A stretch of DNA of 64,000 bases from an uncultured Gammaproteobacteria bacterium (lineage in GTDB: Bacteria > Pseudomonadota > Gammaproteobacteria > Pseudomonadales > Pseudomonadaceae): assembly GCA_945612235.1 (NCBI GenBank), contig CALZAE010000002.1, positions 28,085 to 92,084 of the forward strand, written 5' to 3'. The position numbers and the translations under genes were made by a program. Shown here piece after piece: positions 1-64,000 of the stretch (positions are counted from its first letter, which is position 1; each line of letters opens with the position of its first letter). The notes under the pieces are model-generated. The model made no database searches and was not told where the DNA came from. It saw only the letters and a program-made list of their open reading frames with translations.

Positions 1-2
1 TG

Positions 3-1700
3 TTAGACAGCCTGCAACACGCGCAACAACAGCTGCTACACGCACACACGCCTGAGGCATGGTTAAGCTTGATTGAAAGCCTGCTCTCCGACTTTTTTGT
101 TGAAAGCAACGCCGCTGACAGCTGGGCTTTAACTCACTTGGATATTCAGCTGGAAGCCTTGCAAAGCACTTGGTTGGATGCGGGTTTACAAGACGAACTG
201 CTCCCGCTCGAAGTGGTGCGTGAAGAGCTGTTAGCCAATCTCGACCAACCCAATTTAACGCAGAAGTTTTTAGGCGGCTCAATTAACTTTGCGACCTTAA
301 TGCCCATGCGTGCCATTCCTTTTCAGCAATTGTGGCTACTGGGTATGAATGACGGTGACTACCCGCGCAATGTGCGCCCGGCTGATTTTGATTTAATGGC
401 CATCGACTACCGCCCCGGCGATCGTTCGCGCCGCGAAGATGACCGTTATCTGTTTTTAGAAGCATTGCTCTCTGCGCGCCAACGCTTGGTGATCAGCTGG
501 GTCGGTAAGGATATTCGTGATAACTCAGAACGCCCGCCCTCGGTGATTATCAGCCAATTGCGCGATCACTTGAAAGCCGGTTGGCAGTTGGCCAACACAG
601 GAGGTGACTTATTAGCGGCGCTGACAACCGAGCATCCTTTGCAGCCCTTTAGCCAACGCTACTTTGCCGTTGATCGCGATCCTCGCTTGTTCACCTACGC
701 TGCAGAATGGCGCTCACTGCACAACACTCAGCCCAGCGCGCAAACTGAGTCGTCACATATCACTCTGCCTGCTTGGCAGCCAGAAGCGGCAATTAAACTG
801 GCGGATCTGGCCAGTTTCATGCGTAACCCCACCCAGTACCTCTATAAAAACCGTTTAGGGATTCAGTGGTTTGATCAAGGGCATGACATCGAAGACATTG
901 AGCCTTTCCACTTGGCCGGTTTAGCCAACTGGGCGTTACAAGATCAGGTCATTACACGAATCAAGCAGCAGCTTACACAGCAACCTGAATGCTTGATTTC
1001 TGAGGTTTTACACGACGAACTGCTGCGTTTGCAGCGTTCCGGTAGCCTGCCCTTAGCGCCTTTTGATCAGTTAATTCAAGAGAACTTAACGCAAACGCTG
1101 AGCGCGCCATTGAGCACCTATCAGCAATTGCTCGCAGACTATCCGCAGGTTTTACCGATCGAAATTCAGCGCTTACCTCTCAATGAGCAGCTAGTACTCG
1201 AAGACGGGATGGCCGATATACGGCGCAACGCGCAAGGCGAACACCTGCGCGTGGTCTTGCAGGCCAGCAATATGCATTCAGGCACCTCTAAAAAGTTTTA
1301 TAACTTAGTACGCCATTGGCCTGCGCACCTCTTGGCACAATTGCGCCAGCCTTTGCCGACCCGTTTACTGGGGCCCGGTACTGATTTGGTTTTCCCAGCG
1401 CTGGACGCACCAGTGGCCACACAGTTGCTGCTCGACATCATGCAAATTTACCAGCGCGGCATGAATGAACTGCTGCCTTTGGCCTGTAAAACCGTGTTTG
1501 CCAGTCTCATCGCAACAGGTAAACCGGCTGAAATCTATGAAGGCGGCTACAGCTATGGTGATTATGAAAATGCCGGTGAGCTCTCCGAAAACCCCGCTTT
1601 ACAACAACTCTGGCCCGACTATGCCAGCCTCAGTAGCGATCCACGTTTTACAGAATGTGCTGAGTTAATCTATCAACCACTCGTGGAGGCGTTCCAATGA
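3..1700 (+). CDS. recC: RecBCD exonuclease V gamma subunit RecC, C-terminal part (5' end outside window)
   Basis: RecC is the subunit of the RecBCD helicase-nuclease that recognises Chi and splits the DNA strands during double-strand-break repair. The frame is open from base 3 with no credible start, so about 565 C-terminal residues are visible of a protein that is usually about 1,100 residues. The segment GMNDGDYPRN followed by a DRSRREDDRYLFLEALLSAR stretch is characteristic of the RecC/AddB inactivated helicase-nuclease core. Its stop overlaps the recB start by four bases (ATGA), and recD overlaps recB in the same way, so the three form one translationally coupled operon. The assignment rests on both sequence and context. 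The N-terminal helicase-like domains cannot be examined. Confidence 0.95.
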   Translation, partial: LDSLQHAQQQLLHAHTPEAWLSLIESLLSDFFVESNAADSWALTHLDIQLEALQSTWLDAGLQDELLPLEVVREELLANLDQPNLTQKFLGGSINFATLMPMRAIPFQQLWLLGMNDGDYPRNVRPADFDLMAIDYRPGDRSRREDDRYLFLEALLSARQRLVISWVGKDIRDNSERPPSVIISQLRDHLKAGWQLANTGGDLLAALTTEHPLQPFSQRYFAVDRDPRLFTYAAEWRSLHNTQPSAQTESSHITLPAWQPEAAIKLADLASFMRNPTQYLYKNRLGIQWFDQGHDIEDIEPFHLAGLANWALQDQVITRIKQQLTQQPECLISEVLHDELLRLQRSGSLPLAPFDQLIQENLTQTLSAPLSTYQQLLADYPQVLPIEIQRLPLNEQLVLEDGMADIRRNAQGEHLRVVLQASNMHSGTSKKFYNLVRHWPAHLLAQLRQPLPTRLLGPGTDLVFPALDAPVATQLLLDIMQIYQRGMNELLPLACKTVFASLIATGKPAEIYEGGYSYGDYENAGELSENPALQQLWPDYASLSSDPRFTECAELIYQPLVEAFQ

Positions 1701-4700
1701 CTACAACCCAGACTACAGAAGTGGAACAGCTCAACCCCCTGAGTTTCCCACTGCATGGCAGCCGCCTGATTGAAGCCAGTGCCGGTACCGGTAAAACCTT
1801 CACCTTGGCCCTGCTCTATGTGCGTCTTATTTTAGGTCAGAGCTCAAATGGCCAGGGCTTTAGCCGTCCCCTGACGCCTAAAGAAATTCTGGTTGTCACC
1901 TTCACCGAGTTGGCCGCTGGCGAATTGCGTGATCGTATCCGCGCACGTTTAGTGGAAGTGGCTGAGTATTTTAAACAGCCCGATCACTCGGCGGACAGCC
2001 TGCTGGTTGATCTGCGTGATGATTACCCCGCTGCAGAGTGGCCCCGTTGTGCTTGGCGTTTGCAAATGGCCGCTGAAAGTATGGATGAGGCCAGCGTCTC
2101 GACCATTCACAGCTGGTGCAACCGTATGTTGGTTGAACACACCTTTGATACCCGTGGTTTATTTAGTCGTGAATTAGTCACAGATACCAGTGAGCTGCTA
2201 AGCGAAGTGGTGGAAGACTATTGGCGCGTGCATTTTTACAGCCTCAACGCTGGGCAAGCTAAGCAAGTCTTAAAAGAATACCAATCGCCCGCGCAGCTGG
2301 AAAAAGATCTAGCCAACCTGATTAAGCCCACCAGCCAAGGTGTGAGCTTTATTGGACAAGCTGTACAGCCCAACCCCCAACGACTAACTGACATTCTCAC
2401 TGCCAAACAAGCTCGCCAGCAGCTCATCGACAGCACAACGCAAGCTGCACAAGAGTATTGGGCGACTCACTGGGCCGATATTCAGGCGTATTTACTTGAG
2501 TTACAGCCCTACTTAAACGGCAATACGCACGGCAGTGCTAAGCTCGACAAATTCACTGTTCTGCTCGATGAGATACAGGCGTGGGCTCAAGATAATGGCT
2601 CTCAACCCAGCAAATTAAGCTCCTTTGCCGAAGGTGCTTTTAAATTTAAAGCCAAGGCTAAAATCGACCAGGTTGATCAGCACTTAGAAGCTTTTAAATT
2701 AATTAAAGAAATGAATGAAGCCACCCAGACAGAACCTGGGTTAAGTGTCGCTGCAGCACTCTTAGCCGATGCCGCGCATTGGGTTAAAAACACCTTTCAA
2801 CAGCGCATGGCGCAACATGCGCAGATGAGCTTTGATGACCTGCTGGTACAGCTGGAAAAAGCACTGGACCCTGAGCTCGCTGGCGAACATGCCTTGCAAT
2901 TGGCCGCTACCCTCAAGCGCAATTACCCCATTGCCATGATTGATGAGTTCCAAGATACCGACCCCATTCAATACAGTATCTTTAACCGTATTTATCAGGT
3001 GCAACAGAGCAGCGCTGACAGCGGTATTTTTATGATTGGCGACCCTAAGCAATCCATTTACAGCTTTCGTGGTGCCGATATACACACCTATTTAAAGGTG
3101 CGCAGCGCCACTCAAGGGCGTCATTACACGCTAAAGAAAAACTTCCGCTCCACCATCGGAGTTGTGGATGCCTGCAATGCGTTTTTTGCCCAAGCTGAAC
3201 AACACCCACAAGCAGCCTTTCGCTATAAAACCCCCGAGCAGAACGATAACCCCATTCCTTTTATTGAGGTCAGCGCGCAGGGCCGCGAGAACCAACTGTA
3301 TTTAGATCACCAAGCCGTTGACCCTATGACCTTGTGGTATTTCTCAGCGGAAGATCCAGCGCAACCCTTAAGCATGAGCGATTTTCGTCAGAATGCGGCT
3401 GCAGTGGCCGCCAGCCAGATTTCTGCTTGGTTAAACTCTGCCGCCACAGGCGCAACAGGTTTTGGTAAAGAAGGTGGAGTAGAGCAAGCCTTACAGCCTG
3501 CTGATATTGCCATCTTGGTGCGCACCGGTACTGAAGCTCAACAGATGACTCAAGCACTGCGCGAGCGTGGCATTGCCAGTGTCTATATGTCGGACCGTGA
3601 AGCTTTGTTGGTCAGCCAAGAAGCCGCAGATCTGCTGCATTGGTTATACGCCTGCGCTGAACCCACCGATGCCCGTTTAGTTAAAGCGGCACTGGGTACC
3701 TTTACCCTTGGTTTGCCATTGAGCCGACTGGCGCAGTGGCAAGAGGATGAGCTGGCTTGGGAGGATGAAATGCAGCAATTTAGCAAGCTGCATCTGATCT
3801 GGCGCAAGCAAGGCATTCTGGTGATGTTGCAACGTCTAATGGCCTACTACCAACTGCCCGCTCGTTTGCTGCAGCAGCCTAAGGGTGAGCGCAGCCTGAC
3901 TAACTTGCTGCACTTGGCTGAATGGCTGCAACAAGCGGCCAGCCAAATTGACGGTGAACAAGCCCTCATTCGCTATTTATATGAGCATCTAGGTAAAGAC
4001 AACCAACAGTTGCTCTTGCGCTTGGAAAGCGATGCGCGTCGGGTGAAAATCCTCACGATTCATAAATCCAAAGGCCTTGAGTTTCCCTTGGTGTTGCTGC
4101 CCTTTATCAGTTGCTGGCGTGAAACCAGCGGTAAAGATAAACAAGTGACCTACCACCAAGGCGATCAGATCTATACCGAGGTAGCCGGAAAAAGTAATTT
4201 CTCTGAGGCTTGGACCATCGCCAATGATGAACGTATTAAAGAAGATTTACGTTTGTTGTACGTGGCCCTAACCCGTGCCAGTCATGCCCTGTGGCTGGGT
4301 GTTGGGGCATTAAAATCGGGCAATGCCAAAACACCACAATTAGACAAATCAGCCATCGGCTATATGCTCAATGCTGGCCAAGCGTTTAAGAGTCCTGATG
4401 AGGTCTATAGCGCCCTCACTACTATCGCTGAGCATGCGTCGATCAAGCTGGTCGAAGCACCTGAGATCACAGACTTGCAGGCACCTCAGCTGAGCGAAAC
4501 AGTTTTGGAAGAGGCGCGCCCGGCTCCGCACTTAGGCCATTTAAGCAACTGGTGGATCGCCAGTTACTCGGCTCTACAATTTGCAGGGCACAACGCAGCC
4601 GTTACCCCAGCCGACAACGCTGAAGACGATCTTGCGCAACAGACCAACGAGCCCAGCACCGCACATGAAGACCAGCTGTTGGAATTGGCACAAAGCAGCC

Positions 4701-5581
4701 TAGAGACCACGACTCTGCTCACGCCGCAGCGACAAACCGAGGCTGCGCTGGCCAGCAACGATTTTATGCATCAGTTTCCTCGTGGCCCCAAGTGGGGTAC
4801 GTTTTTGCACAGTTTGCTTGAATGGGCTGCCGTCACCCGTGGTACCACTGAGCACAGCAAACATTTACGTGGTTTTAGCGCTGCTGCCGCGGACGATGCA
4901 GGGCGTGATGCCATGTTAGCCAGTCGTTGTAAATTACGAAAAATTGAACATTTTGCCGAGCCTTTAAGCCTGTGGATCAAAGACTTTATCCAGCAGCAGT
5001 GGCAGCCGACAGGTTTTGCGCTAACGGACTTAACACCAGCCAATCTAGCGGTGGAGTTGGAGTTTTTAATTGAGGTGCACAAAGTCAGCGCCCAACAACT
5101 CGACCAGCTTGTGCGCCCTTACACCGTAAAGGGTGCAAGCGCACCGCAGGCTAAACACACCACACTCAACGGTATGCTCAAAGGCTTTATTGACTTGGTC
5201 GCCGAGAAAGACGGTCAGTATTATGTGATTGACTGGAAGTCGAACTACTTAGGCGCCAGCGATGAGGATTACAGCCAAGCGGCCATGCACAAAGCCATTC
5301 TCGAACACCGTTATGATCTGCAATACCTGCTCTATATTTTAGCCCTACACCGCCAACTTAAAGCCCGCCTGCCTGAGTATGATTACGATCAACACGTGGG
5401 TGGTGCGGTGTATGTGTTTTTACGCGGCTGGCAGAACCCCAGCACCCAAGGTTTGTTCCATGACAAGCCCCCTAAAGCCTTGATCGAAGCCCTTGACGCT
5501 TTGTTCAGTCGGGCTCTGTTGAGTCAGTCTGTATCAAGTGACGCCATGTTAAGTCACACCACAGCAGGAGTTCACCCGTGA
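1697..5581 (+). CDS. recB: RecBCD exonuclease V beta subunit RecB (helicase-nuclease)
   Basis: RecB is the 3'-5' SF1A helicase and the only nuclease of RecBCD; it unwinds from double-strand ends, cuts at Chi and loads RecA. The 1,294 residues carry Walker A EASAGTGKT (K33, T34), a Walker B/UvrD-type IDEFQDTDP (D416, E417), FMIGDPKQSIYSFRGAD, a late helicase motif LLYVALTRAS, and a C-terminal nuclease motif with D1166 in GFIDL and D1179/K1181 in IDWKSN. Full length and all catalytic residues are present, slightly longer than the E. coli protein. The ATG overlaps the recC stop and is preceded by GGAGG seven bases upstream, supporting this start. The stop overlaps the GTG of recD. Confidence 0.97.
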   Translation: MTTTQTTEVEQLNPLSFPLHGSRLIEASAGTGKTFTLALLYVRLILGQSSNGQGFSRPLTPKEILVVTFTELAAGELRDRIRARLVEVAEYFKQPDHSADSLLVDLRDDYPAAEWPRCAWRLQMAAESMDEASVSTIHSWCNRMLVEHTFDTRGLFSRELVTDTSELLSEVVEDYWRVHFYSLNAGQAKQVLKEYQSPAQLEKDLANLIKPTSQGVSFIGQAVQPNPQRLTDILTAKQARQQLIDSTTQAAQEYWATHWADIQAYLLELQPYLNGNTHGSAKLDKFTVLLDEIQAWAQDNGSQPSKLSSFAEGAFKFKAKAKIDQVDQHLEAFKLIKEMNEATQTEPGLSVAAALLADAAHWVKNTFQQRMAQHAQMSFDDLLVQLEKALDPELAGEHALQLAATLKRNYPIAMIDEFQDTDPIQYSIFNRIYQVQQSSADSGIFMIGDPKQSIYSFRGADIHTYLKVRSATQGRHYTLKKNFRSTIGVVDACNAFFAQAEQHPQAAFRYKTPEQNDNPIPFIEVSAQGRENQLYLDHQAVDPMTLWYFSAEDPAQPLSMSDFRQNAAAVAASQISAWLNSAATGATGFGKEGGVEQALQPADIAILVRTGTEAQQMTQALRERGIASVYMSDREALLVSQEAADLLHWLYACAEPTDARLVKAALGTFTLGLPLSRLAQWQEDELAWEDEMQQFSKLHLIWRKQGILVMLQRLMAYYQLPARLLQQPKGERSLTNLLHLAEWLQQAASQIDGEQALIRYLYEHLGKDNQQLLLRLESDARRVKILTIHKSKGLEFPLVLLPFISCWRETSGKDKQVTYHQGDQIYTEVAGKSNFSEAWTIANDERIKEDLRLLYVALTRASHALWLGVGALKSGNAKTPQLDKSAIGYMLNAGQAFKSPDEVYSALTTIAEHASIKLVEAPEITDLQAPQLSETVLEEARPAPHLGHLSNWWIASYSALQFAGHNAAVTPADNAEDDLAQQTNEPSTAHEDQLLELAQSSLETTTLLTPQRQTEAALASNDFMHQFPRGPKWGTFLHSLLEWAAVTRGTTEHSKHLRGFSAAAADDAGRDAMLASRCKLRKIEHFAEPLSLWIKDFIQQQWQPTGFALTDLTPANLAVELEFLIEVHKVSAQQLDQLVRPYTVKGASAPQAKHTTLNGMLKGFIDLVAEKDGQYYVIDWKSNYLGASDEDYSQAAMHKAILEHRYDLQYLLYILALHRQLKARLPEYDYDQHVGGAVYVFLRGWQNPSTQGLFHDKPPKALIEALDALFSRALLSQSVSSDAMLSHTTAGVHP

Positions 5582-7611
5582 CCATTTCAACCTCTACCCC
5601 AACCCTGCTGCAACACATGGCCCACTGGGTCGAACAAGGTGCCTTGCGCAGTTTGGATTTAGCGCTCACTCGCCTGATTCAACAGCAATTACCTGACAGC
5701 AGCGATGCTCTATTATTGGGCGTGGCACTGGTCAGCGAACGCAATGCCCATGGCCATGTGTGTTTGGATTTACACAGCGCTTTACAGCAGCCGCAGTTAT
5801 TGTTATCAACGGTGAAACAACCCGATGAGGCCAGCAGCGCTAACCCCGCACGCGAAACATTGGTTGCACAACTGAGCCGCTTATCACTGAGCAGTTGGGT
5901 TGCTGCGCTAAGTGCCAGCCCAGCGGTGGAGACCTGCTTGAATGGCAGCTTCGCCCAAGGTAACTCGCCCTTGGTGTTGGCTGGCAGCCCTGAGCGGCCT
6001 TTATTGTATTTACGCCGCTATTGGCACTACGAACAGCAGATCAAAAGCGCTTTATCCCAGCGCCTCGCCACCACCCATGTGTTGCCAGAAGCTAATACGC
6101 ACATGCTCTTGGCCGCTTTATTTCCCGCAACGAGCCTACCCACTGCCACCGATTGGCAAAAAGTCGCCTGCTTATTGGCTGCACGCAGCAACTTTGCCAT
6201 TATCACCGGTGGCCCAGGCACAGGTAAAACCACCACTGTGGTTAAATTGCTGGCGTTATTACAAGGCCTGCGCGTCGCCAATAATGAACGACCGCTGCAC
6301 ATTCACTTAGCCGCCCCCACCGGTAAAGCGGCAGCCCGCTTAAGTGAGTCCATTGCCGGTAGCATCGAGCGCTTAGAATTACCAACAGCACTCGAGGCTG
6401 CGATTAAAAGCACGATTCCCAAAGAGGTGACCACCCTACACCGTTTGCTGGGCAGCTTACCCAATACCCGAAACTTTCGTCACCACGCCAGCCAGCCACT
6501 GCCCACTGACCTTGTAGTCGTGGATGAAGCCTCCATGATGGATGTGGAAATGATGGCGCAACTGGTCGATGCCTTACCCCGCCATGCTCGCTTGATTTTA
6601 TTAGGTGATAAAGACCAACTGGCTTCAGTGGAAGCCGGCTCAATTTTAGGCGATTTGTGCCAAACAGCTGATGCTGCGCATTACACACCCGCAACCCAAG
6701 CCTGGATTCAACAACTGAGCAACGAAGCGCTGGCCGATGAGTTTATTGACCCTCAAGGCTCAGCCTTGCAGCAAGCCACCTGCATGTTGCGCCACAGTTA
6801 CCGTTTTAGCGCACACCCCGGAATTGGCGCACTGGCCAGCCAAATCAACTCAGGCAAGGCTACACCCAAAAGCCTACAAGCTATTTTTGCGCAGCACCCT
6901 GACAGCCTAAACAGTGTGCAATTGCAGGCTGCAACCGGCAGCTATGGTATGCAATTAGCACCCTTAGAAAAACTCGCCACAGAGGGCTACCAAGGCTACT
7001 TGACCACACTCAAAACTCTGCAACCCACGCAGGATAACGCCAGCCCTGAAGTCATGCAGGCATGGGCATTACAGGTGTTTGCCGCACACAATCAATTTCA
7101 ACTGCTGACTGCGATGCGCCGTGGCGTGTTCGGTGTTGATAATCTCAATCTGTTAATCACCCAAGCCTTGCAGCGTAAAAAATTACTGCCAGACGTTGAG
7201 TCACGCTGGTATGCCGGCCGGCCATTACTGATCACGCGTAACGATTACAGCCTCAAACTGATGAATGGCGATATTGGTATTTGTCTGCAGTGGCCCGGCA
7301 AAGGTCTGCGCGTGGCCTTTCCTGATGGTAAACAAGGTATTCGCTGGGTGCTGCCCAGCCGTTTGCAGGCGGTGGAAACGGTCTTTGCAATGACGGTGCA
7401 TAAATCCCAAGGTTCAGAATTTACTCATACCGCACTGGTATTACCCGAATACGGCAATCCGGTCCTGAGTAAAGAGTTGATTTACACTGGTGTCACCCGC
7501 TCGAAAGAGCAGTTCACCTTGGTCTACAGCGCCGATCATGTCTTGCAACAAGCTCTGCAAACACAGGTGCAAAGAGCCAGTGGCCTGGTGGGGATTGCAA
7601 TGGATAGTTAA
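5578..7611 (+). CDS. recD: RecBCD exonuclease V alpha subunit RecD (5'-3' helicase)
   Basis: RecD is the fast 5'-3' SF1B helicase of RecBCD and is needed for nuclease control. The 677 residues include Walker A GGPGTGKTT (K217, T218), Walker B VVDEASMMD (D316, E317), LLGDKDQLASVEAG, a UvrD-like C-terminal fold with MTVHKSQGSEF, and the terminal IYTGVTRSK. The gene begins at a GTG overlapping the recB stop (GTGA), with AGGAG about eight bases upstream; no better ATG is available. It is the last gene of the recC-recB-recD operon. Length is slightly above E. coli RecD (about 610), with extra sequence between the helicase motifs. Confidence 0.97.
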   Translation: MTISTSTPTLLQHMAHWVEQGALRSLDLALTRLIQQQLPDSSDALLLGVALVSERNAHGHVCLDLHSALQQPQLLLSTVKQPDEASSANPARETLVAQLSRLSLSSWVAALSASPAVETCLNGSFAQGNSPLVLAGSPERPLLYLRRYWHYEQQIKSALSQRLATTHVLPEANTHMLLAALFPATSLPTATDWQKVACLLAARSNFAIITGGPGTGKTTTVVKLLALLQGLRVANNERPLHIHLAAPTGKAAARLSESIAGSIERLELPTALEAAIKSTIPKEVTTLHRLLGSLPNTRNFRHHASQPLPTDLVVVDEASMMDVEMMAQLVDALPRHARLILLGDKDQLASVEAGSILGDLCQTADAAHYTPATQAWIQQLSNEALADEFIDPQGSALQQATCMLRHSYRFSAHPGIGALASQINSGKATPKSLQAIFAQHPDSLNSVQLQAATGSYGMQLAPLEKLATEGYQGYLTTLKTLQPTQDNASPEVMQAWALQVFAAHNQFQLLTAMRRGVFGVDNLNLLITQALQRKKLLPDVESRWYAGRPLLITRNDYSLKLMNGDIGICLQWPGKGLRVAFPDGKQGIRWVLPSRLQAVETVFAMTVHKSQGSEFTHTALVLPEYGNPVLSKELIYTGVTRSKEQFTLVYSADHVLQQALQTQVQRASGLVGIAMDS

Positions 7612-7633
7612 AGACAAAGGCACATGCCAATGG

Positions 7634-7666
7634 CTCTACTCTAAAACGGATAAGTTAAGAGTAGAG
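7634..7666 (+). terminator. Hairpin downstream of recD
   Basis: CTCTACTCT and AGAGTAGAG form a perfect 9-bp inverted repeat separated by 15 bases, just after recD. There is no clear T-run, so intrinsic termination is uncertain. It may instead stabilise the 3' end of the message. The rest of the gap before the next gene holds nothing else I can recognise. Confidence 0.3.
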
Positions 7667-7758
7667 TGTGCAGTAGACACATCACAAATCAACTGTTCAA
7701 TACAGGTCTTAGGTGCTGTCCAACTTCTTTTTATTGATGCTGAATCGCAGGCAAAACT

Positions 7759-8694
7759 ATGTTCGATATCATTGGTGATATTCACGGCCACGCTGCTGCG
7801 CTGGAGCGTTTACTGATTAAGCTCGGCTATGAGCTGCGTGCAGACGGCTGGCAGCAAGCCGGTCGTAAAGTGATTTTTTTAGGTGATTTTATTGACCGCG
7901 GCCCAGAGCAAGCTAAAACCATCGACATCGCGCAACGCATGATCGAAAATGATCATGCCTTAGCGGTGATGGGCAACCATGAGTTTAATGCCATCGCTTG
8001 GGCCACCGAAGACAGTCAAAACTCCGGAGCATTTTTACGCGCCCGCACCCAGAAAAACCTGCGCCAGCACGAAGCTTTTTTGCATGCTGTGGGTGCTGAT
8101 TCACGTGCACATCGCAAGACCATTGATTGGTTTAAAGAGTTACCACTGTTTTTAGATTTGGATCATATTCGTGTAGTGCATGCTTGTTGGCATGTAGAGC
8201 ACCTAGCCACACTCAAGCCTTTTTTAGATCGTCATGCTGTTGCGCATCCTGCATCTTGGACGCAGCTGTGTCGTGATGGCACTGAAGCTTTTGCGGCAGC
8301 CGAAACTATCCTCAAAGGTATGGAGATCCCATTACCCAAAGGTGTGGAGTTTACCGATAAGGATGGGCATATTCGTCAACGCACACGTACACACTGGTGG
8401 TTAGCGGACGATGATCTCACCTACCGTGATTTAGCCATGGTGCCCGCCGATATTATCGAGCAAATTCCACACCAGCCCGTGCCCACTGAACTGCAACCAG
8501 GCTACGACGCTTTAAAACCCCTATTTATTGGGCATTACTGGATGAGCGGTACACCAGAACCTATTAATAAACATATCGCCTGCGTGGACTGGAGCATTGC
8601 CGCCAGTGACAACCCTAAAGCCAAGCTCTGCGCCTATCAGTGGGACGGTGAGCACGAGCTGAGCGCAGACAATATGGTTTGGGTCGAGCGCTAA
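7759..8694 (+). CDS. Calcineurin-like metallophosphoesterase (Ser/Thr phosphatase / Ap4A hydrolase-like)
   Basis: This 311-residue protein has the three metal-binding signatures of the PPP/calcineurin-like phosphatase superfamily: GDIHG near residue 6, GDFIDRG near 43 and GNHEF near 72. Histidines in VHACWHVEH and the late GHYWMSGTPEP segment complete the active-site set. No signal peptide is visible, so it is probably cytoplasmic. It resembles PrpE/ApaH-type enzymes, which hydrolyse phosphoproteins or dinucleoside tetraphosphates, but the substrate cannot be told from sequence. It stands alone after recBCD, and its ATG has only a weak ribosome binding site. Family assignment is firm; substrate is unknown. 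Confidence 0.85.
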   Translation: MFDIIGDIHGHAAALERLLIKLGYELRADGWQQAGRKVIFLGDFIDRGPEQAKTIDIAQRMIENDHALAVMGNHEFNAIAWATEDSQNSGAFLRARTQKNLRQHEAFLHAVGADSRAHRKTIDWFKELPLFLDLDHIRVVHACWHVEHLATLKPFLDRHAVAHPASWTQLCRDGTEAFAAAETILKGMEIPLPKGVEFTDKDGHIRQRTRTHWWLADDDLTYRDLAMVPADIIEQIPHQPVPTELQPGYDALKPLFIGHYWMSGTPEPINKHIACVDWSIAASDNPKAKLCAYQWDGEHELSADNMVWVER

Positions 8695-8736
8695 ACCGCC
8701 TGCTCTGTATGAACTGCACCACACAGATGGGATTGG

Positions 8737-8753
8737 GTTAGTTATGATTCAAT
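8737..8753 (-). promoter_or_regulatory. Degenerate Ter-like site upstream of tus
   Basis: Read on the minus strand this is ATTGAATCATAACTAAC. It shares the TAACTAA block, and a few scattered positions, with the E. coli Ter consensus AGNATGTTGTAACTAAA, but differs in the central GTTG. It lies about 50 bases upstream of the tus homolog, recalling E. coli TerB, which overlaps the tus promoter and mediates autorepression. A protein with drifted specificity could use it. The match is weak and could be chance. Confidence 0.3.
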
Positions 8754-8804
8754 TTACTTGAATGATGGTTTAAAGTAGAGCCACATCACCGGCAAGGCAT
8801 TATC

Positions 8805-9698
8805 ATGGACAACCTTATTCTTAAGCAGCACTACAACGCACTGTGCGAGCAGCTCAATCGGTTGCAGTTTCTGATCACCCAATTGCAACCCGACTACGCC
8901 GCAGTGGCACAAATTCAGCCACTGACCAAAGCCCAAGAGCATGAGCCGCTCAACAGTATTCAGCCGATCATTCATAGCGATCAAAGCGCAGTTGAACTGG
9001 CGGTCAAGGCCTATAAAGACTTGCATACCATTGTTGGTTTTTCGCAAAAAAGTGCGCGGCGTACGCCTGGCGTGTTGTGGTTTAATACCAGCAATATGTC
9101 CGGCGCTGCAGAGATTGCCGCCTGTATTGAGGCGATCAATACCGCAAAGTTGGCCATTAAAGATTACGTAGTGAAAAACTTCAGTACCGCCACAGCACGT
9201 TTTGAAATTCTGAAACAGGCCTGCCCCGGTGTGATGACGGTGCATTTGTATCGTTTAATTCGCTGCTACCACAATGAAGGTGTGCGCTCGGTGCGTTTAA
9301 CCTGGGCGCAGCAGCAATCCTTGGTCTACCCCGATAAAGATAAGCTGGCAACCAAGATCCGTGTGGCCATTGAGCAGTCGTCCAACCCAGGCTATATCTC
9401 TATGCTGTCTGAGCTACTGAAAAACATCAGTGAAGCGCCCTATGGCTCGATTCGTATTCGTCGCCAAGTCAAGGTGCAGCCGGTGGCCAATGTCACGCAG
9501 TTTAACGGCGCCGCCAGCCCAGTCACCGCTCCTCTGCCGATCATTGTCCTACAGGATCAAGCGCCCATCATTAAGATGCTCGGCGACTTTGATGCACAAG
9601 TGGCCTCACAACGCAAAAAGCGCTCAGATACGCTGGGGACGATTGAGTTAGGGGTGTTTCAGGGGGAGACGATTGAGTTAGTGAATCAGCGGAAGTGA
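8805..9698 (+). CDS. tus: Replication terminus site-binding protein (Tus family)
   Basis: Tus binds Ter DNA asymmetrically and arrests the DnaB helicase, trapping forks in the terminus. The 297 residues align by eye along most of E. coli Tus (309 residues): HEPLNSIQPI with HNPLNRIEV; TPGVLWFNTSNMSGAAEI with LPGVLCYQVDNLSQAALV; ATARFEILKQACPGVMTVHLYR with the [22 protein letters not shown] region; and RIRRQVKVQPVANV with KIKRPVKVQPIARV. The last block is the DNA-contacting interdomain strand, and its basic residues are kept. The ATG has AAGG about nine bases upstream. The gene stands alone, downstream of recBCD and the phosphatase. Tus is best known from enteric bacteria, so its presence on a Pseudomonas-type chromosome is notable. 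Function here is inferred. Confidence 0.88.
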   Translation: MDNLILKQHYNALCEQLNRLQFLITQLQPDYAAVAQIQPLTKAQEHEPLNSIQPIIHSDQSAVELAVKAYKDLHTIVGFSQKSARRTPGVLWFNTSNMSGAAEIAACIEAINTAKLAIKDYVVKNFSTATARFEILKQACPGVMTVHLYRLIRCYHNEGVRSVRLTWAQQQSLVYPDKDKLATKIRVAIEQSSNPGYISMLSELLKNISEAPYGSIRIRRQVKVQPVANVTQFNGAASPVTAPLPIIVLQDQAPIIKMLGDFDAQVASQRKKRSDTLGTIELGVFQGETIELVNQRK

Positions 9699-9755
9699 GC
9701 TTCAAAACACTGTCAGCCCCAGTGAGACCACTAACAATACATTGCATATGCGGCT

Positions 9756-10928
9756 CTATTTTCTACGATCCAAAAAGTTAATCGCTAAGCGGTCCACCCA
9801 GCCCCAGAGTCGTTGGCGCGCACGTTCTAGCAGCGGTCGTTGGCGCCAGCTTTCTTCGGTCACTTCGATGCTCTGGGCAAAATCATCCAGCAAGCAAGCC
9901 CGTACTTGCTCAAGCAGACCGCTATCGCGGGCCTCAAGATTGCCCTCAAGGTTAAAGCGCAAATTCCAGTGATCAAAGTTACACGAACCAATGCTGACCC
10001 AATCATCCACCACCACCATTTTCAAATGCAGAAAACGCGGCTGATATTCAAAGATACGCACACCTTTACGCAGCAAGGCTGGGTAATAGCGCTGTCCTGC
10101 CCAACGCACCGCAGGTAAATCTGTGTGCCGACCGGTGAGCAATAAGCGCACATCAACACCGCGTACCGCTGCTTTACGTAAAGCGCGACGCACCGCCCAG
10201 GTTGGTAAAAAATAAGGAGTAGCTAACCATACGGTTTGATGAGCACCTTTAAGTGCACGCAATAATGCTTTTTGAATATCACGGTGCTGTGTAGAAGCGG
10301 CATAGGCCACGCGGGCTTTGCCCACATTTGCAAATGGCAGCGCGGGCATATTGTATTGCGGTACTTTTTTCGGGCTGTTATTTTGCTGCCAAAAAAATCG
10401 CTGAATACAGCTGCGCCACTGCGAATCAAATAAATTTTGCCAATCATTGACCACCGGCCCGACCACGCGCACCATCACTTCGTGCCACTGACTGTACTCG
10501 CTATCGGGCTGCCAAAACTGGTCTGTTAGGCCTGTACCACCAATATAAGCCACTTGCTGGTCAACGATGAGTAACTTGCGGTGATCGCGGTAAAAGTTTT
10601 CTAAGCCTCGTTGCCAACGCAGAGGATTATAAAAGCGCAGTTCAATCCCCGCAGCCAGCCAATGCTGGCGTTGTGCGCTGCGTAAACGACGGCTGCCAAA
10701 GCTATCAAACAAACAACGTACACGCACGCCGCGCTGTACCGCTGCAATCAACGCCGCTTCAACACGATTAGCGCTCTCGCCGCTACTGACTAAGTAGAGC
10801 TCAATATCAATCTGCTCACGCGCCTGCTCAATACGCGCCAGCCAATCGGTAAAAAAAGCCGGACCATCAACCAACAACTGAAACTGATTACCGGCGCGCC
10901 AAGGGAAAATCAAACCGGCCATGCTCAA
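9756..10928 (-). CDS. Phospholipase D-family cardiolipin synthase-like protein
   Basis: The 390-residue protein carries two HKD catalytic motifs, H116-x-K118-x4-D123 and H301-x-K303-x4-D308, each followed by the usual GG/GS segment (YIGGTG and SIGSCNFD). This is the phospholipase D fold used by bacterial cardiolipin synthases to join phosphatidylglycerol with another phospholipid. It lacks the two N-terminal transmembrane helices of ClsA, so it is closer to the ClsB/YbhO type and would act peripherally on the inner membrane. Both active-site halves are intact. An alternative start two codons downstream (ATGGCC) is possible. It stands alone, and the downstream convergent gene is tus. Another phospholipase D activity cannot be excluded. 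Confidence 0.85.
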   Translation of the reverse strand: MSMAGLIFPWRAGNQFQLLVDGPAFFTDWLARIEQAREQIDIELYLVSSGESANRVEAALIAAVQRGVRVRCLFDSFGSRRLRSAQRQHWLAAGIELRFYNPLRWQRGLENFYRDHRKLLIVDQQVAYIGGTGLTDQFWQPDSEYSQWHEVMVRVVGPVVNDWQNLFDSQWRSCIQRFFWQQNNSPKKVPQYNMPALPFANVGKARVAYAASTQHRDIQKALLRALKGAHQTVWLATPYFLPTWAVRRALRKAAVRGVDVRLLLTGRHTDLPAVRWAGQRYYPALLRKGVRIFEYQPRFLHLKMVVVDDWVSIGSCNFDHWNLRFNLEGNLEARDSGLLEQVRACLLDDFAQSIEVTEESWRQRPLLERARQRLWGWVDRLAINFLDRRK

Positions 10929-11002
10929 CCCTCTTTAACTGAATGCAACACACCAAGCGAAGATGCTTGCACCCTTCTATTTTACGATCAACTTTTGTAC
11001 CA

Positions 11003-11046
11003 CAAAAAAATAACCCGCGCAGGTGGTTCAACGCTGCGCGGGTTAT
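11003..11046 (-). terminator. Rho-independent terminator of the phosphoketolase-like gene
   Basis: ATAACCCGCGCAG pairs perfectly with CTGCGCGGGTTAT (13 bp, 11-base loop). On the minus strand it is followed directly by a run of seven T. It lies about 20 bases beyond the stop codon of the minus-strand gene. Confidence 0.92.
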
Positions 11047-11066
11047 GGGTACGACTCTAGCGAGGT

Positions 11067-13475
11067 TTAACGCAGAATTTGCGGATCACCCTTGCCAGCC
11101 ACTGCTGCAGCTTCTTCAATGGTCAGCAAGGCCGTGCGGGGTAAGTCTTGCAGGCGCGCACAGGCGGCCAACACATTACCCCAGCACGCACGGTTCACAA
11201 ACTGCATACCAAACTCATCCAAGGTACCACCGCGGTTACGGTAGCCCAACACGTAGGTGTTGTTGGCATCCGGCAGAATGGTCCATAAATGGCCACGCAT
11301 CACTTCAGGGCGCATATGGGTTAACAGCACGCGCATACGGAAGCGACTTGGGAACAACTGCTCAACCAACTCATCACTGGCCAGGCTTTCTAATTCCCAA
11401 CGGTCACGTGGCGCACGGAAACGACCCGGCTCTTGTAAGTAGACAACGCGATAGCCCATCTCAGCTTCTTCTAAGCGCTGCGCAGCACGCAGTACCTGTT
11501 CTAGCTGGTAACTACCATTGGCAATCAACAGTAAGGGATCAGTGCCTGCAAATTCTTTCACCACAATGGCGCCATCACGGGCCAATTGCTCAGCTTGCGC
11601 TTGGGTAAAGTACGCCGGACGATCACGCTTAGCGGCAACCACACAAGCAATCTGCCCGCGCGCACTGTAAATCTGCGGCAAGAGCGCCAGCATACTGTTG
11701 TGGTCTGCTGGGAATAACACGCGTGACACATCATTCATCTCGCCCAATAAGGCTTCACAGAAGGTGGTGTCTTGGTGCGACTGTTGGTTTTTACCGTTTT
11801 CCCACGTGTGCGAGGTGGCCACTAGCGGCCAGCCTAACCAGCCTGCAGGTCGGCCAATTTCTTTTTGCTGGCGCGAGTAAATTAAACTTTGACGCACAGC
11901 GCCGAGCATTTTTACGCAGAAGGCTTCATAGCTGGCCACCAGATTTAAGCCGCTTTGGTTGGCTAAACACGCCGATACCACCGCCTCTTCGTTCAGCGCT
12001 GTGATGATTTTGCCATCCACGGCTTCAAGTTCGTTTTCTGGCTCAATGACGCGGTGACGCAAGGTTTTCAATACTTCAGTCAGACGGTTACTGGCCAACT
12101 CATCTGGGTTACCCACGCGTGGGCGCAAGTCTGGGTTGGCTGCCACTAAATCAACAAAGTAACGATCGATCGCCGCCATAGTTGAGCAGGCATCATCACG
12201 GTAATGCAACTCTGGCTGCACAGGAGCATGCGGATGGCGGTTGGCCAGCGGGTTATCACGCTCCAATGGACGATTTTGCGCTTGGTGCGTATTCAGCAAC
12301 TCTAGGGCTTCGCGCATATCTTCAGGGGTGACATATAGCGGTTTAATGTGTTTGTTAAATAAGTCGCGTGACTCAACATCCACATGCGGATTACCTGGCA
12401 GTGGTAAGTTATGCGCTTTATTTTCATCCGCACCGTAAAAACCAAAGCCTTTTACAGACTGGGCAATACCGTATGGAATCGGCAGCGGGTAGGACAAAAT
12501 ACCACTGTCTTTTTCTTGTACACGGCGCTCTAAACGCTGCTCCATTTCCCACAAAGTGCAGACAAAAGCTGCTGGGTCGCAGCCGTCAAACTCAATCGGA
12601 TCAAAGCCACAGCCACGTAAGTGACGCTCAAAACTGGCTAAACCTTCAGGGGTACCCATTTGTGTGCGCTGCTCAATACGACGGCCGTTAGCAATCATAA
12701 TGGGCAGTGCTGGGCCACTGTCTTCAGCGCGCCACCAACGGGGAATCCAATCGCTACCGCGTTGTTCTTCAGCGGCACCATCAGATAAGAATGCCACCAG
12801 CTTTTCACCCGGCAACGGCATATGCACGTATTGCAGCTCAGCAAAACCTAAGTAGCCACCTTCAATAATGCCGCCAGCCGTGTGCGGATTCACATGGCTA
12901 CCTAAAGGAGCTGCCATCGAACCATCTGCGGCAATTTCATAGCCGTAGAAGTCATTCAATAAGCGGTTGATACCTTCTTCACCGTTACCGTAAGCCTGCT
13001 CTTGCTCAGGGTGCAGGTTCCCCAACAGCACGTTCAGCGCTTCAATGGCTGCTACACTGTGGCCTTGGCCCATCATCCAAGCACGAGTTTCACCGGTTAA
13101 GGCATTTAATGCCATATAGGCTGCATAACCGGGCACCATATTCAGTGCTCCACCGGTATGGCCTTCAGGCTGAACTTTAAAATCGTCCGCAGTCAAATCA
13201 CTGCCGTCAAGGTGCACTTTGCGGGCATAAGTCATATGCACCACCAGCGACATGCCTGCGGCGGTAATTTTATCCAACGCACTCATTTTGCGGTAAACAG
13301 TGGCCAAGTCGGGCTGAGTTCCCGCTTGCACAAGTTGATGGGCAAGGCGATATACTGCAGCTTGTGTTTCAGCAGCATGCTCAATCGGGCCATAACCCTT
13401 TTGCCAGTGCGCAAAAGCTGGCTCAATTTTAGCGTGTTCAGTTAAGTCAGCGAGGCTCGGCAAAATCTGATGCAT
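11067..13475 (-). CDS. Divergent phosphoketolase-family thiamine-diphosphate enzyme
   Basis: At 802 residues this has the length and order of phosphoketolases, which split xylulose 5-phosphate or fructose 6-phosphate to acetyl phosphate. Visible blocks are EGHTGGALNMVPGY (near 104), GSHVNPHTAGGIIEGGYLG (near 192), a cofactor region SDGAAEE (231) to N263, SHQDTTFCEALLGE, VLFPADHNSMLALL and a C-terminal RFRMRVLLTHMRPEV. The N-terminal WRAANYLSVGQIYL-type signature of classical enzymes is not seen, and the usual GDGE of the diphosphate motif reads SDGA. A TGGAG box precedes the ATG. It is monocistronic with its own terminator. Family membership is sound, but activity is uncertain: some relatives of this divergent group have been annotated as xylulose 5-phosphate 3-epimerase, which I recall but cannot verify. 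Confidence 0.82.
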   Translation of the reverse strand: MHQILPSLADLTEHAKIEPAFAHWQKGYGPIEHAAETQAAVYRLAHQLVQAGTQPDLATVYRKMSALDKITAAGMSLVVHMTYARKVHLDGSDLTADDFKVQPEGHTGGALNMVPGYAAYMALNALTGETRAWMMGQGHSVAAIEALNVLLGNLHPEQEQAYGNGEEGINRLLNDFYGYEIAADGSMAAPLGSHVNPHTAGGIIEGGYLGFAELQYVHMPLPGEKLVAFLSDGAAEEQRGSDWIPRWWRAEDSGPALPIMIANGRRIEQRTQMGTPEGLASFERHLRGCGFDPIEFDGCDPAAFVCTLWEMEQRLERRVQEKDSGILSYPLPIPYGIAQSVKGFGFYGADENKAHNLPLPGNPHVDVESRDLFNKHIKPLYVTPEDMREALELLNTHQAQNRPLERDNPLANRHPHAPVQPELHYRDDACSTMAAIDRYFVDLVAANPDLRPRVGNPDELASNRLTEVLKTLRHRVIEPENELEAVDGKIITALNEEAVVSACLANQSGLNLVASYEAFCVKMLGAVRQSLIYSRQQKEIGRPAGWLGWPLVATSHTWENGKNQQSHQDTTFCEALLGEMNDVSRVLFPADHNSMLALLPQIYSARGQIACVVAAKRDRPAYFTQAQAEQLARDGAIVVKEFAGTDPLLLIANGSYQLEQVLRAAQRLEEAEMGYRVVYLQEPGRFRAPRDRWELESLASDELVEQLFPSRFRMRVLLTHMRPEVMRGHLWTILPDANNTYVLGYRNRGGTLDEFGMQFVNRACWGNVLAACARLQDLPRTALLTIEEAAAVAGKGDPQILR

Positions 13476-13528
13476 ATTAATACTCCATAAACTCGAATGT
13501 GGTGCAGTTTAAAGACAGCTCGATAAGG

Positions 13529-13540
13529 GTATCATGATAC
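13529..13540. promoter_or_regulatory. Perfect palindrome between divergent promoters
   Basis: GTATCATGATAC is a perfect 12-base palindrome. It lies midway between the phosphoketolase-like gene (minus) and the beta-CASP operon (plus), about 55 bases from each start. Its position suits an operator serving one or both promoters. No regulator is identified. Confidence 0.35.
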
Positions 13541-13597
13541 TCATCAATAACCGCTTACCCAGTCACACTCTATTCACACAGCCAAGAAGGAATCTCC

Positions 13598-15022
13598 ATG
13601 GCCTTACTTAATTTTCTCGGTGCCATTCAGCAAGTCACAGGCTCGTGCTACTTGATCGAAACATACGACAAGAAGAATATTCTACTCGAATGTGGCATGC
13701 AGCAAGGTGGTGATAGCGAAAACAACCGTGATGACAATGGCAATGAGCCACGCTCAGCCTTTGCGTTCAATCCTGAAACCATTGATGCAGTGGTAATCTC
13801 GCATGCGCACATTGATCACAGCGGTATGTTACCGCGTTTAGTCTCCGAAGGCTTTCGCGGACCTATTTATGCAACCGACGCCACCTGCGAGCTGATGGAG
13901 TTAATGCTGCTCGACTCAGCCCATATTCAAGAAAAAGATGCCGAGTGGGAAAACCGCTGGCGGGCCCGCAAAGGCCGCAAGCCCATCAAGCCGATGTATG
14001 TCAGTGCTGATGCTGCACGTGTGATGAAACAATTGGTCGCTGTGAGCTATGAAACGCTCACCAAAGTTGTGCCTGACGTTAAAGTCAGCTTCCATGATGC
14101 CGGTCATATTATTGGCTCGGCTATTGTTAAACTTGAGTTCCATGAGCCCAATGACAGTGTACGCACCTTGGTGTTCTCTGGTGACCTAGGTGGCGGTTGC
14201 TCACCTCTAATGAAAGACCCTGCAGTGCTTAAGCATGCCGACGTATTGATGCTGGAATCAACCTACGGTGACCGTGACCACCGCTGCAGTGAAGACACTT
14301 TAGATGAACTGGCGGAGATTCTGCGACAAGCCCACGAAGACGGCGGCAACGTACTGATTCCAGCCTTCTCAGTGGGTCGCACCCAAGACATTTTATTCCA
14401 CTTGGGTCGCTTCTATCAGGAAGGTCGCTTGCCACAGCATACGGTCTACCTCGATAGCCCAATGGCAATCCGCGCCAATGAAATTTATATGCGCCACCGT
14501 GAAGATTTTGATAAAACCAACAGCCAAGCATTGACCGAGAGCGGTTTTCAAAATGCTAAAGATTGGTTACCCATTCTCAAACTCACACCTACGCCTGAAG
14601 AATCTATGGCGATTAACAAGGTGACCAGCGGCGCAATCATTGTAGCTGGCAGTGGCATGTGCACCGGTGGCCGTATTATCCACCACTTTAAGCACAATCT
14701 ATGGCGTGAAAACTGCCATATGATTTTCACCGGCTTCCAAGCGCGTGGCACGACGGGTCGCGCAATTGTTGACGGTGCTAAAACAGTACGTGTCTTCCGT
14801 GAAGACATTATGGTCGGCCTAAAAGTGCATACCTTAGGTGGTTTCTCTGCACACGCAGGCCAGTCGCAACTGATTGAGTGGGCCAGCAATTTTGCAAACA
14901 AGCCTGAACTGCATTTGATTCATGGTGAAGTGGAAAAAATGAAAATTCTGCAAGACGAATTTAAGCAGCGCTTGGATTGGGACGTAAACATCCCAGAACT
15001 AGGCGATCGTGTTGCTCTATAA
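13598..15022 (+). CDS. MBL-fold beta-CASP RNA-processing nuclease-like protein (YSH1/CPSF family)
   Basis: The 474-residue protein has the metallo-beta-lactamase metal motif SHAHIDHSG (H69, H71, D73, H74), then GDLGG, LESTYGDRDH, the beta-CASP blocks PAFSVGRTQD and AGSGMCTGGRI, and a C-terminal GGFSAHAGQ plus IHGE of the RMMBL domain. Enzymes of this architecture, such as CPSF73, are zinc-dependent endo/exoribonucleases. All metal ligands appear intact, so it is probably an active RNase, although substrates of this bacterial branch are not well known. AAGGA sits about seven bases before the ATG. Nine bases separate it from the downstream LOG-family gene, so the two are likely cotranscribed. 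Confidence 0.88.
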   Translation: MALLNFLGAIQQVTGSCYLIETYDKKNILLECGMQQGGDSENNRDDNGNEPRSAFAFNPETIDAVVISHAHIDHSGMLPRLVSEGFRGPIYATDATCELMELMLLDSAHIQEKDAEWENRWRARKGRKPIKPMYVSADAARVMKQLVAVSYETLTKVVPDVKVSFHDAGHIIGSAIVKLEFHEPNDSVRTLVFSGDLGGGCSPLMKDPAVLKHADVLMLESTYGDRDHRCSEDTLDELAEILRQAHEDGGNVLIPAFSVGRTQDILFHLGRFYQEGRLPQHTVYLDSPMAIRANEIYMRHREDFDKTNSQALTESGFQNAKDWLPILKLTPTPEESMAINKVTSGAIIVAGSGMCTGGRIIHHFKHNLWRENCHMIFTGFQARGTTGRAIVDGAKTVRVFREDIMVGLKVHTLGGFSAHAGQSQLIEWASNFANKPELHLIHGEVEKMKILQDEFKQRLDWDVNIPELGDRVAL

Positions 15023-15031
15023 GGAGTTGTT

Positions 15032-16111
15032 ATGTCGTTTCAAAATGATGATTATTTAGCTCGCCAATACCAAGTCAGCAGCATTGATTTGGACGCTAAA
15101 ATTGATGAACTGCTGAAGTTAGCGGTACCGCCGACCAGCCCTAATCTTGAACTGTATCGCGAAATGATGCTGACGGTTGCCCGCATGGCTGAAGCAGACC
15201 GCAATCGCTGGGATGCAAAAATCATGATGCAAACCCTACGGGAAATGGAAGCATCTTTTAGCTTACTTGAGCGCTTTAAGCGCCGTCGTAAAGTGACGGT
15301 ATTTGGCTCAGCCCGTACTGCACCTGAGCACCCTTTATATCAACAAGCCAAAGAGTTGGGTGAAATCCTCGCTCGCCATAACCTGATGGTGATCACCGGT
15401 GCTGGTGGCGGCATTATGGCGGCAGCGCACGAAGGTGCAGGCTTAGAAAACAGTCTGGGGTTAAATATTTACTTGCCCTTTGAACAAGGTGCAAACGAGA
15501 CAGTAAATGGCAGTGGTAATTTGCTCAACTTCCATTTCTTCTTTTTGCGTAAGCTGTTTTTTGTTAAAGAAGCCGATGCCTTGGTTCTGTGCCCAGGCGG
15601 TTTTGGTACCTTGGATGAAGCACTGGAAGTCTTGACCCTGATTCAAACAGGTAAGAGTCCGCTGGTGCCCGTAGTACTGCTTGATCAAGAAGGCGGTACT
15701 TATTGGGACAAAGCGCTGGAATTTATGCGCGAAGAACTGGCAGATAAAAACTATATCTTGCCCAGCGATCTCGGTTTAATGCGCTTAGTACGCACGCCAC
15801 AAGCTGCCGGGGAAGAAATTGCCCGCTTTTATCGCAGCTTCCACTCCACACGCTGGTTCAATGGCACTTTTGTCGTGCGCATCAACCATCCGCTGAACAA
15901 GCCAGCACTCGAAACACTGCATAAAGAGTTTGCGGATCTGTGCGTGAAAGGCGGCTTCAGTCAGGTTGCCTATTGCCCTGATAAACACAACGAACCTGAG
16001 TTCTGCAATCAGCACCGCTTAGAGTTTGTGTTTAATAACCGTGACTACGGTCGTTTGCGTGAACTGGTTGATTTTATTAACTTGCCACAAAACTGGAAAA
16101 CCAACAGCTGA
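15032..16111 (+). CDS. LOG-family nucleotide phosphoribohydrolase-like protein
   Basis: This 359-residue protein contains a Rossmann-like lysine-decarboxylase-fold (LOG) domain: VFGSART near 89, ITGAGGGIMAAAHEGA near 118, and the catalytic PGGFGTLDEALE near 188. Family enzymes hydrolyse nucleoside 5'-monophosphates to base and ribose 5-phosphate; in plants this activates cytokinins. Helical extensions of about 85 residues on each side distinguish it from short LOG proteins and recall PpnN. An AAGGAG box lies seven bases before the ATG. Its close coupling to the beta-CASP nuclease gene suggests a joint role in RNA or nucleotide turnover, which is an inference. Confidence 0.85.
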   Translation: MSFQNDDYLARQYQVSSIDLDAKIDELLKLAVPPTSPNLELYREMMLTVARMAEADRNRWDAKIMMQTLREMEASFSLLERFKRRRKVTVFGSARTAPEHPLYQQAKELGEILARHNLMVITGAGGGIMAAAHEGAGLENSLGLNIYLPFEQGANETVNGSGNLLNFHFFFLRKLFFVKEADALVLCPGGFGTLDEALEVLTLIQTGKSPLVPVVLLDQEGGTYWDKALEFMREELADKNYILPSDLGLMRLVRTPQAAGEEIARFYRSFHSTRWFNGTFVVRINHPLNKPALETLHKEFADLCVKGGFSQVAYCPDKHNEPEFCNQHRLEFVFNNRDYGRLRELVDFINLPQNWKTNS

Positions 16112-16130
16112 TTGAATGGGCTGTTACAGT

Positions 16131-16150
16131 GGCGGGCACAAGTGCCCGCC
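16131..16150 (+). terminator. GC-rich hairpin between the LOG-family gene and pyrF
   Basis: GGCGGGCAC and GTGCCCGCC form a perfect 9-bp stem around AA, 20 bases after the LOG-family stop. The following T-run is short (CTGCTTTC). It lies between convergent genes and could end both transcripts. Confidence 0.65.
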
Positions 16151-16187
16151 CTGCTTTCATCGATCAACAGTCGTCGCTAGCGGGTTA

Positions 16188-16877
16188 TCAGGCCAACTCG
16201 GCCAAAATATCACGCAAAGCTTGCGCTGGGTCGGCCGCTTGAGTGATAGGGCGCCCAATCACTAAGTAGTCTGAACCTGCCTGCATCGCTTGTGCCGGTG
16301 TCAGAATACGCTTTTGATCATCTTGAGCGCTGCCTGCTGGACGAATACCTGGCGTCACCAGTTGTCCTGCTGGCCATTGCTGCTTGAGTAAGCTGGCTTC
16401 TTGCGCAGAACACACTAAACCATCCAGCCCTGCTGCTTGCGCTAAGCGGGCTAAGCGTGTCACTTGCTCAGCCGGAGCCACATCCAAACCAATCCCAGCC
16501 AAGTCCGACTGCTCCATGCTGGTCAGCACAGTGACGCCAATCAGCAATGGTTTTTGACCTTGATGCTGATCCAAGACTTCACGACAGGCCTGCATCATTT
16601 TCAAACCACCCGAACAATGCACGTTCACCATCCAGACCCCCATCTCAGCCGCAGCTTTAACTGCCATGGCTGTGGTATTAGGAATATCGTGAAACTTCAG
16701 ATCTAAAAACACCTCAAAGCCTAACGCATGCAGCCCTTGCACCACTTGCGGACCACTGCGGGTAAACAACTCTTTACCGACTTTAAGGCGGCACTGCTGT
16801 GGATCTAAGCGCTCAGCAAGGGCTAAGGCTTGAGCGGCACTGGGGAAATCAAGGGCAACAACAATAGGGCTGGACAT
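16188..16877 (-). CDS. pyrF: Orotidine 5'-phosphate decarboxylase
   Basis: PyrF makes UMP from orotidine monophosphate, the last step of de novo pyrimidine synthesis. The 229-residue cytoplasmic protein shows the family signature [10 protein letters not shown], carrying D59, K61 and D64 of the catalytic charge network. Other conserved blocks are VVALDFPS at the N-terminus, LKVGKELF near 32, VTPGIRP near 195 and YLVIGRPI near 215, which binds phosphate. Length is typical. It is monocistronic here and convergent with the LOG-family gene. Confidence 0.96.
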
Positions 16878-17004
16878 GACTGAGCTCTCGTATCAATAAA
16901 AATGCGCTGCATTGTAGCCTTCCTCACAGCAAAGTGCCGCATCGACTTGACCCCTGATTAGTTTTTCTAATCTAAGCGATACCCAAGGGTAATCACAAAG
17001 TCTA

Positions 17005-17022
17005 ATAGCATAGTGCTATAAT
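17005..17022 (+). promoter_or_regulatory. TATAAT -10 element overlapped by an inverted repeat
   Basis: ATAGCA-TAG-TGCTAT is a perfect 6-bp inverted repeat whose right arm runs into TATAAT, a consensus -10 hexamer, about 110 bases upstream of the DUF2897 start. The arrangement suits a repressor competing with RNA polymerase. No good -35 is evident and the binding protein is unknown. The remainder of the pyrF/DUF2897 gap is unremarkable. Confidence 0.35.
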
Positions 17023-17133
17023 CACTGAAATAAATGCTCTTGCAGGCCGCTGATTCTGGCAGTCCAAGCCATAAAGGTGTAGCATACCTCCTCTATGAGA
17101 TCTATTCTCATTTATAAGTTTTTGGAGGTCCGC

Positions 17134-17304
17134 ATGCCTTGGTATATTTGGTTATTAATCGCCCTAGTACTCGGATCCATAGTCGCTAGCCTCATGCTGC
17201 TGCGCAGTACTGCCAACAAAATGCCCATTAGCGCTGAGAAGCTAGAACTCATGCGTCAACGCAATGCCGAACTAGAAGCTCAAGAACGTCAGCAAGACCA
17301 GTAA
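17134..17304 (+). CDS. DUF2897-family single-pass membrane micro-protein
   Basis: The start is placed at MPWYIWLL because GGAGG lies five bases before this ATG; an upstream in-frame ATG at 17095 lacks such a site. The 56-residue product has one N-terminal transmembrane helix (about residues 4-23) followed by a charged, probably helical tail. This matches the DUF2897 family of small proteobacterial proteins, of unknown function. It ends 28 bases before fumC, so the two are probably cotranscribed. Confidence 0.75.
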
Positions 17305-17332
17305 CTCACTGTTTATATCGTTGGAGATTATT

Positions 17333-18775
17333 ATGTCCCGTACAGAAACCGATAGTTTAGGTGCCATTGAAGTTCCCGCCAATGCTTACTGGGGCGCACA
17401 AACACAGCGTTCTAAGCACAATTTTGTGATTGGCTCGCAACCCATGCCGCTGGCATTAGTGCGCGCGCTAGCCCAAGTTAAAAAAGCCGCTGCGCGCGTT
17501 AATGCACGCCTCGGTGAACTGCCTAAAGATATCGCTTTGTTAATCGAACAAGCCGCTGACGAAGTGATTGCTGGCAAACTTGACGAGCACTTCCCTTTAG
17601 TGGTGTGGCAAACCGGTAGCGGTACGCAAAGCAATATGAACGTCAACGAAGTGATTGCCGGTCGTGCTAACGAAATTGCAGGCCAAGGTATAGGTGGCAA
17701 GTCACCTGTCCACCCCAATGATCACGTGAACCGCGCGCAAAGCTCCAACGACTGCTTCCCCACTGCAATGCATATCGCTACTTTACAAGCGGTGCACCAT
17801 GACTTGTTCCCAGCGGTAAAACTACTGCGTGACGGTCTAAATAAACAGGCGCAGCGTTATGCTAACTTAGTTAAAACTGGCCGCACCCATATGATGGATG
17901 CTACGCCTGTGACATTTGGCCAAGAACTATCCGCCTTTGTTGCGCAACTGGACTACGCCACCCACGCTATTGAAGCCACGCTGCCCGCAGTTGGTCAGTT
18001 GGCGCAAGGCGGCACTGCTGTCGGTACAGGCTTAAACGCTAATGCTAACTTTGCTGAGAATATTGCTCGCGAACTGGCTTCTGCGACTAAACTGCAGCTG
18101 ACTTCAGCACCGAACAAATTCGCTGCCTTGGCCGGTCACGAGCCATTGGTCAGTCTATCTGGCGCGCTGAAAACCTTAGCAGTGGCACTGATGAAAATCG
18201 CCAATGACTTGCGCTTACTCGGCTCAGGCCCACGTGCAGGTTTAGCTGAAGTGTTGCTACCGGCGAACGAGCCTGGCAGCTCAATTATGCCCGGCAAGGT
18301 CAACCCAACTCAGTGTGAAGCCTTATCCATGCTAGCCTGCCAGGTGATGGGTAATGATGTGACTATCGGTATTGCCGCCAGCCAAGGCCACTTACAACTC
18401 AACGTATTTAAGCCGGTGATCATTCACAACATGCTTGAATCCATTGAGTTACTGGCTGATGGTTGCCGTAATTTCCAAGAGCATTGCGTGGAAGGTATGC
18501 AAGCTAATGAGCAGCAAATGGCTGATCACTTGGAAAATGGCTTGATGCTAGTGACAGCACTCAACCGTCATATCGGTTATGACAATGCTGCAAAAATTGC
18601 GAAGAAAGCTTACGAAGAAAACCTCACGCTGCGCGCTGCAGCCATTGAGCTTGGCTTAGTGACTGACGAGCAGTTTAGCGAGTGGGTGCGTCCAGAAGAT
18701 ATGCTGCACCCCACCCCGCATAAAGGTGAAAGCATTAAATCAAGCTCGATCACCCCTCGTAGAAGCTGGTCTTAA
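17333..18775 (+). CDS. fumC: Class II fumarate hydratase
   Basis: FumC interconverts fumarate and malate in the TCA cycle without an iron-sulfur cluster, so it works under oxidative or iron-poor conditions. The protein has the superfamily signature [11 protein letters not shown], the substrate segments GSGTQSNMN and [11 protein letters not shown], and [11 protein letters not shown]. The start used is the ATG with GGAG eight bases upstream ([10 protein letters not shown]), which also matches Pseudomonas FumC by eye; an upstream TTG at 17321 is less likely. Length is 480 residues. The C-terminus runs about 15 residues past the usual WVRPE(D/N)ML ending ([20 protein letters not shown]), an atypical tail. 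Confidence 0.96.
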
Positions 18776-18784
18776 TTACCCAGC

Positions 18785-18814
18785 GCTAGGCGAACCATTC
18801 AAGGCTCGCCTAGC
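18785..18814. terminator. Hairpin between convergent fumC and pdxJ
   Basis: GCTAGGCGA and TCGCCTAGC form a perfect 9-bp stem with a 12-base loop, 10 bases after the fumC stop. Neither side has a T-run, so any termination would be factor-assisted. Confidence 0.45.
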
Positions 18815-18853
18815 AACTACAAAAAGTACAGCCGAGCACAAGCTGTTATATGA

Positions 18854-19600
18854 TCAGCTGCGATTGGCCGCAGCGACGATGAGCGCCTTCATTTCTGCAA
18901 CTGCAGCTGGGAAGCCTACAAATAAAGCGTGCGCGATAATAGCGTGACCAATATTAAGCTCGTTAATACCGGCAATCGCGGCAATCGGCTCAACGTTATG
19001 GTAATTCAGACCATGACCCGCGTTCACCACCAAGCCTTGCTTTAAGGCAATCTCAGTCGCCTTGCGAATCAACTGCAATTGCTTGGTTTGCTCAGCTGGC
19101 GTCACCGCATCGGAGTAATGACCGGTGTGCAATTCAATAGTGGTCGCACCAACGCGCTTCGCCGCTAAAATCTGCTGCTCATCGGCATCAATAAACAACG
19201 ACACATCGCAACCCACTTTCTGCAAACGCTCAACCGCTTTAGCAATCCGCTCCTCTTGCGCAACCACATCCAAACCACCCTCAGTGGTCAGCTCCGCTCG
19301 GGTTTCTGGCACAAAGCAGGCATGTTCAGGACGAATCTCTTCGGCCAAGGCCAGCATTTCTTCAGTGACACCCATCTCAAAGTTCATTGGCGTATGCATC
19401 ACTTCACGTAACACACGCACATCACGGTCTTGAATATGGCGGCGATCTTCACGCAAATGCACGGTAATACCATCCGCACCGGCCTGCTCTGCATCTAACG
19501 CGGCTTTGACTGGATCAGGATAACGCGTACCACGTGCCTGACGCACAGTAGCGATATGATCAATATTGACGCCTAACAAAATACGCTTATTCAAATTCAT
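18854..19600 (-). CDS. pdxJ: Pyridoxine 5'-phosphate synthase
   Basis: PdxJ condenses 1-deoxyxylulose 5-phosphate with 3-amino-2-oxopropyl phosphate to make pyridoxine 5'-phosphate (vitamin B6). The protein of about 248 residues starts with [17 protein letters not shown] and continues with [27 protein letters not shown] and [12 protein letters not shown], all family hallmarks, and ends with an [12 protein letters not shown] phosphate-binding segment. The start chosen is the ATG overlapping the recO stop (TGATG); a GTG one codon earlier is possible. It is the distal gene of the era/recO side of the minus-strand cluster. Confidence 0.96.
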
Positions 19601-20286
19601 CACTTAGACCCTTTTTGTGTCAAAAACAATTCACGACTCATCAGCGCACGCCCACCTAAGTGAGCCGCCAACGCCTGACGCATTAAACGCTTGGCGGTGT
19701 GCAATACAGTTGGCTGCTGCCAATCTGCTGCTGCCAAGGCTAAAATATCGGCACCTAAAAAAACACCCGACTGCAACAGCGATACCGCTTCAAAGCCGCT
19801 TTGCGGTAGCAGACGATACAACATTTGCGCATCCAATGCCCGCCCCTGCACATCTCGCTCAAAAGAAAAGCCATAGCCCAGTTGCTCCAGCAAGCGCCAC
19901 TCGAAGGTGCGCAGCAACGGCTCTACAGCCACGCCCTGAGCCAAACCTTGCACCGCCAGCATATAGTGCTCAAACAACAGCGGTTGTGGATCGTTGAGCG
20001 GTAGCAAGCGCACCAGCAGCTCATTGAGATACATGCCGCAAAATAAAGCCTGACCTTGCAAGAAATTAAACCCGCCAGCCGGCTCAATGCGACTGATGGT
20101 TTTTAATTCACTGCGGCCACGCAATTCAATCTCTAAAGCAGAAAAAGGACGTGCAACACTGCCCAACTTACCCCGCGCACCGCGCAAGACTGCAGACAAG
20201 CGCCCCGCCGGAGTAAAGACATCCATTAAGGCACTGGTTTCTTTATAGGGACGGCTGTGCAAGATAAAAGCTAACGACGACTGCAT
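19600..20286 (-). CDS. recO: DNA repair protein RecO
   Basis: RecO acts with RecF and RecR to load RecA onto SSB-coated gaps. The 228-residue protein has the N-terminal OB-fold ([20 protein letters not shown], then [12 protein letters not shown]) and the helical C-terminal half typical of the family, with [16 protein letters not shown] and [13 protein letters not shown]. Zinc-ligand cysteines of some RecO proteins are not evident. It overlaps pdxJ by one base and lies downstream of era, the order seen in Pseudomonas and many gammaproteobacteria. The era-recO gap is 54 bases. Confidence 0.93.
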
Positions 20287-20340
20287 AGGTGTGCCTCAAG
20301 GCAACACAGACTCCAGAGCAGAGCCTGTGTTAAACAGCCA

Positions 20341-21240
20341 TCAATACTCTTGATAACCTAATGAACGCAGGGCGCGCTCATCATCAGACCAACCACCTTT
20401 CACTTTAACCCACAAGTTGAGCATGATCTTGGAGCCAAACATCGCCTCCATATCCTTACGGGCTTCTTGGCCAATGCGCTTAATACGCTCGCCTTTATCA
20501 CCAATAATGATTTTCTTCTGGCCATCACGCTCAACCAAAATCAGCGCGTGAATATGCAAGATGCGACCTTCTTGCTTAAATTCTTCAATCTCTACCGTAA
20601 TCTGATAAGGCAATTCTGCGCCCAACTGACGCATGATTTTCTCACGCACCAACTCTGCCGCCAAGAAACGACTGGAGCGGTCCGTGATCTGATCTTCAGG
20701 GAAGAAGTGCTCACTTTCTGGTAAGTAATCAGCAACCACTTGCTCAAGGGTTTCCAGATTATGGCCGTGCAAAGCCGATATCGGCACAATTTGTGCATTC
20801 GGCAACTTCTCAGCCAACCATTTTAGATGCGCTAAAAGCTGGCTTTTATCTTCTAAACGGTCAGCTTTATTGACGGCAATAATTAAGGGACACGTCAGGT
20901 GCTGAATGCGTTCAAAGACCATTTCGTCTTCTTCAGTCCAGCGCATACGATCCACGACAAAAATCGCCACATCAATATCTTTTAAAGCGGTTAAGGCACT
21001 GCGGTTCATAAAGCGATTGAGTGCAGTTTGCCCCCCCATATGTAAACCCGGGGTGTCCACATAAACGGTTTGCACAGCGCCTTCGGTTTTAATACCGAGC
21101 ATATTATGACGCGTGGTTTGCGGTTTACGCGAAGTGATAGCTAACTTTTGGCCCAAAATATGGTTGACCAACGTCGATTTACCGACGTTAGGACGACCTA
21201 CAATGGCCACATAGCCACAACGTGTTGCTTGTTCAGTCAT
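20341..21240 (-). CDS. era: GTPase Era
   Basis: Era is an essential GTPase that binds the 3' end of 16S rRNA during 30S maturation. The 299 residues have G1 GRPNVGKST near 15, G3 DTPGLH near 62, G4 NKAD near 125 and G5 ISALHG near 157. The C-terminal KH domain includes [17 protein letters not shown], with the GxxG loop. It overlaps the rnc 3' end by eight bases, indicating translational coupling, which is the conserved rnc-era arrangement joining two rRNA-processing factors. Confidence 0.97.
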
Positions 21241-21928
21241 GCTGATGATTACTCTCTATACCCAAGGCGATCAGTGCAAGAGACGCTGCCACTTGTTCAG
21301 CAATGCGCCGACTGGCACCCTGACCTCGAGTTTTTTCATTAAGTAAGCTCACCTGACATTCCACATGAAATATGCGGCAATGCGGCTCGCCTTGAATATC
21401 CACCACCTCATAGTGTGGTAGATCCGTACTGCGTGATTGTAAAAATTCCTGCAGACGTGTTTTTGGGTCTTTATTGGTATCGACCAAGGTTAACTCAGAA
21501 AAGTGCTGTTCGAGCCAAGCTAAGACTCGCTCACGCGCAACTTCCATACCTGAGTCCAGGTAAATAGCCCCAATAATGGCTTCAGTGGTGTCAGCTAAAA
21601 TTGAATCGCGGCGAAAGCCACCACTTTTTAATTCGCCTGAACCTAAGCGTAAATACTCACCTAAGCCAAAGCCGCGCGCCAACACAGCTAAGGTTTCGCC
21701 TTTCACTAGACGCGAACGCAGACGTGACAACTGTCCTTCTTTGGCCTGTGCAAAGTGATGGAACAACTTCTCACCGGCAACAAAGTTTAAAATAGCATCT
21801 CCCAAAAACTCGAGACGCTCATTATTACGCCCAGAAAAACTACGGTGGGTTAACGCCAAGGTCAACAAAGCCGTATCTTTAAAGGTGTAGCCAATTCTTT
21901 TCTGTAAAATCAGTAATGGATCACTCAC
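21233..21928 (-). CDS. rnc: Ribonuclease III
   Basis: RNase III cleaves double-stranded RNA, including rRNA precursors. The 231-residue protein shows the signature [13 protein letters not shown], carrying catalytic Glu/Asp, a second acidic cluster [13 protein letters not shown], and a C-terminal double-stranded RNA-binding domain beginning near 155 ([11 protein letters not shown]) and ending in [15 protein letters not shown]. It overlaps era. Unlike in typical Pseudomonas there is no intervening small membrane-protein gene between lepB and rnc, leaving a 199-base non-coding spacer upstream. Confidence 0.97.
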
Positions 21929-22099
21929 TAGGCACGCACACGATATTGTTTGTCAAAAGTTACCACCAAATCAAAATTGCACATCAGCCACCAGAGGCTG
22001 TTTATGGTGAAGACGCTGGTAAGTGTTCAGTTATACCCAAATATTGGAATCATAACCGCTGTTTAATACACTTCATAACACAGGCCTTCAGCCGCATGA

Positions 22100-22115
22100 C
22101 CCTCTCTGTAGAGGG
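22100..22115 (-). other. Hairpin in the lepB-rnc spacer
   Basis: CCCTCT and AGAGGG form a perfect 6-bp stem around CTGT, just beyond the lepB stop and about 170 bases upstream of rnc. There is no T-run. It could be a transcript boundary or a processing structure in the rnc leader; E. coli rnc is autoregulated by RNase III cleavage of a leader hairpin. The rest of this 199-base spacer shows no open frame I would defend. Confidence 0.35.
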
Positions 22116-22127
22116 GCAGGCGCAGAA

Positions 22128-22979
22128 TTAGTGAATTAAACCAACACGACTGAAACTGGGTAATATACCGAACTTAGGATCCGCCCATGTCAGCCAAATT
22201 GCAAAGGCTTTACCAACAATATACTCATCAGGAACCATACCTTGTAGCTCAAAAGGTATGCTGGGGTCATCCCAGTACCGACTGTCTTTTGAGTTATCTC
22301 GGTTATCGCCCATCATAAAATAATGACCCGCCGGAACATACCACTGACGAGTCGGTTCAATGCGGCGACGTGCTTCCTTACGAATATAGTGCTCTTGCTC
22401 GCCTAAGCTCTCAGTAAACACAGCGGCACTGCCTAAACTGCCGGGTTCTTCACCTAAAAAGCGCTCATCAATGGCCTTACCATTGACTAAAATACGCTTA
22501 TCTGAGGTGTAGGTCACCACGTCACCCGGCAAGCCCACCACGCGCTTAATGTAGTTAATACGGGTATCTTCAGGGTATTTAAACACCATGACATCGCCGC
22601 GCTTAGGGTCACTGATTTCCACGACTTTTTGATCAATAACCGGCAAACGAATACCGTAAGCGAATTTATTCACCAAAATAAAGTCGCCCACTTCCAAAGT
22701 TGGGATCATTGAGCCTGATGGAATTTGAAAAGGCTCAACAATAAACGAGCGCAAAACAAAGACCACCGCCAACACTGGAAAGAATGATTTCCCATATTCG
22801 ATCAGCAGCGGTTCTTTTTCTAAGCGTGCGCGAACCTCGGAATTAAGTGCCACTGCATCTTTTTCATATTGGGCCACTGCTGCGCGGCGACGCGGGGCAA
22901 AATACACCAGGTCAAGTAACGCAAGAAAACCTGTCACGGCAACCGCAATGACCAATATCAATGGGAAATTTAATGTCAT
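22128..22979 (-). CDS. lepB: Signal peptidase I
   Basis: LepB removes signal peptides from exported proteins at the periplasmic face of the inner membrane. The 283-residue protein has two N-terminal membrane segments (about 4-26 and 66-82) and then the catalytic domain. Box B, FQIPSGSMIPT, holds the nucleophile S90. Box D, INYIKRVVGLPGD, holds the general base K145. Box E is GDNRDNSKDSRYW. It lies three bases downstream of lepA and is the second gene of the lepA-lepB pair. Confidence 0.97.
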   Translation of the reverse strand: MTLNFPLILVIAVAVTGFLALLDLVYFAPRRRAAVAQYEKDAVALNSEVRARLEKEPLLIEYGKSFFPVLAVVFVLRSFIVEPFQIPSGSMIPTLEVGDFILVNKFAYGIRLPVIDQKVVEISDPKRGDVMVFKYPEDTRINYIKRVVGLPGDVVTYTSDKRILVNGKAIDERFLGEEPGSLGSAAVFTESLGEQEHYIRKEARRRIEPTRQWYVPAGHYFMMGDNRDNSKDSRYWDDPSIPFELQGMVPDEYIVGKAFAIWLTWADPKFGILPSFSRVGLIH

Positions 22980-22982
22980 AGA

Positions 22983-24782
22983 TTATTCATCCACTCGCAG
23001 TACTGCCAAGAAGGCCTCTTGTGGGATTTCAACGTTACCCACTTGCTTCATTCTTTTCTTACCTGCTTTTTGTTTCTCAAGCAGTTTACGCTTACGGCTT
23101 ACATCACCACCATAGCACTTAGCCAAAACGTTTTTACGTAAGGCCTTGACCGAAGTACGTGCAACAATTTGTCCGCCAAGTGCCGCTTGAATTGCCACAT
23201 CGTACATTTGACGTGGAATCAGTTCCTTCATCTTTTCAGCCAAAGCACGGCCTTTGGATGCTGCTTTATCACGGTGCACAATTAAGGCTAGAGCATCAAC
23301 GCGCTCACCGTTAATCAAGACATCAAGACGTGACAACTGAGCCACTTGGTAGCGATCAAAGCTGTAGTCGAGTGATGCATAACCACGGCTCACCGATTTG
23401 AGACGGTCAAAGAAGTCCAAGACCACTTCGTTCATCGGCAACTCATACACCACCTGAACTTGACTGCCCAAGAAGTGCATATCAACTTGCACACCACGTT
23501 TTTCGATACACAGAGTAATCACGTTACCCAAGTGCTCTTGCGGCACAAGAATAGTCGCTTTGACGATCGGCTCACGCATTTCTTCAATCTGCGAAGGGTC
23601 TGGCATACGTGATGGGTTATCCACGTAAATGATATCGCCATTTTTCAGCACAACTTCAAAGATTACCGTTGGTGCTGTGGTAATCAGATCCAGGTCGTAC
23701 TCGCGCTCGAGACGCTCCTGAATAATCTCCATGTGCAGCATACCCAGGAATCCAATCCGGAAACCAAAGCCCAAGGCTTCTGAGCTTTCTGGCTCATATT
23801 GCAAAGCTGCATCATTGAGCGTGAGTTTTTCCAGCGCATCACGAAAGTCTTCAAAGTCATCGGAACTGACGGGGAATAAGCCCGCATACACCTGTGGCTG
23901 GACGCGCTTAAAACCTGGTAGCACATCAACATCCGGGGTGTTAGACAGGGTTAAGGTGTCACCTACCGGCGCACCTTGAATGTCTTTAATACCGGCAATA
24001 ATAAAGCCTACTTCACCGGCTTTCAGGTTTGCCGTGGGCGTGTGCTTAGGGTTAAACACACCGACACTGTCGACTTGGTGTACGCGACCGGTGGACTTCA
24101 CCAACACTTTATCGCCTTTCTTAATGCAGCCGTTCTTAACGCGCACTAAAGAAACAATGCCTAAGTAGTTGTCAAACCAAGAGTCAATAATCAATGCTTG
24201 TAATGGCGCATCAATTTCACCCACTGGCGGTGGAATCACTTTCACTAAGCGCTCAAGAACTTCATCAACACCTAAACCTGTTTTCGCACTGCAGGTTACG
24301 GCGTCAGTTGCATCAATACCAATCACATGCTCAATTTCTTCTTGCACGCGCTCAGGGTCGGCTTGCGGCAAGTCAATCTTATTGAGTACCGGCATCACTT
24401 CAAGACCTTGCTCAATCGCCGTATAGCAGTTAGCCACCGACTGAGCTTCAACACCTTGTCCGGCATCAACCACCAACAAGGCACCTTCACAGGCAGCCAA
24501 GGAGCGGCTCACTTCATAGCTGAAGTCAACGTGGCCAGGCGTGTCAATAAAGTTAAGCTGATAGATACGACCATCACGCGCAGTGTAGTTCAAGGTTACG
24601 CTGTGGGCTTTAATGGTAATGCCCCGTTCACGCTCGAGATCCATAGAGTCCAAGACCTGTGACGCCATTTCGCGCTCGGTCAAGCCACCGCACATTTGAA
24701 TCAAGCGGTCGGCCAAAGTGGATTTACCATGGTCGATGTGGGCAATAATGGAAAAATTACGGATATGACTCAAGTCACTCAC
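22983..24782 (-). CDS. lepA: Elongation factor 4 (LepA)
   Basis: LepA/EF4 is a ribosome-binding GTPase that can back-translocate ribosomes and assists translation under stress. The 599 residues include GTPase motifs [14 protein letters not shown] near 14, the RGITI switch near 53, DTPGHVDF near 79, NKIDLP near 134 and a SAK motif near 163. EF-G-like domains II, III and V follow, then the LepA-specific C-terminal domain with [27 protein letters not shown]. Family length is exact. A strong terminator separates it from mucD, so lepA-lepB probably has its own promoter in the 134 bases upstream. Confidence 0.98.
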
Positions 24783-24916
24783 AGAACATCACTCTACAAT
24801 TCAGTCCGTCGGCCGACTGCCAACAGAAAATAGCCGATGAGTTTACCTGATTAGTAGGCTTCAAGTCATCTATCGACGACCGCACGCAGAAAAAACCAAG
24901 ACTCACAGCCAGTTAA

Positions 24917-24947
24917 AATTAAAAAAAGCGACCCGCAGGTCGCTTTT
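24917..24947 (-). terminator. Rho-independent terminator after mucD
   Basis: AAAAGCGACC and GGTCGCTTTT pair over 10 bp around a 4-base loop. On the minus strand the hairpin runs into seven T. It marks the end of the algU-mucABCD transcript and isolates lepA. Confidence 0.95.
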
Positions 24948-24978
24948 CAATGGGCTATTTAATCCGCTAGCGGATAGA

Positions 24979-26418
24979 TCAACTAGAGAGCTTAAAAGTA
25001 ATAAAGCTCGCACGTCCCTGACGCAACACACGCATCGATACCGAGCGGTTACTGGGTAAGTCTTGCGTAATCTTAGCGAAGGTTCTCGCTGAATCAATCA
25101 TTTGATTATTCAAGTGGGTAATCACATCACCAGCACGCAAGCCGATCATCGCTGCCGCGCCATCACGCACTTCTTGAATCAAGACAGCACCTTGTAAGTC
25201 GATGGCTTTTTTCTGCTCAGCTGTCAAATCAACCACAGTAATGCCTAAGCGATCACTTTTGCTGACATCACCTTTGCTATCAGCCAACGTCATTTCCTCA
25301 CCTTCGTTAGGCAAAGACCCTACTTTTACTTTTAAGATTTTACGTGAGCCTTCACGCATCACTTCTAATTTAACTGTTTTACCAGGCTTTACTGCACCGA
25401 CTAAATGCGGCAAGTCAGCAGACATCACCACGGGGTGATCATTCATGCTCAAAATCACATCACCGACTTTCAACCCACCTTTATCTGCTGGGCCTTTCTC
25501 CAACACTTGCGCAATTAAAGCACCGGCTGGCTTGTCTAAACCAAAGGATTCGGCCAGATCTTTATTCACTTCCTGAATCACCACACCCAACCAGCCACGA
25601 TCCACTTTACCGCTGGCTTTAAGCTGATCACTCACATTCAAGGCCACTTCCATTGGGATAGCAAAAGACAAGCCCATGAATCCGCCTGAACGGGTAAAGA
25701 TCTGTGAGTTAATCCCCACCACTTCACCTTTTAAGTTAAATAACGGACCACCTGAGTTACCCGGGTTAATGGCCACATCGGTTTGAATAAAGGGCACATA
25801 GTTGTCATTGGGCAAATTACGGCCTTTCGCCGACACAATGCCTGAGGTGACTGAGTGATCAAAACCAAAGGGTGAACCAATCGCTAATACCCACTCACCC
25901 ACTTTCAAATCTTTAGATTGACCCAGCTTAACTGTAGGTAAATTTTTGCCTTCGACTTTTAATAACGCCACATCAGTGCGTGGGTCAGTACCCACTAGTT
26001 TCGCCTGTAACTCACTGCGATCAGCAAGACGCACAATGATTTCATCAGCATCGGCAATCACGTGATTATTCGTCAGAATATAACCGTCTTTGGAGATAAT
26101 AAAACCTGAGCCCAAAGACTGGGCTTCGCGCTGACGACCTCTGTTATGTGGTCCTTGCTCAGAGCGCGGCATGGGCATACTGCGCTCAAAAAACTCACGG
26201 AAAATAGGTGGTAAACCTTCCAGTTCTGGCAAAGAGTGAAAACCACCTGAACCGGTTTGGGTTTTAGCGGTTTGTCGTGTACTGATATTCACTACAGCTG
26301 GGGCTGACTCCTCAACCAGAACAGTAAAGTCAGGTAATTGAGCTTGCGCTGTGGGCATCACCAGCACCATCAGTGCCATGCATGCGCCAAGCAATAACGA
26401 AGTTTTTTTCTGCAGCAT
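24979..26418 (-). CDS. mucD: Periplasmic serine protease MucD (DegP/HtrA family)
   Basis: MucD is a periplasmic chaperone-protease that degrades misfolded envelope proteins and restrains AlgU activation. The start used is the ATG with GGAG eight bases upstream; an ATG four codons earlier has no such site. Residues 1-26 form a signal peptide ending TAQAQ. The chymotrypsin-like triad is H119 (NNHVI), D149 (RTDVALL) and S222 (NPGNSGGP), followed by two PDZ domains (about 260-360 and 385-479). At 479 residues it is typical. It is the last gene of the algU operon, 20 bases after mucC. Confidence 0.96.
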   Translation of the reverse strand: MLQKKTSLLLGACMALMVLVMPTAQAQLPDFTVLVEESAPAVVNISTRQTAKTQTGSGGFHSLPELEGLPPIFREFFERSMPMPRSEQGPHNRGRQREAQSLGSGFIISKDGYILTNNHVIADADEIIVRLADRSELQAKLVGTDPRTDVALLKVEGKNLPTVKLGQSKDLKVGEWVLAIGSPFGFDHSVTSGIVSAKGRNLPNDNYVPFIQTDVAINPGNSGGPLFNLKGEVVGINSQIFTRSGGFMGLSFAIPMEVALNVSDQLKASGKVDRGWLGVVIQEVNKDLAESFGLDKPAGALIAQVLEKGPADKGGLKVGDVILSMNDHPVVMSADLPHLVGAVKPGKTVKLEVMREGSRKILKVKVGSLPNEGEEMTLADSKGDVSKSDRLGITVVDLTAEQKKAIDLQGAVLIQEVRDGAAAMIGLRAGDVITHLNNQMIDSARTFAKITQDLPSNRSVSMRVLRQGRASFITFKLSS

Positions 26419-26438
26419 AAGAGTCTCCATTACTAAAA

Positions 26439-26897
26439 TTACACTTCAGGCGCAGTATTTAAAACAATCTGCGCTCTGAGCACAACAGGTTGCATTGTAG
26501 TTTCATCCATATAACGCGCGCTAAATAAGCGCACCCAAATTGCCCCACCGAGAAACCCCACCAACGCAGCTAATATCACCCAAGGTTCTGCTGCATTGAA
26601 TGCATTCACGGCTACAGCGGCAGCAAACATTGCTAACAACGGCAGCATATACACCAACATAGCACCACGAATTAATGAGTCTTCACTGATACCCAAGGTG
26701 ACTTGGTCACCTGCTTGCAAGTACAAATCAGAACGCACTTTAATAGTGTGAGGTTTGTGATCCGCCGATAAGCTATTGATGATGCCTTGACCGCATGCGG
26801 CTTTAGCTGCGCAACTACCACAGGTTGTTTTACGTTGCGTGGCAACCCAAACATCCTGTCCATCCACAGCTAACACCACTCCAGGCTCTTCAATCAT
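26439..26897 (-). CDS. mucC: Sigma-E/AlgU regulatory protein MucC (RseC family)
   Basis: RseC/MucC proteins are small inner-membrane proteins coded with the AlgU anti-sigma system; they are also linked to keeping SoxR reduced. The 152-residue protein has an N-terminal cysteine cluster C26-x2-C29-x5-C35 and two central transmembrane helices (about 78-98 and 104-124). It overlaps mucB by eight bases and precedes mucD, exactly the Pseudomonas order. Its molecular role is poorly defined. Confidence 0.92.
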   Translation of the reverse strand: MIEEPGVVLAVDGQDVWVATQRKTTCGSCAAKAACGQGIINSLSADHKPHTIKVRSDLYLQAGDQVTLGISEDSLIRGAMLVYMLPLLAMFAAAVAVNAFNAAEPWVILAALVGFLGGAIWVRLFSARYMDETTMQPVVLRAQIVLNTAPEV

Positions 26898-27879
26898 CCA
26901 TCACACCTTGCTCAGCATGCGCTGATAACGCAATACGCTCGGCCGTACCCAAAGGGATCTCGCCAATCACTGTGACCATTTTATACTCGCTGCCCTGCTG
27001 TACTTTTTTAGATACCACTGCGGTTGGGCCAATTTGACGACGCCCCCCCTGAACCTTAGCATCTGCAAGCGGCTCAAAGAAAACCGAGAAGTGCGCCAAA
27101 CCATCAGAATAGACCTGACTGAGCACATCCCCGCTGTGCTCTAGAGCGGGCTTATAATGACTGCGCAACAAGGTAAAGCCTTGCGGCACCCAACTTGCTA
27201 CAGACTCACGCTGCACTTGTTGTGTTTTTGGCGCTTGCACTTGATCAACCGGCTGACACTGCTCGCTAACCACCAATAAGCCTTGCTCATCAACTTCATG
27301 TACCGCGCCAGCTTGCGCCTTAAACTGTACAAACTGGAAGCGCTCGAGTAACTCACCATGCTCATTGAGCAACAAGGTTTTCAAGGGTATGGCTGTGCTT
27401 TTATCCATATGCAATTCGACTGCATAACGGTGCTGATCACGCGGTGCAAATAACAAGACTGCAGTAGCATGCCCCGCCACTCTCGACTCATTCAGTACCC
27501 GTATATCATAAGAGTGCTGCAATTCTTGAATTTGCAGTACGGTTGCAGGCCACATATCCACCGTAGCTAATTCGTCAGCCACAGCAGAACTCATACATGC
27601 GACACGACCATCGATACGCATCATTTCATGCGCAGGACCATTGAGCTGCACAAAACGCTCAAGTAACTGCCCCTGAGCATTCACTTGATGCCAGACTTGG
27701 TGAGTAGAGAAAGCCCCTTTGCGCTCATAGATAAAGGAGCCTTGATAGTTTTGCGCTCCCTGCGCACTCTGTAATAGCTGCAACCACTGCTCTGCAGTGT
27801 GTGGCTGCGCCGCTGCTAACACCTGACCCGTTAGCATCATCCCTAATGCGACGCTAGAGCAAAGAGCTTTCACCCGCAT
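26890..27879 (-). CDS. mucB: Sigma factor AlgU regulatory protein MucB (RseB family)
   Basis: MucB is a periplasmic protein that binds the MucA periplasmic domain and shields it from proteolysis, releasing it on lipid or LPS signals. The 329 residues start with a signal peptide ending near residue 23 (GQVLAAAQ). An N-terminal LolA-like domain (YQGSFIYERKGAFSTHQVWHQVN) is followed by a C-terminal domain (SWVPQGFTLLRSHYKP). It begins three bases after mucA and overlaps mucC, so it sits inside the algU operon. Confidence 0.95.
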   Translation of the reverse strand: MRVKALCSSVALGMMLTGQVLAAAQPHTAEQWLQLLQSAQGAQNYQGSFIYERKGAFSTHQVWHQVNAQGQLLERFVQLNGPAHEMMRIDGRVACMSSAVADELATVDMWPATVLQIQELQHSYDIRVLNESRVAGHATAVLLFAPRDQHRYAVELHMDKSTAIPLKTLLLNEHGELLERFQFVQFKAQAGAVHEVDEQGLLVVSEQCQPVDQVQAPKTQQVQRESVASWVPQGFTLLRSHYKPALEHSGDVLSQVYSDGLAHFSVFFEPLADAKVQGGRRQIGPTAVVSKKVQQGSEYKMVTVIGEIPLGTAERIALSAHAEQGVMDD

Positions 27880-27882
27880 TGG

Positions 27883-28500
27883 TTATTGACCTTCCAAACT
27901 AGCAGCTCGCGCATATGGCAGTCCGCTTTCGGTTTTATTGACGCCGCTTTGCTGTGCATGCTGACGCATATAACTCGGCAAACGACGCTCATACCAAGCA
28001 TCTTGACCGTCGACAGCTTCGACAATAGGTGTTTTCTCACCTTGCGCGCTGTAACTGGCAAGCACTACAGGTCGATCAGCTTGAACATGAGTAGTTGCAG
28101 GCAAGCGCTGCTCACTCTGCACCAGCATGGTTTCTTGCTGTAACGAGTCTTGATTATAAAAACGCACACCACCCAACACAGCTAAAGTCACTGATGCTGC
28201 TACCGCCACACGTGTTAGCCACTGTAAGCGACCTTGCTTCGCTGCGGGTGTCGCAGTTTCTTGCTGGTCGATCAACGGCGCTGATTCTTCAGCGTCAATG
28301 GCCGCCATAATGCTTGCAGACAAGTCAATTTGAGCATGGCTCGGCTCATTATGCATAGCTGCACGCGCAGCATGATAGTGAGACCAATCAGCACGCACCT
28401 GTGGATCATTCACGGCATTGAGCACTCGGCGCAATTCCATCTCATCAGCCTCATTATCCATCAGGGCTGAGAGCGACTGCTTAAGAATGTCTTGACTCAT
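27883..28500 (-). CDS. mucA: Anti-sigma factor MucA (RseA family)
   Basis: MucA is a single-pass inner-membrane anti-sigma factor that sequesters AlgU; regulated proteolysis frees AlgU under envelope stress. The N-terminal cytoplasmic domain (LKQSLSALMDNEADEMELRR) is the conserved AlgU-binding RseA domain. One transmembrane helix lies at about 97-113, with a periplasmic tail of about 90 residues. At 205 residues it is close to P. aeruginosa MucA (194) and appears intact, with no mucoid-type truncation. It starts 32 bases after algU. Confidence 0.95.
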   Translation of the reverse strand: MSQDILKQSLSALMDNEADEMELRRVLNAVNDPQVRADWSHYHAARAAMHNEPSHAQIDLSASIMAAIDAEESAPLIDQQETATPAAKQGRLQWLTRVAVAASVTLAVLGGVRFYNQDSLQQETMLVQSEQRLPATTHVQADRPVVLASYSAQGEKTPIVEAVDGQDAWYERRLPSYMRQHAQQSGVNKTESGLPYARAASLEGQ

Positions 28501-28532
28501 ATTAGGATTCCTCTTTTATCGTGCGCCGCGCA

Positions 28533-29114
28533 TTAGTCAGCGTTTTGCAACAGGGGCCGCAAAGCTTTATCAACAGCCTCGCGTGCTCTAAATATGCGCG
28601 AACGCACTGTACCTACGGGACACTGCATCACGGTTGCAATGTCCTCATAACTGAGACCTTCAAATTCACGTAAAGTTAGCGCGCAACGCAAATCTTCTGG
28701 TAATTGTTTAATACTACGCTGTACGGTTTCATCAATTTCATCACGCAGCATTAGACGCTCAGGGGATGCCATATCTTTGAGGGCATGATCACCATCATAA
28801 AACTCAGCATCACTTGAATCCACATCACTACTGGGTGGGCGCCGATTGCGCGAAACCAAATAATTTTTTGCTGTATTAATAGCAATACGGTACAGCCATG
28901 TATAAAACGCACTGTCGCCACGAAAATTAGCCAGTGCTCGGTAGGCCTTGATAAAAGCTTCTTGGGTCACGTCTTGCGCCTCATGGGGGTCATGCACAAA
29001 ACGCACAACTAAACCCATGATTCGATTTTGATATTTTAAAACCAAAAGATCGAAAGCTCGCTTATCACCACCTTGTACACGCTTGACCAGTTGCTGATCA
29101 TCATCTGCGGTCAT
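28533..29114 (-). CDS. algU: RNA polymerase extracytoplasmic sigma factor AlgU (sigma-22 / RpoE)
   Basis: AlgU directs transcription of envelope-stress, and in P. aeruginosa alginate, genes. The 193-residue protein has region 2 (KRAFDLLVLKYQNRI, DVTQEAFIKAYRALANFRGDSAFYTWLYRIAINTAKNYL) and region 4 (LPEDLRCALTLREFEGLSYEDIATVMQCPVGTVRSRIFRARE), nearly identical to Pseudomonas AlgU. It heads the operon algU-mucA-mucB-mucC-mucD. A matching autoregulatory promoter lies about 200 bases upstream. It is divergent from nadB. Confidence 0.97.
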   Translation of the reverse strand: MTADDDQQLVKRVQGGDKRAFDLLVLKYQNRIMGLVVRFVHDPHEAQDVTQEAFIKAYRALANFRGDSAFYTWLYRIAINTAKNYLVSRNRRPPSSDVDSSDAEFYDGDHALKDMASPERLMLRDEIDETVQRSIKQLPEDLRCALTLREFEGLSYEDIATVMQCPVGTVRSRIFRAREAVDKALRPLLQNAD

Positions 29115-29310
29115 GCAGCGTCTCCAATACAGACGCCTGTCACATTACTTTTCATAGCACATTGTGTTTGCGCCATAATTAACTCCCCACATTAAATATG
29201 TACAGCAGCCCGTCTGGTGTCGATAAAAAGAACCATCACAGCAGCGCCCCGTTTTATTTAACTTTAACCTGTTTCTTTGAGTGACGCGCAGTTTAATGTT
29301 GTATGCCATT

Positions 29311-29338
29311 ATTGAGCCATCAAGCAATTGAAAAGTTC
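29311..29338 (-). promoter_or_regulatory. AlgU-dependent promoter of the algU operon
   Basis: On the minus strand GAACTT (29333-29338) and TCAAT (29311-29315) are separated by 17 bases. This agrees with the AlgU/sigma-E consensus GAACTT-N16/17-TCTGA (or TCAAA). The predicted start near 29303 gives a leader of about 190 bases before algU, as expected of autoregulation. The site is only about 75 bases from the nadB start on the other strand. Confidence 0.75.
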
Positions 29339-29410
29339 CATCCATTTGGAAGTATTTTGCAAAGCCAACCAGCGTTATACTCATGCGCATCCTTGGAGTG
29401 GACCTTATTT

Positions 29411-31018
29411 ATGAGCCAATCTTATCAATATGATGTTTTGATTATCGGCAGTGGCGCGGCAGGTTTAACCACAGCGCTCACCCTGCCCAACCATTTGCGC
29501 ATTGCGGTACTCAGCAAAGGTGACTTATCCAGCGGCTCAACCTATTGGGCGCAAGGCGGTGTCGCTGGCGTACTCGATGATACCGATACCGTTGAGTCGC
29601 ATGTGCAAGACACCTTGATTGCTGGTGCTGGTTTATGTAATGAAGACGCCGTACGTTTTACTGTTGAAAACAGTCGCAGTGCAATTGATTGGCTGATTGA
29701 GCAAGGTGTGCCCTTCACGCGTAACGACACCGATGATGTTCACTATGATTATCACCTCACCCGTGAAGGCGGTCACAGTCATCGCCGTATTATTCATGCG
29801 GCCGATGCCACAGGTGCGGCAATTTTCACGACATTACTTGCACGTGCGCGCCAGCACAGCAATATTCATTTAATTGAGCAGCAAGTAGCGGTTGACTTAA
29901 TTATGGCTAGCAAGCTGGGCCGCGAGGGCAATGCGTGCTTAGGTGCCTATGTACTCAACCGCGCTACCGATGAAGTGGACACCTATGCCGCGCGCTTTAC
30001 CGTCTTAGCCACCGGCGGTGCAGCTAAGGTCTACTTATATACCAGCAATCCAGACAGTGCCTGCGGTGATGGCATCGCTATGGCTTGGCGTGCCGGTTGC
30101 AGCGTGGGTAATTTAGAGTTTAATCAGTTTCACCCCACCTGCTTATACCACCCACAAGCGAAAAACTTTTTAATCACCGAAGCCTTACGCGGCGAAGGCG
30201 CCCACCTGAAGCTCCCTAATGGCGAGCGTTTTATGGCGCGCTTTGATAGCCGTGAAGAACTTGCACCACGCGATATTGTGGCCCGCGCCATTGACCATGA
30301 GATGAAGCGCTTAGGGATTGATTGTGTATATTTGGATATCAGCCACAAATCCACTGAGTTTATTCAAGAACACTTCCCAACTGTCTATGAGCGCTGCCTG
30401 ACCTTTGGTATCGATATCACCAAAGAACCCATTCCAGTGGTGCCCGCTGCGCACTATACCTGTGGTGGCGTGGTGGTTGACCAGCACGGTCATACCGATA
30501 TCAACAACCTCTACGCCATTGGTGAAACCAGTTTTACCGGTCTGCACGGTGCCAACCGCATGGCCAGTAATTCTCTGTTGGAATGTTTTGTTTATGCCCG
30601 CTCTGCTGCCAACGACATCATCCAGCAAGACACTCAAGTGCCCATGCCCGAAGATTTGCCACAATGGGATGCCAGTTTAGTCACTGACTCAGATGAAGAT
30701 GTGATTATTGCGCACAACTGGGATGAGCTGCGACGCTTTATGTGGGATTACGTTGGCATTGTTCGCACCAATAAACGCTTGCTGCGCGCACTACACCGCG
30801 TGCGTTTACTGCAGTATGAGATTGATGAGTTTTACAGCAACTACCGTGTGAGTCGCGACCTGATTGAACTGCGCAACTTAGCTGTTGTAGCAGATTTAAT
30901 TATTCGTTCCGCCATGCGCCGCAAAGAAAGTCGGGGGCTGCACTACACCTTAGACTACCCACAACTGAGCGACTCAATTGTCGATACTATTTTACGGCCT
31001 GCCAGCGCCGACGACTGA
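29411..31018 (+). CDS. nadB: L-aspartate oxidase
   Basis: NadB oxidises L-aspartate to iminoaspartate, the first step of de novo NAD synthesis. The N-terminal FAD-binding Rossmann motif is [16 protein letters not shown]. Other hallmarks are [12 protein letters not shown], the [19 protein letters not shown] substrate region, [27 protein letters not shown] and the [12 protein letters not shown] end of the flavoprotein domain; the C-terminal helical domain follows. The start is set at [10 protein letters not shown], preceded by GGAG; the in-frame upstream extension runs through the algU promoter and looks non-coding. Length is 535 residues. Its 3' end overlaps the convergent ygfX by 32 bases. 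Confidence 0.97.
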
Positions 31019-31442
31019 ATTTGAGTTGCACGCGCAGGCGGCGATGGCTGTCCTGCGCTAAGCTATCAAAAGGCACCGCGGCACTGCGGTAAAACCATTG
31101 CTCAGGATAGCGATAACGCAACAGTACCAGAGCGGGTATCGCCATGCTGTCAGCTCGCAATTGCACAGGACGCCAACCGGTTTGACTGCTCCACATCTGC
31201 CAGCCTTGTGCTGTGCGCTTGAGCCCCATTCGTAACCGGGGTTGCTGCGCCTGATTGATGCGCAACCATTGTGCATAGATCTGCAAAGCTAACAGCAGCA
31301 ACAGCACACATTTAACACTTGCAGCAATGGCTGCCAAAACAGCAGCCACACTTGCCAACACTAAAACACCAATAACCGCCCATGACAGCCTGATTGAAGG
31401 CTGCCAAAAGCACATAAAATGCTGTCTATGCAGGCTTGGCAT
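30987..31442 (-). CDS. ygfX: YgfX/CptA-like membrane protein
   Basis: The 151-residue protein has two adjacent hydrophobic segments (about 18-40 and 44-58) near the N-terminus and a basic, arginine-rich C-terminal half, the layout of YgfX (also called CptA). In E. coli YgfX is encoded with SdhE and has been described as a membrane partner or toxin acting on cytoskeletal proteins. Here it overlaps sdhE by 17 bases, strong contextual support, since residue conservation in the family is low. It also overlaps the end of nadB on the opposite strand. Confidence 0.75.
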
Positions 31443-31680
31443 GCTCTAAAATCAATCCAACAATACGCTTTAAATCGTCACTTTCCGGCTCGGCACGCAA
31501 CATGCACCAACCAAAAATATCTTGGTCTTCACAATCGAGCAACATACGGTAGCGCTCACGGTCCGCTTCATCGAGCTTTAAGTACTGCTCTTCAACAAAG
31601 GGCACCAGTAATTGATCCAGCTCCCACATGCCTCGGCGACTGTGCCAATAGAGACGTTTTACTTCAACTTCGATAGACAT
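31426..31680 (-). CDS. sdhE: FAD assembly factor SdhE (CptB/YgfY)
   Basis: SdhE promotes covalent flavin attachment to succinate dehydrogenase and fumarate reductase. The 84-residue protein carries the hallmark RGMWELD motif near residue 15, followed by the helical core ending DIFGWCML. The start is set at MSIEVEV because GGAG lies eight bases upstream; a TTG four codons earlier is unlikely. It overlaps ygfX, and diverges from ygfZ. Confidence 0.93.
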
Positions 31681-31800
31681 GGCGCACTCCAAATATTAGT
31701 GGACTCAGTATAAGACAAATTTAACAAAGTGGCATACGCTGACAAGAGGCTGTTAGCACTCTATGATAGACGCATGCATTATTTAACAAGCGAGACGATC

Positions 31801-32742
31801 ATGACTGGTTGTGCAAGTTTTACCCCATTAACCCACGAAGGCGTATTTGCTGTTCGTGGTCCTGACGCAAAAGCTTTTTTACAAGGTCAAGTGACCTGCA
31901 ATCTTGCTTACATTAGCGATGAACGCAGCAGCCTCGGCGCTCGCTGCACGCCTAAAGGGCGCATGTTATCAAGTTTTCGTGTGCTTTTAGAAAATGACGG
32001 CTATTTATTAGCAATGGATAGCGAAATTTTAGCTGCGCAACTGGCAGAAATGCAGAAGTATGCCGTTTTCTCTAAATCCAAACTGACCAATGACAGCGCA
32101 CTCTGGAGTCGTTTTGGCCTGTATCAAGGCGATGCTGCACTCAGCGCACTGGGGATTGATTTACCTAAGGAAGTCAACAGCACTGTGCATAGCAATCAGA
32201 TGATCGCTATTCGCGTCTCTGACTTGCTCACTGAGTTGTGGGTCAGCGCCGATGAAGGCCCCTGCCTGCGCAAGCGCTTATTGAACCTGTTACCCGAAGC
32301 ACCGCTCAACACTTGGCTGCTGGGGCAGATCCGTAGCGGTATTGGCCATGTCAGCATGCCGGTACGTGAGCAATTTATCCCGCAAATGCTTAATTTGCCG
32401 GCACTGGATGCTGTGAGCTTTAAAAAGGGCTGTTACACCGGCCAAGAAATCGTTGCGCGCATGCAGTATTTGGGCAAACTCAAGCGCCATATGTACCACT
32501 TTAAAATGGCCGGCACTGATCTGCCTGTGCCAGGCACAGCTTTGCTATCACCGGTGCACTCCAGTGCTGTCGGTGAAGTGGTCAGCGCCGCACAAAGTGA
32601 GCACGGCATTGAACTGCTCGCAACAGCACTTGATGAAGCTGTAGGCGATGGACGTATTTACTTAGAAGGCAACGAGCACGCACTGCTTGAGAAGCTTGAA
32701 CTGCCCTACTTATTAGATACCGAACGCGAAATTTTGCGTTAA
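31801..32742 (+). CDS. ygfZ: Folate-binding protein YgfZ (iron-sulfur cluster repair)
   Basis: YgfZ is a tetrahydrofolate-binding protein related to the glycine-cleavage T-protein that helps assemble or repair iron-sulfur clusters in enzymes such as MiaB. The family signature KGCYTGQEIVARMQYLGKLKR is present with its conserved cysteine. The ATG used begins MTGCASFTPL; an in-frame ATG nine codons earlier and further codons upstream are open but lack a clear ribosome site. The protein is about 313 residues. It heads an apparent ygfZ-ydhR-yajD operon and is divergent from sdhE, the usual Pseudomonas neighbourhood. Confidence 0.93.
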   Translation: MTGCASFTPLTHEGVFAVRGPDAKAFLQGQVTCNLAYISDERSSLGARCTPKGRMLSSFRVLLENDGYLLAMDSEILAAQLAEMQKYAVFSKSKLTNDSALWSRFGLYQGDAALSALGIDLPKEVNSTVHSNQMIAIRVSDLLTELWVSADEGPCLRKRLLNLLPEAPLNTWLLGQIRSGIGHVSMPVREQFIPQMLNLPALDAVSFKKGCYTGQEIVARMQYLGKLKRHMYHFKMAGTDLPVPGTALLSPVHSSAVGEVVSAAQSEHGIELLATALDEAVGDGRIYLEGNEHALLEKLELPYLLDTEREILR

Positions 32743-32774
32743 GACGCTAGGCTTAACATCAGTGGAGCACCATC

Positions 32775-33080
32775 ATGCTAACTCTATTGCAAATTGATTT
32801 TCCATTTACGGGCCCCTTCGGTGAAGCTATGGCTCAGGCTATGCAACCCTTAGCTGAGACTATTATTGAAGAGCCGGGCCTACTGTGGAAAATCTGGACG
32901 GAAAACGTCGAAACACAAGAAGCCGGTGGCATCTATTTATTTAGTGATGCGCCAGCAGCACAAGCCTACTTAGAGATGCACAGCGCCCGCTTAAGCGCCA
33001 GTGGTGTGACCGGCATTCGTGCTAAATTATTTGACGTCAACCGCCCTCTTAGCGAAATTTGTAAAGGTCCAATGCAATGA
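32775..33080 (+). CDS. YdhR-family putative monooxygenase (dimeric alpha-beta barrel)
   Basis: The 101-residue protein matches the YdhR family: [16 protein letters not shown] at the start, [25 protein letters not shown] in the middle and a short alpha-beta C-terminus. YdhR folds as a ferredoxin-like dimer related to small cofactor-free monooxygenases, but no substrate is established. GGAG lies nine bases before the ATG. It is 32 bases after ygfZ and overlaps yajD by four bases. Confidence 0.85.
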
Positions 33081-33430
33081 CAACCAGTAAGCTCGATAAA
33101 ATTCTAGCCCAAGCGCAGAAAGAAAATGAAAGCGGCTACCGACAAAAAGCTTTAAGAATGTACCCACACTTTTGTGGTCGTTGCAGTCGTGAGTTTAGCG
33201 GTAAGGGTCTGAGTGAATTAACCGTGCACCACCGTGACCATAATCACGATAACAATCCGTCCGACGGCTCCAACTGGGAACTGCTGTGCTTGTATTGTCA
33301 CGATAATGAGCACCAGCGCCAAGTGGATCTGCATTATCAAAAAGAAGAGCGCGCCGGGCAAAAAGGTCCGCAGCAAACCTTTAAAGGCTTAGCGGGTCTT
33401 GCAGATCTTCTGAAGAAAAACGACAGCTAA
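33077..33430 (+). CDS. yajD: HNH-family nuclease YajD
   Basis: The 117-residue protein contains a compact HNH/zinc-ribbon domain: C33-x2-C36 (FCGRCSREF), the catalytic-type [11 protein letters not shown], then [11 protein letters not shown]. These are the four zinc cysteines and HNH core of E. coli YajD, a small conserved nuclease-fold protein of unknown target. The basic C-terminal extension is also typical. It is the last gene of the ygfZ-ydhR-yajD run and overlaps ydhR (ATGA). Confidence 0.9.
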
Positions 33431-33437
33431 CAGGCTG

Positions 33438-33477
33438 TGCTCCATGCTACTTTTTCAGTAAGAAGCAGCGTGGAGCA
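33438..33477. terminator. Hairpin between convergent yajD and ycgN-like genes
   Basis: TGCTCCATGCT pairs with AGCGTGGAGCA over 11 positions with one G-U pair and an 18-base loop. It lies eight bases after the yajD stop. There is no clean T-run outside the stem. It probably marks the ends of both convergent transcripts. Confidence 0.5.
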
Positions 33478-33501
33478 TAGTACTCACCAATACAGTCAAA
33501 C

Positions 33502-33951
33502 TTAGCCCGATCTGAAAATCAGATGTTTTTCCCAATCCTCATCAGCAACATCCACTTCGCTGACCATACGCCCGAGTCGTGAAATGCTTTCGGTATGCAC
33601 CGCATCTGTATTGCCACAGACTAGATGATGCCAAACAAACAAATCTTTACCTTCACTGACCAAGCGATAAGCGCAGGTGGTGGGCAGCCATTTAAAAGAC
33701 TCAGCTTGATCAGCAGTCAATTGAATGCAGTCGGCCACATAGCGCTTACGGTCTGGATAATTACTGCAGCGCGCTGTATCTAAATCCAATAACTTACAAG
33801 CAATATTGGTGTAATACACCGCACCATCATCTTCATCTTCAAGCTTTTGCAAACAGCACAAACCACAACCATCACAGAGTGATTCCCACTCTTCCTGATC
33901 CAACTCAGCTAAGGTTTTACGTTTCCAAAAGGGTTCAACAATTGCGGCCAT
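33502..33951 (-). CDS. ycgN: YcgN-family cysteine-cluster protein (UPF0260)
   Basis: The 149-residue protein begins with [23 protein letters not shown] and has a CDGCGLCC cluster near 27-34, further cysteines at CKLLD and CSNYP, and C in the PTTCAYR segment. This pattern defines the UPF0260/YcgN family, in which the cysteines probably bind a metal or iron-sulfur centre. Function is unknown. It is monocistronic. Confidence 0.88.
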
Positions 33952-33997
33952 TCTCTGCTCTACCTAGGCCAAGCACTAAACTTGGCGGATATAATAA

Positions 33998-34312
33998 TTA
34001 ATCTTGCTTGCACTCAACTTTAACGCGCATTTTAATCACCGTAGTGCTAAATCGCGCAGTCAAATGTGCAGTTTCACCTGCGGCCAAACGGGCTTTACGT
34101 GTGCGCGGGCTTTCTGGCCCATTGCGAAAACGCACTGTGCACACAGCAGCCTGCTGACCATAGTTATGTAACGAGACTGAAGCGCCATTATTACCTAAAT
34201 CAGCAGTGGTCACGGCGATTTCAGCGCCATTAAGTTGCTGCTCAACTTCAAATGCAAAGGCCAAAGCCGCTGCTGGACACAGCAGCGCTAACATTATTAG
34301 ATATTTTCTCAT
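33998..34312 (-). CDS. Small exported protein of unknown function
   Basis: The start chosen is MRKYLIMLALL because GAGAAG precedes it; a longer frame open to 34378 lacks support. The 104-residue product has a signal peptide ending near ALAFA and a mature domain with alternating strands (ASVSLHNYGQQAAVCTVRFRNGPES) resembling an immunoglobulin-like or fimbrial-chaperone-like beta fold. It has two cysteines, C68 and the C near the C-terminus, that could form a disulfide. I do not recognise the family. Probably periplasmic. Confidence 0.6.
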   Translation of the reverse strand: MRKYLIMLALLCPAAALAFAFEVEQQLNGAEIAVTTADLGNNGASVSLHNYGQQAAVCTVRFRNGPESPRTRKARLAAGETAHLTARFSTTVIKMRVKVECKQD

Positions 34313-34525
34313 ACTTTCTTCTCGCAGCAGTCTAGCCATGCAGTGTAACGCATCAATCAATACAAACCGCCCACCCAATTAGAAAAGTGTGGAAAAAATG
34401 CTTTATTTGCCAGTAACAGCCATCTATCATCCTGTACTTCTCTTCTTTTATTTGACCAGCAGTCGCACCATCACACCGCAATACCTGCTGATTCCCACCT
34501 TAATACAGTACGACTTAATCCTCTT

Positions 34526-35869
34526 ATGCAAACACTTAATAGCGCAGTAACGACCATCAATAACTGGGTCTGGGGCACACCCATGCTGATTGCCATCTTA
34601 GGCAGCGGCTTGTTTCTCATGCTGGCACTCAAATTTATGCCGATCCTTAATATCAAGCGCGGCTTTTTAGAGATTTGGAATGGCCGTAAAAAAGGTGACG
34701 CTAGCATCGGCCAAATCAGCCCCTTCGCGGCACTCATGACCACACTGGCGGCCACTGTGGGTACCGGTAATATCGCTGGAGTAGCGACTGCTATTGTTCT
34801 GGGTGGCCCAGGTGCTCTATTTTGGATGTGGTGTACCGCCCTAGTTGGCATGGCGACTAAATATTGCGAAGTGGTCTTGGCAGTACATTTTCGCGAGAAA
34901 AACAGCAGCAAGCATTTTGTTGGTGGCCCCATGTATGCAATTAAAAATGGTTTAGGTCGTAAATGGGCTTGGCTGGGCGCGTGCTTTGCTTTATTCGGTG
35001 GCTTAGCCAGTTTTGGCATTGGCAATATGGTGCAGGTCAACAGCATGACCGCTGGACTGGCGGTCTCCTTTGCCATTCCAGCGTGGATCAGCGGGCTGTG
35101 CATTATGGTGCTGGTTGGACTGGTTATTTTAGGCGGCATCCAGCGTATAGGAGCAGTGGCACAGACTCTGGTACCCTTTATGTGCGTGGCTTACATCATC
35201 GCCACTGGGTTTATTTTAATCAGCCACTACCAAGCGATTCCTGCAGCATTTATCTTGATTTTTGATTCGGCATTTAATGGTCACGCGGCTGTTGGTGGCT
35301 TTGCCGGTGCGGCGATGATTGCGGCAATACGTTTTGGTGTGGCGCGCGGGGTTTTCTCGAACGAGGCAGGTTTGGGTAGCGCGGGTATTGCACAAGCAGC
35401 AGGCACCAGTGATGACCCTGTAGTGTCTGGTTTAATTGGCATGATGGGCACTTTTATTGACACATTAATAGTGTGCACCATGACCGGCTTAGCCATTATT
35501 TGCTCGGGTGTCTGGAGCAGTGGTTTAAGTGGCGCGGCCTTATCATCTGCAGCTTTTGAGTCGGCAATGCCAGGCATAGGCAATTATTTATTGACCACCG
35601 CTCTTGTGGTATTTGCTTTCACTACTATTTTAGGCTGGAGCTATTATGGCGAACGCTGCTGGGAGTTTTTATTCGGCAAGCGCGCCATTTTACCCTACCG
35701 TTTAATCTGGGTCGCAGTAGTGCCCTTAGGGGCTATTACGCAACTGGATACTGTCTGGCTGCTAGCTGACACTTTAAATGGCCTAATGGCGCTGCCCAAC
35801 TTGGTTGCTTTACTGGTGCTCAGCCCTGTGGTGATTAAACTGACTCAAGCGCACTTTGCTCAACACTAA
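34526..35869 (+). CDS. Alanine/glycine:cation symporter (AGCS family)
   Basis: This 447-residue inner-membrane protein has about ten hydrophobic helices and AGCS-family motifs: the GDASIGQISPFAALMTTLAATVGTGNIAGVA region, WMWCTALVGMATKYCEVVLA, GGPMYAI, and SNEAGLGSAGIAQAA. AGCS carriers import small neutral amino acids, typically alanine or glycine, with sodium. Substrate cannot be set from sequence. No convincing ribosome binding site precedes the ATG. The stop overlaps the stop of convergent motY. Confidence 0.92.
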   Translation: MQTLNSAVTTINNWVWGTPMLIAILGSGLFLMLALKFMPILNIKRGFLEIWNGRKKGDASIGQISPFAALMTTLAATVGTGNIAGVATAIVLGGPGALFWMWCTALVGMATKYCEVVLAVHFREKNSSKHFVGGPMYAIKNGLGRKWAWLGACFALFGGLASFGIGNMVQVNSMTAGLAVSFAIPAWISGLCIMVLVGLVILGGIQRIGAVAQTLVPFMCVAYIIATGFILISHYQAIPAAFILIFDSAFNGHAAVGGFAGAAMIAAIRFGVARGVFSNEAGLGSAGIAQAAGTSDDPVVSGLIGMMGTFIDTLIVCTMTGLAIICSGVWSSGLSGAALSSAAFESAMPGIGNYLLTTALVVFAFTTILGWSYYGERCWEFLFGKRAILPYRLIWVAVVPLGAITQLDTVWLLADTLNGLMALPNLVALLVLSPVVIKLTQAHFAQH

Positions 35870-36756
35870 TTGCTTTGCGTCTCATTTAGCGCGCTGTAAG
35901 TGCCTTCAGGTACGCGCGATAGCACAATATTCACCCGGCGATTGAGCGCGCGGTTAGCAGCAGTATTATTGGGTTTAAGTGGGTAGCGCTCGCCATGGAA
36001 GCGCACTATCACTTGCTCTTCAGGTATCCCTTGATCCAAAAAATACTGCTTGACCGTTAGCGCTCGCTGGCGAGAGATTTCACGATTACTTAAGCGGTTG
36101 CCCCAACTGTCAGAATGGCCATCAACTTCAATCTGATTCACTGTAGGATCTTCTTTTAAGTAATCCACAATGGCTTTTAAACGCCCTGTAGCTGACTCAC
36201 TCAACACCATATTGGTATCTACAAAAGCAATTCGCGTTTGTTTGAGCTGATCAAAATTATAGGGTAGCAAACTGGCTGTGCACTCTAAGTAACGCTGATA
36301 GGCATCCGAAAAGCGGGCTGGAAGAATGCGCACCTCAAGGCGATCACCTTGATTGGTGCGGTGACGAATCAACGGCCCACGCCCTTCAAGCAAGCCGGTT
36401 AACAAGCGTCCAGCCTGTAAAGGTGATGCATATAGCGCATGACTATTGGCCGGCACCAAGACAACCCCTAAATTAATATCGCCTTGGCCGGCACGCCAAG
36501 GTGCCGCGGCAGCCAATAAAGTTGCTGAACCACGACTGAGCCAAGCTTCTTGTGCTTGCAAACGAAAGGTTGGGCCTTCACCGGCACGACGCACAAACTC
36601 GCCATGACCAAAGCCTTGCACAGGCTGCGCCAATCGGCATTCAAAACGATCACCTTCCACACTCCACTCAACATGCTCTAAGGGCGTTTGAAAGGTGATG
36701 GCTGAGGCAGGCAAGGCTAACAGGCTCGCCCATATCGAAAATACAGCTAAGCGCAT
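35866..36756 (-). CDS. motY: MotY-like flagellar stator protein (OmpA-family C-terminus)
   Basis: MotY forms the T-ring around the flagellar basal body that stabilises stators in Pseudomonas and Vibrio. The 296-residue protein has a signal peptide ending LPASA, an N-terminal MotY-type domain (ITFQTPLEHVEWSVE...FECRL) and a C-terminal OmpA/peptidoglycan-binding domain with VDGHSDSWGNRLSNREISRQRA and NRALNRRVNIVL. Position divergent from pyrC-rnt matches Pseudomonas motY-pyrC-rnt. Other flagellar genes are not in the window. A general OmpA-type lipoprotein is a less likely alternative. Confidence 0.85.
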   Translation of the reverse strand: MRLAVFSIWASLLALPASAITFQTPLEHVEWSVEGDRFECRLAQPVQGFGHGEFVRRAGEGPTFRLQAQEAWLSRGSATLLAAAAPWRAGQGDINLGVVLVPANSHALYASPLQAGRLLTGLLEGRGPLIRHRTNQGDRLEVRILPARFSDAYQRYLECTASLLPYNFDQLKQTRIAFVDTNMVLSESATGRLKAIVDYLKEDPTVNQIEVDGHSDSWGNRLSNREISRQRALTVKQYFLDQGIPEEQVIVRFHGERYPLKPNNTAANRALNRRVNIVLSRVPEGTYSALNETQSN

Positions 36757-36890
36757 TGCGCTCTCCAGTCACGAAAATACTTAACTAAGTTATCGGTCAG
36801 ACTCAAGAAAACTTTAAAGCAGATGCCCGCATCGCGCTTTTACGGTAGCATTCTACTTATTCAAGATAAATTGACTGACTGGAAGCCTTC

Positions 36891-37937
36891 ATGATTGACC
36901 GTCTTACCTTGCTGCGACCCGACGATTGGCATATACACTTGCGCGATGGCGCATTTTTGCCACATACAGTTGCGGATGCCGCACGCACCTTTGCTCGTGC
37001 GATTGTTATGCCTAACCTGGTTCCGCCCGTACGCAATACTGCACAAGCCGATCAATACCGCGAACGTATTTTAAATGCTCGTCCGGCACAGAGCAGTTTT
37101 GACCCCTTAATGGTGCTCTACCTCACGGATCACACTACAGCCCACGACATTCAAGAAGCTAAAGCCAGCGGCTTTGTGCACGCAGCAAAGCTGTATCCAG
37201 CGGGCGCCACCACCAACTCCGACTCTGGCGTGACTTCATTAGAAGCCATTTACCCAGCACTAGAAGCCATGAGTGCAGTGGGTATGCCTTTATTGGTGCA
37301 CGGTGAAGTCACCCACAGTGACGTGGATATTTTTGATCGTGAAAAGCGCTTTATTGACGATCAGTTAGTTGGCTTAGTCCAACGCTTCCCAGATTTAAAA
37401 GTCGTTTTAGAACACATCACTACAGCAGATGCGGCCCAGTTTGTTAGCGCAGCCAGCAATAAGGTTGCCGCGACCATCACCGCGCATCACTTACTGTATA
37501 ACCGCAACCATATGTTAGCCGGTGGTATTCGCCCGCACTTTTATTGCCTGCCGATTCTCAAGCGCAACACACACCAAGAAGCGTTACTCGATGCAGCCAC
37601 CAGCGGTTCAAGTAAGTTCTTTTTAGGCACCGACTCAGCACCCCACGCACAAAACGCCAAAGAAATTGCTTGTGGTTGTGCCGGTTGCTACACCGCCTAT
37701 GCCGCCATTGAGTTATATGCTGAAGCCTTTGAGCAACGCAATGCATTGGACAAGCTCGAAGCCTTTGCCAGCCACTTCGGTGCAGACTTCTACGGTTTAC
37801 CACGCAACCAAGACAGCATCACCCTAGTGCGTGAGCCTTGGACGGTGCCAGATTCCTTTGACTACGCCGAGCAAAAACTGGTGCCACTGCGTGCTGGCGA
37901 AACCTTAAACTGGCGTGTATTAGGAGCTCAAGCATGA
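36891..37937 (+). CDS. pyrC: Dihydroorotase
   Basis: PyrC closes carbamoyl aspartate to dihydroorotate in pyrimidine synthesis. The 348-residue class II enzyme has [10 protein letters not shown] with metal ligands H14 and H16, the carboxylated-lysine segment [29 protein letters not shown], and the catalytic-aspartate segment [10 protein letters not shown]. All metal ligands look intact. It overlaps rnt by four bases (ATGA), so the two are translationally coupled. It is divergent from motY. Confidence 0.97.
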
Positions 37938-38638
37938 GCAACGATATCCCAGATTACGAGTTCGAAGAGTACATCAATAAAGAAAGCAACAACGCTCACG
38001 ACAAGCACAGCGGTGGTTTAAAATCGGCCATGGCGCGTCGCTTCCGTGGCTATTTGCCCGTAGTCATTGATGTGGAAACCGGCGGTTTTAATTGCGCTAC
38101 TGATGCTTTATTAGAAATCGCTGCAGTGATTCCAGCGATGGATGAAGACGGTTTACTCTACGCCGAGCACACCTTATTTTTCCGCGTCAAGCCGTTTGAA
38201 GGCGCTAACATTGAACAAGCTGCCTTAGACTTTACCGGCATCAAGCTTGATCACCCGTTACGCATGGCCGTCACTGAAGATCACGCCCTCGGTGAGATTT
38301 TCAAAAGCGTACGCAAATCGCTAAAAGCCGCAGGCTGCAAACGCGCCATTTTAGTCGGCCATAACAGCCACTTTGATTTAGGCTTTCTTAATGCGGCAGT
38401 AGAGCGCTGCGGCATTAAGCGCAACCCCTTCCACCCTTTCTCCAGCTTTGATACTGCAACTCTGGGCGGCCTTGCTTACGGTCAAACCGTGTTAGCTAAA
38501 GCCTGTGAAGCGGCTGATATCAGTTTTGATAGCCGTGAAGCTCATAACGCACGTTACGATACTGAAAAAACGGCTGAACTGTTTTGCGGTATCGTCAACC
38601 GCTGGAAAGAAATGGGTGGCTGGGACGATTTCGAATAA
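37934..38638 (+). CDS. rnt: Ribonuclease T
   Basis: RNase T is a DEDD-family 3'-5' exoribonuclease that trims tRNA CCA ends and 5S and 23S rRNA. The 234 residues show Exo [12 protein letters not shown] (D and E ligands), Exo [15 protein letters not shown], and Exo [17 protein letters not shown] (catalytic His and Asp). The N-terminal extension of about 35 acidic residues is longer than in E. coli. It follows pyrC in the Pseudomonas order. Confidence 0.95.
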
Positions 38639-38663
38639 ACTTTGAGATCTTAACTGCACCAAC

Positions 38664-38708
38664 AAAAAGGGGCGCTCGGCAATTAATCACTGCCCAGCGC
38701 CCGCTTTT
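38664..38708. terminator. Bidirectional terminator between rnt and ppsR
   Basis: GGGCGCT pairs with AGCGCCC, and the stem continues after one unpaired base on each side with GGCA/TGCC. An A-run on the left and TTTT on the right allow termination in both directions. Confidence 0.8.
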
Positions 38709-38731
38709 ATTAACGCTAATAGTCCATACGC

Positions 38732-39550
38732 TTATTTAAAGCGGCGCTCAATCCCCTTCTCAACCAAAATCTTGGCTGAAATTTCTTCAACAGAAAAATG
38801 CGTCGTATTAATAAAATTAATATTTTCACGCTTAAACAAGCCTTCCACTTCACGCACTTCAAATTCACACTGCGCGTAACTGGCATAACGACTATTGGGC
38901 TTGCGCTCATTACGAATCGCTGCCAGACGGTCTGCATCAATGGTTAAACCAAAGAGCTTATCTTTATGCTCTTTTAACGAATTGGGCAGTTGTAAGCTTT
39001 CCATATCATCTTCAGTTAACGGATAGTTAGCAGCACGAATACCGTACTGCATCGCCATATACAAACAGGTTGGCGTTTTACCACAGCGCGACACACCCAC
39101 TAAAATAATATCAGCACTGTCATAATGACGCGTGCGCCCACCATCATCGTTATCCAGCGCAAAATGCACCGCTTCAATACGCTCCATATAATTGGCGCTG
39201 TGGGTAATAGAATGTGATTTACCCACCGAATAGGATGAGCGATCATTTAGCTCTTCTTCAAGTGGCGATAAAAAGCTGGAGAAAATATCCACTTTAAAGG
39301 TATTTGCAGTGGATAAAATATCGCGAATTTCAGTATTCACAATAGTATCGAAAACAATGGGACGTATGCCCTCACTTTCCGCAACAGCATTAATTTGCTG
39401 TACCATAGCCTGTGCTTTTTCAACAGTGTCAATATAGGGTCGAGTTAAGCGGCGGAAGTCGATATTATCGAATTGAGCCAATAAACTTTGCCCGAGCGTT
39501 TCGGCAGTAATACCCGTTCCATCAGAAATAAAAAAAGCTGTACGTTTCAT
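38732..39550 (-). CDS. ppsR: PEP synthase regulatory kinase/pyrophosphorylase PpsR
   Basis: PpsR switches PEP synthase off by ADP-dependent phosphorylation of a threonine beside the catalytic histidine, and on by phosphate-dependent removal. The 272 residues show the DUF299 marks [19 protein letters not shown] and the P-loop-like [20 protein letters not shown]. The start is set at MKRTAFF, an ATG three codons inside a TTG-opened frame. It is divergent from its target ppsA, as in many proteobacteria. Confidence 0.95.
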
Positions 39551-39701
39551 AATTGCCAAAAGCCTTAAGTCGTGAACATTTCTCGGTTAGTATAGGCAGG
39601 TTATTGCAATAGATGTTGCCTGGCGACATTGTGACCCATTTTCCCCAAACAAGGCCAATAGATTAAACTGGCCCTTTCAATACAGACGTGGAGAGATCAC
39701 C

Positions 39702-42068
39702 TTGGTTGAATACGTAGTTTCCCTCGATAAGCTCGGTAACCATGATGTTGAGCGTGTAGGGGGCAAAAACGCTTCCCTAGGCGAAATGATCAGTAACCTT
39801 GCCGGCGCCGGCGTTTCAGTACCGGGTGGTTTTGCGACCACCGCCCAAGCCTACCGTGACTTTATTGATGCCAATAATCTAGATGCTCGCATCCATGACC
39901 TACTGGACGCTTTAGATACTGACGACGTCAATGCTTTGGCTAAAGCCGGCTCACAGATTCGCCAATGGATCTTAGAAGCAGATTTCCCAGCGCAACTGGA
40001 TGCCGATATTCGTACTGCTTTTGCGCAGATGGCCAACGGCAATGACAATATGGCTGTTGCCGTGCGCTCCTCTGCCACGGCAGAAGACTTGCCTGACGCA
40101 TCCTTTGCCGGCCAGCAAGAAACCTTCTTAAATATTCGTGGCGTGGATAATGTGATCTACGCTGCCAAAGAAGTGTTTGCCTCACTCTTTAATGACCGTG
40201 CTATTTCTTACCGTGTGCACCAAGGTTTTGACCACCGTAACGTGGCGTTATCTGTCGGTGTACAGCGTATGGTGCGCTCAGAGACAGCCGCAGCTGGTGT
40301 GATGTTCAGTTTGGATACCGAGTCAGGTTTCCGCGATGTGGTATTTATCACTGGTGCTTACGGCTTAGGTGAAACCGTTGTACAAGGCGCGGTCAACCCT
40401 GACGAGTTTTATGTACATAAACAAACGTTAGCCGCTGGTCGTCCAGCGATTTTACGTCGCAACTTGGGCAGTAAAGCGCTGAAAATGATTTACGGCAGCG
40501 ACGCCAGTGCTGGCAAGTCCATTGAAACAGTCGACGTGGACCAAGCCGAGCGCATGCGCTTTTGCCTGACCGATGCTGAAGTATCCAACCTTGCCCAGCA
40601 AGCAGTAATTATTGAGCAACACTACGGCTGCCCCATGGATATCGAGTGGGCGAAAGACGGCGATGATGGCCAGTTGTATATCGTTCAAGCCCGCCCTGAA
40701 ACAGTTAAAAGCCGTAGCAACCTCAATGTCATGGAGCGCTACTTGCTCAAAGAGCAAGGCACTGTTTTAGTTGAAGGTCGTGCTATTGGTCAACGCATCG
40801 GTGCAGGCCGTGTACGCATTATCAATGATGTCTCGGAAATGGATAAAGTCCAGCCAGGCGATGTACTGGTTTCAGATATGACCGACCCTGACTGGGAGCC
40901 GGTGATGAAACGCGCCAGCGCCATTGTCACTAACCGTGGCGGCCGTACCTGTCACGCAGCGATTATCGCCCGCGAACTGGGTATCCCTGCAGTCGTCGGT
41001 TGTGGTAATGCCACCTCTTTGCTGAAAGACGGTCAAGGCGTTACCGTATCCTGTGCGGAAGGTGATACCGGTTATGTGTTTGAAGGTGAGCTGAATTTTG
41101 ATATTCGCACCAACTCAGTGGAAGCGATGCCTGATCTGCCCTTCAAAATAATGATGAACGTGGGTAACCCTGACCGCGCTTTTGATTTTGCGCAATTGCC
41201 CAACGAAGGTGTCGGTTTAGCCCGCCTTGAGTTTATTATTAACCGCATGATTGGCGTGCACCCCAAAGCGCTACTGAACTTTGATAGTCTGCCAAGCGAC
41301 TTACAAGACAGCATCGAAAAGCGCATCGCAGGTTACGCCAGCCCGATTGATTTCTATGTCGACAAACTGGTGGAAGGTGTCAGCACCCTCGCCGCAGCGT
41401 TCTGGCCCAAGAAAGTCATAGTGCGTCTGTCTGACTTTAAGTCTAACGAATACGCCAACCTGATCGGCGGCAAGCTGTATGAGCCGACCGAAGAAAACCC
41501 GATGCTGGGTTTCCGTGGCGCTTCACGCTATATCAGCGAATCATTCCGCGACTGCTTTGAATTAGAGTGCCGCGCGATGAAACGTGTACGTGACGTGATG
41601 GGTTTAACCAACGTTGAGTTGATGGTGCCTTTCGTGCGTACTGTCAATGAAGCGGCACAGGTTGTGAGCTTGCTTGAAGAGTACGGCCTTAAGCGCGGCG
41701 AAAACGGTTTACGCCTGATTATGATGTGCGAGTTACCGTCCAACGCCTTATTAGCAGACGAATTCTTGGAGCACTTTGATGGTTTCTCCATCGGCTCTAA
41801 CGATATGACGCAGCTGACCTTAGGTCTAGACCGTGACTCAGGAGTGATTGCACACTTATTTGACGAGCGTGATCCTGCAGTGAAAAAACTGCTATCGATG
41901 GCCATCCAAGCCTGCAACAAAGCCGGTAAATACATCGGTATTTGTGGCCAAGGCCCATCGGATCACCCTGATCTGGCGCGCTGGTTAATGGAGCAAGGCA
42001 TCGAAAGCGTATCGCTCAACCCTGACTCAGTCTTAGACACTTGGTTCTTCCTCGCGGAAAACAACTAA
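39702..42068 (+). CDS. ppsA: Phosphoenolpyruvate synthase
   Basis: PpsA makes phosphoenolpyruvate, AMP and phosphate from pyruvate and ATP for gluconeogenesis. The 788 residues hold the ATP-grasp domain ([12 protein letters not shown] near 18, [26 protein letters not shown]), the swivelling phosphohistidine motif [14 protein letters not shown] with catalytic H418, and the C-terminal PEP barrel with [28 protein letters not shown] and GICGQGPSD. The start is TTG ([12 protein letters not shown]), with GGAGAGATCACC just upstream, matching Pseudomonas PpsA. The threonine beside H418, the PpsR target, is present. Confidence 0.97.
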
Positions 42069-42076
42069 GCACTGCA

Positions 42077-42111
42077 CTGAGCTGTGCGCTGGACAACAGC
42101 GTACAGCTCAG
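42077..42111 (+). terminator. Long hairpin after ppsA
   Basis: CTGAGCTGTGCGCTG pairs with CAGCGTACAGCTCAG over 15 positions with one G-U pair around a 5-base loop, nine bases after the ppsA stop. There is no T-run, so it may act as a factor-dependent terminator or 3'-end stabiliser. Confidence 0.6.
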
Positions 42112-42233
42112 CTTGGCCCGCAGCTCTACTAAGCCCAAGGCTCTAGCTACCCCACCCTTTCTACACACTCCTAGGCGCTTAGCCGCACACATTAAGTGCA
42201 GCCCGACACCAAACCGGTTATAAGAAACGCTTT

Positions 42234-42249
42234 CTATATAACCATATAG
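42234..42249. promoter_or_regulatory. Inverted repeat upstream of the thiosulfate-type operon
   Basis: CTATAT-AACC-ATATAG is a perfect 6-bp inverted repeat about 70 bases before the rhodanese gene, next to a second small repeat AGAAA-CGC-TTTCT (42223-42235). Position and AT-richness suit an operator, for example of a sulfur-responsive ArsR-type repressor, but no regulator gene is nearby. Nothing else is visible in the ppsA-rhodanese gap. Confidence 0.35.
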
Positions 42250-42316
42250 CTAATCATTCCTTTTGCAGCAGCAAACACTGTGACATCATTGCGCCACAGT
42301 TATAGGAGTCATTGCT

Positions 42317-43261
42317 ATGAAACATTTTTACGCCAGTGTGGTGTTTTTTTTATCCCTGATTTTGACTCATGCACAGGCTGCCATTCATCAGCCCTTGCTT
42401 GAAGCCGCTCAATTATCTGAGGCCATCACGACCGAAGCGCAATTGCGTATCATCGATATTCGCAGCCCCGAAGATTTTGCCGCAGGTCATATCCCTCAAG
42501 CATTATCGGCACCTTATGGTCAGTGGCGCGGTCCAGCACACAACCCAGGTCAATTAGCGGATGACGCTTATTTTCAAGACTTAGTGCGCAAGCTGGGTTT
42601 AACCCAAGATCAACCCATAGTGGTGTATTCCAGCGGTGTGGATGAAACCGACTTTGGCGCTGCTGCACGCGTTTACTGGACTTTAAAATACTTAGGTTTT
42701 ACTGACTTAAGCATTCTCAATGGCGGCTTACAACAATGGCAGCAGGCTACCAGCACGCAAGCTACAGCGGTACCAGCCAGCCAAGTGACAGTGCACAGTA
42801 ATCCCAAATTAGTGATTTTTAAAGACGAGTTACTGGATAAAATCACTCAGCAAGATACAACCTATCAGCTGCTTGATGCGCGTCCGCCCATTTTCTACCA
42901 AGGCCAAGTTAAAGCTCCTACGGCCAGCACTGGCGGTACTATTGCTAGCGCGCAAAATATCCCTTTTGGCCAGTGGTTTAATAGCAATGACACGCGCCTG
43001 CGCCCAGTAGCAGAAATCAAACAACTGGTCGCCGAACAAGGTTTAGCGCAGGCTCAAGAAACCGTATCTTTTTGTAATACGGGTCACTGGGCCGCAACCA
43101 ACTGGTTTGTACTGTCAGAACTGGCCGGCTTACAAGATGTACGCCTCTACCCTGCTTCACTGGCTGAGTGGACACAGGCTCAAGAAGGTTTGCCGATGGA
43201 GAATACACCCAGCCGTTTCGAGCAAATCAAATCCAAGCTTTCTCAGTTAGTGAAGAATTAA
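42317..43261 (+). CDS. Exported tandem-rhodanese sulfurtransferase
   Basis: The 314-residue protein has a signal peptide ending THAQAA and two rhodanese domains. In the second, the active-site loop is SFCNTGHWA, with catalytic Cys and the CxTGxxA pattern. In the first, the equivalent loop VVYSSGVDETD has serine where cysteine would be, so it is probably structural. Such enzymes move sulfur from thiosulfate or similar donors to acceptors. It is periplasmic by its signal peptide. It sits two bases before a thiosulfate-type transporter, implying a shared sulfur-uptake job. An AGGAG box lies about ten bases upstream. Confidence 0.88.
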   Translation: MKHFYASVVFFLSLILTHAQAAIHQPLLEAAQLSEAITTEAQLRIIDIRSPEDFAAGHIPQALSAPYGQWRGPAHNPGQLADDAYFQDLVRKLGLTQDQPIVVYSSGVDETDFGAAARVYWTLKYLGFTDLSILNGGLQQWQQATSTQATAVPASQVTVHSNPKLVIFKDELLDKITQQDTTYQLLDARPPIFYQGQVKAPTASTGGTIASAQNIPFGQWFNSNDTRLRPVAEIKQLVAEQGLAQAQETVSFCNTGHWAATNWFVLSELAGLQDVRLYPASLAEWTQAQEGLPMENTPSRFEQIKSKLSQLVKN

Positions 43262-43262
43262 T

Positions 43263-44354
43263 ATGAACAATCGTTTAGCGCTCACTGTCGTTTTCGCAGT
43301 GTTTACCGCATTTTTATTTTGGTTTGTCTCGGTCCGCCAAAGTCTATTATTCTTAGTAGGTATTGGCTTAGGTACTGTGTTGGCCGGCGCCCGCTTTGGC
43401 TTCACCACCGGCTGGCGCAATCTAATTGAAAAGCGTGATGCCAGTGGTGTCTTTGCACAAATCTTACTACTGGCCATTGCCGCTGCCTTCTCTATGCCGT
43501 TATTGGCCAGCTTTCCAACCGAACTTAGCGCCGCATTAGGCCCACCGAGCATCAGCTTATTGATTGGTGCTTTAGTGTTTGGTGGCGCGATGCAGATTGC
43601 TGATGGTTGTGGTTCAGGCACGTTGTATAAAGCAGGTCTTGGCATTCCATTAAATATGGCAATTTTACCCGTGTTTGCGCTGGGTAGTTTCTTAGGCTCA
43701 GCCCACTTAGGCTGGTGGTTGGATTTAGGGCATTTAGAGCCTGTGGGCCTAGTCGATGAAGTTGGTTTAGGTGGTGCACTGGGTTTAACTTACCTTGGTT
43801 TACTACTGGTCGGCCTCGCCGCTTGGTGGTGGTCAAAAACCAATACAACGGTGCACAGCCTGTTCAATAAAAAACTGCTAGTGGGCGCTGTGGCCATTGC
43901 TATTCTCGCTGTACTGATTTTAGTGATCGCCGGCAAACCTTGGGGTGTGGTGTATGGCTTTGGTTTGTGGGCGGCAAAAATTGCGCAAGCTGGCAACTTA
44001 TTTGACCCCAGTACCAATGCGTTTTGGAGTCAGCCAGTCAATGCCACGGCACTTGAGCAGTCGGTCTTTTTAGACTTAACCTCGATTACCAATATCGGTA
44101 TTTTAGCCGGTGCACTGTGGATTTTCTCACGCAACAAATCAGGCACCGCGAAAAAACTCAACACCCAGCAATGGATTGTCGGCATTCTTGCAGGCTTTTT
44201 ATTGGGCTACAGTTCACGCTTAGCTTTTGGCTGTAATGTGGGCGCAATGGTCAGTGGTATTTCCACTGGCAGTATTCATGGCTGGATTTGGGTGGTGATG
44301 GCCTTTTTAGGCTCACTGCTGGGTGTCCGTGTACGCCGCTATTTTGGATATTAA
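43263..44354 (+). CDS. YeeE/YedE-family (TsuA-like) thiosulfate/sulfur transporter
   Basis: The 363-residue protein is very hydrophobic, with about nine to ten helices in two repeats. Each repeat carries a conserved cysteine loop: DGCGSGTLYKAG near 118 and AFGCNVGAMVSGISTGS near 322. In TsuA (YeeE) these cysteines line the path for thiosulfate. The partner gene upstream is a periplasmic rhodanese and a micro-protein follows, consistent with uptake of thiosulfate or a related sulfur compound. Specificity is inferred from family only. Confidence 0.88.
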   Translation: MNNRLALTVVFAVFTAFLFWFVSVRQSLLFLVGIGLGTVLAGARFGFTTGWRNLIEKRDASGVFAQILLLAIAAAFSMPLLASFPTELSAALGPPSISLLIGALVFGGAMQIADGCGSGTLYKAGLGIPLNMAILPVFALGSFLGSAHLGWWLDLGHLEPVGLVDEVGLGGALGLTYLGLLLVGLAAWWWSKTNTTVHSLFNKKLLVGAVAIAILAVLILVIAGKPWGVVYGFGLWAAKIAQAGNLFDPSTNAFWSQPVNATALEQSVFLDLTSITNIGILAGALWIFSRNKSGTAKKLNTQQWIVGILAGFLLGYSSRLAFGCNVGAMVSGISTGSIHGWIWVVMAFLGSLLGVRVRRYFGY

Positions 44355-44355
44355 G

Positions 44356-44514
44356 ATGAATAAATTACGTATTGTGGTGTTTTGGACACTGTTAATCGGC
44401 TTCTTTGTCTGGGATTGGCACACAGCGCAGCCAGTCAACTTACGCCTAGAAGCACCAGTGATTGCCATCGGCTCCGGTCAAGCGCCCTCCGGCGGGCATT
44501 GCGCTACTTTCTAG
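44356..44514 (+). CDS. Cysteine-containing membrane micro-protein coupled to the YeeE/YedE transporter
   Basis: The ATG lies one base after the transporter stop. The 52-residue product has one N-terminal hydrophobic helix (about 4-20), a short periplasmic-looking segment and a glycine-rich tail with a single cysteine four residues from the end (SGGHCATF). A terminator follows directly, so it is the last gene of the rhodanese-transporter operon. I do not recognise the family. The tail cysteine could carry sulfur to or from the transporter or rhodanese, but that is speculation. Confidence 0.65.
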   Translation: MNKLRIVVFWTLLIGFFVWDWHTAQPVNLRLEAPVIAIGSGQAPSGGHCATF

Positions 44515-44537
44515 TCGTTAAAAAACCGAGTGGCAAA

Positions 44538-44577
44538 AAAATAGCCGAACTCAAAATCAATTGAGTTCGGCTATTTT
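44538..44577. terminator. Bidirectional rho-independent terminator
   Basis: AAAATAGCCGAACTCAA and TTGAGTTCGGCTATTTT form a perfect 17-bp stem with a 6-base loop. A-runs on the left and T on the right serve both the plus-strand sulfur operon and the minus-strand methyltransferase. Confidence 0.95.
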
Positions 44578-44604
44578 CATTGTATCTAGGGGGCACTTAT
44601 TCGC

Positions 44605-45342
44605 TTAAGCCTCTAAACGAATACCTGCCGAGACTTGCTTACTGTCTACAGCCGGCAACAACACACCCTCTTGATAATCTGACATAAAGACTTCAGCAGC
44701 TTGCGTGACTGCGGTTTGAATCACTAAACGCACACGACTGCCCAAAACTTTAGCTTCGACCAACTCCACTTGCTCGCCATCAATCCACGCCTGGCCACTG
44801 AGCATTTGGAAGGTTTGATCCAGTACCACACGGTACACTTTCCCCTCATCACTGAGCCATTCCCACGTGCCTTGTAAAGGCGCCGGGACCACCCACTTAT
44901 ATAAATACACTCCACCCATCGCGCGCTTGGCATCAGGCTGCCAACGCCCCATATTAAAGGCATGGGCAATAATACGGGTACCGGGTTTGAGCTCAGTTAA
45001 AATACGGGCTTTAAGCTTCACGTTCAGAGACGGCAACAAATATAGAGTCAGAACTGTGGCTTCACTGAAATCAACCGTAAGTAAATCTTCCTGTAAAAAC
45101 TCAACTCGATCCTCAACTCCGATGGTGGCAGCTAAAGCATTGGCTTCAGCAATACGACGTGGATCCATATCAACACCAATGGCACGCGCACCACGCTCCA
45201 TTGCTGCAGCAACCACGATACGACCATCACCACAACCAAGGTCATAGAGCACATCATCTTTAGTCACCGCCGCCATTTTCAGCATGGCCTCAACGACTAA
45301 CTCATCGGTTGGCACAAAGATGACATCAAGTTCAGCATCCAC
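44605..45342 (-). CDS. Class I SAM-dependent methyltransferase
   Basis: The protein has the SAM-binding motif I DLGCGDGRIVVAAA, an acidic post-I residue in AIGVDMDPRR, VEFLQEDLL and a motif IV-like ATVLTLYLLPSLN. C-terminal strands add about 100 residues of unknown role. No ATG is available. The GTG at 45342 has AAGGA eight bases upstream and gives VDAELDVIFVPT, close to the usual family start, so it is preferred; a GTG at 45390 is the longer alternative. About 245 residues. The substrate is unknown. It resembles lysine/protein methyltransferase-like proteins beginning 'LDVPYVPT'. Confidence 0.8.
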   Translation of the reverse strand: MDAELDVIFVPTDELVVEAMLKMAAVTKDDVLYDLGCGDGRIVVAAAMERGARAIGVDMDPRRIAEANALAATIGVEDRVEFLQEDLLTVDFSEATVLTLYLLPSLNVKLKARILTELKPGTRIIAHAFNMGRWQPDAKRAMGGVYLYKWVVPAPLQGTWEWLSDEGKVYRVVLDQTFQMLSGQAWIDGEQVELVEAKVLGSRVRLVIQTAVTQAAEVFMSDYQEGVLLPAVDSKQVSAGIRLEA

Positions 45343-45459
45343 CTTGGTAAATCCTTCTTCAAAAATCAATTCAGTAAACAATAAAAACACCTAGCAGGTT
45401 AACAAAGCAATCAGCGTCCACTCATCATAAGATTGATGACCCTTAATGCGCAGATCGTG

Positions 45460-45486
45460 GCATATATTCTGTGATTTAGCATATAT
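45460..45486. repeat. Direct repeat in the methyltransferase/BASS intergenic region
   Basis: GCATATAT occurs twice with a 19-base period. The flanking bases are partly repeated too (TCTGTGA versus CTACAGA). It lies in the 325-base divergent gap and could be a tandem regulator site. Confidence 0.3.
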
Positions 45487-45600
45487 CTACAGAACATTGT
45501 ATACCTAGATGCAGCAAAACCCTAAGAGCGACTGCGCAAGCAGCAAGCCCACACTAAAACACAGTGCGACATTAAGGAGCAGTAACTACTTTACAACCCA

Positions 45601-45622
45601 GTATAATGGCTGTGAATTATAC
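45601..45622 (+). promoter_or_regulatory. Inverted repeat overlapping a TATAAT box before the BASS transporter
   Basis: GTATAAT and ATTATAC form a perfect 7-bp inverted repeat with an 8-base spacer, about 46 bases before the BASS start. The left arm contains TATAAT. No clear -35 was found. It suits an operator overlapping the core promoter. Apart from this and the nearby direct repeat, I see nothing in the 325-base gap. Confidence 0.35.
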
Positions 45623-45667
45623 ACTGTAGAGTGTTTATCAGTGCCTCTGCGCACAATGGAGATCAGT

Positions 45668-46630
45668 ATGAAATACATCACCTGGCTCAGTAAAAACTTG
45701 AGCTTAAGCATTCCATTATTTTTATTACTGGGCTTGGCCACCGGCCTTACTTTACCCACCACGCATCTGAGTATGCTCATTGCGCCACTGACCCTGCTGA
45801 TGGTGTACCCGATGATGGTCGGCGTCAAACCTAAACAACTGCTGGTCGGCGGTGATAATGCGGTGCAAGGCTGGGCCATTGCCATCAACTTTATCTTGAT
45901 TCCTGCGGCGGCTTTTGTGCTCGGGCGTATCTTTTTTGCTGAGCAACCTGAATTGGCCTTAGGCTTATTACTTGCAGCGCTGCTACCCACCAGTGGCATG
46001 ACTATTTCTTGGACGGGTTTTGCCAAGGGTAATGTACCGGCTGCGATTAAGCTGACGTTGATTGGTTTATTTCTTGGTTCGTTACTGACACCTTTTTACG
46101 TCAAGATGCTACTGGGCTCAGAAATCCCAGTGCAGTTAGGCTTAGTGTTTCAGCAAATTGTGATGTTTATTGCCATTCCCTTAATCGCCGGACAAATCAC
46201 CCGCACGCTATTAGTGCGCAAGCATGGCATCGACAGCTTCCAGAAAAGCTACGCACCCAAGTTCCCACCTATTTCTAGCCTCGGCGTACTCGGGATTGTA
46301 TTTGTCGCTATGGCGCTAAAAGGCCCAGGCTTGATTGAATCACCCAGCTTAGTACTGCGCTTATTGCTACCGCTACTCCTACTGTACGGTATCAATTATG
46401 CCATCAGTACTGTCATTGCTAAAAAACGTCTGAACCGTGGCGATGGTATTGCATTGGTGTATGGCACAGTCATGCGTAACCTCTCAATTGCCCTTGCTTT
46501 ATCAATGACTGCCTTTGGTGAGGCAGGAGCACAGGCAGCGCTCCTGATTGCGCTGGCCTATATCATCCAAGTGCAATCCGCTGCGTGGTATGTCAAATTT
46601 TCTGAAAAACTATTCCCTTTAAAAGAATAA
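45668..46630 (+). CDS. Bile acid:sodium symporter (BASS/BART-superfamily) transporter
   Basis: The start is set at MKYITWLS because GGAG lies eight bases upstream; open codons before it show no coding character. The 320-residue protein has about nine to ten hydrophobic helices. Family-like features include LMVYPMMVGVK, LPTSGMTISWTGFAKGN in a broken helix, and a late GTVMRNLSIALAL segment matching the second crossover. The arsenite pump ACR3 and the bile-acid/pantoate symporters share this fold. Substrate is unknown; the lack of neighbouring ars genes argues weakly against arsenite. Confidence 0.85.
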   Translation: MKYITWLSKNLSLSIPLFLLLGLATGLTLPTTHLSMLIAPLTLLMVYPMMVGVKPKQLLVGGDNAVQGWAIAINFILIPAAAFVLGRIFFAEQPELALGLLLAALLPTSGMTISWTGFAKGNVPAAIKLTLIGLFLGSLLTPFYVKMLLGSEIPVQLGLVFQQIVMFIAIPLIAGQITRTLLVRKHGIDSFQKSYAPKFPPISSLGVLGIVFVAMALKGPGLIESPSLVLRLLLPLLLLYGINYAISTVIAKKRLNRGDGIALVYGTVMRNLSIALALSMTAFGEAGAQAALLIALAYIIQVQSAAWYVKFSEKLFPLKE

Positions 46631-46722
46631 AAAGAGATCCCACTGAGCGGCAAGGGAAACACAAAACAACTCACACTTACTATTGATCAACTGCGATTAT
46701 TTTCTATAGGACGCTGCTACTG

Positions 46723-47775
46723 ATGCACTCACCACTTCGCTGCAAAGCCATTCTTTTATCTTTATGCATATTTTTGGGTTCGCTCGGCTCTACAACCTAC
46801 ATCTATGCCAGTGACATTATTTTTGCCTCATGGAATATTCAGCACTTAGGCCAAGGTGACCACAAGAAATACAACGCTTTAGCTGCTATCGCAGGCAAAG
46901 TTGACGTACTCGCCATTCAGGAAGTCATGAGCGAAGATGGTGTATTACGACTCAAAAAAGCAGTCGAAAAACATACAGATGAGCAATGGAGCTATCTAAT
47001 CTCACCTCCAGTGGGCTCCAAAAGCTATAAGGAAATGTACGCGTTCTTATGGCGTAACTCTGCCGTTGAGTCCGTGCGCAGCCAGACAATCTATCCAGAC
47101 AAAGGCGATCGCTTTATTCGTGAACCATTCTCGGCAAAATTCAAATCAAAACATGACGATAGCGAACTTGCCATAGGTACGGTGCATATTTTATACGGTC
47201 AAGGCGTAACAGATCGGACACCTGAAATTAAAGCTTTAGCCGACTACTGGCGCTGGATGCAAACCACCTACCCTGGCACTCCCATCATAGTTGCCGGTGA
47301 CTTCAATATGCCACCTACACACGAATCATGGAGCGCATTAAAAAGGTACGCAAAACCTTTGATTACTGAAGGCGCTAGTACTTTATCAGAGAAAAATGGA
47401 CAATATGCCAACCTCTACGACAACATCTGGGTCGGCCTTGATACACAGCTCCAGATTGGTCAAGCAGGCATTATCGCCTTCCCAAAAATGCTTAAAATGA
47501 ATCATAAAGATAGCCGCAAACACATGTCTGATCATGCGCCGGTTTATATGACGCTCGGCGCTGCTAGATTAGATGACAGCGTGGTCACCATCATCACCCC
47601 TGAATCACATTTCAGCCTGCCAGACACACCCGAAGAGATTATCAGTCTCGCACTGGCTTTACTCATTGCACTCTTGGCAATTTTAACTACAAAAAATAAA
47701 ACGCGCCGACAAAAGCTCATGATGGCTTGGAAAGAAATCCAGAAAACCATGAAGAAACACAAGCGTTCTAAATAA
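46723..47775 (+). CDS. Exported, membrane-anchored endonuclease/exonuclease/phosphatase-family protein
   Basis: The 350-residue protein has a signal peptide (about residues 1-29, ending YIYAS), a DNase I-like domain and a C-terminal transmembrane helix near 305-325 with a strongly basic tail. Catalytic motifs are FASWNIQHLG (Asn), LAIQEVM (metal-binding Glu), TVHILYG (His), VAGDFNMPPTHESW (Asp/Asn) and MSDHAPVYM (terminal Asp-His). All are present, so it is probably an active DNase, RNase or phosphodiesterase in the periplasm or outside, held by the C-terminal anchor. The terminator that follows is shared with the convergent peroxiredoxin gene. Confidence 0.85.
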   Translation: MHSPLRCKAILLSLCIFLGSLGSTTYIYASDIIFASWNIQHLGQGDHKKYNALAAIAGKVDVLAIQEVMSEDGVLRLKKAVEKHTDEQWSYLISPPVGSKSYKEMYAFLWRNSAVESVRSQTIYPDKGDRFIREPFSAKFKSKHDDSELAIGTVHILYGQGVTDRTPEIKALADYWRWMQTTYPGTPIIVAGDFNMPPTHESWSALKRYAKPLITEGASTLSEKNGQYANLYDNIWVGLDTQLQIGQAGIIAFPKMLKMNHKDSRKHMSDHAPVYMTLGAARLDDSVVTIITPESHFSLPDTPEEIISLALALLIALLAILTTKNKTRRQKLMMAWKEIQKTMKKHKRSK

Positions 47776-47859
47776 GTGTCAAAGACGCGATGGCTGAGCA
47801 GTTATATGCTGACTGACTGTTGCAGCACCTGTAGCTAAGACTAGACTGTCGGCAACAAA

Positions 47860-47893
47860 AAAACCTCAGTACCGTTACCAGTACTGAGGTTTT
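47860..47893. terminator. Bidirectional rho-independent terminator
   Basis: AAAACCTCAGTAC and GTACTGAGGTTTT pair over 13 bp around an 8-base loop, with A- and T-runs at the sides. It lies between the convergent nuclease-like and peroxiredoxin genes. Confidence 0.92.
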
Positions 47894-47928
47894 CAAATCA
47901 GAGCAATTAAGTCTGAGTATTAACTGTC

Positions 47929-48582
47929 TTACAGTTGCTTAGTGCAGAAGTAGAAGTCAGTGCACTCGTACTCACCTGACTTAACACGCGCATCGGCTTC
48001 AGCGGCAGTACCTGCTGGTGGCACGATCACGCGATCACCGGGTCTCCAGCCTTCTGGCGTTGCAACTTTGTGCTCATCACTGGTTTGCAGCGCATCGAGC
48101 AGACGCAAGAACTCTTCGATCAAACGACCGTTGCTCATTGGGTAGTACACCATCGCACGCAATACACCATTGGGATCAATGATAAAGGTTGCACGCACTG
48201 CTGAAGTATCCGCAGCACCTGGGTGAATCATACCGTAGGCACGCGCTACATCCATTTTCAGGTCAGCGATGATGGGGAATGGAATCTTCACGCCGAATTT
48301 TTCTTCGATGTTACGCATCCAAGCAATGTGTGAGTGGGTGCTATCAATTGATAAGCCTAATAGCTCACAGTTACGCTTGTTGAATTCAGGGGCTGCTTTA
48401 GCAAAGGCTACAAACTCAGTGGTGCACACTGGTGTAAAGTCAGCTGGGTGTGAGAACAGCACCAGCCACTTACCCTTATAATCATCTAGGCACTTTTCAC
48501 CATCAGTGGTCGGTGCTTTAAATTCTGGTGCACGCTCGTTTAAACGTGGCAAGCCGTAAACGGCAGTTTCAGTATTTTGCAT
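47929..48582 (-). CDS. 1-Cys type (Prx6-like) peroxiredoxin
   Basis: Peroxiredoxins reduce hydrogen peroxide and organic peroxides. The 217-residue protein has the active site PADFTPVCTTEFVAF with peroxidatic C53, and the Prx6-class arm with RATFIIDPNGVLRAMVYYP. The usual second-class catalytic cysteine position is absent, but the C-terminal ECTDFYFCTKQL has two extra cysteines that could resolve or be accessory. An OxyR-like site lies 75-100 bases upstream of the start. In P. aeruginosa a homolog sits next to rnt, which is about 9 kb away here. Confidence 0.93.
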   Translation of the reverse strand: MQNTETAVYGLPRLNERAPEFKAPTTDGEKCLDDYKGKWLVLFSHPADFTPVCTTEFVAFAKAAPEFNKRNCELLGLSIDSTHSHIAWMRNIEEKFGVKIPFPIIADLKMDVARAYGMIHPGAADTSAVRATFIIDPNGVLRAMVYYPMSNGRLIEEFLRLLDALQTSDEHKVATPEGWRPGDRVIVPPAGTAAEADARVKSGEYECTDFYFCTKQL

Positions 48583-48646
48583 CGTCTTGCTCCAAGGTTG
48601 TTTGCTTAAGTGGCTACTAATATAGCACGCTTATCGCATTAAGGAA

Positions 48647-48683
48647 TATGCATATAACTATACTATCGATAGCTTTTTACTAT
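48647..48683 (-). promoter_or_regulatory. OxyR-like binding site upstream of the peroxiredoxin gene
   Basis: CTAT (48658-48661), ATAG (48669-48672) and CTAT (48680-48683) are each separated by exactly seven bases. This matches three of the four tetranucleotides of the OxyR consensus ATAG-N7-CTAT-N7-ATAG-N7-CTAT; the fourth position reads TATG. It lies 75-100 bases upstream of the peroxiredoxin start, suitable for activation under peroxide stress. The remaining bases up to the prpF terminator show nothing else. Confidence 0.65.
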
Positions 48684-48795
48684 TAAAGACCATTCTAACA
48701 AGCATTAAACGCATCTATCTCACTCTCTCAATACCTTGAGTTAACCAGCCAGCAGAGTGCGCCCCAAACCACAGATTAAGGCTTGTATAGCAGAA

Positions 48796-48828
48796 ACAAA
48801 AAAGCGCCCATCACGAGCGCTTTTTTGT
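48796..48828 (-). terminator. Rho-independent terminator after prpF
   Basis: ACAAAAAAGCGC and GCGCTTTTTTGT form a 12-bp stem with a 9-base loop and a T-run on the minus strand. It ends the methylcitrate operon directly after prpF. Confidence 0.93.
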
Positions 48829-48847
48829 ATGAACAACAGGTTGCAGC

Positions 48848-50035
48848 TTAGAAGCTATCGCCAGGAATACGTACCCAGCCTTCCATCAGCACACGCGCAC
48901 TGCGGCTCATAATGGCTTTTTTCACCACCCATGTGCCGTTTTCCTGTGCTGCTTCAGCACCTACACGTAAAGTGCCGGACGGATGACCAAAGTTCACCGC
49001 TTGGCGATCTGTACCGCCTGCGGCCAAGTTCACCAAGGTACCAGGAATGGCTGCCGCAGTACCAATAGCGACTGCAGCAGTACCCATCATCGCATGGTGT
49101 AACTGCCCCATGGATAGCGCACGCACTAACACATCAATATCAGTAGCTTTGATCTCTTTACCACTGGATGCTGTGTAGTCTGCTGGTGCAGCAACAAAAG
49201 CCACTTTGGGCGTATGCTGACGCGCAGCAGCCTCGGCAACATCTTTGATCAAGCCCATTTTCACTGCACCGTGCGAGCGGATCAGCTCAAATTTAGCTAA
49301 AGCCTCTTTATCGCTATTGATCGCTGATTGCAGTTCTGTACCTGTGTAACCAATATCAGCAGCATTGACAAAGATAGTTGGAATACCGGCATTGATCAGC
49401 GTGGCTTTTAAAGTACCCACACCTGGTACTTCGAGATCATCAACTACATTGCCCGTTGGGAACATCGCCGCATCATCGCCATCACCATCGGCTGGATCGA
49501 GGAATTCAACTTGCACTTCAGCGGCAGGGAAAGTCACACCATCCAGTTCAAAATCACCCGTCTCTTGTACTTCACCATTGGTGATAGGGACATGAGCAAT
49601 AATGGTTTTTTCAATGTTAACCTGCCAAATGCGTACCGTGCAGATACCATTTTCCGGAATTTTATCGGCAGCGACTAAGCCATTAGAGATTGCAAAAGAG
49701 CCCACTGCCGCAGTTAAATTACCGCAGTTACCGCTCCAATCGACAAAAGGCTTATCGATCGACACTTGACCAAACAAGTAATCCACATCGTGATCAGCAC
49801 CTGCACTTTTCGACAGTAATACTGTTTTACTGGTACTTGAGGTTGCACCACCCATACCGTCGGTTTGCTTACCGTAAGGGTCGGGACTACCAATCACCCG
49901 CAGCAATAACGCATCACGTGCCGCACCGGGCTGTTGCGCCGCAGCGGGCAAATCATCAACACGGAAAAACACACCTTTACTGGTACCACCACGTATATAA
50001 GTGGCGGGGATTTTAATCTGTGGGACCTGACTCAT
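48848..50035 (-). CDS. prpF: 2-methylaconitate cis-trans isomerase PrpF
   Basis: PrpF works with AcnD in the methylcitrate cycle, isomerising the trans-2-methylaconitate that AcnD forms so it can be hydrated. The 395-residue protein begins with IPATYIRGGTSKGVFFR and contains GGATSSTSKTVLL, DWSGNCGNL (cysteine-containing active-site segment), and MMGTAAVAIGTAAAIPGTL. It matches the DUF453/PrpF fold. It follows acnD after 121 bases. Confidence 0.95.
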   Translation of the reverse strand: MSQVPQIKIPATYIRGGTSKGVFFRVDDLPAAAQQPGAARDALLLRVIGSPDPYGKQTDGMGGATSSTSKTVLLSKSAGADHDVDYLFGQVSIDKPFVDWSGNCGNLTAAVGSFAISNGLVAADKIPENGICTVRIWQVNIEKTIIAHVPITNGEVQETGDFELDGVTFPAAEVQVEFLDPADGDGDDAAMFPTGNVVDDLEVPGVGTLKATLINAGIPTIFVNAADIGYTGTELQSAINSDKEALAKFELIRSHGAVKMGLIKDVAEAAARQHTPKVAFVAAPADYTASSGKEIKATDIDVLVRALSMGQLHHAMMGTAAVAIGTAAAIPGTLVNLAAGGTDRQAVNFGHPSGTLRVGAEAAQENGTWVVKKAIMSRSARVLMEGWVRIPGDSF

Positions 50036-50101
50036 AGTGGAATCTCCCTAACTGAATAATTGAGCAAGACTGCCATGATAAAAACAGTCTTTAGAAAATA
50101 A

Positions 50102-50137
50102 GAACCCGCGCAACAAGTCACCTTATTGAGCGGGTTC
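50102..50137 (-). terminator. Intra-operon hairpin between acnD and prpF
   Basis: GAACCCGC pairs with GCGGGTTC (8 bp) with further CAA/TTG pairing inside the loop, followed on the minus strand by TTATTTTC. It may attenuate transcription into prpF rather than end it, because prpF has no clear separate promoter. Confidence 0.45.
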
Positions 50138-50156
50138 GGTCATGCTTTAATGAAGA

Positions 50157-52751
50157 TTAAGCACTGGTGGTTTCCGCAAGAAACTCTTGCGCAAAACGCT
50201 GCAAGACACCGCCTGCTTCGTAAACCACTTGCTCGGCTGCCGTATCAATACGGCTGAGCATAGGTACACGCACCACTTCACCATTCTTACGGGTGATGAC
50301 TAAAGTCATAGTGTTGCCTGGCTTCAACTCGCCTTCTACGTCGTAGGTTTCAGTACCGTCTAAACCTAATGTTTTACGGGTCGTGCCTTCAGCAAATTGC
50401 AGTGGCAACACACCCATACCAATCAGGTTGGTACGGTGAATACGCTCAAAGCCTTCAGCAGCAATCACTTCAACACCGGCCAAACGCACACCTTTAGCAG
50501 CCCAGTCACGGGATGAACCCTGACCGTAGTCAGCACCGGCAACAATAATCAGCGGCTGTTTGCGCTCCATATAGGTTTCAATCGCTTCCCACATACGGGT
50601 CACTTGGCCTTCTGGCTCAATGCGCGCCAGTGATCCTTGACGGACCTTGCCCTGCTCATCCAAGACCATTTCGTTAAAGAGTTTTGGGTTAGCGAAAGTG
50701 GCACGCTGTGCAGTCAGGTGGTCACCACGGTGGGTAGCGTAGGAGTTGAAGTCAACTTCTGGCAAGCCCATTTTGTGCAGGTATTCACCCGCCGCACTAT
50801 CCATCATGATAGCGTTGGATGGCGACAAGTGGTCCGTGGTGATGTTGTCACCCAGTACCGCTAATGGACGCATACCTTTCATAGTGCGCTCACCAGCCAA
50901 GGCACCTTCCCAGTATGGCGGACGGCGGATATAGGTACTCATCGGACGCCAGTCATACAGCGGGCTTGGTGATTGAGTGATTGAACCTAAGTCAAACATT
51001 GGAATGTAAACTTGGTTGAACTGCTCAGGTTTAACGCTAGCAGCAACAATCGCATCAATCTCAGCATCGGTTGGCCACAGGTCTTTGAGGGTAATTGGAT
51101 TACCTTCTTTATCATGACCCAGTGCATCTTTTTCGATATCGAAACGGATGGTACCGGCGATGGCGTAAGCCACCACTAATGGCGGTGATGCCAAGAATGC
51201 TTGTTTCGCATACGGGTGGATACGGCCATCAAAGTTACGGTTACCCGACAGTACAGCTGTGGCGTACAGGTCGCGGTCAATGATTTCTTGCTGGATCACT
51301 GGATCCAACGCACCGCTCATGCCGTTACAGGTGGTGCAAGCAAAACCAACAATACCGAAACCTAACTGCTCAAGCTCTTCCAGCAGATTGGCATCTTTCA
51401 GGTACAGCTCAGCCACTTTAGAACCTGGAGCAAAGGAAGTTTTCACCCATGGTTTGCGCTCTAAGCCCAACTCGTTGGCTTTACGAGCCACCAATGCCGC
51501 AGCCACGACGTTACGCGGGTTACTGGTGTTGGTACAGCTGGTGATGGCAGCAATAATCACTGCACCATCAGGCATTAAACCTTCTTCTTTTTCCCATCCG
51601 CCAGCAATGCCTTTGGCAGCTAAATCACTGGTCGATACACGTGCATGCGGATTGGATGGGCCAGCCATATTGCGGCCAACAGCAGACAAGTCAAACTTCA
51701 GTACGCGTTCATATTCAGCATCAACTAAGCTATCCGCCCATAAGCCAGATACTTTAGCGTAGTTTTCAACCAAGGCAACTTGCTCTGGCTCGCGACCGGT
51801 CAGGGTTAGATACTCAGTGGTCTGCTGGTCAATGTAGAACATACCAGCGGTTGCGCCGTACTCAGGTGTCATATTAGAAATAGTGGCACGGTCGCCAATC
51901 GACAGAGTCGCAGCACCTTCACCAAAGAACTCGAGGTAAGCACCAACAACGCGCTCTTTACGCAAGAACTCGGTCATTTCCAACACAATATCAGTCGCAG
52001 TAATGCCCGGCTGACGCTGGCCAACCAGCTCAACACCAACGATATTGGGTAAGCGCATCATGGATGGCAAACCAAGCATCACAGTTTCTGCTTCCAAACC
52101 ACCTACACCAATGGCCAATACGCCCAAGGCATCAACGTGCGGGGTATGGCTATCGGTACCAACGCAAGTATCTGGGAAGGCAACACCGTCACGCGCCTGA
52201 ATCACTGGAGACATTTTCTCCAAGTTGATCTGGTGCATGATGCCGTTACCGGCTGGAATCACATCAACGTTTTTAAAGGCTGTTTTGGTCCACTCAATAA
52301 AGTGGAAGCGGTCTTCGTTACGACGATCTTCAATCGTACGGTTTTTATCAAAGGCATCAGGATCACAACCACCGTGCTCAACCGCTAACGAGTGGTCAAC
52401 AATCAACTGAGTTGGGACTACTGGATTGACTTTAGATGGATCGCCACCTTGCTCGGCAATCGCATCACGCAAGCCAGCTAAGTCAACCAGTGCGGTTTGG
52501 CCCAAAATATCATGACAAACAACGCGTGCCGGGTACCAAGGGAAATCTAGATCACTTTTGCGATAAATCAGTTGCTTAAGCGCATCCGTAAGCTCACTCG
52601 GCTCGCAGCGGCGCACTAAGTTTTCTGCAAATATGCGTGATGTGTAAGGCAGCTTGGCATAAGCGCCCGGTTCAATGGCATCAACCGCTTCGCGCACGTC
52701 GTAATAATCGAGTGCTGTGCCAGGTAGTTTTTTACGGAATTGGGTATTCAT
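50157..52751 (-). CDS. acnD: Fe/S-dependent 2-methylisocitrate dehydratase AcnD
   Basis: AcnD dehydrates 2-methylcitrate in the methylcitrate cycle of propionate use, replacing PrpD. The 864-residue aconitase-family protein has the cluster cysteine in ITSCTNTSNP and the pair in FACTTCNGMSG, SDGSHTPHV-like VGTDSHTPHVDALG, and the swivel-domain catalytic GADYGQGSSRDWAAKG. Context with prpB, prpC and prpF separates it from housekeeping aconitase AcnA. Full length and intact ligands. Confidence 0.96.
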   Translation of the reverse strand: MNTQFRKKLPGTALDYYDVREAVDAIEPGAYAKLPYTSRIFAENLVRRCEPSELTDALKQLIYRKSDLDFPWYPARVVCHDILGQTALVDLAGLRDAIAEQGGDPSKVNPVVPTQLIVDHSLAVEHGGCDPDAFDKNRTIEDRRNEDRFHFIEWTKTAFKNVDVIPAGNGIMHQINLEKMSPVIQARDGVAFPDTCVGTDSHTPHVDALGVLAIGVGGLEAETVMLGLPSMMRLPNIVGVELVGQRQPGITATDIVLEMTEFLRKERVVGAYLEFFGEGAATLSIGDRATISNMTPEYGATAGMFYIDQQTTEYLTLTGREPEQVALVENYAKVSGLWADSLVDAEYERVLKFDLSAVGRNMAGPSNPHARVSTSDLAAKGIAGGWEKEEGLMPDGAVIIAAITSCTNTSNPRNVVAAALVARKANELGLERKPWVKTSFAPGSKVAELYLKDANLLEELEQLGFGIVGFACTTCNGMSGALDPVIQQEIIDRDLYATAVLSGNRNFDGRIHPYAKQAFLASPPLVVAYAIAGTIRFDIEKDALGHDKEGNPITLKDLWPTDAEIDAIVAASVKPEQFNQVYIPMFDLGSITQSPSPLYDWRPMSTYIRRPPYWEGALAGERTMKGMRPLAVLGDNITTDHLSPSNAIMMDSAAGEYLHKMGLPEVDFNSYATHRGDHLTAQRATFANPKLFNEMVLDEQGKVRQGSLARIEPEGQVTRMWEAIETYMERKQPLIIVAGADYGQGSSRDWAAKGVRLAGVEVIAAEGFERIHRTNLIGMGVLPLQFAEGTTRKTLGLDGTETYDVEGELKPGNTMTLVITRKNGEVVRVPMLSRIDTAAEQVVYEAGGVLQRFAQEFLAETTSA

Positions 52752-52803
52752 AACGTTTTAAATCCATCAGGTAAACACGGGGGAACGCACCAGACTCAAG
52801 CAC

Positions 52804-52834
52804 AAAAACCAGCTATGCGATCACACAGCTGGTT
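52804..52834 (-). terminator. Intra-operon terminator-like hairpin between prpC and acnD
   Basis: AACCAGCT and AGCTGGTT pair over 8 bp around a 12-base loop, with a T-run on the minus strand immediately after. It could lower acnD-prpF expression relative to prpB-prpC. Confidence 0.6.
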
Positions 52835-52863
52835 CTGGTTTTGGCCGTTAAGCGTTCAAACTC

Positions 52864-54000
52864 TTAGCGCTCGCCAATTGCTGGTACAGGACGCTGCTCT
52901 TCACCGGTGTATTCAGCACTTGGGCGAATAATACGGTTGTTAGCGCGCTGCTCAAAAATATGCGCAGCCCAACCAGTGACGCGTGAGCAGACAAAGATTG
53001 GTGTAAACAGCGGCGTTGGAATACCCATAAAGCGGTACGCAGAAGCATGGAAGAAGTCAGCGTTAGGGAACAAACGCTTTTCATCCCACATAAACTTCTC
53101 GATCGCTTCGGATACAGGGTAAATCACCGTATCGCTAACTTCATCAGCCAGCTTTTTGGCGTAGCCTTTAATCACTTCGTTACGAGGATCAGAATCACGG
53201 TAGATCGCGTGACCAAAGCCCATGATCAGATCTTTACGGGCAATCATCGCCTTGAGTTCAGTCACAGCTTCTTCTGGCGAAGTGAAGCGCTCGATCAACT
53301 CCATCGCAGCTTCGTTTGCACCACCATGCAGAGGACCACGCAGTGAACCAATAGCACCAGTAATGCACGAATACAGATCAGATAGCGTTGACGCACACAC
53401 GCGACCGGTAAAGGTTGATGCGTTAAACTCATGCTCAGCATAGAGAATCAAAGATACGTTCATCACTTCACGGTGCAGCGCACTTGGCGATTTGCCATGC
53501 AACAATGCCAAGAAGTGGCTACCAATATCAGGCTCACTGGTCATGCAATCGATGCGTACACCGTCATGACTGAAGCGGTACCAGTACAGTAAAATTGCAG
53601 GGAACGCTGCAAGCAGACGATCAACTACATCTTGCTGCTGCTCAAAGCTTAACTCTGGCTCTAAAGTACCCAGCATCGCCGTACCCACACGCATCACATC
53701 CATAGGGTGTGCATCAGCTGGAATACGCTCGAGTACTTCTTTGAGCGTGACTGGTAAATCGCGCATATCATGCAAACGCTTTAAATAAGCGGTGAGCTCA
53801 GTCTGGCTTGGCAAATGACCACGCAACAGTAAAAAGGCCACTTCTTCAAAGGTTTTGCAATGCTCGGCTAAATCACGCACATCATAACCACGATAAGTTA
53901 GGCCTGCGCCCTCTTTACCCACAGTACACAATGCTGTTTGTCCAGCAATTTGGCCGCGCAATCCAGCGCCGCTGAGTACTTTTTTCTTTGCTTCAGTCAT
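52864..54000 (-). CDS. prpC: 2-methylcitrate synthase PrpC
   Basis: PrpC condenses propionyl-CoA with oxaloacetate to 2-methylcitrate. The protein of about 378 residues has citrate-synthase marks GLTYRGYDVRDLAE, EHEFNASTFTGRVCASTLSDLYSCITGAIGSLRGPLHGGANEAAM (with catalytic His) and MGFGHAIYR, plus the C-terminal ASAYRFMGIPTPLFTPIFVCSR. The start is set at MTEAKKK with GAGGAA just upstream; a longer frame to 54078 is open but unsupported. It lies 58 bases after prpB. Confidence 0.95.
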   Translation of the reverse strand: MTEAKKKVLSGAGLRGQIAGQTALCTVGKEGAGLTYRGYDVRDLAEHCKTFEEVAFLLLRGHLPSQTELTAYLKRLHDMRDLPVTLKEVLERIPADAHPMDVMRVGTAMLGTLEPELSFEQQQDVVDRLLAAFPAILLYWYRFSHDGVRIDCMTSEPDIGSHFLALLHGKSPSALHREVMNVSLILYAEHEFNASTFTGRVCASTLSDLYSCITGAIGSLRGPLHGGANEAAMELIERFTSPEEAVTELKAMIARKDLIMGFGHAIYRDSDPRNEVIKGYAKKLADEVSDTVIYPVSEAIEKFMWDEKRLFPNADFFHASAYRFMGIPTPLFTPIFVCSRVTGWAAHIFEQRANNRIIRPSAEYTGEEQRPVPAIGER

Positions 54001-54058
54001 CACGTTATTCCTCGTACTTTTATTATTGGTTCTCACTCTACGGTGATGAACTTTTAAA

Positions 54059-54946
54059 CTAGCTTTTTTTCTGAGCAAACAAAGCGTCTAGGCTCTGCTC
54101 AAAAGCGTGGTAGTTAATGCGGTCATACAATTCCATACGGGTTTGCATGGTATCGACTACATTCTTTTGCGTGCCATCACGACGCACTGCCTCATAGACA
54201 TTTTCCGCGGCTTTGTTCATCGCACGGAACGCTGACAATGGGTACAGTACTAGACCAACATTAGCCGTTCTGAGCTCATCCACAGTAAAGAGTGGTGTTG
54301 CGCCAAACTCGGTAATATTCGCTAAAATTGGTGCATTCACCCGCTCAGCAAACAATTTGTACATCTCAAGTTCAGTAATGGCTTCTGGGAAGACCATATC
54401 AGCACCGGCTTCAACGCACGCTGCTGCGCGGTCTAATGCTGAGTTCAAACCTTCAACCGCTAACGCATCAGTACGCGCCATAATGACAAAACTGTCATCT
54501 TCACGCGCATCAACGGCAGCTTTAATACGGTCAACCATTTCTTGCTGAGTCACGATTTCTTTATTCGGACGGTGGCCACAACGCTTAGCACCCACTTGGT
54601 CTTCAATATGGATCGCAGCAGCGCCCGCTTTACTCATAGATTTCACGGTGCGTGCAACGTTAAACGCAGATGAGCCAAAACCGGTATCCACGTCAACCAG
54701 CAAAGGTAGATCGCAAACGTCGGTAATACGACGCACATCAATCAGCACATCTTCAAGACCGGTAATACCTAAGTCAGGTAAACCCAGTGAACCTGCGGCC
54801 ACACCACCACCTGACAGGTAAATGGCTTTAAAGCCAGCGCGCTGTGCTAATAAAGCATGGTTAGCGTTAATTGCACCGATAACTTGTAGTGGGCTTTCCT
54901 CGATAACCGCATCACGAAAGCGTTGACCTGGAGTTATACGACTCAT
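54059..54946 (-). CDS. prpB: 2-methylisocitrate lyase PrpB
   Basis: PrpB splits 2-methylisocitrate to pyruvate and succinate, the last step of the methylcitrate cycle. The 295 residues show [18 protein letters not shown], the metal site VDVDTGFG, the catalytic-cysteine loop [12 protein letters not shown] (lyase KxCGH), and IMARTDA. It overlaps the regulator gene prpR by four bases and precedes prpC. Confidence 0.96.
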
Positions 54947-55665
54947 AATTTACCTCGTAGAGATTGGACGGTGTCATTGGCACCTAGATAATGACGCTCA
55001 ATATTGCGTCGCGATGCAGCGATATGGCGACGCATCAGTAACTCGGCTAATTCACCATCGCCTGCGGCAATGGCATCTAATATGCCGTGGTGTTCTTTAA
55101 AGGCCTGCTGGGGACGGTTGGGCGTGGTCGAATATTGAATTCGGTACATGCGCACCAACTGATACAGTTCCTCAGTCAGCAGTTGCATCAACATGTGATT
55201 GCCACTGCCTTGAATAATTTTGTAATGGAAGTCGTAATCACCTTCTTGCTGGTAATAGCCCACTCCCGCTTGAAATGATGCATCACGCTCATGGGTATCG
55301 AGCACACTGCGCAACTGATTCACTTCAGCAAGGGTCATGCGCTGCGCCGCTAAGCGACATGCCATGCTTTCCAGTGACTCACGTATTTCATACAACTCAA
55401 TTAACTCCGCATGCGACAGCGCAACAACGCGCGCACCTACATGCGGCACCCGAACTAAAAGACGCTGACCTTCTAAGCGATGAATAGCTTCCCGTAACGG
55501 GCCACGACTGATACCGTAAGTGCGCGCTAATTCAGGCTCTGAAATCTTACTGCCTGGCGCAATATCACCGCAGATGATCGCGGCTTGTATGCTACGAAAA
55601 ACCTGTTCGGATAAGGTTGCAGAATCACTGCTGATACGCACAGTCTCATCGTGAAGATCCGCCAC
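54943..55665 (-). CDS. prpR: GntR-family (FCD) regulator of the methylcitrate operon
   Basis: The 240-residue protein has a GntR winged-helix domain (about 13-80: [12 protein letters not shown]...[30 protein letters not shown]) and a helical FCD ligand domain ([19 protein letters not shown] and H metal/ligand residues in FHYKII). It is the first gene of the prp operon and overlaps prpB, so it is likely autoregulated. The start is GTG, with palindromic operators just upstream. P. aeruginosa has a like-placed regulator, called PmiR in recent work as I recall. Confidence 0.9.
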
Positions 55666-55666
55666 A

Positions 55667-55676
55667 GTGTCGACAC
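55667..55676 (-). promoter_or_regulatory. Candidate GntR operator overlapping the prpR translation start region
   Basis: GTGTCGACAC is a perfect 10-base palindrome lying immediately before the prpR start codon, overlapping its ribosome-binding region. It shares the TGTCGACA core with the site at 55740-55751, so it fits a second binding position for the GntR regulator. Confidence 0.5.
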
Positions 55677-55719
55677 CTTTAGTTAACCAATGCCTGAAAG
55701 CTACATTCCAGCGCAGTAC

Positions 55720-55751
55720 TTGTCAACAATCTGCGCAACATTGTCGACAAT
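55720..55751 (-). promoter_or_regulatory. Paired GntR-type operators upstream of prpR
   Basis: Two related sites lie 20 bases apart, centre to centre: TTGTCAACAA (55720-55729) and the perfect 12-base palindrome ATTGTCGACAAT (55740-55751). TTGTnnACAA is typical of FCD-type GntR regulators. They fit repression by PrpR of its own operon. In the rest of the 341-base gap up to the next gene I see no open frame or RNA element. Confidence 0.65.
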
Positions 55752-56006
55752 CTTGCGACCAAGGTCGAATATCTGAACATCCAGAGTTAATTATGGTCAA
55801 CTGACCCACGCACTCACTCTATGCTACGCAGCGACCAAGCCACATACGAAAGCACTACAGACGCAGGATTGCATGGTTATTTCTCAGATTGGCGATTAGA
55901 ATAGATCGCCCACCATGCTCAATCTTTATAATAGGGTCGGTTGCAAGCGCCCTAGCCTGAGTCTTACAGCATAGGACACACTTATATTTTGATATTTGCG
56001 AGCACT

Positions 56007-56564
56007 ATGAGATTTAATATTTTTGCACTATTAACCTGCCTAATTGTATTGCCTACCATGAGCAGCGCTGACGAAAAAACTCACTCAAAAAACATCTTCG
56101 GTTTAAATGAGCATGTTTATATTGCTGATATTGATATGAACATGTCCGCTAAACTCGACACTGGAGCAAAAACTGCTTCACTCAGCGCTCGTGATATAGA
56201 GCGCTTTAAACGTGACGGAAAGTCGTGGGTGCGTTTTTACTTGGCGGTAGATGAAGCGCACGAACGTGCTTTTGAACTGCCCTTGGCCCGCATCAGTAAA
56301 ATCAAACGCCGCTCAGGTGACTATGATCCTGAAGAAGATAAAAGCTATACACCAAGACCGGTGGTGCATATGTCAGTTTGCATGGGTAATACACTCAGAA
56401 CAATTGAAGTTAACTTGACCGATCGCAGTACGTTCCAATACCCTTTTCTGTTAGGTTCAAATGCTTTAAAAAAGTTTAGCGCATTAATTGACCCCAGTTT
56501 GAAATACTCTGTCGGTCAACCACAATGCGATACCCAAAATATCAACACTGCCTTTGCTGAGTAA
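56007..56564 (+). CDS. Exported retropepsin-like aspartic protease
   Basis: The start is set at MRFNIFAL; a TTG six codons earlier is less likely. The 185-residue protein has a signal peptide (about 1-20) and a retropepsin-type active-site motif AKLDTGAKTASLSA with D51-T-G. It belongs to the family often labelled ATP-dependent zinc protease or RimB-like, which is paired with RimK-like ATP-grasp ligases. Five bases separate it from the next gene, so the three genes here form an operon. It is probably periplasmic. Its substrate is unknown; it may trim peptide tails added by the ligase. Confidence 0.82.
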   Translation: MRFNIFALLTCLIVLPTMSSADEKTHSKNIFGLNEHVYIADIDMNMSAKLDTGAKTASLSARDIERFKRDGKSWVRFYLAVDEAHERAFELPLARISKIKRRSGDYDPEEDKSYTPRPVVHMSVCMGNTLRTIEVNLTDRSTFQYPFLLGSNALKKFSALIDPSLKYSVGQPQCDTQNINTAFAE

Positions 56565-56569
56565 TTAAC

Positions 56570-58096
56570 ATGCGTTCTTTGACACTGCACTTAAAAATAC
56601 TAATCGCTCTTTGTGTCATTATTGGCGCATCAGTCACGGCCTATCAGATTTATGTTTTAGGTATTCCTGTATCAGCGGATGAAACAGATAACCTCTGGAA
56701 CATTGATGCCAAGGTTGAGTTTAATGCCAATTCTCGCGAACCAGTCAAGCTGCAGATGTTTGTGCCGCCGCTGAATCAAGACTATGTCAGCCTTAATGAA
56801 AGCTTTATCTCCAACAATTACGGTGTCAGCGTTAATCGCCGTGATGATAACCGTCGTGTGACTTGGTCGGCACGTCGCGCCAGTGGTAAGCAAACCTTGT
56901 ATTACCGCTTGGTGATGACCAAACGCTACAGCGGCGAGCAGATCAAGGCTCAAGGCCCGATTTATCGTGAAACCTTACCCGTCGCCGGCGCTGAAAAAAT
57001 TGCTGCTGAAGCATTGCTCGCACCGATACGCCAGCACTCAGCTGACGTAGAAACCTTTATCAGTGAAGCCATTAAGCGTGTCAATAACACCGCGGACGAT
57101 AATGTACGCTTACTGCTCGGTGGCGACAGCTCCAGTGAGCGCAAGGCGGATGTGATTGATACTTTGCTATCCATTGCCCACGTACCCATGCAGCGCCTCC
57201 ACACCATTCGCCTGCAAGCAGATATCGCACAAACACCTGAACTGTGGCTGCGCAGCTTTAATGGCGAAAAATGGCTGTATTTTAATCCACAGTCAGGCGA
57301 GCAAGGCTTACCTGTTGACCGCATGATTTGGTGGCTCGGCGATGAGCCACTGGTTGAACTGGAAGGGGGTAGCAAAGCGGCGGTGACCTTCACTCTTAAC
57401 AACAGTGAAATCAACGCTATTCGTTTAGCCCAATTGAGCAACGAGAATGCTAACTCAAGCTTCTTAGACTACTCACTGTACGGCTTACCGCTACAAACTC
57501 AGCAAACCTACCAAGTGATGATTATGATCCCGCTGGGCGTGATGATTATTTTGATCTTGCGCAACCTAGGCGGCTTACAAACCTTGGGTACCTTTACCCC
57601 CGTGTTGATTGCTCTAGCCTTCCGTGAAACGCAACTGGGTTTCGGTATTGTGCTGTTTACTATTATTACGTCGCTCGGCTTAGCGCTGCGCTCCTATCTA
57701 GAGCACCTCAAACTACAGATGCTGCCAAGGCTGTCGGTGGTCTTGACCTTTGTTGTGGTCCTGATTGCTGTAATCAGCTTGTTTAGCCACAAGTTAGGTT
57801 TAGAGCGCGGCTTGTCCGTGTCCTTGTTCCCAATGGTGATTTTGACTATGACCATTGAGCGCCTATCAATTACTTGGGAAGAGCGCGGTGGCAGTCATGC
57901 CTTTAAAGTGGCCATCGGTACTTTGTTTGCCGCATCACTGGCGCATTACTTAATGAGCATCTCGGAGCTGAACTACTTTATCTTTACCTTCCCAGCGGTA
58001 CTGTTAATTATGGTGGGCTTTATGTTGGCGATGGGTCGCTACCGCGGCTACCGTTTAACAGAGTTGTTCCGTTTCAAAGCCTTCTTAAAGGACTGA
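56570..58096 (+). CDS. Inactive transglutaminase-like / 7TM membrane protein
   Basis: The 508-residue protein has an N-terminal helix (about 8-28), a periplasmic region of some 280 residues, and a C-terminal block of about six or seven helices (roughly 310-495). The periplasmic part has transglutaminase-like marks but the usual catalytic cysteine position is replaced (SSSERKADVIDTLLSIAHVPMQRL). This matches proteins named inactive transglutaminase or UUP1-family 7TM. It lies five bases after the retropepsin and four before the ATP-grasp gene. It may be a receptor or scaffold for the pair; this is inference. Confidence 0.82.
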   Translation: MRSLTLHLKILIALCVIIGASVTAYQIYVLGIPVSADETDNLWNIDAKVEFNANSREPVKLQMFVPPLNQDYVSLNESFISNNYGVSVNRRDDNRRVTWSARRASGKQTLYYRLVMTKRYSGEQIKAQGPIYRETLPVAGAEKIAAEALLAPIRQHSADVETFISEAIKRVNNTADDNVRLLLGGDSSSERKADVIDTLLSIAHVPMQRLHTIRLQADIAQTPELWLRSFNGEKWLYFNPQSGEQGLPVDRMIWWLGDEPLVELEGGSKAAVTFTLNNSEINAIRLAQLSNENANSSFLDYSLYGLPLQTQQTYQVMIMIPLGVMIILILRNLGGLQTLGTFTPVLIALAFRETQLGFGIVLFTIITSLGLALRSYLEHLKLQMLPRLSVVLTFVVVLIAVISLFSHKLGLERGLSVSLFPMVILTMTIERLSITWEERGGSHAFKVAIGTLFAASLAHYLMSISELNYFIFTFPAVLLIMVGFMLAMGRYRGYRLTELFRFKAFLKD

Positions 58097-58100
58097 TGCC

Positions 58101-59087
58101 ATGTTTGGGTTTGGTTTAATTAAAACGTGGCGCGAGCTTAACGCCAAAGGCATTATGGGCATCAACCGCCGTAATGCCGATTATGTACTCAAGTACAATA
58201 AGCGCAGCTTGTATCCAGTGGTGGATGACAAAATCCTCACCAAAGAACGAGCAATTAAAGCTGGCATTAATGTGCCAGAAATGTACGGTATTATTTCCAG
58301 TGAAAAGGAAATTGAAAAGCTCAATCAAATCATCGGCGAGCGCACTGACTTTGTGATCAAACCTGCCATGGGTGCAGGTGGTGACGGTATTTTAGTGATC
58401 GCCGACCGTTTTGAGGATCGCTATAAAACAGTCTCCGGAAAAATCATCAGTCACGAAGAAATCGAACATCAGATTTCTAGTATCCTGACCGGCTTATATT
58501 CTTTAGGTGGCTCACGTGACCGCGCGTTAATTGAATACCGCGTCAAGCCTGATCCACTGTTTAAAAGCATCAGCTATGAAGGTGTACCGGATATTCGCGT
58601 CATTGTACTGATGGGCTACCCCATTATGGCGATGCTGCGTTTACCCACACGCCAGTCCGGCGGTAAAGCCAACCTGCACCAAGGTGCAATTGGCGTAGGT
58701 GTGGATCTAGCCACGGGTCTGACATTGCAAGGCACTTGGCTGAATAACAAAATCAGCAAGCACCCAGATACCAGTAACTTTGTTGCCGGTGTGCAACTGC
58801 CAGACTGGGATGGCTTTATGACCCTGTCTGCAGGCTGCTATGAGCTGTGTGGCTTGGGTTATATTGGTGTAGATATGGTGCTAGACCAAGAGTTAGGCCC
58901 GCTGATTTTAGAGCTTAACGCCCGTCCAGGCCTCAATATTCAGATCGCTAACAACGCCGGTTTAACTTTACGCGCGCATGCTGTCGAGCATCATATTGCT
59001 GATCTAAAACGCAAAGGCATCACTGAGACTGTTGAAGAGCGCGTGCGCTTCTCACAATCTTTATTCGCCGCCACTCCCTCTCAATAA
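58101..59087 (+). CDS. RimK-like ATP-grasp ligase (alpha-L-glutamate ligase-like)
   Basis: The 328-residue cytoplasmic protein has ATP-grasp features: DFVIKPAMGAGGDGILVI (ATP-binding Lys and glycine loop), IEYRVKPDPLFKSISYEGVPDIRVIVLMGYPIMAMLRLP, and LILELNARPGLNIQIAN with the metal-binding Glu-x-Asn. Family members ligate amino acids, often glutamate, to peptides or proteins. The target is unknown. Operon with the retropepsin and inactive transglutaminase genes. Confidence 0.88.
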   Translation: MFGFGLIKTWRELNAKGIMGINRRNADYVLKYNKRSLYPVVDDKILTKERAIKAGINVPEMYGIISSEKEIEKLNQIIGERTDFVIKPAMGAGGDGILVIADRFEDRYKTVSGKIISHEEIEHQISSILTGLYSLGGSRDRALIEYRVKPDPLFKSISYEGVPDIRVIVLMGYPIMAMLRLPTRQSGGKANLHQGAIGVGVDLATGLTLQGTWLNNKISKHPDTSNFVAGVQLPDWDGFMTLSAGCYELCGLGYIGVDMVLDQELGPLILELNARPGLNIQIANNAGLTLRAHAVEHHIADLKRKGITETVEERVRFSQSLFAATPSQ

Positions 59088-59103
59088 GACCGCGAGGCTT
59101 TTT

Positions 59104-59135
59104 ACCTTCAGTCAGCCTCTAGGCCGGCTGAAGGT
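59104..59135 (+). terminator. Hairpin between the ATP-grasp gene and pabB
   Basis: ACCTTCAG and CTGAAGGT pair over 8 bp with inner GCC/GGC pairing. No T-run follows, and the right arm overlaps the region just before pabB, including its AAGG. It might influence pabB translation rather than terminate. Confidence 0.35.
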
Positions 59136-59142
59136 GACTTAA

Positions 59143-60504
59143 GTGTTTATGCATACTTGCCTGCTTGTTCCGCTCACCTATCACACTAATCCTGCACACT
59201 ACTTCCAACGGATTCATGCCCAAAGCGGCGCGGTCTTACTCGACTCGGGCTACCCTGTCAGCCAGCGTGGACGTTTTGATATCCTCAGTGCTCAACCTTT
59301 AGAGACTATTACGCCGCAGCCCAATGAACAGGTTGATGCCTTTCGCCAACGCTGCCAAGCGCTACTGCAACAGTTGCCTCTATGCCATGCACCTACAGAC
59401 GCTGAACTACCCTTTACCGGTGGTTTAATCGGCTACCTGACCTATGAGTTCAATAGCTTAGCGCAATGCACGCAGACCGAAGGCTTAGCCAGTGCCGCGG
59501 TGGGGTTGTATAACTGGGCGGTGATCAGCGACCATCAACTGCAGCGCTGCTGGTTCATGTGCCACCCCAGCTTAAGCGCTGAACGTCAAAACGAGCTGTT
59601 GAGTCTGTTTACGAGTACTGCCGCACTGCAGCCCACTGCGGCTTTCACCTTAAACAGCCCCTTTACTGCACAGATAAATGCGCAGCGTTATCGTGATGAC
59701 CTTGAGCGTATTCATAACTATATTGCCGCCGGCGACTGCTATCAGGTTAACTACACTCAGCGCTTTAACAGCACATACCAAGGCGATGCCTGGTACGCGT
59801 ACAAGAGTTTACGGGAACGCTGCCCGACTCCTTTTGCTAGTTTTATCCGAGTTAATCAGCAACAAGCCATTATCAGCCTTTCGCCTGAGCGTTTTTTGCA
59901 GGTACGCCAAGGTCAGGTTGAAAGCCGCCCAATCAAAGGTACGCGCGCGCGCAGTGCAACTCCAGCGCAGGATCAAGCGTTGTCCGATGATTTATTAGCC
60001 AGCCCGAAAGACCGTGCTGAGAACCTGATGATTGTTGATTTACTGCGCAATGATTTAGGCCGCTACTGCACGCCGGGCAGTATTCGCGTCCCTGAGTTAT
60101 TTGCCCTAGAAAGCTATCCTAATGTGCACCATATGGTCAGTAGCGTCACTGGCACACTGGCACATCAGCACAACGCTCTAGACGTACTTATCGGCAGCTT
60201 CCCTGGCGGCTCAATCACCGGCGCACCCAAGCGTCGGGCCATGCAAATCATTAGTGAGCTGGAAGCCAGCGTGCGCAGTATTTATTGCGGCAGTATTTTC
60301 TATCTCGATACGCGCGGTGAAATGGACAGCTCCATCACCATTCGCACTTTACTGGCTAATCACGGCGCCATCAGCTGCTGGGGTGGCGGCGGGATTGTCT
60401 ATGACTCGTCGATTGACGATGAATATCAGGAGTCCATCCAAAAAGTGCAGGTGCTGATGAGCGCACTGGAAGAACTGCATACAGCACCAGCCACACCGAA
60501 TTAA
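59143..60504 (+). CDS. pabB: Aminodeoxychorismate synthase component I
   Basis: PabB aminates chorismate to 4-amino-4-deoxychorismate for folate synthesis, using ammonia from a PabA partner. The 453-residue protein has chorismate-enzyme blocks GDCYQVNYTQRF, SLSPERFL, PIKGTR, DRAENLMIVDLLRNDLGR, and the C-terminal GSFPGGSITGAPKRRAMQII and SIYCGSIFYLD. PIKGTR and the paba-type lysine distinguish it from TrpE. The start may be this GTG (AAGG about eight bases upstream) or the ATG two codons later. The stop overlaps the convergent GIDE gene. Confidence 0.94.
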   Translation: MFMHTCLLVPLTYHTNPAHYFQRIHAQSGAVLLDSGYPVSQRGRFDILSAQPLETITPQPNEQVDAFRQRCQALLQQLPLCHAPTDAELPFTGGLIGYLTYEFNSLAQCTQTEGLASAAVGLYNWAVISDHQLQRCWFMCHPSLSAERQNELLSLFTSTAALQPTAAFTLNSPFTAQINAQRYRDDLERIHNYIAAGDCYQVNYTQRFNSTYQGDAWYAYKSLRERCPTPFASFIRVNQQQAIISLSPERFLQVRQGQVESRPIKGTRARSATPAQDQALSDDLLASPKDRAENLMIVDLLRNDLGRYCTPGSIRVPELFALESYPNVHHMVSSVTGTLAHQHNALDVLIGSFPGGSITGAPKRRAMQIISELEASVRSIYCGSIFYLDTRGEMDSSITIRTLLANHGAISCWGGGGIVYDSSIDDEYQESIQKVQVLMSALEELHTAPATPN

Positions 60505-61400
60505 AACTGCGTTTTGATAATATAAGCTGCTGCTAATGCGCCACCCAGACAGGCTATAAAACCCACCAGCGCTTGCCCGTACAAGCGCTTGGCAATACTT
60601 TCTTCGCTGTAATTGGACAACACAAATGGCCGCCCTTCTAAGGATTGACGCAAATAATGTTGTGCTGGCTCAAGCTGCTGCGCTTGCTGCATCGATAGGG
60701 CCTGCTGCTCGGCCGCTGCACGCACAGTTTGCCACTCCGTCAAATCCAGCTCGCCATTGCCATCGCGATCAAAGCGTTGCAGCAAATCGTTAAAGTCATC
60801 CTTCCACTCACGAATCACTGCACCTTGAGTGGCGCGCAGATCAAGTACTTCACGCCCTTGCCCACGGGTGACAAAGTCACCTATGGCATAGAGCGGCTCA
60901 TGCACATGCAAGCGCTGTTCCGTATAGCGATAACGCTTACTGCCAACCAGAAAATTACGTAAGAAATGCCTGTGCATTTGATGTTTTAACGGGTGTCTAC
61001 TTTGGCCATACCACACCTGTTTTGTCATAGGTATAACGTGCGCACCCTGAGGGTCAATCCAACACTCGCCGGTGCCATCGCTCAAACATAACAATGCGGT
61101 ACTGCGACCTTTTTCAACATTCTTCCAACGCGTAGCATTACGCTCGCTTTGCACTTGCTCATCAATAGCAAAAGACCACCAGACACAGGGTTGCGCACTG
61201 AGCGGGCCATTGAGCGACTCTGCGCGCGGCTCAATCACGCCGTACAACTCAACATAACCTTGCGCTGCTGAGCGTATTTTAGAGGTGGGCGTATCCAGTA
61301 AATAGCGGGCTTTCTTCAGATTGTGCAAACACCACCAGCCGCCACCCAAAGTTGCTAGCGCAGTAACAGCCAAGGTCACAATCAGCCCAAAACTATCCAC
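60501..61400 (-). CDS. GIDE-domain membrane protein with an EF-hand
   Basis: The 299-residue protein has N- and C-terminal transmembrane helices (about 5-25 and 277-295). The middle resembles the GIDE/MULAN-type domain (YVELYGVIEPRAESLNGPLSAQPCVWWSFAIDEQ), which in eukaryotes precedes a RING ligase; no RING is present here. Near 211-222 it has a canonical EF-hand loop DRDGNGELDLTE with all calcium-ligand positions. Six bases separate it from the LemA gene upstream. Calcium sensing at the membrane is an inference; the function is unknown. Confidence 0.72.
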   Translation of the reverse strand: MDSFGLIVTLAVTALATLGGGWWCLHNLKKARYLLDTPTSKIRSAAQGYVELYGVIEPRAESLNGPLSAQPCVWWSFAIDEQVQSERNATRWKNVEKGRSTALLCLSDGTGECWIDPQGAHVIPMTKQVWYGQSRHPLKHQMHRHFLRNFLVGSKRYRYTEQRLHVHEPLYAIGDFVTRGQGREVLDLRATQGAVIREWKDDFNDLLQRFDRDGNGELDLTEWQTVRAAAEQQALSMQQAQQLEPAQHYLRQSLEGRPFVLSNYSEESIAKRLYGQALVGFIACLGGALAAAYIIKTQF

Positions 61401-61406
61401 TGCGGG

Positions 61407-61979
61407 TTAACCGAATAGGCTTTTAATATCAACATCAGCTAACTCGGCATCGCTAAAGCGCAACAACTCAGCTGCCACAAAGTTAAAGTAACGCGCAATC
61501 AACACATCAGGAAATTGCTCAATACGCACATTATTCAAATTCACTGCTTCGTTATACAACTCCCGACGATCAGCAATGGCGCTTTCTAAGGCACTGATGC
61601 GCTGCTGTAAAAACTTAAAGTTTTCATTGGCTTTCAATTCGGGGTAATTTTCTGCCAAAGCAAATAACTTGCCTAGACCTAAACGCAAGCCTGTTTCTGC
61701 TGTGCCCAGCGCACTGACATCATGCTGCTCACGGGCATTGGAAACCGCATTACGCGCAGTAATCACCGCTTCTAAAGTTTGACGCTCATGCTGCATATAC
61801 TGTTTGCAGGTTTCCACCAACTTAGGCAACTCTTCATGACGCTGCTTGAGCAAAACATCAATATTGGCCCACGCCTTAGTCACACTATGTTTTAAGCGTA
61901 CCAAGGCGTTGTATAAGCTGACCGCCCAAGCCGCAAGCAAAATAGCTACGACCACCACAGCCACCAGGAAAAAACTCAT
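61407..61979 (-). CDS. LemA-family protein
   Basis: LemA-family proteins are small helical bundles with one N-terminal helix and unclear function, often linked to cell envelope processes. The 190 residues have a transmembrane segment at about 3-25, and then the family core YNALVRLKHSVTKAWANIDVLLKQRHEELPKLVETCKQY and the late LNVRIEQFPDVLIARYF-like NNVRIEQFPDVLIARYFNF. Six bases before the GIDE/EF-hand gene, it is the first gene of the pair. Confidence 0.93.
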   Translation of the reverse strand: MSFFLVAVVVVAILLAAWAVSLYNALVRLKHSVTKAWANIDVLLKQRHEELPKLVETCKQYMQHERQTLEAVITARNAVSNAREQHDVSALGTAETGLRLGLGKLFALAENYPELKANENFKFLQQRISALESAIADRRELYNEAVNLNNVRIEQFPDVLIARYFNFVAAELLRFSDAELADVDIKSLFG

Positions 61980-62075
61980 CGTACGCTCCCAAACTGTAAT
62001 AAAATAAAGTGCTGCATCTTAAGCCTCAAGACGCTTCTAGACCACTGTTTATTCGGCGTCATTGATCGACAAACT

Positions 62076-62102
62076 GAACTTGCGCAACGCTAGGTTATCT
62101 AT
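62076..62102 (+). promoter_or_regulatory. Candidate AlgU/sigma-E-type promoter
   Basis: GAACTT (62076-62081) and TCTAT (62098-62102) are separated by 16 bases, agreeing with the AlgU consensus GAACTT-N16/17-TCTGA in the -35 and three -10 positions. The predicted start near 62110 is about 70 bases before the coiled-coil protein gene. It would place that gene in the envelope-stress regulon. Confidence 0.5.
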
Positions 62103-62180
62103 TGTGCTACATCAAGGCTGCAACTGCGGTTGCGCTATACTCAATTTATGTTTAACCGCCTGACCGAGTGATTTTTACTT

Positions 62181-63143
62181 ATGCGTAATGACACTGACGA
62201 TGATCTGGACGATCTATCCAGCCTGCCCAATGGGCGCATTGAACCCCAACTCAATACATCAGCAACAGATACGGCTCACCCCTTGACCCCGACTCGCCCA
62301 GCAGCGCCACAGCGTAGCAAAGGCGTTGGCGTTTTATCTGCATTGACTCTCGCCATTCTCTGTTCAAGCGCAGCTTTTGGTTGGTGGAGCATCCAGCGTA
62401 TGCAGTTATTGGAACAGCAACTGGTGGCCACACAAAACAGCTTCTCGAAAACCAGCGAAGCAGCTGCCGGACGTATCCAAGATATCACCGGCAAAGTGGA
62501 TGCTGCGCAAAGCAGTGTACTCAACGATAACACTACATTAAAAAAACGCCTGGAAGCCCTAGAACGTGCAGCCGTGGAAACGCAAAAACAACAACAAACG
62601 CAGAGCACTGAGCAAGCCTCAAGCATCAACACGCTCAGCAGTGAACTTGCCCACCTCACACAATTGAGCGAGCGCTTCAAAAACAATTTAGATGCGCAGC
62701 AAAACAGCCTCTCTCAGCAGGAAAAAACGCTAGCTGCACTTGAACCCACATTGGCACAACACAGCAAAACTCTAACCAAGCTACAGGCTGATGTAAGCCA
62801 GCAGATTGACAGTCAACGCACGCAACTGCAGCAACTGGCATCCAAATTACAAGAGCAGCAACCGCAGCTCGCGCAACTCGAGCAGCTCAACACCAAGCTC
62901 AACACCCTCAGCAGCCAAACCACAGCACTACAAAAAAGCACATCCAATCCGGACGACATCACACGCTTGCAACAAGACATGTTGATCTTACGCAGCGAAC
63001 TCGACAATCGCCCTGCAGCCAAAGCTGCTCCTGCTGCACCAGCCCCTTCATTGGCTGACTTTGATGCCTATCGAGCACAAACCAATCGCACCATCAGCGC
63101 ATTACAAGAGCAGATTCGCAACCTACAAAAAAGCACGCCGTAG
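62181..63143 (+). CDS. Membrane-anchored coiled-coil protein of unknown function
   Basis: The 320-residue protein has an acidic, proline-rich cytoplasmic N-terminus, one transmembrane helix at about 49-69, and about 230 residues of low-complexity, heptad-like Gln/Leu/Ser/Thr-rich sequence predicted to form a long coiled coil in the periplasm. I recognise no catalytic domain; it resembles structural coiled-coil proteins of proteobacteria. Its stop lies inside the following terminator. The AlgU-like promoter upstream suggests an envelope-stress role. Confidence 0.75.
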   Translation: MRNDTDDDLDDLSSLPNGRIEPQLNTSATDTAHPLTPTRPAAPQRSKGVGVLSALTLAILCSSAAFGWWSIQRMQLLEQQLVATQNSFSKTSEAAAGRIQDITGKVDAAQSSVLNDNTTLKKRLEALERAAVETQKQQQTQSTEQASSINTLSSELAHLTQLSERFKNNLDAQQNSLSQQEKTLAALEPTLAQHSKTLTKLQADVSQQIDSQRTQLQQLASKLQEQQPQLAQLEQLNTKLNTLSSQTTALQKSTSNPDDITRLQQDMLILRSELDNRPAAKAAPAAPAPSLADFDAYRAQTNRTISALQEQIRNLQKSTP

Positions 63144-63150
63144 CGTGCTT
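63127..63150 (-). terminator. Rho-independent terminator of the chemoreceptor gene
   Basis: AAGCACGC and GCGTGCTT form a perfect 8-bp stem with a 4-base loop. On the minus strand it continues into six T. The stem also covers the stop of the convergent coiled-coil gene. Confidence 0.85.
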
Positions 63151-63182
63151 CTTGTCTTATTCACTAAGCCTAAGGCTAGCTT

Positions 63183-64000
63183 TTACAACTTAAATTGACT
63201 GACTAAGCGGCGCAATTCAGCAGTCAAGCGTAATAAATCTTCACTGCTGTGTGCCGTCTGTGTTGCGCCCGATGAAGTGTTATCTGCAATATTACTGATA
63301 CGGGTGACGTTACGGTTAATCTCTTCCGCAACCGCGCTTTGCTCTTCAGCAGCTGTAGCAATCTGCAGATTCATATTATTAATAGTCGCCACTTCCGCAG
63401 CAATCACATGCAAGCTTTGTGAGGCTTTTTCCACACAGACTGAGCCCGTTGTCGCACGCTCTTGCGCACCCGTCATGGCATTCACAGCATTTTTCACCCC
63501 AAGTTGCAAACGCTCAATCATCTGCTGAATTTCTTCAGTGGACTTTTGCGTGCGCGAGGCTAAGGTACGCACCTCATCAGCCACGACCGCAAAACCACGA
63601 CCTTGCTCACCCGCGCGTGCCGCTTCAATCGCCGCATTAAGTGCCAGTAAGTTGGTTTGCTCAGCAATGCCTTTAATCACATCTAAAACTTCACTGATAC
63701 TCGCTGTATCACTTTCTACATGCTGCACTACGGCGGCGGCGCTTTCGATTTCAGCAATTAAGTTCTTAATTCCTATAATGGCTTCTTGCGCCACCAACAC
63801 ACCAGCTCTAGACTCATCATCGGCACCTTGCGAGGCTTGCGCCGTTTGTGTGGCATGGCGAGCAACTTCTTGCACTGTTGCACTCATTTGCTTCATCGCA
63901 GAGGCCACCATATCAGTCTCAGTGCGTTGCTCAACCACAGCTTTAAGGGTTGAATCTGCGACATCTGCCACTCGGTCAGAGACACCATTGAGCTGCTGAG
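63183..64000 (-). CDS. Methyl-accepting chemotaxis protein, signalling domain (5' end outside window)
   Basis: The visible part is the cytoplasmic signalling hairpin of a chemoreceptor. The hairpin tip reads VIKGIAEQTNLLALNAAIEAARAGEQGRGFAVVADEVRTLA, where CheA and CheW bind, flanked by long methylation helices and ending in VSQFKL. The frame remains open to the last base with no plausible start, so the sensor, transmembrane and HAMP parts lie beyond the window. Ligand is therefore unknown. Confidence 0.93.
   Translation of the reverse strand, partial: QQLNGVSDRVADVADSTLKAVVEQRTETDMVASAMKQMSATVQEVARHATQTAQASQGADDESRAGVLVAQEAIIGIKNLIAEIESAAAVVQHVESDTASISEVLDVIKGIAEQTNLLALNAAIEAARAGEQGRGFAVVADEVRTLASRTQKSTEEIQQMIERLQLGVKNAVNAMTGAQERATTGSVCVEKASQSLHVIAAEVATINNMNLQIATAAEEQSAVAEEINRNVTRISNIADNTSSGATQTAHSSEDLLRLTAELRRLVSQFKL

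Follow-up and report, generated by a model that had tools for sequence, protein, structure and literature searches.

Does the 52-codon open reading frame directly behind a YeeE/YedE-family transporter gene encode a genuine component of that transporter and, if so, what is the role of its single cysteine? This question is posed by an operon located in the window, that is, the whole 64,000-nucleotide stretch of gammaproteobacterial DNA analyzed here. The first-pass annotation of the same DNA suggested an accessory subunit or a sulfur relay between a thiosulfate-type transporter and a periplasmic rhodanese, an idea that the present analysis supports in part.

Organization of the operon

In the window, the rhodanese gene, the YeeE/YedE gene and the small open reading frame form a compact operon on the plus strand that is closed by a terminator (Table 1). 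A single base separates the rhodanese stop codon from the ATG of YeeE, and the same is true of the YeeE TAA (ending at 44354) and the ATG of the small gene (at 44356). The terminator stretch folds at −29.3 kcal/mol compared to −9.0 ± 2.5 kcal/mol in shuffled sequences (z = −8.2) and stands between the operon and the convergent methyltransferase gene. Upstream of the operon, a kinase/pyrophosphorylase-like gene (38732–39559, minus strand) is divergent from a phosphoenolpyruvate synthase-like gene (39702–42068, plus strand), a pairing that, judged by eye, is ordinary.

Table 1 Genes and terminator of the operon and the convergent gene in the window.
Feature	Coordinates	Strand	Remarks
Two-domain rhodanese gene	42317..43261	+	314 aa; PF00581
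YeeE/YedE-family membrane transporter gene	43263..44354	+	363 aa; PF04143
Small one-helix protein gene	44356..44514	+	52 codons
Intrinsic terminator closing the operon	44538..44577	+	17-pair stem, U-rich tail
Methyltransferase gene, convergent to the operon	44605..45390	−	beyond the terminator

The transporter and the rhodanese

The transporter matches PF04143 with 145.6 bits (cut-off 27) and thus belongs to the YeeE/YedE family. Its scores against the TsuA models NF052577 and NF041049 are 34.7 bits (equivalog cut-off 400) and 25 bits (cut-off 645), respectively. With scores this far under the cut-offs, the name 'thiosulfate transporter' is a guess at the substrate, and the 'thiosulfate-type' label given at first pass is not established. 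When the fusion model of the Thiopseudomonas relative (see below) was compared to solved structures with Foldseek, the best match was the YeeE of Spirochaeta thermophila (6LEO, E = 1.3e-9), and 8K1R was matched as well. In the S. thermophila YeeE-YeeD system, sulfur passes from outside to inside along a cysteine relay, C293-C91-C22-YeeD C17, in which YeeD provides the fourth, cytoplasmic cysteine (PMC11073785). Alignment to 6LEO equates Cys324 of the window YeeE with C293 and Cys116 with C91, and places Gly46 at the position of C22, such that the window protein does not have all three relay cysteines of the TsuA type, the third, cytoplasmic one being replaced.

The rhodanese matches PF00581 in two stretches (96.1 bits), in keeping with a two-domain protein, and resembles solved rhodaneses and mercaptopyruvate sulfurtransferases. 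Its only catalytic cysteine sits in the second domain, in the loop CNTGHWA, and its N-terminus, MKHFYASVVFFLSLILTHAQAA, is hydrophobic and, by eye, signal-like. The loop, in the form CNTGH[WL]A, is present in the rhodanese of 55 relatives and in all rhodanese-bearing operons of the census described below.

The small protein: a predicted helix and a cysteine-bearing tail

The small gene encodes MNKLRIVVFWTLLIGFFVWDWHTAQPVNLRLEAPVIAIGSGQAPSGGHCATF, a product with one hydrophobic stretch. In agreement with the initial description of one helix and a single cysteine near the C-terminus, the sole cysteine is residue 49 of 52, within the terminal GGHCATF, and it is conserved in 62 of 62 relatives, in 56 of which it is the only cysteine. 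Among the first 16 sequences aligned, F9, W10, D20, R30, E32, A37, G39 to A43, G46, H48 and C49 are invariant, and the common pattern is a helix ending in Asp followed by a tail with GSGQAxxGxHC. The flanks of the helix carry charges of +1.6 on the N-terminal side and −0.5 on the C-terminal side, and 94% of the relatives are inside-positive; the small protein is predicted to be oriented N-in, C-out, with Cys49 on the periplasmic side in the tail GSGQAPSGGHCATF.

For AlphaFold modelling, translation was continued across the YeeE stop codon into the small gene in two relatives that have both genes in one frame; this fusion is a modelling device only and implies no claim of actual stop codon read-through. 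In both models, which come from two genera, the YeeE helices are joined by one extra helix (pLDDT ~78–89) that is followed by a disordered tail (pLDDT ~30–50), and the small protein is accordingly modelled as a putative helix with a flexible Gly-rich tail. Homology of the tail protein to any solved structure was rejected, the best match being only a chance one to a cytochrome b helix (E = 0.21).

None of the Pfam and NCBIfam profiles matches the small protein. In particular, there is no match to the TusA family (PF01206) and no CPxP motif, and a single membrane helix is predicted instead of the soluble TusA fold. SoxY is a soluble domain protein that ends in GGCGG and presents its cysteine in the periplasm on a flexible C-terminal arm rich in Gly. 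In this respect the two proteins are alike in idea, but no likeness of sequence or fold was seen: the small protein does not match PF13501, and its tail, SGGHCATF, lacks the GGCGG end. A SoxY search of the organism's own genome, which is 82% complete, yielded no match, with the control also silent.

A conserved gene family coupled to YeeE

In a family-level sample of 199 genomes, relatives of the small protein were detected in three genera at 43–98% identity, each directly 3' of a YeeE gene; four weaker matches in this sample (L021–L024) were rejected as unrelated. A profile search of approximately 85,000 species genomes identified 62 named loci in alpha-, beta- and gammaproteobacteria, with hosts including Denitrificimonas, Marinospirillum, Thiopseudomonas, Pseudomonas flexibilis, Candidimonas, Paenalcaligenes, Thauera, Tepidiphilus, Massilia, Rhodovulum, Roseivivax, Salinarimonas and others. 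YeeE is immediately upstream of the small gene in all 62 loci, so that the proposal survives one of its stated refutation tests, a lack of homologs beside other YeeE/YedE genes. The assignment of the micro-protein to the operon, proposed from its one-base distance to YeeE and the terminator behind it, is likewise borne out by the recurrence of this layout in every relative. The suggested association with a rhodanese also holds, given that a rhodanese gene precedes YeeE in 56 of the 56 window-type loci whose contig extends far enough. The distance from the YeeE stop codon to the start of the small gene ranges from −11 to +55 nucleotides, with an ATGA overlap in many alphaproteobacteria. No other conserved neighbours were found around these loci, which suggests that the three genes constitute a self-contained module.

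The median dN/dS of the small gene is 0.05 (within genus), 0.11, 0.26, 0.16 and 0.26 in five groups of relatives, and relatives with 36–98% protein identity retain the reading frame and the start across three proteobacterial classes. The Thauera copies are preceded by good ribosome-binding sites; the window copy shows no obvious consensus Shine-Dalgarno sequence. A tblastn search of plasmids with the small protein returned eight weak matches, and the two that were opened (H2 and H5) are genuine copies of the operon, with the third gene annotated as 'hypothetical protein'. RefSeq calls the small gene as a coding sequence under this name (WP_317376847.1 and WP_168201363.1). Judged by its conservation, the small gene is thus genuine and belongs to a family not described before; the first-pass annotation had named it a candidate undescribed component.

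The family from the standpoint of YeeE

In a separate census, YeeE homologs were collected by YeeE alone and their surroundings were then read, such that the presence of the small gene was not a criterion; the limit of the clade was set by the YeeE tree (SH-aLRT support 84), and additional type-A rows of the tree that had been found via the small gene were excluded from the Fisher test. In this unbiased set, a one-helix small protein is encoded behind YeeE in 25 of 25 members of the clade and in 0 of 26 homologs outside it (p = 1e-13), and in 24 of the 25 the small protein has a cysteine-containing tail. Taken together, the existence of the family, its strict gene coupling, purifying selection, the invariant cysteine and a single origin with a YeeE clade are established at the level of sequence comparison.

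The tails fall into several classes. Class A, the window type, has GSGQAxSGGHC, and class A-prime has GSGAxxxGGFC, with Phe in place of the class A His. Class B (...ACAPCGAPC...) comprises the rhodanese-YeeE operons L114, L130, L139, L147, L158, L161 and L162 (CAPCGAPCPS), with a variant in L139 (CAPCGQAC, with a GTG start). In class C, SPCGL or SPCSL is repeated (L112, L140–L145, L149, L150 and L159), and the class C small gene of L119 encodes 205 aa with NPCAANPCG repeats. The Asp directly after the helix is retained in all classes, often as DH or DT. Rhodaneses with the CNTGHWA loop adjoin classes A, A-prime and B as well as L119, whereas the SPCGL class is without an adjacent rhodanese, which indicates that the superfamily as a whole does not need one. 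The only cysteine-free member of the clade, L146, has the helix and the DH signature behind YeeE; a sequencing error and a different role are candidate causes of this exception.

Several features of YeeE itself were compared in this set. A possible covariation of YeeE residues 114 and 123 with GGFC tails was dismissed as phylogenetic because alphaproteobacterial operons with GGHC tails have these residues too. At residue 117 (window numbering), directly after the second relay cysteine, virtually every clade member with a small protein has Gly (CGSG), and Ala or Thr (CASG or CTSG) predominates outside the clade; this Gly may be simply a clade marker. The loss of C22 was also considered as the specific reason for the tail and was rejected: this loss is common to YeeE relatives that have no small protein, which argues against specific compensation by the tail, and C22 is the cytoplasmic, not a periplasmic, relay cysteine.

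A possible sulfur relay and its alternatives

Operon membership, coupling to YeeE in all 62 relatives, the constant rhodanese and an invariant cysteine that is predicted to be periplasmic make the small protein a strong candidate for an accessory subunit or a sulfur relay. Specifically, we moderately favor a dedicated subunit with a cysteine in the periplasm that takes over sulfane sulfur from the rhodanese and brings it to Cys324 and Cys116 of YeeE. Under this scheme, the small protein would be anchored by its helix beside YeeE, with the N-terminus in the cytoplasm and the C-terminus in the periplasm; the rhodanese, presumably periplasmic, would load its active-site cysteine with sulfane sulfur, taken from thiosulfate or a similar donor, and hand this sulfur on to Cys49, where it would form a persulfide (or thiosulfonate); and the tail would then swing to the mouth of YeeE on the periplasmic side, delivering the sulfur to Cys324 and onward to Cys116. 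Here, we infer the contact between the small protein and YeeE, the sulfur transfer and the substrate. Cys49 would act as a periplasmic 'zeroth' cysteine, a mirror image of the cytoplasmic 'fourth' one of TsuB/YeeD in Escherichia coli and S. thermophila. Extended to the whole YeeE/YedE clade, the proposal is more tentative, falling somewhat short of an even chance: all members would use a one-helix periplasmic thiol subunit for protein-bound handover, from a rhodanese persulfide via the tethered cysteine tail to the YeeE relay, rather than entry of free thiosulfate, and the single-cysteine, CAPCGAPC and NPC/SPCGL-repeat tails would be variations of one device.

Among the observations that count against a relay are the cysteine-free L146 and the absence of an adjacent rhodanese in the SPCGL class. 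The former suits the main rival, a structural or regulatory micro-subunit whose helix stabilizes or gates YeeE, with the cysteine acting as a redox switch or disulfide anchor, which we consider rather unlikely. The small size, the conserved helix with its FW...D signature and the strict coupling to YeeE are all compatible with such a role, as is a cysteine-free 56-aa helix protein encoded beside SoxT1A in Hyphomicrobium (PMC11582611), which implies that a small helix protein may neighbour a YeeE-type gene without being a sulfur carrier. However, conservation is strongest in the tail, not in the helix, with GSGQA, G46, H48 and C49 all invariant, and the tails diverge to multi-cysteine forms while a cysteine persists in all but one of the census members, which would be expected if the protein functions through its thiol.

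It is less probable still that the tail cysteine and histidine bind a metal (Cu, Zn or Hg) or a chalcogen (selenium or tellurium) and that detoxification or import of that element is the function of the module. The HC in the tail and the resemblance of CAPCGAPC and the NPC/SPCGL repeats to metal ligands are suggestive, and the rhodanese weakly and partially matches ExtH, a selenite/tellurite model (71 of 200 bits), as does YeeE the selenium model YedE/FdhT (81 of 350 bits). Both scores, however, are far under the cut-offs, the window class has a single cysteine, the GGFC class has Phe instead of His, and the module has no conserved neighbours related to metals or selenium. Finally, the short length of the open reading frame and the lack of an obvious Shine-Dalgarno sequence in the window copy could point to an untranslated frame, conserved by chance or as part of a conserved mRNA end; this explanation was rejected, and its probability appears negligible, given dN/dS well below 1 in five groups and the complete synteny, along with the frame and start kept across three classes, the Thauera ribosome-binding sites and the RefSeq calls.

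Comparison with known systems

The relay reading can be compared to the closest known YeeE-type importers. The TsuA-TsuB (YeeE-YeeD) system of E. coli and S. thermophila (6LEO, 8K1R) shares with the window module the YeeE fold, the cysteine relay and a small cysteine-bearing partner encoded alongside. However, TsuB is a soluble cytoplasmic protein of the TusA fold with CPxP, whereas the partner in the window is a membrane protein of one helix whose cysteine tail is predicted to lie in the periplasm, and the window module differs further in having Gly at C22 and an added, putatively periplasmic rhodanese. SoxT1A and SoxT1B of Hyphomicrobium are likewise YeeE-like importers fed from the periplasm with a small helix protein nearby (PMC11582611), but SoxT keeps three cysteines, and its periplasmic DsbA/SoxS partner is thioredoxin-like as opposed to the rhodanese here. 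The nearby protein, Hden_0678 (56 aa, one helix, no cysteine), is one for which, according to the authors, functional assignment is not currently possible, and the delivery of sulfur from periplasmic carriers to SoxT/YeeE is described as poorly understood (PMC11582611). The zero-valent sulfur importers PmpA and PmpB (YedE1 and YedE2), which belong to the same family, have only two relay cysteines, both of which are retained in the window YeeE; in contrast to the window transporter, PmpA/PmpB is a half-size two-gene transporter, and no small tail protein is described for it (PMC10812762).

In the full-text literature, with subscription papers and preprints mostly outside the coverage, no description of the small protein was found, and hence it appears to be a new component of a known kind of YeeE importer. 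The three-gene system of rhodanese, YeeE and cysteine-tail protein makes the poorly understood entry of sulfane sulfur experimentally tractable, and it names a family that annotation leaves as 'hypothetical protein' or could miss owing to its size. The YeeE clade provides a sequence rule for predicting which importers use a cysteine-tail protein.

Among the YeeE proteins of a neighboring clade that have no small protein (L113, L115–L118, L120, L125 and L129), we observed a terminal cysteine (SGC, NGC, TGC, TAC or TFC), presumably on the cytoplasmic side; this residue may be the transporter's own equivalent of the 'fourth cysteine' of YeeD. In addition, the organism's own genome contains a second YeeE/YedE-type match, on another contig (C64, 5197–6739), with a TusA-family gene directly after it, a separate pair of the YedE-TusA type.
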